DNA of 40,053 bases from Candidatus Faecaligallichristensenella faecipullorum (GTDB lineage Bacteria > Bacillota > Clostridia > Christensenellales > Aristaeellaceae), in the NCBI GenBank assembly GCA_018716505.1, contig DVJW01000101.1, positions 1 to 40,053 on the forward strand, given 5' to 3'. The notes below the pieces were generated by a model. The model was given only the letters and a program-made list of their open reading frames with translations, ran no database searches and had not been told where the DNA came from. This document shows positions 1 to 40,053 of the stretch, in pieces. Both the position numbers and the translations under genes were made by a program. The first letter of the stretch is position 1. The number at the start of each line of letters is the position of its first letter.

Positions 1-54
1 ACCATTGTCACCCTTAAATAAGAAATAATCCCGAGGGAAAGGGGCGCGTTCGGT

Positions 55-744
55 ATGGGCAAGACCAAGATTCTGTTGGTGGACGACGATCCGAATATCA
101 GCCAGTTGATCCAGCTGTACCTGGTCAAGGAAGGGTTTGAGGTGGCCTCGGCCAGCCGGGGAGACGAGGCGGTCAAGATGTTTAAAAGCGATCCGCCCAG
201 CTTGATGCTGTTGGATGTCATGCTTCCGGGCATGGACGGATGGCAGGTATGCCGGGAGATTCGCAAGGTATCGAACATTCCGATCATCATGCTCACCGCC
301 AAGGATGAGACCTTTGACAAGGTCTTGGGTTTGGAACTGGGCGCGGACGATTACATCGTCAAGCCCTTCGAGACCAAGGAACTGGTGGCGCGCATCAAGG
401 CCGTGCTCAGGCGGTATCAACAGCCCGACGCCACCCCGGACAAGGAAATCTCCTTTCCTGGCCTGACCATCAACATCAGCCATTACACCGTTACCTATCT
501 GGGCAAGGAACTGGACATGCCGCCCAAGGAATTGGAGCTTTTGTACTTCCTGGCCAGCCATGCGGGATCGGTTTTCACTCGGGAACAGCTCTTGGAACAG
601 GTTTGGGGATATGATTATTTCGGCGACTCACGCACTGTTGACGTGCATGTCAAGCGGCTCAGGGACAAGCTGTCCGGCAGCGAACAGCTGGGCTGGAGCA
701 TCAAGACGGTTTGGAGTGTGGGGTATAAATTCGAGGTGAAATAA
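55..744 (+). CDS. OmpR/PhoB-family response regulator
   Basis: Receiver domain (LLVDDDPN, LLDVMLPGMDGW, KPFETKEL) plus C-terminal winged helix (VWGYDYFGDSRTVDVHVKRLRDKL). Confidence 0.95.
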   Translation: MGKTKILLVDDDPNISQLIQLYLVKEGFEVASASRGDEAVKMFKSDPPSLMLLDVMLPGMDGWQVCREIRKVSNIPIIMLTAKDETFDKVLGLELGADDYIVKPFETKELVARIKAVLRRYQQPDATPDKEISFPGLTINISHYTVTYLGKELDMPPKELELLYFLASHAGSVFTREQLLEQVWGYDYFGDSRTVDVHVKRLRDKLSGSEQLGWSIKTVWSVGYKFEVK

Positions 745-748
745 GCGC

Positions 749-2188
749 TTGAAAAGCAAGACATTCTGGCGGACGTTTTGCGCGTTCGCGGCCACGCTTC
801 TGTTTACTGTGGTCTTAATCGCGGTTTTGATGGTGACCATGGTTCGCAGCGAGCGCATGCGCGCGCTGGAGGAGGAGGTCCGAACCCAGGCGTACAGCGT
901 GAGCCAGCTGCTGGAGCAGCGGGACGTCAATCTGCTTTTTCGGACGGACAACGGCATCAACGCCACCATCGAATGGAAAATGAAGGAGATCCTGGAAAAC
1001 TATGGCGCGGATATCTGGATCGTCAACAGCAATGGATATGTCATCGCCAGGGGATCCAGCGATCAAAGCACCATCCAGGAGCGGTTGGACGATCCCGAGG
1101 TCATGCAGCAGATATACAGGGTGCTTTCCGGGGAGGAGATCCGGGTTCAGGGGTTGTTCAGCGAGCTGGGCGATCATATCATCACCATCGGGGTGCCCTG
1201 GCGGCTGGCCAATCAGGTCATGGGGGCCGTGCTTTTGCATATCAGCGTGGACTCGCTGGAGGTGGATTATTCGGATATCGTGACCAAGGTATCCATCGCC
1301 GGGGTGTTGGCGCTCTTGGTGGGCACGGTCATGGCCTATTGGATTACCCGCAAGCAGCTCTTGCCCATCAAAGAGATCAGTTCAGCGGTCTCCGACTTTG
1401 CCTCGGGCAATCTGGAGCGCCGGGTGGAGATCAAGGGCAACGACGAAATGGCTCAATTGGCCGCGTCCTTTAACCAAATGGCCCAGGATCTGGCCAATTT
1501 GGAGGAATCCCGAAAGAGCTTTGTGGCCAGCGTTTCCCACGAACTGAGGTCGCCTTTGACCTGCATACAGGGCTATATTCAGGGCATGCAGGATGGAACC
1601 ATCCCCCCCGAGGAACAGGGGAAATATATGGATGTGGTGCTCTCGGAGACCAAGCGGCTGACCAAACTGGTGGCCGAGCTGTTGGATTTGTCCCGGTTTG
1701 AGTCCGGAAAATTCCCGCTGAACCGCAAGGCCTTTGATGTCAATGAGCTGATCGCCTGCGCGCTTATAAAGTATGAAAAGCAGATTGAGGATAAGGGGAT
1801 TTCGGTGGAGGTGGCGTTCCGGGATAATCAGTGCATGGTATATGCGGATTCCGACCGGATCAACCAGGTGGTCACCAACCTCATCGACAACGCGGTGAAA
1901 TTTTTATCCCAGGGCGGCCAGCTGAACATCAAAACCCATTCGGTGGATGATCTTTGCTACGTTACCATACAGGATACCGGAATCGGGATCGCGCCCGACG
2001 ACTTGCCTTTTATTTTTGACCGGTTTTACAAGGCGGACAAGGCGCACACATCGGGTAAAGGAACCGGGCTCGGGCTGTCCATCGTAAAGAAGATATTGGA
2101 ACAGCACGGCCAGACCATACAGGTTACCAGCACTCTGGGCAAGGGAACTTCCTTTGTGTTTACCTTGCCCTTGGCGGACAAAAATTGA
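749..2188 (+). CDS. HAMP-domain sensor histidine kinase
   Basis: TTG start. Two TM segments, HAMP, H-box SVSHELRSPLTCIQGYIQGM, N-box NLIDNAVKF, G-box GTGLGLSIVKKILEQHG. Adjacent to the response regulator. Confidence 0.95.
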   Translation: MKSKTFWRTFCAFAATLLFTVVLIAVLMVTMVRSERMRALEEEVRTQAYSVSQLLEQRDVNLLFRTDNGINATIEWKMKEILENYGADIWIVNSNGYVIARGSSDQSTIQERLDDPEVMQQIYRVLSGEEIRVQGLFSELGDHIITIGVPWRLANQVMGAVLLHISVDSLEVDYSDIVTKVSIAGVLALLVGTVMAYWITRKQLLPIKEISSAVSDFASGNLERRVEIKGNDEMAQLAASFNQMAQDLANLEESRKSFVASVSHELRSPLTCIQGYIQGMQDGTIPPEEQGKYMDVVLSETKRLTKLVAELLDLSRFESGKFPLNRKAFDVNELIACALIKYEKQIEDKGISVEVAFRDNQCMVYADSDRINQVVTNLIDNAVKFLSQGGQLNIKTHSVDDLCYVTIQDTGIGIAPDDLPFIFDRFYKADKAHTSGKGTGLGLSIVKKILEQHGQTIQVTSTLGKGTSFVFTLPLADKN

Positions 2189-2224
2189 CGCCTTTGGGCG
2201 TTGGGCATGAAAGGGGAAGGCGCG

Positions 2225-3349
2225 ATGGCCGGAATAAAGGGCGGCATAGCCCTGATAATCTCAGGTGGATTGATGCTGGGCGCGCTTGCGGGCGCGCCGG
2301 CATGGGCGGAACAGGCCGGGCCCAAGGTGGGCATTGAGGCGATTGACAGCAAAGACAGCCCGGTGGTGGAGATTGCCCGCAGGTCGAGGCCCGCGGTGGT
2401 TCAGGTGATCAATGTCTTCGAAACCTGGGACCCGGCCTCGCGCCAGCTGATTACCCGGGATCAGGTCTTTGGCTCCGGCGTATATATCGACGGGCGGGGC
2501 TATGTGGTGACCAACTATCATGTGGTGGAAAACGCCTCGCAAATTGACGTGTGTTTGGAGGATGGAAGCCGGTTTCCGGTAAAACTGGCCGGAGCGGACA
2601 GCGAAACGGATCTGGCGCTCTTGCAACTGGACGCCCCGCTGGACTGCGACCCTGTGCCCATGGGCGACAGCAGCGCGCTTCAGGTGGGCGAACTGGCCGT
2701 GGCCATCGGCAACCCGGCGGCCGCCTCGCATACGCTGAACGGAACGGTTACCGTGGGCATCATCAGCGCGGCCGGTCCCCAGGAGGTAAACGTCGGCAAT
2801 TTCAGGCGGAGGGTGGATGTGGTTCAAACCGATGCGGCCCTCAACTATGGCAGCAGCGGGGGCGCGCTCTTGAACGCCCAGGGCGAGCTGGTGGGCATTC
2901 CCACCCTGGAGATGACCGGGAATTATGTGGGCTTTAGCGATGAGTTATCGGGCTTTGCCATCCCTGTGGATATCGTAAAGCCCGTTGTGGCCCAGCTCAT
3001 CGAACACGGCAAGGTGCTCCGGCCGCGCATGGGCGTGACCATCATCGGCGACTTTAACGGCCCCGACGAACCCGTGGGCGGTTATCCGCCCGCAGGGCCT
3101 CAGGTCGGGGCGGTGGAGCCGGACAGCCCGGCCCATCAGGCGGGCGTACAGGCCTATGACATCATTACCCATGTGGACGGGGTAAGAGTTAAGACCTACA
3201 GCGCCATGTCCAATGAACTCAATAAAAAACAGGCCGGAGAGGCGGTCTCCCTTTCGCTGTATCGTGCCTTTGATCCGCTCAGTGGAAACCGGTTGGCCAA
3301 GGGGCAGGCCCTGGAAGTTTCGTTGGAGCTTAAAATACTGGATGAATAG
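2225..3349 (+). CDS. HtrA/DegP-like trypsin-fold serine protease with PDZ domain
   Basis: VVTNYHVVENA (His), SETDLALLQLD (Asp), ALNYGSSGGALLN (Ser), C-terminal PDZ (VEPDSPAHQAGVQAYDIITHVDG). ATG 2225 chosen for the SD aaggggaagg; in-frame alternatives at 2201 and 2207. Confidence 0.9.
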   Translation: MAGIKGGIALIISGGLMLGALAGAPAWAEQAGPKVGIEAIDSKDSPVVEIARRSRPAVVQVINVFETWDPASRQLITRDQVFGSGVYIDGRGYVVTNYHVVENASQIDVCLEDGSRFPVKLAGADSETDLALLQLDAPLDCDPVPMGDSSALQVGELAVAIGNPAAASHTLNGTVTVGIISAAGPQEVNVGNFRRRVDVVQTDAALNYGSSGGALLNAQGELVGIPTLEMTGNYVGFSDELSGFAIPVDIVKPVVAQLIEHGKVLRPRMGVTIIGDFNGPDEPVGGYPPAGPQVGAVEPDSPAHQAGVQAYDIITHVDGVRVKTYSAMSNELNKKQAGEAVSLSLYRAFDPLSGNRLAKGQALEVSLELKILDE

Positions 3350-3363
3350 GCTGAATTTCTCGG

Positions 3364-3410
3364 AAAAACGCGCCATGACCGGCGGATATCTCCGGCCATG
3401 GCGCGTTTTT
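3364..3410. terminator. Strong rho-independent terminator hairpin
   Basis: aaaaacgcgccatgaccgg-cggatatct-ccggccatggcgcgttttt: near-perfect inverted repeat with flanking A and T runs. Confidence 0.9.
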
Positions 3411-3424
3411 CCGCCGCATCCGGT

Positions 3425-3453
3425 TTGACGGCCAATTTATCCTGATATATAAT
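3425..3453 (+). promoter_or_regulatory. SigA-type promoter for the CorC-like gene
   Basis: TTGACG - 17 nt - TATAAT, 46 nt upstream of the ORF at 3499. Confidence 0.8.
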
Positions 3454-3498
3454 AAAAGACATAATCTAATTTCCCTTTGAGGAGTGTGGTAGTCCTTT

Positions 3499-4773
3499 AT
3501 GGACGGTAGCAGTTTATGGATCATCTGTGTTCTGTTTGTTCTGGTCGCCCTTTCCGCTTATTTCTCTTCCACAGAAACCGCCTTTTCCTCTTTAAACCGG
3601 GTGAGGATCAAGAGCATGGCCAATTCGAATGATAAACGCATCGAGTTGGTGGGCCGTTTGGCGGATAATTATGACGAGTTGCTTTCCACTATTTTGATCG
3701 GGAACAATATTGTGAATATCTGTGCGGCTTCTCTGGCCACGGTGCTGTTTACGCGGCTCATGGGAGAGGGCGGCGTAAGCGTGTCCACGGTGGTGATGAC
3801 CATCATTGTGTTGATCTTCGGCGAGATCACCCCCAAGGCCCTGGCCAAGGAATCGCCGGAAAAGGTGGCCTTGGCCGTGGCGCCCTCCATTTCGGCTGTG
3901 GTGCGGCTGCTTTCGCCGCTGAATTTTTTGTTCAAAAAGTGGAAGACGTGGATCAGCCGTTTTTTGGGAAAACACACCGAATCCGCCATAACCGAGGAGG
4001 AACTTTTGACCATTGTGGATGAGGCCCAAAGCGACGGCGGGCTGGACGCCAGCGAGGGACAGCTCATTCGTTCGGCCATCGAATTTAACGACCTGGAGGT
4101 TTCGGATATCCTGACGCCCCGGGTGGATATGGTGGCGGTGGACAGGGAATCCAGCTGGGATGAAGTGGATGCGGTTTTCCGGGGATGCAGTTTTTCCCGC
4201 CTTCCGGTGTATGAAGAAACGGTGGACCACATCGTGGGCATTATCCATGAGCGGGATTTTTACACCACGGGCCGGAATACGCCTATGGATCAGCTCATCA
4301 AGCCGGTGTTAAACGTGATGGAAAGCGCTAAAATATCCAGCGTGCTCAAACTGCTTCAAACTTCCAGCAACCATATTGCCATTGTGCTGGACGAATACGG
4401 CGGGACCGTGGGATTGGTATCCATGGAGGATATACTGGAGGAACTGGTGGGCGAGATATGGGACGAAAACGATCAGGTGGTGGAGGAATTCCATAAGCTG
4501 GAAAGCGGCGGATACCTGATCGACTGCGGGGCAAATCTGGAAAAAATGTTCAGGCTTTTGCATATAAAGGCGGAATCCGATGCCTCCACGGTCAGCGGAT
4601 GGGTTATTGATGAATTGGGGAAAATACCCCGGGAGGGGGACTGTTTTCGGTTCGAGAATCTTTCCATTACCGTGACCCGCATGGATGCCCGGCGCGTTCA
4701 GCAGATTAAGGTAGAGCCGGCGCCGGCGCCTCAAGGACTTGTCGAAGAACAGGATGAAAAAATAAGCGTGTAG
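3499..4773 (+). CDS. HlyC/CorC-family (CNNM-CBS-CorC_HlyC) transporter
   Basis: N-terminal membrane domain (LSAYFSSTETAFSSLNRVRIKSMA, FGEITPKALAKESPE), CBS pair (DILTPRVDMVAVD, IVLDEYGGTVGLVSMEDILEELVGEIWDE) and CorC C-terminal domain. Confidence 0.93.
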   Translation: MDGSSLWIICVLFVLVALSAYFSSTETAFSSLNRVRIKSMANSNDKRIELVGRLADNYDELLSTILIGNNIVNICAASLATVLFTRLMGEGGVSVSTVVMTIIVLIFGEITPKALAKESPEKVALAVAPSISAVVRLLSPLNFLFKKWKTWISRFLGKHTESAITEEELLTIVDEAQSDGGLDASEGQLIRSAIEFNDLEVSDILTPRVDMVAVDRESSWDEVDAVFRGCSFSRLPVYEETVDHIVGIIHERDFYTTGRNTPMDQLIKPVLNVMESAKISSVLKLLQTSSNHIAIVLDEYGGTVGLVSMEDILEELVGEIWDENDQVVEEFHKLESGGYLIDCGANLEKMFRLLHIKAESDASTVSGWVIDELGKIPREGDCFRFENLSITVTRMDARRVQQIKVEPAPAPQGLVEEQDEKISV

Positions 4774-4867
4774 GAAGTTATCGTTGGATCCGGCAGGCGC
4801 AAGGGGATGCAACAGCCCCTTGTGCCTGAGTTTGTCTCGAGCGAAATGATAAAGGAGGCGGGGCGGG

Positions 4868-5377
4868 ATGTTGGAGCGCATTCGCAAGCCACAAAAACGG
4901 ATTCCATTAAACAGGGCGGTCATCTATTCGATGGGCATAATGGCCTGCGGATTGATTACCGGCGTGGGTGTAAAGCTAATGGACATTTATACCGTGCATC
5001 TTGGAAATATTTTTTCACAGATGTCCGTTTGGATCTTTCTCTGTTCCGCCCTGGCTGTTTACAGCAGCACCCCCAGGCGGGCGGCGGTCAATGTGTTTTT
5101 GTTTTGTGCCGGTATGCTGCTTACCTACTATCTGACGGCCGAGGGCATGCACAGCCCATATTCCATGACGTTTGTCTATGGTTGGTCGGTCTTCAGCCTG
5201 TTTAGTCCGGTACTGGCTTTTTTTACATGGTATGCCAAAGGAAAAGGCACGGTTTCCAGATTGCTGACGGCCGGCATCGTTGTTGTTTTGCTGGTCCTGG
5301 CCGTATTGCTGTTTGACAGGATCAGGATTTCTGACCTGGTTTTTGCCGTGCTGACAGCGGTAATCCTGATAAAATAG
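4868..5377 (+). CDS. Hypothetical multi-pass membrane protein
   Basis: ORF with several hydrophobic segments; SD aaggaggcggggcgg upstream; family not recognised. Confidence 0.65.
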   Translation: MLERIRKPQKRIPLNRAVIYSMGIMACGLITGVGVKLMDIYTVHLGNIFSQMSVWIFLCSALAVYSSTPRRAAVNVFLFCAGMLLTYYLTAEGMHSPYSMTFVYGWSVFSLFSPVLAFFTWYAKGKGTVSRLLTAGIVVVLLVLAVLLFDRIRISDLVFAVLTAVILIK

Positions 5378-5531
5378 GGCATAATAGAATTGAATCCCAG
5401 GGCAAAGCAGAGAAGACAATAAAAAAATTGGCGTTCAAAGGGAATTTATGGAACGAGCTTTTTAATTTTCGCGTCAATAAATTGTGACGCAGATAGAATT
5501 GAAATGTCACAATCAAATCACAGGTTAACTG

Positions 5532-5561
5532 TTGAATGCTAGAAATATCCTATGATACAAT
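5532..5561 (+). promoter_or_regulatory. Putative SigA promoter for marR-ftsH
   Basis: TTGAAT - 18 nt - TACAAT with an extended -10 TGa. Confidence 0.6.
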
Positions 5562-5616
5562 AGGAGCAACGGTGAGGGCATACAACATGGCCTGGAAAAG
5601 GCAGGAGGAAGAAAAC

Positions 5617-6066
5617 ATGGAAATCAAAAACGAACGCTTTGAAGAGCAGTTGATGTTCATCCTGAAGAATATCAATGCGCAGATGCGGGACATCCTGGGA
5701 AAGCTGTATGCTCCATACGGACTTACATCCGTTCAGGTTATGGTACTTATGGAGCTCAAGCGGAGCAAGGGTAGCCGGATGACCATGAGTGATCTGAGCC
5801 GACAGCTGGATATGGGCATGAGCAATCTCTCACCGATGTGCAAACGCCTGGAAAAGGCTGGATTGATTGAACGGGTGCGCGATACCGAGGATCAGCGGGT
5901 GGTTCATGTTTGCCATACCCAAAAGGCCGATGAGGTCATGGAAAAGGTCAGCGAACAGGTCGCCTTGCGCTATCAGCCGCTCACCGAACGTCTCACCGAA
6001 GAGGATCGCACGTCCGTTATGGAAGGATTAGAGAAGCTGGAGGCCCTGCTGAACGAAATGCGATAA
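5617..6066 (+). CDS. MarR-family transcriptional regulator
   Basis: Winged-helix MarR pattern (LTSVQVMVLMELKRSKGSRMTMSDLSRQLDMGMSNLSPMCKRLEKAGLIERVRDTEDQRVVHV). ATG 5617 preceded by SD aggagga; the ORF is open from 5536. Confidence 0.9.
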   Translation: MEIKNERFEEQLMFILKNINAQMRDILGKLYAPYGLTSVQVMVLMELKRSKGSRMTMSDLSRQLDMGMSNLSPMCKRLEKAGLIERVRDTEDQRVVHVCHTQKADEVMEKVSEQVALRYQPLTERLTEEDRTSVMEGLEKLEALLNEMR

Positions 6067-6101
6067 TGGGCCGGCCTGCAGAGAGCTAGGAGGATCGCTC
6101 A

Positions 6102-7928
6102 ATGAAAGACGGACAAGTGCCCAAAAAACCTATTATTTTTTATTACTTAATTGCCCTCGTGGTGATTATGTTGTTAAATGCGCTGGTGTTTCCGCAATTT
6201 ACCAACATGTACACCCGGGAAGTCGATTACGGCACCTTTGTGGAGATGCTGAACAACAAACAAGTCGCCCAGGTTGAGGTTCAGAAGGAAGAAGGCCAAA
6301 TTCTGTTCACCGCTAAGGGGGATCAACGCATCATCTATATTACCGGAGCCATGGATGACCCGGATTTGGTCAGCAGATTGGAAGAAGCCGGGGTGGAGGC
6401 CTACGGCCAGACGGTGCCCCAACAGAGTTCGCCGATTTTGACTTTCTTGTTGACCTGGATCCTGCCCTTTGGCATTACCATCCTGTTGGGCCAGCTGTTG
6501 ATCCGGTCGATGCAAAAGCGCATGGGTGGTCCCAACGCCATGTCCTTCGGCAAGAGCAATGCCAAGGTGTATGTGGCGGCGGAAACCGGAAAAACCTTTA
6601 AGGATGTGGCCGGACAGGAAGAGGCCAAGGGCGCCCTGCAGGAAATTGTGGATTTCCTGCACAACCCGGCAAAATACAACGCCATTGGCGCCCAGATGCC
6701 TAAGGGCGCGCTGCTGGTGGGCCCTCCGGGTACCGGTAAAACCCTTCTGGCCAAGGCGGTGGCCGGCGAGGCCGGGGTGCCGTTCTTCTCCATTTCGGGT
6801 TCGGAATTTGTGGAAATGTTTGTGGGCATGGGCGCGGCGCGGGTGCGCGACCTGTTTAAACAGGCCCAGGAAAAAGCGCCCTGTATCGTGTTCATTGACG
6901 AAATTGATACCATCGGCAAGCGCCGGGACACTCCGGGCGGAATGGGCGGCAATGACGAGCGCGAACAGACGCTGAATCAGCTGCTCACCGAAATGGACGG
7001 CTTTGATGGCAGCAAGGGCGTGGTGATTTTGGCCGCCACCAACCGGCCGGAGACGCTGGACAAGGCGCTGCTCAGGCCGGGCCGGTTTGACAGGAGGATT
7101 CCGGTGGAATTGCCTGATTTGGCTGGACGCGAAGCCATTTTAAAGATCTATTTGGATAAGGTCAAGACGGATGGCCCCATCAACACCCAGTTGATTGCTT
7201 TATCGACGGCGGGCGCTTCGGGCGCGGATTTGGCCAATATCGTCAATGAAGCCGCGCTGTTGGCTGTAAAGAACGGCCGGGAGACCGTGCGCCAAAGCGA
7301 TTTTGAGGAGGCCGTGGAAACGGTGATCGCCGGATATCAGCGCAAAGGCGCGGTGATTTCCGAGCGCGAGAAAAAGATCATTGCCTACCATGAGGTCGGC
7401 CATGCCCTGGTGGCCGCCAGGCAAAAGCATTCGGCTCCGGTGCGCAAGATTACCATTGTGCCGCGCACCTCGGGCGCGCTGGGTTACACCATGCAGGTGG
7501 CCGAGGAAGAGTCGGTTTTGATGAGCCGCAAGGAAGCTCTGGATAAGCTGGCCACATTGACCGGCGGCCGGGCGGCCGAAGAGCTGATCTTCGGCGTTTG
7601 CACCTCGGGCGCTTCCAACGACATAGAACAGGCCACCAAGCTGGCCCGTTCCATGGTTACCCGCCTGGGCATGAGCGAAACCTTCGACATGATGGCGCTG
7701 GAAACGCTGCAAAACCAGTATCTGGGCGGCGACGCGTCGCTGACCTGCTCGGCGGAGACCGCGGCCAAGGTGGATAATGAGGTGCTGGAGTTGATCAAAT
7801 CCGCTCATAAGAAGGCCTCGGATATCCTCAAGGCCGATGAACCCAAGCTGCATGAGCTGGCTACCTATCTGTTGGAGAAGGAGACCATAACCGGCGAGGA
7901 GTTTATGGAAATCCTGGATAAAGAATAG
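6102..7928 (+). CDS. ftsH: ATP-dependent zinc metalloprotease FtsH
   Basis: N-terminal TM domain, Walker A GPPGTGKT, Walker B IVFIDEIDTIG, SRH ATNRPETLDKALLRPGRFDR, zinc motif HEVGH. Confidence 0.97.
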   Translation: MKDGQVPKKPIIFYYLIALVVIMLLNALVFPQFTNMYTREVDYGTFVEMLNNKQVAQVEVQKEEGQILFTAKGDQRIIYITGAMDDPDLVSRLEEAGVEAYGQTVPQQSSPILTFLLTWILPFGITILLGQLLIRSMQKRMGGPNAMSFGKSNAKVYVAAETGKTFKDVAGQEEAKGALQEIVDFLHNPAKYNAIGAQMPKGALLVGPPGTGKTLLAKAVAGEAGVPFFSISGSEFVEMFVGMGAARVRDLFKQAQEKAPCIVFIDEIDTIGKRRDTPGGMGGNDEREQTLNQLLTEMDGFDGSKGVVILAATNRPETLDKALLRPGRFDRRIPVELPDLAGREAILKIYLDKVKTDGPINTQLIALSTAGASGADLANIVNEAALLAVKNGRETVRQSDFEEAVETVIAGYQRKGAVISEREKKIIAYHEVGHALVAARQKHSAPVRKITIVPRTSGALGYTMQVAEEESVLMSRKEALDKLATLTGGRAAEELIFGVCTSGASNDIEQATKLARSMVTRLGMSETFDMMALETLQNQYLGGDASLTCSAETAAKVDNEVLELIKSAHKKASDILKADEPKLHELATYLLEKETITGEEFMEILDKE

Positions 7929-7941
7929 AGGTCGGATTGAC

Positions 7942-8472
7942 ATGAGGAGTTTCTGTAAGGGCCTGTGGTTGCTCTCCGGAATCTTGCTGATCGGGTTTGG
8001 TATTTATGCCTTGTTTCATCCGGGCGCCACGCTGGTTTCGCTGGTGGCCATCGCCGGATGGGGCGTCTTGATCAGCGGACTCATCAATATCATCGCCTAT
8101 CTGGGCATGGGCCGCTATGTGTTACCCGGAATCGGCGGATTGATGGAGGGCATTGTGACCAGCCTGGCGGGCGTGCTGATGGTGAGCAACCAATATCTGC
8201 TGGCCGGAATGATTCCCTATCTGATTGCGATTTGGATGATTATCAGCGGCGCCATCAGGCTTTTCAGTTCCATTTCCATGGCCAAACAGGAGGTCGTGGG
8301 TTGGGGTTGGGTGATGCTTCTGGGCATCGGAGCGATTTTGCTGGGCATTGTGATCTTCATCCGCCCCCTTTTCGCGGCCATGGCCATGGGCATCATCGTG
8401 GGCGTGCTGCTCATCGAAAATGGAATCAGCAATTTGGCGGTATGGAATGCCGCCCGGCGCATGGATTTATAA
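7942..8472 (+). CDS. HdeD/DUF308-like membrane protein
   Basis: Six hydrophobic segments with repeated G/I/L-rich pattern; resembles DUF308 (GILLIGFGIYALFHPGATLVSLVAIAGWGVLISGLINI). Confidence 0.8.
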   Translation: MRSFCKGLWLLSGILLIGFGIYALFHPGATLVSLVAIAGWGVLISGLINIIAYLGMGRYVLPGIGGLMEGIVTSLAGVLMVSNQYLLAGMIPYLIAIWMIISGAIRLFSSISMAKQEVVGWGWVMLLGIGAILLGIVIFIRPLFAAMAMGIIVGVLLIENGISNLAVWNAARRMDL

Positions 8473-8485
8473 ATGGAATCGGGAT

Positions 8486-8519
8486 AACCGCTTTCGGGCT
8501 CAGCCCGGGGGCGGTTTTT
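8486..8519 (+). terminator. Rho-independent terminator
   Basis: aaccgctttcgggctcagcccgggggcggttttt. Confidence 0.75.
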
Positions 8520-8557
8520 CTATCCTTTTTGTGGGCACAATTTTGTTGGTTTGGTGG

Positions 8558-8587
8558 TTGTCATGCGGGCGGGAATGCGTGTATAAT
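8558..8587 (+). promoter_or_regulatory. SigA-type promoter for pepT
   Basis: TTGTCA - 18 nt - TATAAT. Confidence 0.7.
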
Positions 8588-8626
8588 GGAGAAGCAAACT
8601 TTCAATAATCTGGGAGGATTTTAACC

Positions 8627-9844
8627 ATGGATGTTACCGAGCGCTTTTTGAAATATGTTTCCTTCGACACCACCTCCAGCGAGGAGAGCAATACCTGCCC
8701 CACCACCCCGGGCCAGCGGCTATTGGGCGAGGAGTTGGTCAAGGAAATGCTTGAGATGGGCATTAAGGATGCGCGCATCGATGAATATGGCTATGTATAC
8801 GGCAGCATTCCGGCCAGCGCGGGCTGTGAAAACGAGCCCTGCGTGGGTCTGATTGCGCATATGGATACCTCTCCGGCCATGCCCGGCGGCAATATCAAAC
8901 CCCGCATCATTAAAAATTACGACGGGGGCGATATTGTGCTCAATGAGGCATTGAATATCGTGACCCGGGCTGCGGATTTCGAGGGATTGGCCGAGCTGAA
9001 GGGCAAGGACTTAATCGTGACCGACGGCACGACCCTGCTGGGGGGCGACGACAAGGCCGGCGTGGCGGCCATCATGTGCGCGGCCGAAACGCTCATGAGC
9101 CATCCGGAGCTCAAGCACGGCCGGGTGGCCATCGGCTTTACCCCGGACGAAGAGGTGGGCAAGGGCGCGGATCATTTTGACATCAAGGGATTCGGGGCGG
9201 AATACGCCTATACCCTGGATGGCGGCATGCCCGGCGAGGTGGATTATGAGAACTTCAATGCGGCTTCGGCCGAAGTCAAGGTAAACGGCGTCAGCATCCA
9301 TCCGGGCAGCGCCAAGGGACGCCTCAAGCACGCCGCGCTCATTGCCATGGAGTTCAACGCCATGCTGCCTGCGGCCGAAATTCCGGGCTGCACCGAGGGG
9401 TATGAGGGCTTCCATCATCTGGAATGCATAAACGGCGACGCCAGCCTGACCCAAATGAGCTATATCCTGCGGGATTTCGATATGAATAAGCTCAAGGCCA
9501 AGAAGGCGCAGTTTGAGGGAGCGGCTGATTTCCTGAACCTCAAATATGGCGCGGGCACCGTGGAAGTGAAGATCGAGGACAGCTACTTTAATATGAAGGA
9601 AATGATCGCCGATAAAATGTATATCATTGAGCGTGCCTATGAGGCCATGCGCAAGGAGGGCGACCAGCCCATCAGCCGGGCCATCCGGGGCGGCACCGAC
9701 GGTTCCAAACTTTCGTACATGGGTCTGCCTTGTCCCAATTTGCCCACCGGCGCGGCCTATGGCCATGGCCGTCATGAGCTGGCCTGCATTCAGGCCATGG
9801 AGAGCATGGTGCGGGTGGCGGTCAACCTGTTGACCGTGGAATAG
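8627..9844 (+). CDS. pepT: Peptidase T (tripeptide aminopeptidase, M20B)
   Basis: RFLKYVSFDTTS, GLIAHMDTSPAMPG, LLGGDDKAGVAAIM, GFTPDEEVGKGADHF, RGGTDGSKLSYMGLPCPNLPTG. Confidence 0.96.
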   Translation: MDVTERFLKYVSFDTTSSEESNTCPTTPGQRLLGEELVKEMLEMGIKDARIDEYGYVYGSIPASAGCENEPCVGLIAHMDTSPAMPGGNIKPRIIKNYDGGDIVLNEALNIVTRAADFEGLAELKGKDLIVTDGTTLLGGDDKAGVAAIMCAAETLMSHPELKHGRVAIGFTPDEEVGKGADHFDIKGFGAEYAYTLDGGMPGEVDYENFNAASAEVKVNGVSIHPGSAKGRLKHAALIAMEFNAMLPAAEIPGCTEGYEGFHHLECINGDASLTQMSYILRDFDMNKLKAKKAQFEGAADFLNLKYGAGTVEVKIEDSYFNMKEMIADKMYIIERAYEAMRKEGDQPISRAIRGGTDGSKLSYMGLPCPNLPTGAAYGHGRHELACIQAMESMVRVAVNLLTVE

Positions 9845-9850
9845 AGGAGG

Positions 9851-10798
9851 ATGGGCGAAATGCTGGCGGTGGCGGCCGCGCTCATCCGGCGCGGAGACAG
9901 AATACTCGTGAGCCAACGGTTGACGGGCAAGCCCGATCCCTTAAAATGGGAATTTCCAGGCGGAAAGTTGGAACAGGGAGAATCACCCGAGGCCGCGCTG
10001 GAGCGCGAGCTTAGGGAAGAGTTGGGCATCGAAACCCGGACCGGGCGCTTGGTGAAGGCCTTGCGCAAACAAAGCGGCGAGCAGGATATTCTGCTGTTGT
10101 TCTATGAGAGCCGTCTGCTGAAGGGCGCACCCGAGCCGCTTCAGAGTGCGGGCCTGAGATGGGAGACGCCCGGACAGCTGCTGGAAATGGATTTGGCGGA
10201 CGCCGACCGCAGCGTTGCGCAGGCATTGGCACGGGAGGAGCATATGGAAAAGACGGGAATCTGGTTCATAACCGGAGGGGCGCGCAGCGGCAAGAGCAGT
10301 TATGCCGAACAGATTGCGCGCGGATTTGGTGACAATGTGCTCTACATCGCCACGGCCCGGGCCTTTGACGATGAAATGCGCGAGCGCATCAAAAAGCATC
10401 GGGCCCAGCGCCCCTCGGCCTGGCCCACCTATGAGGGAATAAACGGCTTTAAAGAAGCCGTGGCCGGGCGCAGCGGCGCGGTGCTGCTGGATTGCGTGAC
10501 CATCTTGATTACCAATATCATGATGGATTCGGGCGCGGATTGGGATCATCCGACCCCTGAGGATATTGAAAACGCCGAACGCACCGCCCGGAAATCGCTG
10601 GACGAGCTGCTGGACGCGGCCAAGGCCCAGGGATTGACCTTGATTTTGGTGAGCAATGAGTTGGGCATGGGATTGGTCCCGGTGTATGCCTTTGGCCGGG
10701 CCTTTCGGGACGTGGCCGGGCGGATTAACCAATATCTGGCGGGCCGGGCCGACCATGCGGTATTTATGGTGTCCGGGTTGCCCATTGAGCTCAAGTAA
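9851..10798 (+). CDS. Nudix (MutT-like) hydrolase fused to adenosylcobinamide kinase/guanylyltransferase (CobU/CobP)
   Basis: Residues ~1-130: complete Nudix box GGKLEQGESPEAALERELREELGI. Residues ~135-315: CobU P-loop FITGGARSGKSSYAE, LLDCVTILITNIM, VSNELGMGLVPVYAFGRAFRDVAGRINQYLA. Confidence 0.9.
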   Translation: MGEMLAVAAALIRRGDRILVSQRLTGKPDPLKWEFPGGKLEQGESPEAALERELREELGIETRTGRLVKALRKQSGEQDILLLFYESRLLKGAPEPLQSAGLRWETPGQLLEMDLADADRSVAQALAREEHMEKTGIWFITGGARSGKSSYAEQIARGFGDNVLYIATARAFDDEMRERIKKHRAQRPSAWPTYEGINGFKEAVAGRSGAVLLDCVTILITNIMMDSGADWDHPTPEDIENAERTARKSLDELLDAAKAQGLTLILVSNELGMGLVPVYAFGRAFRDVAGRINQYLAGRADHAVFMVSGLPIELK

Positions 10799-10810
10799 CG
10801 GAGGGATTCG

Positions 10811-11575
10811 ATGAATCGCTATTTGCGCAGGCTGATCTATGATTTTCAGTTCATGACCCGGATCCCCATCAATATCAGCGTGCCCCTGGAAGAGGATGAT
10901 CCGGCCGAAGCCATGATCTTTTTTCCGGTGGTGGCGCTGGCGATCGGCGGGTTGAGCCTGGGCGTCGCGGCGTTGGTGAATGCGCTGACCGAAAACGCCC
11001 TGGTTGCCGCCCTGGGCGCGGTGGCCATGAGCGCGTATGTGTCCGGCGGGCTGCATCTGGATGGATTGTCGGATGTGTGCGACGGCCTGTTCAGCGGGCG
11101 TGACAGGGAGCGCGTGTTGGAAATCATGCACGACAGCCGCATGGGCACCTTTGGAGGCGTGGGCCTGTTCTTTGCGCTCAGCGCAAAGATGGTATTTTTG
11201 AGCGCGGTGTTCAACCGGGATTTGACCACCGGGCTGATGGCCGCGCTGGCGGCGCCGCTGGCGGGCCGTGCGGGCATATTGATGATTTCAAAAATCGGGA
11301 AGTCTGCCCGTGCGGGCATGGGGCGCTGCTATGTGGAGGGTATGAACGCGAGAATCCTTTCGGTGGGCCTGCTCCTCACCTTGCTGTTTACCCTGCCGGC
11401 GTTGAAATTGCACGCCCTGGCCGCGATTTTGATTCCGGCTGTCCTGGCGCTTTTGCTCAATGTTTTGTTCAACAAGCGGCTGGGCGGCATCACCGGCGAC
11501 TGCCTGGGTTGCACCAGCGAACTCAGCGAAATTTGCTTCTTATTCTATATGGCGCTGAAATGGGTGGTGATTTAG
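10811..11575 (+). CDS. cobS: Adenosylcobinamide-GDP ribazoletransferase (cobalamin synthase)
   Basis: FQFMTRIPI, GGLHLDGLSDVCDGLFSGRDRERVLEIMHDSRMGTFG, NKRLGGITGDCLGCTSELSEICFL. Confidence 0.95.
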   Translation: MNRYLRRLIYDFQFMTRIPINISVPLEEDDPAEAMIFFPVVALAIGGLSLGVAALVNALTENALVAALGAVAMSAYVSGGLHLDGLSDVCDGLFSGRDRERVLEIMHDSRMGTFGGVGLFFALSAKMVFLSAVFNRDLTTGLMAALAAPLAGRAGILMISKIGKSARAGMGRCYVEGMNARILSVGLLLTLLFTLPALKLHALAAILIPAVLALLLNVLFNKRLGGITGDCLGCTSELSEICFLFYMALKWVVI

Positions 11576-12154
11576 GTGAGCAGGCTCCTGAAGCTGACTT
11601 TGGTGCGCCACGGAAAAACCGAACTCAATCAGCCCGGAATTTATTATGGGCACACGGACTTATCCATGGATGAGGAGGGTGTGCAGCAGATTCGGGCCTT
11701 GGCCCGGCGCCTTTCGGGCGAGCCCGAGGCGGTCTATTCCTCCGATCTTTCCCGCTGCATTGAGACCAGCCGCCTGCTTTGGCCGGATCAGCACCCCATC
11801 GCCATGCCGGCGCTTCGGGAGATCAGCTTTGGAAAGTGGGAAGGCATGCACTATACCCAAGCCCAGCGGCTCTTTCCCGAAGGCTGGCAACGCTTTTGTG
11901 CGGGCGGCGCGCCCGAGGGTGGCGAGGACGCCAGCACCTTTTATAACCGGGTGACCGGCGGACTCCAGGAAATTTTGGGGCGGCACGAATCCGGCCAAAT
12001 TGCCATCGTCAGCCATCAAGGCTGCATTCGGGCCATGTTGGCGCATCTCTTGGGCATGGGAAGTGAGCAGGTCTGGCGCTTTAAAATTCCGCCCGCCGGA
12101 ATGGCCACGGTGGAGATTGTGGACGGTTACGCGGTGTTGACCCAGATGGGTTAA
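11576..12154 (+). CDS. cobC: Histidine phosphatase, probable alpha-ribazole phosphatase
   Basis: GTG start abutting the cobS stop; LVRHGKTELN, VYSSDLSRCIETS, SFGKWEGMHY, IVSHQGCIRAMLAHLL. CobC assignment supported by position next to cobU/cobS. Confidence 0.83.
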   Translation: MSRLLKLTLVRHGKTELNQPGIYYGHTDLSMDEEGVQQIRALARRLSGEPEAVYSSDLSRCIETSRLLWPDQHPIAMPALREISFGKWEGMHYTQAQRLFPEGWQRFCAGGAPEGGEDASTFYNRVTGGLQEILGRHESGQIAIVSHQGCIRAMLAHLLGMGSEQVWRFKIPPAGMATVEIVDGYAVLTQMG

Positions 12155-12292
12155 GGGCGGTTTCATGAAAGTTCGAAACAGAAAATAAGACAATTGGACA
12201 GGAAAAGTGTATAATGTGAACGTCTGGACTTTCGTTTCGTCTCAATAGGGCGTATAATGGAACCATTGAGGGAAAGAAAGGAGGTTGTCCCC

Positions 12293-12811
12293 ATGCCGTG
12301 GGATCAATTCGCTCAGATGATCATGGAAGATCTGCCGGCCATATTGTGTCTGATTATCGGCTTTGGGCTGGTGGTGGTGGAAATGTATGTGCCGGGTTTC
12401 GGGCTTCCGGGCATTTCGGGCCTAGTCCTGTTGGCGATAGGCGTTTATTTGAAGGCGGATAATGCCTCGGAGGCGTTGGTCATCATCATCGTGACCATTG
12501 CGCTTTTGTGTGTGGCCCTGTCCATTTCCATCCATTCAGCCTCAAAAGGGCGGCTGGCCAAATCCAAGCTGGTGCTGCACGAGGTGGCCACCCATGCGGA
12601 ATCGCTGAATGAAACGGATATGAGTTTTTTCGTGGGTAAGGATGGCGTGACCAAGACCGTGCTCAGGCCGGCAGGCATCGGCGAGTTCGAGGGTGTAAAG
12701 CTCAATATCGTCAGCGACGGAGAGTTTATTCCCGCGGGCGCGAAGGTTCATGTGGAACGGGTAGAAGGAAATCGTATCGTGGTTCGCGAAATTGAAAGCG
12801 CTGAAACCTGA
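12293..12811 (+). CDS. NfeD-family membrane protein
   Basis: Hydrophobic N-terminus, EMYVPGFGLPGISGLVLLAIGVYL, C-terminal OB-like part (KDGVTKTVLRPAGIGEFEGVKLNIVSDGEFIPAGAKVHVERVEGNRIVVREI); SD aaaggagg before ATG 12293. Confidence 0.9.
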   Translation: MPWDQFAQMIMEDLPAILCLIIGFGLVVVEMYVPGFGLPGISGLVLLAIGVYLKADNASEALVIIIVTIALLCVALSISIHSASKGRLAKSKLVLHEVATHAESLNETDMSFFVGKDGVTKTVLRPAGIGEFEGVKLNIVSDGEFIPAGAKVHVERVEGNRIVVREIESAET

Positions 12812-12844
12812 TGGACTGGAGAGAAATAAAGAAGGGGAGAGCCT

Positions 12845-13846
12845 ATGGAATCGTTTTGGGTTGGAGTTTTGATTGTAGTTGCCTTTATTGTGGTGCTGTT
12901 GGTGTTCTTCAATCTGTTCCCGTTGGGCCTGTGGATATCGGCCACTGCCTCAGGCGTCAAGGTGAATATCTCCACCTTGATCGGTATGCGCTTCCGGCGG
13001 ATCAATCCGGCCAAGATTGTGAAGGCCTATATCAAGGCCACCAAGGCCGGCTTGGACGTGGATATGAACGAAATGGAAGCCCATTTCCTGGCCGGTGGTA
13101 ACGTGGACCGGGTGATCGACGCGCTGATTACCTCTCAGTCCGCGGCCATTCCGCTGGAATTTGAACAGTGCCGCGCCATCGACCTGGCGGGCCGGGACGT
13201 GCTTCAGGCCGTCAAGATGAGTGTCAATCCCAAGGTCATTGAGACGCCGGTGGTGGCCGCCATCGCCAAGGATGGCATCGAGCTTCGCGCCAAGGCGCGG
13301 GTCACGGTTCGGGCCAATATTTCCCGATTGGTGGGCGGCGCAGGTGAGGAAACCATTATCGCCCGCGTGGGTGAGGGCATTGTAACCACCGTGGGCTCCG
13401 CGGATACCCACAAACAGGTTCTGGAAAACCCGGATTTGATCAGCCGTACGGTGCTGAGCAAGGGCTTGGACGCGGGCACAGCCTTTGAGATTTTGTCCAT
13501 CGATATCGCGGATGTGGACGTGGGCCGCAACGTGGGCGCTCAGCTTCAGATGGATCAGGCGGAAGCCGACCGGCGCATTGCCCAGGCCAAGGCCGAAGAG
13601 CGCCGCGCCATGGCTGTGGCCCATGAGCAGGAAATGTTAGCCTCGGTTCAGGAAATGCGCGCCAAGGTTGTGGAGGCCGAGGCCCAGGTACCGCTGGCCA
13701 TGGCGGCTGCGCTGCGCGAGGGCAAACTGGGCGTGATGGATTATTATCAGATGCAGAACGTCATTTCGGACACCGAAATGCGCAAATCCATCGCGGGAAC
13801 CGATTCGCCCTTGGTGGACGGCGGGGAGAATAAACCGGTTAAGTAA
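12845..13846 (+). CDS. floA: Flotillin-like protein FloA (YqfA/YdfA family)
   Basis: [102 protein letters not shown]. Confidence 0.95.
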
Positions 13847-13928
13847 TTCATGAAAGCCAACGTCCGGGTCTGATGAAGGCCCGGACGCGCCACCTTAAAC
13901 GCTGCCCAAGGGAAGGGAGGCGATAATC

Positions 13929-14486
13929 TTGGATTTTATTGCGCTGTTAATCATCGGGTATGTGATATATGGAGTCTATAAGAACTATCAAAAACAAAAG
14001 AAAAAACGCCCCGGAGCGGCGGAGGGAACACAGAAGGCAGCCGGGAAAAACATGACGTCCCCCAAAGCGCCGTCTCCGCCAGCGGCCAGCGAATCATTGG
14101 AGGAGCTGACCGAAGAAGTGGCGGAAGCGCTGTTCCAGGATGAGCGCATGAAGCAGCAGCCCCAGGCCGCGGCCCTGGAGGAAGGGAATAGCCGGGTGGA
14201 TGCCGAAGGCTGTGTGGGCGGATCGCTGGACCATGGGGAGGAACACGATCTGGACACCCATAGCAACCGCTCCATCAGGCCAGAGCTTCCCACGGTTAAG
14301 GTTTCTCTTGTGGATGCCGGTGAAGTTCGGATGCGGAATAAAAAGGAAGTCAAGCCGCAGGCCGTGCAGCAGCCGCGCCTCCATTCCGGTTTGAGCGCCG
14401 CTCAGCTTCGCCAGGCGGTGGTCATGTCGGAAATATTGGATAAGCCGGTGGCCATGCGCCGCGGAAGGAGGTATGGTGTCCGTTGA
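13929..14486 (+). CDS. Hypothetical protein with N-terminal membrane anchor
   Basis: FIALLIIGYVIYGVYKNYQKQKKKR then a polar low-complexity region; ends 1 nt into the LytTR regulator gene. Confidence 0.75.
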   Translation: MDFIALLIIGYVIYGVYKNYQKQKKKRPGAAEGTQKAAGKNMTSPKAPSPPAASESLEELTEEVAEALFQDERMKQQPQAAALEEGNSRVDAEGCVGGSLDHGEEHDLDTHSNRSIRPELPTVKVSLVDAGEVRMRNKKEVKPQAVQQPRLHSGLSAAQLRQAVVMSEILDKPVAMRRGRRYGVR

Positions 14487-15229
14487 TGCCCATCAAAATT
14501 GTAATCGCGGATGATGACAGCGGCATGCGGCTGGTTATGCGCAAGATTATTTCCAAGGTCAGCGATTATCAGCTGGCAGGCGAAGCCGAAAACGGGCGTG
14601 AGCTGTTGGAATTGGTGGAGACTCAGCAGCCTCAAGTGGTGCTCATGGATGTGGAAATGCCGGAGATGAGCGGGGTGGAATGCGCCCGGATTATTCAGGA
14701 TACCAACCCGCGCATCGTGCTCATCTTTGCCACCGCCCACGAGGAGTACATGGGTGACGCCTTCTCGGTCTATGCCTTTGACTATCTGCTCAAGCCCTTT
14801 AAGGTGGAACGCGCCTTGCGCACGCTGGAATTGGTGCGCCAAAGGCTGACCGCGCCGCAGCCCCAGCCCATGCCCGCGGTGGAGCGGCCATCAGCCCCGC
14901 CCGCACGCCTGATGCTGAAGCATCGCGAAGGCGTGAGTTTTGTGGATATGAACTCCATTTTGCTGGTTCAAAGGGAGGAGCGCTCCACGGTACTCTACCT
15001 GACCGGAGACGCGAAATATGTGACCAGCGAGCCCTTGGGCGATTTGGAAGAGCGGCTGCCCAGCAGCATGTTTTTTCGCAGCCATAAATCCTATATTGTC
15101 AATATTAACCATATTGACAGCGTTACGCCCTATGGGCGATGGACCTATGTCATCACCCTGAACGGCACCAGCCACGATGCGCTTATCACCCATGAGAAGT
15201 TTGAAGAGCTGCAAAAAATGTTTTCGTAA
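14486..15229 (+). CDS. LytTR-family response regulator
   Basis: Receiver domain (IVIADDDSGMRLVMRKI, VVLMDVEMPEMSGVE, YLLKPFKVERAL) plus LytTR domain (FFRSHKSYIVNINHIDSVTPYGR). ATG overlaps the upstream TGA. Confidence 0.93.
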   Translation: MPIKIVIADDDSGMRLVMRKIISKVSDYQLAGEAENGRELLELVETQQPQVVLMDVEMPEMSGVECARIIQDTNPRIVLIFATAHEEYMGDAFSVYAFDYLLKPFKVERALRTLELVRQRLTAPQPQPMPAVERPSAPPARLMLKHREGVSFVDMNSILLVQREERSTVLYLTGDAKYVTSEPLGDLEERLPSSMFFRSHKSYIVNINHIDSVTPYGRWTYVITLNGTSHDALITHEKFEELQKMFS

Positions 15230-15369
15230 TCGGACGGTATAATCGAAGATTTTGCAGTTCGCGGTCGGCGAAGCCGACTTGGAAGCCTAAAAGGCTTCCA
15301 AACTTGCTACGTACATGCCGCCGCTGCGGATTAAATATGAAGGGACCCCGCCCCTTTTTGACAGTCTGT

Positions 15370-15401
15370 GAAGCCATTGCTAAAAAATGGCTTCTTTTTT
15401 T
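15370..15401 (+). terminator. Rho-independent terminator
   Basis: gaagccattgctaaaaaatggcttcttttttt. Confidence 0.8.
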
Positions 15402-15562
15402 GAACCAAACCATGGGGATACCACGTCTAAAGAATGTTGAGCATTGATAACGGAAACGTCCATAAATGAAACGGGATTTGTTCGGAAAAAAACATATGTA
15501 TGCTGGAATGAAGGGATTTTTTACGCTATAATAGTAGAATCAGTTGAAAATGGAATCGGAGC

Positions 15563-16213
15563 GTGAAAAACGTGGCCAACTCAGGAAAGGTGTCCGGTGC
15601 GGTGGTGCGGAGGTTGCCGGGCTATTATAGATATTTATGCGATCTGGAGCGGGATGGACTGGTTAGAATTTCTTCCCAGGAGCTGGGCAGCCGAATGGGT
15701 TTAACAGCTTCGCAGATTCGCCAGGACATAAATTGCTTCGGAGGATTTGGACAACAGGGATATGGGTATAATGTAAGTGAGCTCAGGAAGCGAATCGGGG
15801 AAATTCTTGGGCTGGACGAGCAATACAGCATGGTTGTGGTGGGCGCCGGCAATATCGGCCAGGGCCTCGCCAAATACTCGGGCTTTCGGCGGCAGGGCTT
15901 TGTGGTAAAGGCCATGTTTGACCGTCATCCGGAACATATCGGCGCCCAGGCCGACGATGTGGCGGTATTGCCGGTGGAAGAGCTGGAAGAATATGTTCGC
16001 GAAAACCAGATTGCCATCGGCGTCATCACCACCCCGGCGGCCAGCGCCCAACAGATCTGCGATGTATTGGTCAAAGGCGGCGTCAGGGCGATTTGGAATT
16101 TTGCTTCGGTGGATCTGAATGTGCCGGAGGGCATCGCGCTGCAAAATGTGCATCTTTCGGACACGTTGATGGTATTGTCCTACCATATGCGCAACCAGAG
16201 GCCCAAGGACTAA
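15563..16213 (+). CDS. rex: Redox-sensing transcriptional repressor Rex
   Basis: RLPGYYRYLCDLERDGLVRISSQELGSRMGLTASQIRQDINCFGGFGQQGYGYNVSELRKRIGEILG; Rossmann motif VVVGAGNIGQGLAKY. Confidence 0.96.
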   Translation: MKNVANSGKVSGAVVRRLPGYYRYLCDLERDGLVRISSQELGSRMGLTASQIRQDINCFGGFGQQGYGYNVSELRKRIGEILGLDEQYSMVVVGAGNIGQGLAKYSGFRRQGFVVKAMFDRHPEHIGAQADDVAVLPVEELEEYVRENQIAIGVITTPAASAQQICDVLVKGGVRAIWNFASVDLNVPEGIALQNVHLSDTLMVLSYHMRNQRPKD

Positions 16214-16237
16214 GGGACGATTTGGGGGAGAAGGCAA

Positions 16238-17773
16238 ATGCAGGATAAAAAGAAAAAGGGCGCACCCAAAAAGATTACCACTCCGCCTTCCGGAAAGGCC
16301 AGGGGAACGACGCGTCATTCAAGATCTCCATATGTCAAGGCGCAGCGCGCGCAAAACGCATCGGCCAAGGGCTCGGCCAAAAAGACCAGGAAAAACGATT
16401 GGTGGGCTGCCCCGGTCTCGGCGTTGATGATTTTAATTCTGGCTTCCGTGGCCTATTTCGGGCTTTCGGAGCTTAAAAACTATATGAACTTTAATCGGAT
16501 GCGCAGCATCGTGGATGATCAGCGCTTTTATTCCGGGATTACGGTGGAGGGAACGGATGTTTCCCAGATGACCTTGGATCAGGCGCTTTCTCTCTGGGCG
16601 GAGCGCGAGGAAGAGGTTAAGTCGCGCATGAATTTGACCTTGCAGTATGAGGGCCAGAGTTGGACTTTAACCAACGAACAGATTGGCTATTACAGCAATT
16701 ATGAGCAGGTGCTCAATAATGCCTATGCCATGGGCAGAAGCGGAAGCCTGGAAGAGCGCTATGCCGAGATCAACAATTTGGCCAACAATCCCCAAAGCCT
16801 GAGCATTGAGCGGGGCTACGACGAGGAAAAGCTCAGGCAGCAGTTGGAAGAGGTGGCAAGCCAGGTATCCCAGGAAGGCAGCAATGCCACTGTGGCCTCC
16901 TTTGACAGCGACACCGGAGAGTTTACCTTTAAAGAGGGCGTCACCGGGCGCGTTGTGGACGTGGATCAGCTGTTCAGCCAGGCCCAACAGGCCCTGGCTT
17001 CGGGCAGCACTCAGTTGACCATTCAGACCCAGACCGTGGAACCCACGGTCACGGTGGCTCAGCTTGAACAGGAGTACGGCAAGATCACCACCGCCACCAC
17101 CAATGCGTCCAGCTCCAGCAGCAACCGGATCACCAACATCAAGCTGGCGCTCAAGGCCATGGACGGACTGCGGCTGGATCCCGGAGAGGAATTTTCCTTT
17201 AATGAGTTGCTGGGCGAGCGCACCAAGGAAAAGGGCTATAAAGAAGCCGGCGTGATCAACAACGGCATGATGGATCAGGGCATCGGCGGCGGTATTTGCC
17301 AGGTCTCCACCACGCTGTTCAATGCGGTGGCCAAGGCTGATTTGAAGATCACCGAGCGCCATCCCCATTCCAGACCCTCCACTTATGTGGATTTGGGCAA
17401 GGATGCGGCGGTTAACTGGCCCAACCAGGATTTCTGCTTTGTCAACAATACGGATGCGCCCATCTACATCAGGGCCAAATGGACCAGCGAGAAAAAGGTC
17501 AGCATATCCATCTACGGAAAGAAACTGGCCGATGGCATGACCATCAAGATTACCTCAAAACAGACCGCCACCGTAAATCCCGGCGATCCCAAGATCACCG
17601 TGGACAGCAGCCTGCCTGAGGGCACCCGCAAGGTGGTCAGCTCCGAACGCACCGGCTATAAGGCGACCACCTACAAAGTCTATTACGACAAGGATGGCAA
17701 TGAGATTAAGCGGGTTCAGCTCTGCAAGAGCAACTATCCGGCGGCCAAGGCAGTCATTAAAGTGGGAAAGTAG
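16238..17773 (+). CDS. VanW-family protein with N-terminal TM and putative peptidoglycan-binding-like domain
   Basis: VanW core: LKAMDGLRLDPGEEFSFNELLGERTKEKGYKEAGVINNGMMDQGIGGGICQVSTTLFNAVAKADLKITERHPHSRPSTYVDLGKDAAVNWPNQDFCFVNNTDAPIYI; later G5-like tail. Confidence 0.9.
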   Translation: MQDKKKKGAPKKITTPPSGKARGTTRHSRSPYVKAQRAQNASAKGSAKKTRKNDWWAAPVSALMILILASVAYFGLSELKNYMNFNRMRSIVDDQRFYSGITVEGTDVSQMTLDQALSLWAEREEEVKSRMNLTLQYEGQSWTLTNEQIGYYSNYEQVLNNAYAMGRSGSLEERYAEINNLANNPQSLSIERGYDEEKLRQQLEEVASQVSQEGSNATVASFDSDTGEFTFKEGVTGRVVDVDQLFSQAQQALASGSTQLTIQTQTVEPTVTVAQLEQEYGKITTATTNASSSSSNRITNIKLALKAMDGLRLDPGEEFSFNELLGERTKEKGYKEAGVINNGMMDQGIGGGICQVSTTLFNAVAKADLKITERHPHSRPSTYVDLGKDAAVNWPNQDFCFVNNTDAPIYIRAKWTSEKKVSISIYGKKLADGMTIKITSKQTATVNPGDPKITVDSSLPEGTRKVVSSERTGYKATTYKVYYDKDGNEIKRVQLCKSNYPAAKAVIKVGK

Positions 17774-17776
17774 CGT

Positions 17777-17818
17777 AAAAAAGAGACCGAAGTCTTTATG
17801 GGCTTCGGTCTCTTTTTT
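17777..17818. terminator. Bidirectional terminator between convergent VanW-family gene and gatB
   Basis: aaaaaagagaccgaag-tctttatggg-cttcggtctctttttt. Confidence 0.9.
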
Positions 17819-17832
17819 GAATATCGCTCTGA

Positions 17833-19248
17833 CTATTTGAGAGCCTCCCTGAGCAGCGCTTCAATTTTTACCGGGTTGCCCAGCCCGTTGGACCTGGCCA
17901 TGGCTTGGCCTATGAGCCCCTTGAGCGCAGCCTGCTTGCCACGCCGGTAGCTCTCCACCAGGGCGGTTGATTCCTCCAGCACCTGCCGCACAATGTCATC
18001 CAATGCGCGTTCATCGTTGATTTGCCAGAGACCCAGGCGATCCACTACCTGGCGCGGCGGCTGGCCGTCCTGCGAAATTTCCCGGAGCACCCGCTTGGCG
18101 GTGGAACTGTTGATCTCCTCCGCGGCCAACATATCCGCCAGCTGGGCCAGATCCCCGGCCTTCACCCGGATGGGTTCGGTTCCGGACAGGGGAAGCGCCT
18201 CGCTGATGAGCAGGTTGGCCATGATCCGGGGATGGGCGCAGCTTTTTGCGCCTTGTTCAAAATATTCAGCCAAACCGGCGTCCGCCGCAATGCGCCGGGC
18301 ATCCGCCGCGCTCAGCCCGTATTCTTTTACATATTGGCGTTCCCGGGCATCGGGCGAGGCGGGCAGAGTGGCGCGCAGCGCCTCAATTTCCTCGGAACCA
18401 AGCGCTATGGGCGGAAGATCCGGATCCGGGAAGTAGCGGTAGTCGTTGGCCTCTTCCTTGCCGCGCATGGAATAGGTCTTTCCGCTGGCCTGATCAAAGC
18501 GCCGGGTCTCCTGAACGATGCTTTGACCGGTCCGAACGGCCTCGACCTGCCGGGCAAATTCGTATTCGATGGCCCTGACCATCGATTGAAAGGAGTTGAG
18601 GTTTTTGATTTCGGTGCGCGTGCCCAGGCGGGTCTCGCCCACCGGACGGATGGACAGGTTGACGTCGCATCGGAGCGAGCCCTCGTTCATCCTGCAATCG
18701 GAAATCCCGGTGCTTAGAATAACCGTGCGCAGCTTTTGAAGATAAGCGCGCGCCTCCTCGGCCGAGCGCATATCCGGCTCGGAAACCACTTCGATCAGCG
18801 GAACGCCGCACCGGTTCAGGTCGATGAAGGTGCCCTTTTGTTCGTCGTGCACAAGCTTGCCCGCATCCTCCTCGATGTGAATCCGGGTGATGCCCACCTG
18901 TTTGGGGCCCGAGGCGGTTTCGATGGTCAGATAGCCGTGCTCGCAAAGGGGAAGGTCATACTGGCTGATCTGATACGCCTTGGGCAGGTCGGGATAAAAA
19001 TAGTTTTTGCGGTCCTGCCTGGAAAGGCGGGCGATTTGGCAATGGGTGGCCAGGCCGGCCTTCACCGCGTATTCCACCACTTTTTTGTTTAAAACCGGCA
19101 GCGCCCCCGGCAGGCCGGCGCAAACCGGACAGCATTGGGTATTGGGTTCGGCCCCGAAGCCGGTGGGGCAGGAGCAGAAAATCTTGGTTTCGGTTTTGAG
19201 CTCGATGTGGACTTCCAGCCCGATAATCATTTCGTATTCCGTGTTCAT
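17833..19248 (-). CDS. gatB: Asp-tRNA(Asn)/Glu-tRNA(Gln) amidotransferase subunit B
   Basis: MIIGLEVHIELKTETKIFCSCPTGFGAEPNTQCCPVCAGLPGALPVLN; GEEANDYRYFPDPDLPP; YqeY-like tail. Confidence 0.97.
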   Translation of the reverse strand: MNTEYEMIIGLEVHIELKTETKIFCSCPTGFGAEPNTQCCPVCAGLPGALPVLNKKVVEYAVKAGLATHCQIARLSRQDRKNYFYPDLPKAYQISQYDLPLCEHGYLTIETASGPKQVGITRIHIEEDAGKLVHDEQKGTFIDLNRCGVPLIEVVSEPDMRSAEEARAYLQKLRTVILSTGISDCRMNEGSLRCDVNLSIRPVGETRLGTRTEIKNLNSFQSMVRAIEYEFARQVEAVRTGQSIVQETRRFDQASGKTYSMRGKEEANDYRYFPDPDLPPIALGSEEIEALRATLPASPDARERQYVKEYGLSAADARRIAADAGLAEYFEQGAKSCAHPRIMANLLISEALPLSGTEPIRVKAGDLAQLADMLAAEEINSSTAKRVLREISQDGQPPRQVVDRLGLWQINDERALDDIVRQVLEESTALVESYRRGKQAALKGLIGQAMARSNGLGNPVKIEALLREALK

Positions 19249-20702
19249 GCCGGTTTTCCCTCCTTTTCGGATTGTTCAAAGGCATATCCGGCCCGGTAGA
19301 GCAGGGGTTCGCTGAAGGGCCGGCCGATGAGCTGCATGCCGACGGGCAGGCCGTCCGCGTCTTGGCCGCAGGGCATGGAAAGCGCGGGCACTCCGGCGAT
19401 GTTGACGGGCACGGTGAAAATGTCGCCCCTGTACATGGAGAGGGCGTCCTGGGTCTTGCTGCCGATTTTGTAGGCGGTGGTGGGCGCCACCGGGGAGAGG
19501 ATCACATCATGCTCCTCGAAAATCCGGCCGTAATCTCTCATGACCAGGGTGCGCACCTGCTGCGCTTTTTTATAGTAGGCGTCGTAGTAGCCCGAACTCA
19601 GGGCAAAGGTGCCCAACATGATGCGCCGCTTGACCTCCGGGCCAAAGCCCTCACTTCGGGAGCGCTTGTAGAGTTCCTCCATGGTTTGGCAGCCTTGGGC
19701 GCGATAGCCGTAGCGCACCCCGTCAAAGCGTGCCAGGTTGCTGGAAGCCTCGGCGGAGGAAATCACATAATAGGCGGGCAGCGCGTGTTCCAGGGCCGGC
19801 ATATCGACTTCTTCCACCGTTGCGCCCAGCTTTTCATATTTCCGCGCCGCGCTTAGCACCGCCTCCTTTACCTCGGGCGCGATTTCGCCCTCGAAGCACT
19901 GGCGGGGCAGGGCGACTTTCAGGCCGCGCACCCCCTGGCCGATGCCTAAGGTATAGTCGGGCACATCGCGCCGGACCGAGGTGGCGTCTTTGGGGTCGTG
20001 CCCGGCGATGGCGTTCAGAATGAGCGCGGAATCGTACACATCCCGGGTCAGAGGGCCGATCTGGTCCAGGGAGGAGGCGAAGGCCACCAATCCGTATCGG
20101 GAAACCGTGCCGTAGGTGGGTTTCATGCCCACCACCCCGCAGAAGGCGGCGGGTTGGCGGATGGAACCGCCGGTATCCGAGCCCAGGGCAAAGGCGGCCT
20201 CCTGGGCGGCCACCGCCGCGGCCGATCCCCCCGAGCTGCCTCCGGGCACCCGATCCAGCGCACGCGGGTTGTGCGTGACCTTGAAGAAACTGTTTTCGGT
20301 GCTGGAACCCATGGCGAATTCATCCATATTCAGCTTGCCCAACAGAACAAACCGCTGGCCGTTCAGCTTTTCCATGACCGTGGCGTCGTAGGGCGGGATA
20401 AAGTTTTCAAGCATTTTCGAGGCGCAGCTGGTGCGCACCCCCAGGGTTAAGATGTTGTCCTTGATGCCGCCCGGAACACCGGCCAGGGCGGGAAGCGCCT
20501 GTCCCGAGGCGCGCTGTTCGTCCACCGCTTTGGCCTGTTCCATGGCCAGCTCGCTGGTTACGCTGAGGTAGGCGTTTACGTCATCCTCCCTCTGCTTCAA
20601 CTGTTTCAGGTAGGCCTGGCAGACCTCCCGGGCGCTGAGGCGCTTGGTTTGCATGGCCTCCATCAATTCGCGCACGCTCATGGCGGTAATTTGCTCGCAC
20701 AT
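19245..20702 (-). CDS. gatA: Asp-tRNA(Asn)/Glu-tRNA(Gln) amidotransferase subunit A
   Basis: Amidase signature (GVPGGIKDNI, DRVPGGSSGGSAAAVAAQEAAFALGSDTGGSIRQPAAFCGVVGMKPTYGTVSRYGLVAFASSLDQIGP). Confidence 0.97.
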   Translation of the reverse strand: MCEQITAMSVRELMEAMQTKRLSAREVCQAYLKQLKQREDDVNAYLSVTSELAMEQAKAVDEQRASGQALPALAGVPGGIKDNILTLGVRTSCASKMLENFIPPYDATVMEKLNGQRFVLLGKLNMDEFAMGSSTENSFFKVTHNPRALDRVPGGSSGGSAAAVAAQEAAFALGSDTGGSIRQPAAFCGVVGMKPTYGTVSRYGLVAFASSLDQIGPLTRDVYDSALILNAIAGHDPKDATSVRRDVPDYTLGIGQGVRGLKVALPRQCFEGEIAPEVKEAVLSAARKYEKLGATVEEVDMPALEHALPAYYVISSAEASSNLARFDGVRYGYRAQGCQTMEELYKRSRSEGFGPEVKRRIMLGTFALSSGYYDAYYKKAQQVRTLVMRDYGRIFEEHDVILSPVAPTTAYKIGSKTQDALSMYRGDIFTVPVNIAGVPALSMPCGQDADGLPVGMQLIGRPFSEPLLYRAGYAFEQSEKEGKPA

Positions 20703-20715
20703 TGTATTTCCCTCC

Positions 20716-22797
20716 CTATTCCATAACTTTGGGCACGCTGATGAATGAGCCCGCTCGGGCGGGCGCGCCGCTCAGGATACGCTCGCGCTCAAAGGGCGCT
20801 TCCACCTGATCCTCGCGGAAGACGTTTCTGAGATTGGCCACATGGGTGGCCGGGGGAACATCGCCCAAATCCAGGGCGCTCAGCTGATGGGCGAAGGCGA
20901 TGATCTCCTCCATCTCGCGGGGCATGCGCTCTTTTTCCTCCTGGGTCAGGCTTAAACGGGCCAGATGCGCGATGGATCCCACATCCCAGGGATCTTTTTT
21001 CTCCTTATCCGCCTTGGGCGTTTGAATGGAAACGGATTGCCCGCGATCCAGATTCAGGGCCTTGAGTTGGGCCTCGTCCACCGGACTGGGGGCCGAGGTC
21101 ATGGGGCAGGAGGCGTCCCCGGCCTTGGGGAAGGCGATGACGTCCCTGAGCGACTCCGCGCCCAGCATCAGCATGACCAGCCGGTCCAGCCCAAAGGCAA
21201 AGCCGCCGTGGGGCGGGGTTCCGTAGCGGAAGGCGTTGACCATGAAGCCAAAGCGCTGCTGAATCTGCTCCTCGCTGAAGCCCAGCGCCTGAAACATTTT
21301 TTGTTGAATATCGCTTCGGTGGATGCGGATGGATCCGCTGCCCAGCTCCACCCCGTTGAGCACCACGTCATAGGCCTGGGCGCGCACCCGCTCCGGATCG
21401 GTGAAAAGATAGGGGAGATCCTCGGGATAGGGCATGGTAAAGGGATGGTGCATGGCCAGATAGCGGTGTTCCTCCTGACTGTACTCAAACTGCGGAAAAT
21501 CCGTCACGATCAGGAAGCGGTAGTCATCCTTGCGCCGGAGGTTCAGCATGTCTCCCAGGGCCAGCCGCAGCCCGCCCAGGGTCCGGCGCACCGTGGAAAG
21601 GCTGTCGGCGCAAAAGAGGATGAAGTCGCCCGCCTGCGCGTCCATGCGCCGGAGCAATGCCCGCATTTCCTCGTCGGTGAAGTACTTGGTGAGTACCGAG
21701 TAGAGGCTTCCGTCTTCGCGGATGGCGATCCAGGCCATGCCCTTGGCGCCCAACTCCATGGCGCGGCTGGTTAATTCCTCAATCTGGGTCCGGCTGAACT
21801 GGGCGCAGCCCTTGGCGTTGATGGCGCGCACCACGCCGCCCGAGCGGACCGCCTTTTGAAAAACCGAAAAGCCGCATTGGGCCATCAGGCCGGTCAAGTC
21901 CACAATGGGCAGCTCAAAGCGGAGGTCGGGTTTGTCGCTGCCATACACATCCATGGCGGTCTTCCAGCTCATGCGGGGGAAGGGCTTTTCAAATTCCAGG
22001 CCCTTGACCTCCCGGAAGATATGCTTAAACAGCTTTTCCAGGTGGTTCATCATATCCTCCTGGTCGATAAAGGACATCTCCATATCCACCTGAGTGAATT
22101 CGGGCTGCCGGTCGGCGCGTAAATCTTCGTCCCGAAAGCACCGGGCGACCTGATAATATTTGTCGATTCCGCCCACCATCAGCAGCTGCTTAAAGATTTG
22201 GGGCGATTGGGGCAGGGCGTAAAAGCTGCCCGGATGCACCCGGCTGGGCACCAGGTAATCCCGCGCGCCCTCCGGGGTGGAGCGGGTGAGCATGGGCGTT
22301 TCCACCAGGATAAATCCAGCCTCATCCAGAAAGTTTTGAACCGCGCGCTGGACCCGATGGCGGTAGCGCAGGTTTTCCAGCATGCGCGGCCTGCGCAGAT
22401 CCAGAAAGCGATATTTGAGGCGCAGATCCTCCCGGGCCAATTCGCCCTCCTCCAAAGAAAAGGGCAGGGCATCGGCCGTGGACAGCAGCTCGATTTTATC
22501 CACCTTGAGCTCGATGAGCCCGGTTTTGAGCTTGGGATTTACGGTTTCTGGATCGCGCAGCCGGATCTCGCCCGTGGCCGCGATCACCGATTGATTTTTC
22601 ATGCCCTCGGCCAAGATAAAATCCGATTCCGTAAGGTGGCGCGCGTCGCAGACCAGCTGAAGGACGCCCTCCCGGTCGCGCAGATCCAGAAAGATGACCC
22701 CGCCCATATCGCGCTTGGTCTGCACCCATCCGGCCACACACGCCCGCCTCCCGGTGTCCTCCAAAGTCAAAAGGCCGCAGTAATCCGTTCGCTTCAT
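20716..22797 (-). CDS. aspS-gatC: Fusion protein: aspartyl-tRNA synthetase (N-terminal) with amidotransferase subunit GatC (C-terminal)
   Basis: Bacterial-type AspRS with GAD domain (VAGWVQTKRDMGGVIFLDLRDREG, TPEGARDYLVPSR, FRDEDLRADRQPEFTQVDMEMSF, GGFAFGLDRLVMLMLGAESLRDVIAFPK) running without a stop into a GatC domain (IAHLARLSLTQEEKERMPREMEEIIAFAHQLSALDLGDVPPATHVANLRNVFREDQVEAPFERERILSGAPARAGSFISVPKVME). Start ATG 22797 with SD gggagg; the ORF extension to 22860 lies in the leader. Confidence 0.93.
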   Translation of the reverse strand: MKRTDYCGLLTLEDTGRRACVAGWVQTKRDMGGVIFLDLRDREGVLQLVCDARHLTESDFILAEGMKNQSVIAATGEIRLRDPETVNPKLKTGLIELKVDKIELLSTADALPFSLEEGELAREDLRLKYRFLDLRRPRMLENLRYRHRVQRAVQNFLDEAGFILVETPMLTRSTPEGARDYLVPSRVHPGSFYALPQSPQIFKQLLMVGGIDKYYQVARCFRDEDLRADRQPEFTQVDMEMSFIDQEDMMNHLEKLFKHIFREVKGLEFEKPFPRMSWKTAMDVYGSDKPDLRFELPIVDLTGLMAQCGFSVFQKAVRSGGVVRAINAKGCAQFSRTQIEELTSRAMELGAKGMAWIAIREDGSLYSVLTKYFTDEEMRALLRRMDAQAGDFILFCADSLSTVRRTLGGLRLALGDMLNLRRKDDYRFLIVTDFPQFEYSQEEHRYLAMHHPFTMPYPEDLPYLFTDPERVRAQAYDVVLNGVELGSGSIRIHRSDIQQKMFQALGFSEEQIQQRFGFMVNAFRYGTPPHGGFAFGLDRLVMLMLGAESLRDVIAFPKAGDASCPMTSAPSPVDEAQLKALNLDRGQSVSIQTPKADKEKKDPWDVGSIAHLARLSLTQEEKERMPREMEEIIAFAHQLSALDLGDVPPATHVANLRNVFREDQVEAPFERERILSGAPARAGSFISVPKVME

Positions 22798-22836
22798 AGA
22801 AAAATTTCCTCCCTTCGGATTGGCCAATAAATCCAT

Positions 22837-22882
22837 AAAAAAGAGCCCCTCATCCCTCAAATAACAGGGACGAAAGGCTCTT
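22837..22882 (-). terminator. T-box regulated intrinsic terminator
   Basis: Minus strand aagagcctttcgtccct-gttattt-gagggatgaggggctctttttt. Confidence 0.88.
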
Positions 22883-23137
22883 GAAAGCTCTCCGCGGTAC
22901 CACCCAAATAGACAGTTGCTGTCCGCTCACCAGGCACTCGGATCATGATCCGGTTATGCCCTGCGGCTTTAACGCGCCGCCCGCGGCTAAGCCTACTTGC
23001 GCAAGCGCTTTGGGTTAGCGGCTCCGGGATGTTCTTCGTTCAGGAATCCGTACCGCATTCACACCACCTAGCGGCTCTCTGAAACTACCAACCTGAATTA
23101 CTCTTCCCATCGTGGCCTTTATTGGCTCGATCAATTT
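22837..23137 (-). promoter_or_regulatory. T-box riboswitch leader controlling aspS::gatC-gatA-gatB
   Basis: Minus strand: stem I (AGAGAGCC...GGTGGTGTGAA...GAACATCCCGGAGCCGC), T-box GGTGGTACCGCGG (plus 22892-22904) and terminator 22837-22882 just before the aspS SD. Confidence 0.93.
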
Positions 23138-23143
23138 TTTATA

Positions 23144-23172
23144 AGAATACACCCATATCCTGTCCAAGTCAA
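23144..23172 (-). promoter_or_regulatory. SigA-type promoter for the T-box leader and aspS operon
   Basis: Minus strand TTGACT - 17 nt - TATTCT, predicted start near 23137. Confidence 0.7.
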
Positions 23173-23269
23173 GAAAATTTTATAAGAAAAAACAAAAAAA
23201 TCGGAGATTTGGAACGAATTCGCCATCCATTGGGTCTGAATGGTAAACGGATGGAAGGGGGAATTTTTG

Positions 23270-24415
23270 ATGAAAAAAGTGAGCGTTTTGCTGATGATGG
23301 CGCTGATTTGTTGGACCCTGGCGCCCGCACCGCCGGGAAAGGCCGAGCCGTCCGGCGATGCGCTGTGGGCGATGGTCCTGGAAGAGACTTTGAAGGAGAA
23401 AGATCAGGCGCTTATATCGCCCATCAGCCTGGAAGTTGCGCTGAAAATGGCCGCCCAGGGCGCGAAAGGCGAAACCTTGGATGAAATGCTCAAGGCCTTG
23501 GGGGAAAGCGAGCCGGATTTGGAGAAGATGGGCGAGCGGCTGAAGGAGCTGAAACAGGCGGGCGTGGTCAGCGCCAGCGGGCTGTATACTGGCCCCGGCG
23601 TGACCTTGGAGGACGCCTATCTGAGCGCCCTGGAGCAGGCGCTGGACGCCCGATACTTTACCCAACAGGGGGAGGCGTTAAAGCCGGCCCTGGACGAGTG
23701 GATCAGCGAGGCCACCCAGGGATTGATCAAAAAATATCCCTTTGAAATTGATTTGGGGCAGGGCGAGAGCCAGTGGATGGTGGTGCTGCTCAATGCCCTG
23801 AGCCTGAAGGCCAAATGGGAAAAACCTTTTGTTGAGGCGGAAAACGGGGTTTTTCACGGGCCGGATGGGGATGTGGAAGTGCCCATGCTGAATCAGACCA
23901 CGGATTACGCCTATCAGCAGATGGAGGACGGCACCCAATGCGTATACCTGCCCTATGAATCGGGCGATTTGGGCATGACGCTGCTGTTGCCCGGGGAGGA
24001 CGGGCTGGAGGCGTTGGTGAAGCGCCTCAGAGAGGATCCCTCGCCCTATTTAAAAACCGCCGCCCAGCCCACCTGCGCGGTGTCGCTCACCATGCCCACC
24101 CTGGATCTGAGCGTGGAAAACAGCTTAAAACAAACGCTGAAGGCGGTTATGCCCATATCCTTCAGCAATTTGGCGGATTTTGGCGGCATGAGCGCAGAAA
24201 GCAAGCTCGGGATTGGGGATGTGCAGCAAAATGTGCGGCTCAAGGTGGATGAGATGGGCACCGAGGCCGCGGCGGCTACCGCGGTCGTTTTAAGCCCGAT
24301 GAGCGCGGTGTTGAGTTCCGTCGAGGTGTGCGCCGACCGCCCCTATGCCTTTATGATCAGCGATCCGGCGGGAGAAAATATCCTGTTTGCGGGGGCGATT
24401 CGTACGCCCGCATAG
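23270..24415 (+). CDS. Secreted serpin (serine protease inhibitor, I4 family)
   Basis: N-terminal signal-like segment MKKVSVLLMMALICWTLAPAPPGKA; ISPISLEVALKMAAQGAKGETLDEM; hinge DEMGTEAAAATAV; C-terminal RPYAFMISDPAGENILFAGAI. Confidence 0.93.
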   Translation: MKKVSVLLMMALICWTLAPAPPGKAEPSGDALWAMVLEETLKEKDQALISPISLEVALKMAAQGAKGETLDEMLKALGESEPDLEKMGERLKELKQAGVVSASGLYTGPGVTLEDAYLSALEQALDARYFTQQGEALKPALDEWISEATQGLIKKYPFEIDLGQGESQWMVVLLNALSLKAKWEKPFVEAENGVFHGPDGDVEVPMLNQTTDYAYQQMEDGTQCVYLPYESGDLGMTLLLPGEDGLEALVKRLREDPSPYLKTAAQPTCAVSLTMPTLDLSVENSLKQTLKAVMPISFSNLADFGGMSAESKLGIGDVQQNVRLKVDEMGTEAAAATAVVLSPMSAVLSSVEVCADRPYAFMISDPAGENILFAGAIRTPA

Positions 24416-24518
24416 AAGCCGCCAGCAACCCGGGAAGAGAGGAAAAATCCCTCTTTTGCGGCGCGCAATTTTGTGCTATACTTCGATGTGAATCCATTTA
24501 CACAAAGGGGATAGCGAA

Positions 24519-25439
24519 ATGAACGCGGACGACCGCAAGGGCATTTTGTATGTGCTGTTGGGCAACACCATCTTTGGACTCAGTTTTCTGTTCAGCAAGC
24601 AGGCGCTTTCCGTGGCGCCGCTCATGGTGGTTTTGATGTGGCGGTTTGTGCTGGCCTTTGTCTGCATGAGCCTGTTGCGCGCCGTGGGCGTGATTCATTT
24701 TAGCTTTGCCGGTAAGCCGGTTAAAAAGCTGATTCCGGTGGTGATCGCCCAACCGGTGATCTACTTTGTGGTGGAGGCCGTGGGTATTTCGCGCACCTCT
24801 TCCTCGGTGGCCGGCATTATGGTGGCCACAAGTCCGGTGATTGTGTATGTCATGGCCTGGTTTTTCCTCAAGGAGCGGCTGTCCAGGGGCCAGCTGCTGG
24901 GGGTGCTCCTGTCCATCGCCGGAGTGACCGGGATCATCATCCTGGACGGATTTCAGCCCGACGCCGACTGGGTGGGCATTGTGTGCATGTTGTTGGCCAT
25001 GCTCACCGGCAGTGCTTACAATATCATGGTGCGCGGCATAAGCCGGGAGATCGGCGCGCTGGAAATCACCTATGCCATGATGGCGGTGGGCGCGGTCTGC
25101 TTCAGCGGCGTGGCGGTCGTCCAATGCGCGTTGGAGGGCAATATGGCCGCGCTCATTCAGCCCTTTACCTATCCTCAGTTTTCCATGGCCGTGGTTTATC
25201 TGGGCATACTGGCCTCGGTGGTGGCCTACTTTGCCATCAACAAGGCGCTGCCGCTGTTGGGCGCCGGGCGCACCTCGGCCTTTGCCAATCTGACCACGGT
25301 GATCTCCATGGCCGCGGGCGTGGTGGTGCTGGGGGAAAGCCTGCATGGGTATCACCTGGTGGGCGCGGCCATGATCCTGCTGGGGGTCTGGTGGGCGGAA
25401 CGGGCCGGCCAGCGCAGGCAGATCGGCGCGCCTATGTAA
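24519..25439 (+). CDS. EamA/DMT-superfamily transporter
   Basis: Ten hydrophobic segments in two halves; LLGNTIFGLSFLFSKQAL, MAWFFLKERLSRGQLLGVLLSIAGV, AAGVVVLGESLHGYHLVGAAMILLGVWWAE. Confidence 0.9.
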   Translation: MNADDRKGILYVLLGNTIFGLSFLFSKQALSVAPLMVVLMWRFVLAFVCMSLLRAVGVIHFSFAGKPVKKLIPVVIAQPVIYFVVEAVGISRTSSSVAGIMVATSPVIVYVMAWFFLKERLSRGQLLGVLLSIAGVTGIIILDGFQPDADWVGIVCMLLAMLTGSAYNIMVRGISREIGALEITYAMMAVGAVCFSGVAVVQCALEGNMAALIQPFTYPQFSMAVVYLGILASVVAYFAINKALPLLGAGRTSAFANLTTVISMAAGVVVLGESLHGYHLVGAAMILLGVWWAERAGQRRQIGAPM

Positions 25440-25444
25440 AATAA

Positions 25445-26182
<738 letters not shown>

Positions 26183-26222
26183 AATTGCCGCCTGGCAATG
26201 AAGAATTGAGGAGGTTTTCCCC

Positions 26223-27536
26223 ATGGTTCAGACGCAGCAGAGGGATTCCAAGGGCAAGATGGTTATTCTGGGCATTCAACACGTTTTCGCCATGTTTGGC
26301 TCTACGGTTCTGGTGCCGATTCTCACGGGCATCGACCCCTCGCTGGCGCTTTTGTGCGCGGGACTGGGCACGCTGCTGTTCCATCTGATTACGGGACGCA
26401 AGGTGCCTGCCTTCCTGGGCTCGTCCTTTGCGTTTATTTATGCGATTCAGACCGTGGCAGGCAGCTATGGGGCGATGGGCACCCCGGGTTATCAGGAAGG
26501 GCTGCAATATGCCTGCGGCGGCATTGTGGTGGCTGGCGCGCTGTATGTGGTGCTGGCCCTTCTGGTGAAGTTGTTCGGCGCGGACAGAATCCGCTCGTTC
26601 TTCCCGCCGGTGGTTACCGGGCCCATGGTGATGATCATTGGGTTGATGCTGGCGCCCACGGCCATCAACAACATCACCACGGCCAACAATGTTGCGCTCA
26701 CCGGATCCAGCCTTTGGCTGAACTGGCTGGTGGCGCTGGTGACCATCCTGACCATGTTCATCGTTTCCCTCTACTGCAAGGGCTTCTTTAAGCTGGTACC
26801 CATCCTGTTCGGCATCGCGGCCGGTTATATTACGAGCTTAATCATCACCTGGTGCGGCCATCCCATGGTGGATCTGACCACGGTTCAGCAGGCTTCCTGG
26901 GTGGCCATGCCCAAGTTCATGCTGCCCAAATTTGCCGTTGGCCCCATCCTCAGCGTCGCCCCCCTGTCCATCGTGACCTTTGTGGAGCACATCGGGGATA
27001 TGCAGGCCAACGGCTCGGTGGTGGGCAAGGATTTCTTCAAGGATCCCGGCCTGCACCGCACCTTGCTGGGCGACGGCCTGGCTACCATGCTGGCGGGCGC
27101 CATCGGCGGACCGGCCAACACCACCTACTCGGAAAACACCGGCGTATTGGCCGCCACCAAGAACTACAACCCGGTTACCTTGGAAATCGCCGCGGTGTTC
27201 GCGATTCTGATGGCCTTTATCGGCAAGTTCTCCGGCTTTTTGAATTCGCTGCCCCCGGCGGTGATGGGCGGAGTGTCCATCATCCTGTTCGGCATGATCG
27301 CGGCCGTGGGCCTGCGGACTTTGGTGGAAAATCAGGTGGACTTCAAAAACAGCCGGAACCTGATGATCGTGGCTGTGATGCTGGTACTGGGCCTGGGCGG
27401 CGCTGCCCTCAACTTTAGCTTTACTTATAAGGGTGTCCCCGGTGAAATCGCGCTTTCGGGCGCCGCGCTGGCTGCGGTGGTGGGTATTATCCTGAACAAG
27501 GCCATGCCTGAAAAAGCGGGGAAGGAAGAAGCTTAA
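26223..27536 (+). CDS. uraA: Uracil/xanthine permease (UraA/PyrP)
   Basis: GIQHVFAMFGSTVLVPILTGIDPSLALLCAGLGTLLFHLITGRKVPAFLGSSFAF; GPANTTYSENTGVLAATKNYNP. Confidence 0.95.
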   Translation: MVQTQQRDSKGKMVILGIQHVFAMFGSTVLVPILTGIDPSLALLCAGLGTLLFHLITGRKVPAFLGSSFAFIYAIQTVAGSYGAMGTPGYQEGLQYACGGIVVAGALYVVLALLVKLFGADRIRSFFPPVVTGPMVMIIGLMLAPTAINNITTANNVALTGSSLWLNWLVALVTILTMFIVSLYCKGFFKLVPILFGIAAGYITSLIITWCGHPMVDLTTVQQASWVAMPKFMLPKFAVGPILSVAPLSIVTFVEHIGDMQANGSVVGKDFFKDPGLHRTLLGDGLATMLAGAIGGPANTTYSENTGVLAATKNYNPVTLEIAAVFAILMAFIGKFSGFLNSLPPAVMGGVSIILFGMIAAVGLRTLVENQVDFKNSRNLMIVAVMLVLGLGGAALNFSFTYKGVPGEIALSGAALAAVVGIILNKAMPEKAGKEEA

Positions 27537-27613
27537 ACGCCCCGAATGGGATGAGCGGGCTTCAGATTCAAGACGCGAAATACAACCTCAGGAATTTAGG
27601 AGGAAGACACAAA

Positions 27614-28543
27614 ATGGCACTTCAACGAAAGGATCTGTTGGGTCTAAAGGGCGTAACCGCCGAAGAAATTAAAGAAATTCTGGATACCGCGGCTCAGCTC
27701 AAGCCCATATTGTCCACTGGCAGCAAAAAAACGCCCCATCTGGCGGGCCGGTCCATTGTCACCCTGTTCTACGAAAACAGCACCCGGACCCGAATGAGCT
27801 TTGAGCTGGCCTCCAAGTACATGTCCGCGGCCGCGGCCAACATTTCGGCCTCGGCTTCCTCGGTGGCCAAGGGCGAAACCTTGATCGATACCGGCCGCAC
27901 CCTGGACAGCATGGGCACCGACGTCATCATCATCCGCCACCCCATGGGCGGCGCGCCCCATTTGCTGGCCCGGCATGTGAAAAGTTCGGTGGTCAACGCC
28001 GGGGACGGCATGAACGAGCACCCCACCCAGGCGCTGCTGGATATGTTCACCATGCGTGAAAAGTTCGGCGATTTGACCGGGCTTAAGGTGGCCATTGTGG
28101 GCGACGTATTGCACAGCCGGGTGGCCCGCTCCAATATCTGGGGTCTGAAGACCATGGGCGCCCAGGTGGTGCTGGCCGCGCCCTCCACCTTGATGCCGGT
28201 GGAGCTGGAGCGCACCGGGGTTCAGGTCACCAACTGTGTGGAGGACGCGGTACGGGAGGCCGATGTGGTCATGGCCCTGCGCATCCAGCGGGAGCGCCAG
28301 AAGGGCGGCCTGCTGGCCTCGGTGAGCGAGTACAACGAGTTCTACGCGGTGAACCAGCTTCGGCTTTCCATGGCCAAGCCCGGCGCGCTGGTCATGCATC
28401 CCGGCCCCATGAACCGCGGGGTGGAGATTAACAGCGACGTGGCCGAAGGCGATCAGTCGGTCATTAACCAGCAGGTGACCAACGGCGTGGCGGTGCGCAT
28501 GGCGGTGCTGTATTTGCTGACCAGAAAGAACGGGAGGGCGTAA
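27614..28543 (+). CDS. pyrB: Aspartate carbamoyltransferase catalytic subunit
   Basis: TLFYENSTRTRMSFELASKYM, HPTQALLDMFTMREKFG, VMHPGPMNRGVEI; ATG 27614 with SD aggagga. Confidence 0.96.
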   Translation: MALQRKDLLGLKGVTAEEIKEILDTAAQLKPILSTGSKKTPHLAGRSIVTLFYENSTRTRMSFELASKYMSAAAANISASASSVAKGETLIDTGRTLDSMGTDVIIIRHPMGGAPHLLARHVKSSVVNAGDGMNEHPTQALLDMFTMREKFGDLTGLKVAIVGDVLHSRVARSNIWGLKTMGAQVVLAAPSTLMPVELERTGVQVTNCVEDAVREADVVMALRIQRERQKGGLLASVSEYNEFYAVNQLRLSMAKPGALVMHPGPMNRGVEINSDVAEGDQSVINQQVTNGVAVRMAVLYLLTRKNGRA

Positions 28544-28546
28544 ATC

Positions 28547-29836
28547 ATGAAAAATTCCATACTGTTTCAAAACGCGCGCATTGTGGATCCTTCCTGCGGG
28601 CGGGACGAAGTTTCCGACCTGTTGGTGGAAAACGGAAAAATTGCAAAAATCGAAAAGAATATTCAGGCGCCGGATGCGCAGAATGTGGATTGCACGGGCA
28701 AGGTGATTGTGCCCGGTTTTGTGGATCTGCATTGCCATCTGCGCGAGCCCGGCTTTGAGTACAAAGAGGACATCGAGAGCGGTACCCGGGCCGCGGCCCA
28801 CGGCGGATTTACCACGGTCTGCTGCATGCCCAACCTGAGCCCGGTGAACGACAACGCGGCGGTGACCAGCTATATCGTAAACAAGGCCGCGCAAAAGGGA
28901 TCGGTCAAGGTGCGGCCCATCGGCGCGATCACCAAGGGCTTGAAGGGCGAGGAGTTGGCCGAAATCGGCCAGATGAAGGAAGCGGGCATTGTGGCGGTTT
29001 CCGACGACGGCAAGCCGGTGATGAACAGCCGCATGATGTACAACGCCATCAAGTACGCCGCCGACTTTGGGCTGAAGGTGACCTCCCATTGCGAGGACAC
29101 CAACCTGGCGGGCAACGGCGTGATGAACGAGGGCTATCATTCCACGGTGTTGGGCCTCAGGGGCATTCCGCGCTCGGCCGAGGAGGTCATGCTGGCCCGG
29201 GAAATCCTGCTCAGCGAAACCCTGAAGCTGCCGGTGCACATCTGCCACGTGTCCACCAAGGGCGGGGTGCAGCTGCTGCGCGAGGCCAAAGCCCGGGGCG
29301 TTCAGGTGACCGCCGAAACCTGCCCCCATTATATCGCCCTGACCGACGCCGAGGTGGAGGGCTACGACCCCAATACCCGGGTCAATCCGCCGCTGCGCGA
29401 GCGCGAGGACGTTCAGGCCATCATTGAGGGCCTGTTGGATGGTTCTTTGGATTGCATCGCCACCGACCACGCGCCCCATCACCGGGACGAGAAGATGGTG
29501 GAGTACGAGGTGGCCGCCTCGGGCATTTCGGGCTTTGAAACCGCGTTTTCGGTGTGCTATACCGCGCTGGTGGCCACCGGCAGGATGAGCTTTGAAAAGT
29601 TGATTGAAAAGATGACCTGCGCGCCCGCGAAGATCTTTGATTTGGATTGCGGCACGTTGGGGGTCGGGGCCTGCGCGGATCTGACGGTGCTCGATCTGAA
29701 ACAGAACTGGACCGTGGACGCCAAGGCCTTCCTGTCCAAGGGAAAGAACACGCCCTTTGACGGCAAGCCCTTGACCGGCAAGGTCATGGCCACCTATGTG
29801 GATGGAAAATGCGTTTATGGGGAGGAAGCAAAATGA
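28547..29836 (+). CDS. pyrC: Dihydroorotase
   Basis: VIVPGFVDLHCHLREPGFEYKEDIESGTRAAAHGGFTTVCCMPNLSPVND; IATDHAPHHRDEK. Confidence 0.96.
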   Translation: MKNSILFQNARIVDPSCGRDEVSDLLVENGKIAKIEKNIQAPDAQNVDCTGKVIVPGFVDLHCHLREPGFEYKEDIESGTRAAAHGGFTTVCCMPNLSPVNDNAAVTSYIVNKAAQKGSVKVRPIGAITKGLKGEELAEIGQMKEAGIVAVSDDGKPVMNSRMMYNAIKYAADFGLKVTSHCEDTNLAGNGVMNEGYHSTVLGLRGIPRSAEEVMLAREILLSETLKLPVHICHVSTKGGVQLLREAKARGVQVTAETCPHYIALTDAEVEGYDPNTRVNPPLREREDVQAIIEGLLDGSLDCIATDHAPHHRDEKMVEYEVAASGISGFETAFSVCYTALVATGRMSFEKLIEKMTCAPAKIFDLDCGTLGVGACADLTVLDLKQNWTVDAKAFLSKGKNTPFDGKPLTGKVMATYVDGKCVYGEEAK

Positions 29837-30756
29837 AATTCCAGATTGATCTTTTAATTGAGCGCATCCGCAAGACCGGGAACCCCACCTGCGTGGGCCT
29901 GGATACCCGGGTGGAGTACCTGCCCAAGGCGTATCTGGACTCCATCTGCCCGGACGGGGTGGACAGCATGGAAAAGGCGGCCCAGGCCATTTTGCAATAC
30001 AACATCGACCTGTTGGACGCGGTGGCCGATCTGATCCCCTCGGTCAAGGTTCAGGTGGCCTATTATGAGATGTACGGCCTGGAGGGCATGAAGGCCTTTT
30101 ATCAGACCGTAAAGGAAGCCAAGGCCCGGAATCTCACGGTGATCGTGGACGTCAAGCGCAACGACATCGGGGCCACGGCAGAGGCGTATTCCGCCGCCTA
30201 CCTGGGGGAGACCAGCTTGCCCAAGGGCGCCGCCCGGGCTTGCGAAAGCGATTTCGCCACCGTGAACCCCTATCTGGGCGAGGACGGAATCAAGCCCTTC
30301 CTGAAGGATATCGCCTCTCATGGCACCGGCATCTTCGCGTTGGTCAAAACCTCAAACCCCTCCTCGGGCCAGCTGCAGGATTTGATGATCGGGGAGAAGA
30401 CGGTGTATCAGGTGGTGGGCGATCTGGTTTCCGAATGGGGCAAGGATTCCATCGGCGAATACGGCTACAGCGCGGTGGGCGCGGTGGTGGGCGCCACCTA
30501 CCCGGAGCAGGGAACCGAGCTCAGGAAGCGCCTTCCGCACACCTTCTTCCTGGTGCCCGGCTACGGGGCTCAGGGCGCCAAAGGCGAGGATTTGAAGGGC
30601 TGCTTTGACGAAAAGGGCGAGGGCGCGGTGGTAAACGCCTCCCGCTCCATCCTGTGCGCCTGGAAAAAGCATCCGGAAATGGACTTTAAGCAGGCCGCTC
30701 GCGCCGAAGTCATCGCCATGCGCGACGACATCGCCTCGGCGCTGGGCAAAAACTGA
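29833..30756 (+). CDS. pyrF: Orotidine-5'-phosphate decarboxylase (PyrF type 2)
   Basis: PTCVGLDTRVEYLP, LTVIVDVKRNDIGATAEAYSAAYLG, FFLVPGYGAQGAKGEDL; 4-nt ATGA overlap with pyrC. Confidence 0.95.
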   Translation: MKFQIDLLIERIRKTGNPTCVGLDTRVEYLPKAYLDSICPDGVDSMEKAAQAILQYNIDLLDAVADLIPSVKVQVAYYEMYGLEGMKAFYQTVKEAKARNLTVIVDVKRNDIGATAEAYSAAYLGETSLPKGAARACESDFATVNPYLGEDGIKPFLKDIASHGTGIFALVKTSNPSSGQLQDLMIGEKTVYQVVGDLVSEWGKDSIGEYGYSAVGAVVGATYPEQGTELRKRLPHTFFLVPGYGAQGAKGEDLKGCFDEKGEGAVVNASRSILCAWKKHPEMDFKQAARAEVIAMRDDIASALGKN

Positions 30757-30771
30757 GCGGAGGTACGGAAA

Positions 30772-31548
30772 GTGAAGCAGATATTGGCCAGCGTGGTGTC
30801 GGTGAACACCATCGCGCAGGATATTTTTGAAATGAAGCTGTATGCGCCCGAGCTGTTCGAGGGTCAGGCGGTCAGGCCCGGCATGTTTGTGCACATGCTG
30901 CTGGGGGATGACGCCCGGATCCTGCGCCGGCCCATCAGCATCTATGGGGCCAATCCCCAGGACGGCCAGATTGCGCTGGCCATCCAGATCGTGGGCCAGG
31001 GCACCCGCAAGCTCTCCGAAAAAAAGCCGGGCGACCGGGTGGATATCCTGGGACCGCTGGGCAACAACTTTGAGTTTCAAGACGCCCGGATCATCTATGG
31101 CGTGGGCGGCGGCGTGGGCATTTCGCCCATCCGCTTCGCGGCCATGAGCCTGAATCCCGGACAGGAGATGGAGGCCTTTTTCGGCTACCGGACGCAGAGC
31201 CTGATCTATGGGGACGAGGGCCTGGAATGCCCGGTGCACATCACCACCGACGACGGCAGCGCCGGGGAGCACGGACTGGTTACCGCGCCCCTTAAGCGGC
31301 GCATGGCCGAGCGCAGGCCGGATCTGGTGATCTGCTGCGGCCCCACGCCCATGATGCGGGCGGTGCAAAAGCTGTGTTCCGAGATGGAGATCGAATGCCA
31401 GCTTTCGCTGGAAGCGCGCATGGGCTGCGGGGTGGGCGCCTGCAACGGCTGCACGGTCAAGGTCAAGGACGGCGCGGATTGGCAATACCGCCGGGTGTGC
31501 GTGGATGGCCCGGTATTTCAGGGCAAGGATGTGATCTTCAATGGCTGA
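30772..31548 (+). CDS. pyrK: Dihydroorotate dehydrogenase electron-transfer subunit
   Basis: RRPISIYGANPQ, GVGGGVGISPIRF and Cys motif LEARMGCGVGACNGCTVKVKDG...YRRVCVDGPVF; GTG start. Confidence 0.95.
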   Translation: MKQILASVVSVNTIAQDIFEMKLYAPELFEGQAVRPGMFVHMLLGDDARILRRPISIYGANPQDGQIALAIQIVGQGTRKLSEKKPGDRVDILGPLGNNFEFQDARIIYGVGGGVGISPIRFAAMSLNPGQEMEAFFGYRTQSLIYGDEGLECPVHITTDDGSAGEHGLVTAPLKRRMAERRPDLVICCGPTPMMRAVQKLCSEMEIECQLSLEARMGCGVGACNGCTVKVKDGADWQYRRVCVDGPVFQGKDVIFNG

Positions 31549-32455
31549 GCGCAATCTTCAGGTGGAAATCTGCGGGGTAAAGTTTAAAAATCCGGTCATC
31601 GCCGCCTCGGGCACCTTTGGATTTGGCCGGGAATACGCGCATTTTTATGATATTGGCCTGTTGGGCGGGGTGTCCACCAAGGCGTTGACCATTGCGCCGC
31701 GCCGGGGCAACCCCATGCCCCGGGTGGCCGAGACCCCGTCGGGCATGTTAAACGCCATCGGCCTTCAAAACCCCGGGGTGGAAACCTACCTGGCCGAGCA
31801 CGCCCAATGGCTCAAATCCACCGGAACCACGGTGATCGCCAACATCGCGGGCGCCACGGTGGAGGACTATGTGGCGGTGGCCGAGCGGCTAAACGGCGCT
31901 CCGGTGGATATGTTGGAGCTCAATATCTCCTGCCCCAACGTGAAGCAGGGCGGGGTGGCCTTCGGCACCGACCCCAAACAGGTGGAGTATATTGTGCGGG
32001 AGGTCAAGCGGGCGGCCGGTCAGCCGCTGATGGTCAAACTTTCCCCCAATGTGACCGATATCACCGAAACCGCCCTGGCCGCCCAGCAGGCGGGCGCGGA
32101 CGCGCTTTCTTTAATCAACACCTTGACCGGCATGGAGATCGACGTGCATCGCCGCCGTCCGCTGCTGGCCAATGTGACCGGCGGGCTGTCCGGTCCCGCG
32201 GTGCGCCCGGTGGCGCTGCGCATGGTGTATCAGGTCTGCCGCAAGGTTCAGATTCCGGTGGTGGGCATGGGCGGCATCATGACCGGCGAGGACGCGGTGG
32301 CCTTCATGCTCTGCGGGGCCCGGGCGGTCATGGTGGGCACGGCCAACGTGAGCAACCCCAACGCCTGCCCGGAAATTATCAAGGGCATTGAGGAATATAT
32401 GATCCGCCACGATATCCGGGATGTGAACGAGCTGGTGGACGCGCTGATGGTGTAA
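31541..32455 (+). CDS. pyrD: Dihydroorotate dehydrogenase, catalytic subunit (class 1B)
   Basis: NPVIAASGTFGFGREY, GLQNPGVETYL, LELNISCPNVKQGGVAFGTDP, VVGMGGIMTGEDAVAFMLCGARAVMVGTAN. Confidence 0.96.
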   Translation: MAERNLQVEICGVKFKNPVIAASGTFGFGREYAHFYDIGLLGGVSTKALTIAPRRGNPMPRVAETPSGMLNAIGLQNPGVETYLAEHAQWLKSTGTTVIANIAGATVEDYVAVAERLNGAPVDMLELNISCPNVKQGGVAFGTDPKQVEYIVREVKRAAGQPLMVKLSPNVTDITETALAAQQAGADALSLINTLTGMEIDVHRRRPLLANVTGGLSGPAVRPVALRMVYQVCRKVQIPVVGMGGIMTGEDAVAFMLCGARAVMVGTANVSNPNACPEIIKGIEEYMIRHDIRDVNELVDALMV

Positions 32456-32526
32456 AGTATAAGCCCGCGGAGGAGCGCTTTTTCTCTGCGGGCCATTTGT
32501 TTGGGAAAGAGGGGGCGTTTGGACGA

Positions 32527-33378
32527 ATGGAGATTTCGGCGGAAATGGTGAAGCGGCTGGTCGCGGAACAGTTTCCTCAATGGGGCAATCTTGAGGTTCG
32601 GCCGGTGCGCCGCAGCGGACACGACAATCGGACGTTCCATCTGGGCGAAACAATGACGGTGCGGTTGCCCAGCGGCGAGGCCTATGTGCCGCAAATTGAG
32701 AAGGAGGCACGGTGGTTGCCCTTCCTGGCCAAACGGCTGTCGCTTCCGATTTCCAGCCCCATCGCCCAGGGCAAGCCCGGCCCGGAATATCCCTTTCCCT
32801 GGTCGGTCAACCGGTATTTGGAAGGGGAAACGGCGGAGGAAAGCGCTGTTCCGGATCAAAATGGATTCGCGGAGGATCTCGCCGCGTTTTTGAAGGAACT
32901 TCAGGGCATTGACACCACGGGTGCGCCCGTGGGCGGAAGCCATAATTTTTATCGGGGAGCCAGTCTATCCATATACGACGGAGAAACCCGGCAGGCGCTG
33001 TCCGAACTCAAAAGAGAACTGCCGGAGGGAAAAATTCGAGCGGTTTGGAACCGGGCTCTGGACTCCGAATGGCCCCATCCCGGGGTTTGGATCCACGGGG
33101 ATGTGGCGCCGGGCAATTTATTGGTAAAAGAGGGAAGGCTTTGCGGGGTCATTGATTTCGGCATCATGGGCGTTGGCGATCCTTCCTGCGACTATGCCAT
33201 GGCCTGGACGTTCTTCGACGCGGAGAGCCGGCGGGTTTTTCTGCGGGGATTGGACGAGGGAACCGTTGACCGGGCTCGGGGTTGGGCGCTGTGGAAGGCT
33301 TTGATTACCTATAAACGGCCGGACGGCACGACAGATCCCTCCGCCCGGAATACCTTAAAAAGCATATTGGACGAATAA
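32527..33378 (+). CDS. Aminoglycoside phosphotransferase (APH)-family kinase
   Basis: HDNRTFHLGETMTVRLPSGEAYVPQIEKEARWLP; WIHGDVAPGNLLVKEGRLCGVIDFGIMGVGDPSCDYAMAW. Start 32527; ORF open from 32497. Confidence 0.88.
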   Translation: MEISAEMVKRLVAEQFPQWGNLEVRPVRRSGHDNRTFHLGETMTVRLPSGEAYVPQIEKEARWLPFLAKRLSLPISSPIAQGKPGPEYPFPWSVNRYLEGETAEESAVPDQNGFAEDLAAFLKELQGIDTTGAPVGGSHNFYRGASLSIYDGETRQALSELKRELPEGKIRAVWNRALDSEWPHPGVWIHGDVAPGNLLVKEGRLCGVIDFGIMGVGDPSCDYAMAWTFFDAESRRVFLRGLDEGTVDRARGWALWKALITYKRPDGTTDPSARNTLKSILDE

Positions 33379-33381
33379 AAC

Positions 33382-33420
33382 GCGAAGCCGCCCTGCTCAT
33401 GTGAGCGGAGCGGCTTCGCA
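33382..33420. terminator. Hairpin between convergent genes, probable terminator
   Basis: gcgaagccgc-cctgctcatgtgagcgga-gcggcttcgc; no long T run. Confidence 0.55.
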
Positions 33421-33431
33421 TATAAGCGGCT

Positions 33432-35219
33432 TTACGGTTGGAGCTTGCGCTCCGCCACGTCAAAGGAGAACAGGTGGCAGGCAGCACTGCCCCAGGTGGA
33501 CAAGGGCGTCAGGATCAATTCCTTCACCCAGGCATCCAACTCAATAAAATTCAGCCGCTGATGGTTTTCCGAGGTCTCATACAGCAGAGCCTTGGTACCG
33601 TCGGCCATCACGCCTTCGATTTTATAGGCGCGCGTCAAGGTCTTGGGCGGATAGGAATCGGGCCAGCCCAGCGGCCGGTTGTGAATCATGTTGCGGTTGA
33701 GCTTGAATTCGGCCTCGGGCAGGGTTTCCCGGTTTAAATCGCTGTCCCAGATAAGGCGCACCCGGCCCACATGAACCGTCCGGGCAAAGGCGTAGGAGAC
33801 GCTCTGGCCCAAGGCCAAGGCGCAGCCGTTGTCCGCATCCCCGATGGGCCGGTCGAATCCGTTGCGCAGGTTCCCGGCTTCGGGCGAGGCGCATTTTATT
33901 TTGGCCTCCATTGTAAGGGCGGGCACCTTGCGCCGGTTGAAGGGCAGATAGCAATCGTCCTCCATCAGCGTCTGCTTCAGTTCCTCTATGCGCGTCTCAT
34001 ACACCCCCCGCGGGCTGATCTTGTCCCGCAGGGCGATGGAAGCCGCCGTACCCACCGCTTGGCCGATGGCGCCGCAGGTGGCCATGACCCGGGTGGAGCT
34101 CATGGCCGTGTGGGTGACCGAGATATTCCGCCCCGCGAACATCAGGTTTTCCACGTTGCGGGAATACAGGCAGCGGTAGGGAATACCATAGGGCGAGGGC
34201 GCGGGGTAATAGATAGTGGGCTGTTCCCGGGTTAAAAAGCCGCCCGGGTGATGGTCGTCCATGGACCAGCCGCCATAGGCCACCAGATCCGGAAATTTGC
34301 CCCCGGCTCGCACGTCGTTTTGCGTTAGAATATGGTCGCCCAGATAGCGCCGGCTTTCCCGCTTGCCGGGCAGGATGCCCATCCAGTCCAGCCGCCAGTT
34401 CTGATTCTTCTCTTTGTTTTCCGGGGCATTTTTCACATAGTCCCACAGGCCATAGGCGGTCTTGAGTAGTTCATCCCGCAGAATTTCGGTATCCGCAATG
34501 GCGTCCATTTCGCCGCCCAGTTCCAAATACCAGAAATTTTCCGAAGGATTGCTCATATCCGGCAGCCGGTGGGGCAGGTCGTCCCGGGTATAGTGATAGG
34601 CCCAGGACGGGGGAATGAATTCCGAGGGGCGGCTTTCCTCCCGGGCCTGAATCATGCAGCTCATGCCCATGGTTTTTTTGTCCGCCTGTTGCGGGGCAAT
34701 GTCCTCGCCAAACTCCCGTTCCGCCTCCCGGCCCATGCGGAAGTCGGCCCCGGTCAGGGGTGCCAGCACGCTGTCTCCGGAGCAATCGGCGAACAGCCCG
34801 GCCTCCACCTCATGAAAGCGCTGGGTGGTCATCTGCCAGCCGCGCACCCGGCGGATGCGCCCGCCCTCCATATCGCATTCATTGCAGGTGCAGTTGAGCA
34901 ACAGCTCGATATTGGGCTGATAGCGCGCCATTTCGTACAGAATTCCGTCCCAGATGGAGTAATTCTTGTCCGGATTGCGGTACTGGTTTTCCAGCATCAT
35001 TTCCTCAATCAGTCCGGTCTCCTTGTTGTTTTTCCCATGGGCGCCGCAAATCCACATGCGGATTTCGCTGGAGGCGTTGCCGCCCAGCATGGGGCGTTCG
35101 TGCATCAAAACCACCTTCGTTCCATGGCGCGCGGCCGCCACCGCGGCGCAGAGGCCCGCAATGCCCCCGCCGATAATGCACAATTCGGTCTTGTGGAAGA
35201 TGGTCTGGAATCCATTCAT
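33432..35219 (-). CDS. FAD-dependent oxidoreductase (FAD_oxidored-like) with C-terminal accessory domain
   Basis: Dinucleotide motif ELCIIGGGIAGLCAAVAAARHGTKVVLMHERPMLGGNASSEIRMWICGAHG; LFAGRNISVTHTAMSSTRVMATCGAIGQAVGTAA. Confidence 0.88.
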   Translation of the reverse strand: MNGFQTIFHKTELCIIGGGIAGLCAAVAAARHGTKVVLMHERPMLGGNASSEIRMWICGAHGKNNKETGLIEEMMLENQYRNPDKNYSIWDGILYEMARYQPNIELLLNCTCNECDMEGGRIRRVRGWQMTTQRFHEVEAGLFADCSGDSVLAPLTGADFRMGREAEREFGEDIAPQQADKKTMGMSCMIQAREESRPSEFIPPSWAYHYTRDDLPHRLPDMSNPSENFWYLELGGEMDAIADTEILRDELLKTAYGLWDYVKNAPENKEKNQNWRLDWMGILPGKRESRRYLGDHILTQNDVRAGGKFPDLVAYGGWSMDDHHPGGFLTREQPTIYYPAPSPYGIPYRCLYSRNVENLMFAGRNISVTHTAMSSTRVMATCGAIGQAVGTAASIALRDKISPRGVYETRIEELKQTLMEDDCYLPFNRRKVPALTMEAKIKCASPEAGNLRNGFDRPIGDADNGCALALGQSVSYAFARTVHVGRVRLIWDSDLNRETLPEAEFKLNRNMIHNRPLGWPDSYPPKTLTRAYKIEGVMADGTKALLYETSENHQRLNFIELDAWVKELILTPLSTWGSAACHLFSFDVAERKLQP

Positions 35220-35264
35220 GGCCGCATTCCTCCTAAAGGCGCAAGCGCCGTATCGTAGACTGCT

Positions 35265-36338
35265 TTAATTCCTGGAGCCGTCAGGGTTCCAGACCCAGGT
35301 GTGATCCTCGGGGACCGCGCTGGCAGGCAAATTGAAATAGGTATAGTCGATGCCTGGGTCGAGATCATCCCACGTTATATCGACCATTCGCCATTCACCG
35401 TCCACTTTCACCCAGTTCCAGGCGTGATTGCTGCGCCAGTAGTCCACTTCTTCACCTTCCGCCGTGGGCGTCAGGCCGATCTGGAAACGCACATCCAAAC
35501 CGCATAAGGTACCGAGCAGATAAAAGGTATCCGCGTAGCCATCGCACACGCACAGGCCTTCCAGAAGCGCGCCCAGGCAGCTGTGGCGCAAATCCTTATC
35601 AAGGGTTTCGCCGTTGTCATAATCCACCCGTTCGCAGATCAGGTCATGAATCTGCCGCATCACATCTTCCGTGCTGCCCGGGACGATTTCCGAAGCCCAG
35701 GCCTGGGCGGTTTTCAGCGCCTGAAGCTCGGCGTCGGAAAGCGCTGAGGAATCGCCGGTTTCCAAGGCGTGCAGCAGGCGATAGCTGGGATAGTAGCTCG
35801 AAGGCCTGATGGTCAATACCGGCAGAGCGGATGAGGAACACCTTCCATCTCGGATCCCACAGTTTTCAATGGCAATCCAACGGACTTCGGACCACATATC
35901 GCCGGTGATCTGATCGTATAGCGCCTGATCGCAGACGATATAGATGACATCCTTTAAGTCGCGCGCGCTTTGGTTGATGGCTTCAACCAGGCCGTTTAAG
36001 TCCTGGACATGTGGAGCGCTGTCGTCAAATATGCAGTTTTTATAGGCAATTTTGGAACTGAGCGTTCCATAGTTCGTTTCCACAATGCCCGCCTGAATTT
36101 CCAGTTGCATCATGAGCGCGGAATCATCCGCGAACAGCGCTTCTTTGAGCTCATCGCTGACCCAGATATCGAAGGAGATATAGCTCCTTTGAGGATTGGC
36201 CGCCTTTACGGCCAGCAGCGCGTTGAGATATTCTTCCGCGGTGGCGCAGACATTTTCCCCGGCTGCTTCGGCCTGAACGCAGAATGGCATCGCCAGGGTC
36301 AGGGCCAGAATCAGCAATCCCACTACCCAACGTTTCAT
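35265..36338 (-). CDS. Secreted transglutaminase-like domain protein
   Basis: Signal peptide MKRWVVGLLILALTLAMPFCVQAEA; Cys/His/Asp arrangement GLCVCDGYADTFYLLGTLCGL...SNHAWNWVKVDGEWRMVDITWDD. Confidence 0.85.
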   Translation of the reverse strand: MKRWVVGLLILALTLAMPFCVQAEAAGENVCATAEEYLNALLAVKAANPQRSYISFDIWVSDELKEALFADDSALMMQLEIQAGIVETNYGTLSSKIAYKNCIFDDSAPHVQDLNGLVEAINQSARDLKDVIYIVCDQALYDQITGDMWSEVRWIAIENCGIRDGRCSSSALPVLTIRPSSYYPSYRLLHALETGDSSALSDAELQALKTAQAWASEIVPGSTEDVMRQIHDLICERVDYDNGETLDKDLRHSCLGALLEGLCVCDGYADTFYLLGTLCGLDVRFQIGLTPTAEGEEVDYWRSNHAWNWVKVDGEWRMVDITWDDLDPGIDYTYFNLPASAVPEDHTWVWNPDGSRN

Positions 36339-36461
36339 GAAAATTCCCCTCCGTTTTTCGGTCTGTCGTTTTGTCCAGTGGACAGAACATGTTCTTCCGC
36401 CGGAAATTGAGCTTTTGAGGCTGAATGATTCCCGAGGAAACCGGGAATGTCAAAAACAGGT

Positions 36462-37475
36462 TTACGCTTCCACAAAGGGCGATTGGCCGTCGTAGCGATA
36501 GAGGCAAACCTGGCTGGCGTCGCCCTCGGGACCCTTTTGTTCATGGGAAATCATATAATAGCCGTCGCCCAGAGCGCACAGCCCGGTGGCACCCCATTTG
36601 AAGTTCCATCCCGCCATGCCGTTGCCGGACAGGGTAAGGCAAAGGCCGGAGGATTCCAACCCCTTGAGCGGGCGCATTTCAGGGGCTATGGAGCCGTCGA
36701 TGGCGAACAGGCTGGGGTTTGCGAATTCCGGCTTTTTGCCCGGATACACCGCCATAAACCATTGGCGGGTAAAGGCGTCGTATTCCAGGTTTTGCACCCC
36801 ATAGGTGGTGTTGCCGGTGTACACGAACAGCCGGGCCATGGGCGCTTCCGGCCCCGAGCTATGGGGAGCTTCCTGAAACAACGGCTGGGCCAGCGTGTCC
36901 CAATCCCGGGTGTCGTAGGCCAGCAGGATCTGATAATCGTTGTCTGTGCGGCTGTTGTCGGAATAGATGCCGTAGGCCACGAACAGATATTCCTTGGAAT
37001 CCGGCGCGCAGCCGAACATCGGGCCGAAGCCGGTGCCGTCTATGCCGCTGCAACCATAGCGATGTCCGGGCGCGAGGTAATCGTCGGCCACATCCTTCAG
37101 GTACACCGCGCGCATAACCCCGTCCTTCAGGGCGTCCATATCCATGCGGTCGATCTTATCCACGTCGAAAATGGCGATATAAAAGGCGTTGCGGATGCGC
37201 GCGTCGGGGCTCACACGGGCCAAAATGCCCTGACCAATCTCATCGTTTTTGTATTCCAAAGAGCCGTAAACCCTTCCGTCGGCCTCGTGAAAATCGATGC
37301 AGCCCAAATGGCCCAGCAGTCCGCCCACGCTGCCGATAACGTGTCCGGAAAAATCGGTCTTGATCAGGGCGGTGGTAAAGGAGTAGTAGATAAAGCCCTT
37401 TGACTTGTCCACCGCGATGCCCTGACAATGGCCGGTTTTCCAGGGGCCGCAAAAAATTTGCCGGGGGTATTCCAT
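36462..37475 (-). CDS. Hypothetical protein, propeller-like
   Basis: Repeated strand-like motifs (GIAVDKSKGFIYYSFTTALIKTDFSGHVIGSVGG; LEYDAFTRQWFMAVYPG; LGDGYYMISHEQKG); no signal peptide; family not identified. Confidence 0.7.
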   Translation of the reverse strand: MEYPRQIFCGPWKTGHCQGIAVDKSKGFIYYSFTTALIKTDFSGHVIGSVGGLLGHLGCIDFHEADGRVYGSLEYKNDEIGQGILARVSPDARIRNAFYIAIFDVDKIDRMDMDALKDGVMRAVYLKDVADDYLAPGHRYGCSGIDGTGFGPMFGCAPDSKEYLFVAYGIYSDNSRTDNDYQILLAYDTRDWDTLAQPLFQEAPHSSGPEAPMARLFVYTGNTTYGVQNLEYDAFTRQWFMAVYPGKKPEFANPSLFAIDGSIAPEMRPLKGLESSGLCLTLSGNGMAGWNFKWGATGLCALGDGYYMISHEQKGPEGDASQVCLYRYDGQSPFVEA

Positions 37476-37555
37476 AAGCGTTTCCTCCTATTCGTTATTC
37501 GGCGGTGAAAGGCGGCCGGCGCGCCCTTCGCCCATGCGCCGGCCCAACCTTTATT

Positions 37556-39667
37556 TTATTTAACGGTATAATTCAGTCCACGGGGCGCGGAAATCCTGGG
37601 CGCTTCGCCCTTGTTCAGGGAGACGGACAGAAGGCCTTTGGGGGTGGGCATGATGATCTTAAACCAATCCAGCCCATACAGCCGGGGGGAGAGCTCGATT
37701 TGCTCAAAACCGGGCTTGAGCATCTTAAAGCCCAACAGCCGCGCGGGCAGCTGATAGGCCGGGGTGCCGCCCCAGGCGTGGCTGTGGTCGAAGGAATAGT
37801 CCTCCTGGGGCGCGAACCAGCCCTCTTTTAGACCCTTGTCACATTCGGCGGCCAGCGGCTTCCACATGCTCAGCAGCTTCAGGCCGTATTCCTCAAACAG
37901 GCCCATTTTCCATACCGCGTCCAGCACAAAGTGCATGAAATAGGGTTGGACCTGCTGCATGGTATCCGAATCCAGGGCGCGGCGCAGAATGATCTCGGCC
38001 TGAGCGCCCTCGCACAGTCCGTACAGGACGGAGAGCACATTGGCATGGCGGGAGAAATGCTTCAGGTTCACGTTGGCCGGGCGATAGGGCTTGATCTCCT
38101 CCTGGGGCGTGGTCAGCCCGTCGAAATACAACCCCTTTTCCGGGTCGTACAGGAGCGCGTTGAAGGCCTTGCGCAAAGCATCGGCCTGCCGGGCGCAGAC
38201 CTGGGCCTGATCCGGGCGCTCGAGCAGGGCGTAGATTTTTTCGGCGGTCTTGAGCGCCCCGTGATAGAAGGCGTTCAGGCAACTCTGGCCCAGCGCCTTG
38301 GGCGGATGATGCATGGAATAGCCCTCGGTCACCAGCCAATCCACAAACATGTAATCCGGCGCGTTTTCGATGAGCCCATTATCGCCCAGATAGCGCGCGA
38401 ACCGGCTGAGCAGTTTGTCCAGGGCCGGGGCGCATTCGTAGAGCAGCGCCCGGTTGCCGCTGTATTGATAGACATCATACAACATCATGACCCAGATCAG
38501 GCTATAGGTGGTGTGGAACATGCGTCCGTCGTTGGCGTTCAGCCAGTCGGCGGTGCGCCGCACATCCAGCTCGGCCAGGCGCATATCCCCAAAGGTAAAG
38601 GCGGTCATCAAAGATTCGATATAGTAGTCGCCGGTGCAGGCCAGGGGTTCCTGATGCTTGGGGCTATCCAGATGCAAAGTCTGGCGGCAGATTTGAAGCG
38701 TCCATTTGCACACCTCATAGACCTTGTCCAGCATGGGATCGCTGGAATGAAAAGAGCCTTCCATTTCCACCGGATAGCAGCACATGCGCGCCCTAACCTT
38801 GACGGTGAGGGGGGCTCCGGACTGATTTTGAATGGTCAGGGCATAGCCGCCTGTGGAATACATGGAAAGGCTGCGGAAGCGCTCGGCGCCAGCAAACCGC
38901 GCCTTCAGGGTGTCCCCGCTCTGGCCCTCCAATTCAAAGATATGGGCCTCGATTTCGCAGGCTCCGCTCACATCCAGCAGCAGATAGGCGGCGTAAATTT
39001 TATCAAACAGCACGGTGTGCGCCCGGGTTTCTCCGGGATTTACCGTCACCTCCGCCTCCTTCAGGGGCAGAATATCCCCCTCCCACAGGGGCGGGATGGG
39101 CGCGTCGGCCAGGTTCCATACGCTGGGCACCGGACAAGCCGGCCGCCATTCGCCCTCAAAGCGCGTGCCGTCGTACACATGGGGCGCCACAAAGCGCTCG
39201 TTGCGCCGGGCTTGCCACGATCCGTCGGTTTCCAGCGTCTCAACGGTTCCGTCCGCAAAGCGCACCTGGGCTTCCACCATCAATCCGCCGTGGCCGCAGG
39301 AATACTCGGTCATGGCCACCGGAGACAGGCGCACCTGGGCGAAGAATTCCAGATTTTTTCCCTGAACGGGCAGCTCGTACCGGGTGGCGAAAAAGCGGGG
39401 CATGGGCCGGTGGCACAGAAAATCGCCGCCAGCGGACACCGGGCCCTGGCCCACCAACGCGCCGTTTAAATAGAGCCGGTACACGGTGTCGCCGCTCACC
39501 CGAAGGCTCACCGATTCGATGGGCCGGTCAAAGGCATAGCTCCGGCGGAATTCGGCCACGGCATAGCGACAGGCATCCTTTTTGCCTTCCTCGCGGTCCA
39601 TGGCGCAGGGACGGCAAAGCTGATACGCTTCTTCAAATTGAGGATCCAGCCAAATCCATTGAGACAT
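37556..39667 (-). CDS. GH78-like alpha-L-rhamnosidase-type glycoside hydrolase
   Basis: N-terminal beta domain (VSLRVSGDTVYRLYLNGALVGQGP) and (alpha/alpha)6 part SSDPMLDKVYEVCKWTLQICRQTLHLDSPKHQEPLACTGDYYIESLMTAFTFGD; C-terminal GGTPAYQLPARLLGFKMLKPGFEQIELSP; SD aggagagg before ATG 39667. Confidence 0.82.
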   Translation of the reverse strand: MSQWIWLDPQFEEAYQLCRPCAMDREEGKKDACRYAVAEFRRSYAFDRPIESVSLRVSGDTVYRLYLNGALVGQGPVSAGGDFLCHRPMPRFFATRYELPVQGKNLEFFAQVRLSPVAMTEYSCGHGGLMVEAQVRFADGTVETLETDGSWQARRNERFVAPHVYDGTRFEGEWRPACPVPSVWNLADAPIPPLWEGDILPLKEAEVTVNPGETRAHTVLFDKIYAAYLLLDVSGACEIEAHIFELEGQSGDTLKARFAGAERFRSLSMYSTGGYALTIQNQSGAPLTVKVRARMCCYPVEMEGSFHSSDPMLDKVYEVCKWTLQICRQTLHLDSPKHQEPLACTGDYYIESLMTAFTFGDMRLAELDVRRTADWLNANDGRMFHTTYSLIWVMMLYDVYQYSGNRALLYECAPALDKLLSRFARYLGDNGLIENAPDYMFVDWLVTEGYSMHHPPKALGQSCLNAFYHGALKTAEKIYALLERPDQAQVCARQADALRKAFNALLYDPEKGLYFDGLTTPQEEIKPYRPANVNLKHFSRHANVLSVLYGLCEGAQAEIILRRALDSDTMQQVQPYFMHFVLDAVWKMGLFEEYGLKLLSMWKPLAAECDKGLKEGWFAPQEDYSFDHSHAWGGTPAYQLPARLLGFKMLKPGFEQIELSPRLYGLDWFKIIMPTPKGLLSVSLNKGEAPRISAPRGLNYTVK

Positions 39668-39887
39668 AATATCCTCTCCTAAACTTTTAATGGGCTTAAT
39701 TATAGGATTGTCCTTCCGTTGGACGCACCCCGGGGGTAACCCAAGAGGGAAGCGCGGCCATGGGCAAAAGCGCCCGGAAAGACCGGGTTACCCCTTGTTT
39801 ACTGAGGGTATCATAACATAAAATGTCCATGATTAAAAGCCATTGAAACCAAAAATCCGTCATCCGTTGAGGATTGCCCGCCGAGAG

Positions 39888-39917
39888 TTGACGGTGGTTT
39901 CCTGAGAATGGTATAAT
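39888..39917 (+). promoter_or_regulatory. SigA-type promoter for metA
   Basis: TTGACG - 18 nt - TATAAT with an extended -10 (TGgTATAAT). Confidence 0.78.
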
Positions 39918-39982
39918 AAAAAACAGTCGGCCTATGGCATGGCCCATATTCTAACAGGAAAACAGTAAGGAGCGTGCTGTTC

Positions 39983-40053
39983 ATGCCGGTTAAAGTTCCG
40001 GACAATCTGCCTGCGGTGCAGGTACTTAGAGATGAAAATATCGCGGTGATTAC
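39983..40053 (+). CDS. metA: Homoserine O-acyltransferase MetA, 5' end only (runs off window)
   Basis: MPVKVPDNLPAVQVLRDENIAVI matches the MetA N-terminal pattern; SD aaggag. Confidence 0.88.
   Translation, partial: MPVKVPDNLPAVQVLRDENIAVI

What the first reader, a model, noticed from the sequence alone, without database searches (positions are those of the whole stretch)
20716..22797. AspRS covalently fused to GatC, followed by gatA and gatB: a possible hard-wired transamidosome
Seen: one uninterrupted minus-strand frame carries a full bacterial AspRS (catalytic and GAD motifs) followed, after a short Lys/Asp-rich linker (SIQTPKADKEKKDPWDVG), by a complete GatC domain. No separate gatC lies next to gatA, and no well-placed SD plus start occurs at the junction. 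Established: GatC is normally a small free subunit, and non-discriminating AspRS with GatCAB makes Asn-tRNA(Asn) by transamidation, in some bacteria through a ribonucleoprotein transamidosome. Inference: the fusion tethers the synthetase to the amidotransferase, coupling Asp-tRNA(Asn) formation to its amidation. Such fusions may already be present in automated annotation of related genomes, but I know of no biochemical study of one.
Basis: partly seen in the sequence, partly recalled or inferred. Interest (0 to 1): 0.8.

Follow-up and report, generated by a model that had tools for sequence, protein, structure and literature searches.

The report
AspRS–GatC fusion under Asn T-box
In some uncultured gut-type Clostridia, the enzyme that loads aspartate onto a tRNA is fused to a subunit of the enzyme that turns that aspartate into asparagine, behind an RNA switch that appears to sense asparagine tRNA, so this looks like a dedicated, physically tethered asparagine-making unit; the tethering is real and conserved, its benefit is untested.

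Summary
Window 22797–20716 (−) is one uninterrupted 693-aa frame: a complete bacterial AspRS (1–584) followed by a complete GatC (605–693), then gatA and gatB. It is not an assembly accident: the same fusion, always followed by gatA–gatB, was read in 21 loci from at least 11 family-level groups, including a single-contig genome. Their AspRS parts form one clade (SH-aLRT 100) and the GatC part is under purifying selection. First, a T-box leader (22863–23122) precedes the gene, with Asn specifier AAC (not Asp GAC/GAU), conserved in all 16 fusion operons that have a T-box. Second, this genome also carries a separate AspRS, AsnRS, GlnRS and U1–A72 tRNA-Asn, so the fusion is probably not its housekeeping AspRS. 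A relative in the same family has the unfused equivalent: T-box(AAC)–non-discriminating-type AspRS–gatC–gatA–gatB. Best explanation: a dedicated Asp-tRNA(Asn)-forming AspRS tethered to GatCAB, induced by uncharged tRNA-Asn, as in the C. acetobutylicum T-box operon but covalently joined. Relaxed tRNA specificity and channelling are inferred. AspRS–GatC fusions are already named in NCBIfam (PRK12820), but this clade falls far below that model. New variant of a known kind.

The parts
22863..23122 (-). T-box leader (RF00230), Stem I to antiterminator
   Evidence: cmscan 100.7 bits, gathering 93
23031..23033 (-). Specifier triplet AAC (Asn codon) in GAAGAACA; overlaps GAA (Glu codon) by two bases
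   Evidence: read in the specifier-loop columns of the cmscan alignment; GAAC invariant in 16 fusion leaders; control hisS-aspS leader of Fictibacillus (L055) reads GAC in the same columns
22837..22880 (-). Intrinsic terminator of the T-box (GAGCC...TCCCT...AGGGA...GGCTC then T run)
   Evidence: read directly in the sequence; not tested with a terminator tool
20716..22797 (-). AspRS-GatC fusion gene, 693 aa, ATG with AAGGGAGG about 10 nt upstream
21046..22797 (-). AspRS part (residues 1-584; OB-fold, catalytic core with GAD insertion)
20716..20985 (-). GatC part (residues 605-693)
   Evidence: TIGR00135 72.5 bits over 605-693; PF02686 62 bits over 617-688
19245..20702 (-). gatA, starts 13 nt after the fusion's stop
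   Evidence: TIGR00132 635 bits, cut-off 481
17833..19248 (-). gatB, overlaps the gatA stop by 4 nt
   Evidence: TIGR00133 542 bits, cut-off 315

Best explanation
A three-gene operon for tRNA-dependent asparagine synthesis. Uncharged tRNA-Asn binds the T-box leader (AAC specifier) and lets transcription run into aspS::gatC-gatA-gatB. The fused AspRS aspartylates tRNA-Asn, and the GatC domain, tethered to it by a roughly 20-residue linker, nucleates GatA and GatB into an amidotransferase that amidates the Asp-tRNA(Asn) on the spot. Housekeeping Asp-tRNA(Asp) is made by the other, unfused AspRS; AsnRS is used when free asparagine is available. Shown here: the operon, the fusion, its conservation and single clade, the T-box and its specifier, the second AspRS and AsnRS, the GatCAB-competent tRNA-Asn. 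Inferred: relaxed tRNA specificity of the fused AspRS, assembly with GatA/GatB as a fusion, channelling.
For: Intact domains and operon. Only one GatC and one GatB found in the genome. T-box with Asn specifier in the window; GAAC invariant in 16 of 16 T-box-bearing fusion leaders from at least 10 families, with a GAC-reading control; no T-box hit on the partner AspRS and AsnRS loci tested. All 8 fusion genomes of the order carry further class IIb synthetases including a second AspRS; typed fully in the own genome: archaeal-type AspRS, AsnRS, LysRS. GlnRS is present, so GatCAB is not needed for Gln. No AsnA and no canonical AsnB found in the own genome. tRNA-Asn has U1-A72 in four fusion genomes, tRNA-Asp has G1-C72; U1-A72 is the bacterial GatCAB identity element (PMC4206432). 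In G035, same family, a T-box(AAC) drives unfused archaeal-type AspRS-gatC-gatA-gatB, and that AspRS has His/Pro where T. thermophilus AspRS2 has His/Pro; the own genome's unfused archaeal AspRS has Glu/Lys. Fused AspRS: one clade, SH-aLRT 100, with Met at the position of P. aeruginosa His31 where 5 of 6 unfused bacterial-type partners have Leu. GatC dN/dS about 0.06-0.24.
Against: Non-discrimination is not shown: Met at position 31 is neither the Leu of discriminating nor the His of proteobacterial non-discriminating enzymes. Five of 21 fusion operons (all family f216) have no T-box. Some fusion genomes also carry asnA (shown in G562; similar weak hits in G627 and G033), so asparagine need cannot be the only driver there. 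The genome is a MAG, 84% complete, so absences are soft. The AlphaFold model was poor in the GatC part (pLDDT under 50 over 632-693) and says nothing on assembly.
Confidence: 0.8

Rival explanations
1. The fused AspRS is the discriminating, ordinary AspRS, and the archaeal-type AspRS elsewhere in the genome is the non-discriminating one (as in Thermus and Deinococcus); the GatC fusion is incidental and GatCAB takes substrate from the other enzyme.
For: In Thermus/Deinococcus the archaeal-type second AspRS is the non-discriminating one (PMC4206432); NCBIfam names the C121 protein 'aspartate--tRNA(Asn) ligase'.
Against: The fused gene, not the archaeal-type one, has the Asn T-box. The C121 enzyme has Glu/Lys where T. 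thermophilus AspRS2 and the T-box-driven G035 enzyme have His/Pro. In most other fusion genomes the second AspRS is an ordinary bacterial one.
Confidence: 0.1
2. The chain is made as a fusion but separated (proteolysis at the Lys/Asp-rich linker, or internal initiation), so free AspRS and free GatC are the working forms and there is no tether.
For: Linker is variable and charged. One relative (SIG502) has an in-frame GTG with GGAGG 5 nt upstream just before GatC.
Against: No well-placed internal start is conserved across ten fusions. The fusion has been kept across at least 11 families while the linker sequence drifts, with no recognisable conserved cleavage motif.
Confidence: 0.12
3. The operon serves Gln-tRNA(Gln) or general GatCAB supply, with AspRS fused only for co-expression.
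For: GatCAB also amidates Glu-tRNA(Gln); the specifier GAAC overlaps a Glu codon GAA, and the C. acetobutylicum T-box senses both tRNA-Asn and tRNA-Glu (PMC4052509).
Against: The genome has GlnRS and GluRS; no bacterium was known in 2014 to encode both Gln routes (PMC4206432). An AspRS does not supply Glu-tRNA(Gln) by established knowledge.
Confidence: 0.05
4. Assembly or sequencing artefact (lost stop or frameshift at the junction).
For: The window is from a 236-contig MAG.
Against: Same fusion in 21 separately read loci, including a one-contig genome (G033), with GatC under purifying selection.
Confidence: 0.01

Closest known systems
C. acetobutylicum T-box-controlled transamidation operon (Saad 2012, 2013; described in PMC4052509, cited in PMC4206432; primary papers not held here)
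   Same: T-box senses tRNA-Asn through an Asn codon overlapping a Glu codon and controls the tRNA-dependent transamidation pathway; further aspS copies in the genome (three aspS, one with a T-box: PMC2494555)
   Different: There AspRS and GatC are, to my knowledge, separate chains; here they are one
NCBIfam NF009460 / PRK12820 bifunctional AspRS/GatC
   Same: Same domain order AspRS-GatC in one chain, similar length (723 positions)
   Different: Window scores 648 bits against a cut-off of 1379, no better than unfused AspRS (616-725 bits); so a different, probably independent fusion clade
Asn-transamidosomes of T. thermophilus (PDB 3kfu) and P. aeruginosa (PDB 4wj3)
   Same: AspRS and GatCAB acting on tRNA-Asn together
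   Different: Those are non-covalent assemblies; here one link is a peptide chain, and complex formation is not demonstrated
Deinococcus/Thermus AspRS2 + GatCAB asparagine route
   Same: Extra AspRS beside AsnRS and GlnRS, with GatCAB; no asparagine synthetase found
   Different: The extra AspRS there is archaeal-type and unfused; here the bacterial-type one is fused
M. smegmatis gatC-gatA fusion mutant (PMC7541841)
   Same: GatC tolerated as part of a longer chain
   Different: Laboratory mutant, GatC joined to GatA, causes mistranslation; AspRS not involved

Membership tests
NCBIfam PRK12820 (NF009460) AspRS/GatC | Score at or above the curated cut-off (1379 bits) | tested here: not met
   648.5 bits; other fused members 608-658, unfused AspRS 616-725
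Bacterial AspRS (TIGR00459 / PRK00476) | Score above curated cut-off with catalytic and GAD domains | tested here: met
   753.4 bits (cut-off 374), 808.8 bits (cut-off 443); GAD 78 bits
GatC (TIGR00135 / PF02686) | Score above curated cut-off over the full model | tested here: met
   72.5 bits (47.1), positions 5-93 of 93; 62.1 bits (23)
T-box-controlled tRNA-dependent Asn operon (C. acetobutylicum type) | T-box leader with Asn specifier upstream | tested here: met
   100.7 bits; AAC at 23033-23031
T-box-controlled tRNA-dependent Asn operon (C. acetobutylicum type) | AspRS with gatC, gatA, gatB in the same operon, second AspRS and AsnRS elsewhere | tested here: met
T-box-controlled tRNA-dependent Asn operon (C. 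acetobutylicum type) | Leader responds to uncharged tRNA-Asn | not testable with these tools
   needs a transcription assay
Non-discriminating AspRS | Aspartylates tRNA-Asn | not testable with these tools
   needs a charging assay
Non-discriminating AspRS | Known sequence signature (His31 in P. aeruginosa type; recalled from memory) | tested here: inconclusive
   Met at this position in all 21 fused enzymes read; 5 of 6 unfused bacterial-type AspRS from fusion genomes have Leu, the sixth is very divergent
GatCAB tRNA-Asn substrate | tRNA-Asn with U1-A72 | tested here: met
   own genome C214 and three relatives; rule from PMC4206432
Asn-transamidosome | Complex of AspRS, GatCAB and tRNA-Asn | not testable with these tools
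   AlphaFold of the fusion alone was low-confidence in GatC; no multimer prediction available

The most novel reading that the evidence does not exclude
A covalent transamidosome: an AspRS dimer carrying two GatC domains that permanently anchors two GatAB units, giving a fixed 1:1 complex that hands Asp-tRNA(Asn) directly from synthesis to amidation, switched on by a T-box that reads both tRNA-Asn and tRNA-Glu.
Probability: 0.4. Interest if true: 0.72.

Novelty: new variant of a known kind. Interest (0 to 1): 0.55.

Why it matters
Transamidosomes are hard to study because the complexes can be transient or depend on tRNA. A natural AspRS–GatC chain fixes the stoichiometry and gives a ready construct for testing whether tethering protects the proteome from Asp-for-Asn errors. 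It also suggests, from operon and riboswitch evidence, that some Clostridia keep a dedicated second AspRS for making asparagine on tRNA beside AsnRS, so annotating the gene simply as aspS would miss its role.

Tried and rejected
Artefact: rejected (21 loci). Member of PRK12820: rejected by cut-off. Separate gatC initiated inside the fusion: no conserved site. Gln-tRNA role: GlnRS present. First tRNA pattern search used a wrong gap length and found no tRNA-Asn, redone. The phylum search with PF02686 lists only the best scores and so could not reveal fusions. AlphaFold with 10 sequences gave mean pLDDT 69 and a poor GatC part; no fold search was run on it. The 529-aa Asn_synthase-like protein on C148 matches the synthase domain only in part and has no N-terminal amidotransferase match, so was not counted as AsnB. 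Primary papers on the C. acetobutylicum operon are not in the library.

Full report
Observation. Window 20716–22797 on the minus strand is one open frame of 693 residues. Residues 1–584 match bacterial AspRS (808.8 bits, cut-off 443) with OB-fold, class II core and GAD; residues 605–693 match GatC (72.5 bits, cut-off 47.1). gatA starts 13 nt downstream and gatB overlaps gatA by 4 nt. The genome (a MAG, 2.93 Mb, 236 contigs, 84% complete) has one GatC hit, this one, and one GatB. At the junction no start codon with a normally spaced Shine-Dalgarno precedes the GatC domain, and none is conserved across ten fusions.

Not an artefact, and how widespread. A search with four fusion proteins in 396 genomes of the order found 8 fusions, scoring above 1160 bits against 868 for the best unfused AspRS. 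In 391 genomes sampled across the class it found the own genome and 13 more, one of them cut by a contig end. I read 21 loci; each has gatA and gatB next to it. They belong to at least 11 family-level groups, but the fusion is patchy: in the window's own family only the window's genome has it among those sampled. The AspRS parts form one clade with SH-aLRT 100, in quick trees without bootstrap. Pairwise dN/dS for the GatC part is about 0.06 to 0.24 (Nei-Gojobori, synonymous changes partly saturated, run stopped before the last two pairs).

The leader. Rfam finds a T-box at 22863–23122, directly upstream. In the specifier loop the sequence is GAA-G-AAC-A. Sixteen of the 21 fusion operons carry a T-box (11 above the Rfam gathering score, 5 by motif only), and in all sixteen the string GAAC is unchanged while the bases after it vary. 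Triplets that never vary are GAA (Glu) and AAC (Asn); Asp codons do not occur there. As a control, the hisS–aspS leader of Fictibacillus reads GAC (Asp) in the same columns; two other Bacillus-type leaders there have an extra base and are ambiguous. The five operons without a T-box all belong to family f216. The overlap GAA/AAC recalls the two-codon T-box of C. acetobutylicum that senses tRNA-Asn and tRNA-Glu and controls the transamidation operon (PMC4052509). A survey found that T-box specifiers upstream of tRNA ligases always matched the ligase's amino acid (PMC2494555), so an Asn specifier in front of an AspRS points to Asn as the product.

The genomic setting. The own genome has an archaeal-type AspRS (C121), AsnRS (C156) and LysRS (C49), GluRS and GlnRS. 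No AsnA hit appeared, and the one sizeable Asn_synthase match is not a canonical AsnB. G562 carries asnA next to asnS. tRNA-Asn with U1–A72 was found in the own genome, G033, G562 and G574; tRNA-Asp has G1–C72. U1–A72 is what bacterial GatCAB recognises (PMC4206432).

The unfused equivalent. G035, in the window's family, has a T-box (72 bits, below gathering but E 1e-15) with AAC, then an archaeal-type AspRS, gatC, gatA, gatB as separate genes. That AspRS has His and Pro at the positions aligned with T. kodakarensis W26 and K85, as T. thermophilus AspRS2 does; the own genome's unfused archaeal AspRS has Glu and Lys. That these positions separate the two classes is from memory (published work on discriminating and non-discriminating AspRS). 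So the T-box slot holds a non-discriminating-type enzyme in G035 and the fusion in the window.

tRNA specificity of the fused enzyme. All fused sequences read have Met where P. aeruginosa AspRS has His31 and E. coli and T. thermophilus AspRS1 have Leu; 5 of 6 unfused bacterial-type partners have Leu. None of about 75 other AspRS in the comparison has Met there. This is a clade signature, not proof of relaxed specificity.

Mechanism and limits. Established: the pathway (ND-AspRS then GatCAB) and the T-box logic. Shown here: operon, fusion, conservation, specifier, partner genes. Inferred: non-discrimination, assembly of the fused GatC with GatA and GatB, and any channelling. The AlphaFold model, from ten sequences, did not resolve the GatC part.

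Novelty. NCBIfam already names AspRS/GatC bifunctional proteins (PRK12820), but the window scores 648 bits against 1379, no better than unfused AspRS. The library searches found no biochemical study of an AspRS–GatC fusion; the library lacks most subscription papers. I rate it a new variant of a known kind.

Noticed in passing
L021 6626-11482 (G035, same family): Unfused counterpart: T-box with AAC specifier, archaeal-type AspRS with His/Pro non-discriminating-type residues, gatC, gatA, gatB; the genome has two further AspRS-like genes
   Followed up: partly
L174, L176, L178, L185, L032 (family f216): Fusion operons without a T-box leader, apparently lost in this family
   Followed up: no
L022 7937-8500, L024 4593-5132, L025 8148-8732: GatC open frames with about 95 extra N-terminal residues of no Pfam family (two tested); may be real extensions or wrong starts
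   Followed up: partly
L038 2890-3119 and L061 2885-3122: hisS-aspS T-box leaders of Bacillus-type genomes with GAAUGAACAC in the specifier loop, where AAC (Asn) and CAC (His) overlap
   Followed up: no
window 23240-24415 (+): Bacterial serpin (PF00079, 201.6 bits), divergent to the T-box operon
   Followed up: no
window 9851-10798 (+): NUDIX domain fused to CobU (cobinamide kinase/guanylyltransferase)
   Followed up: no
window 16238-17773 (+): VanW-like protein convergent with gatB (67 bits, far below the NCBIfam vanW cut-off of 365)
   Followed up: no
L125 (G583): Second AspRS on a very long branch, possibly degenerate or a contaminant
   Followed up: no
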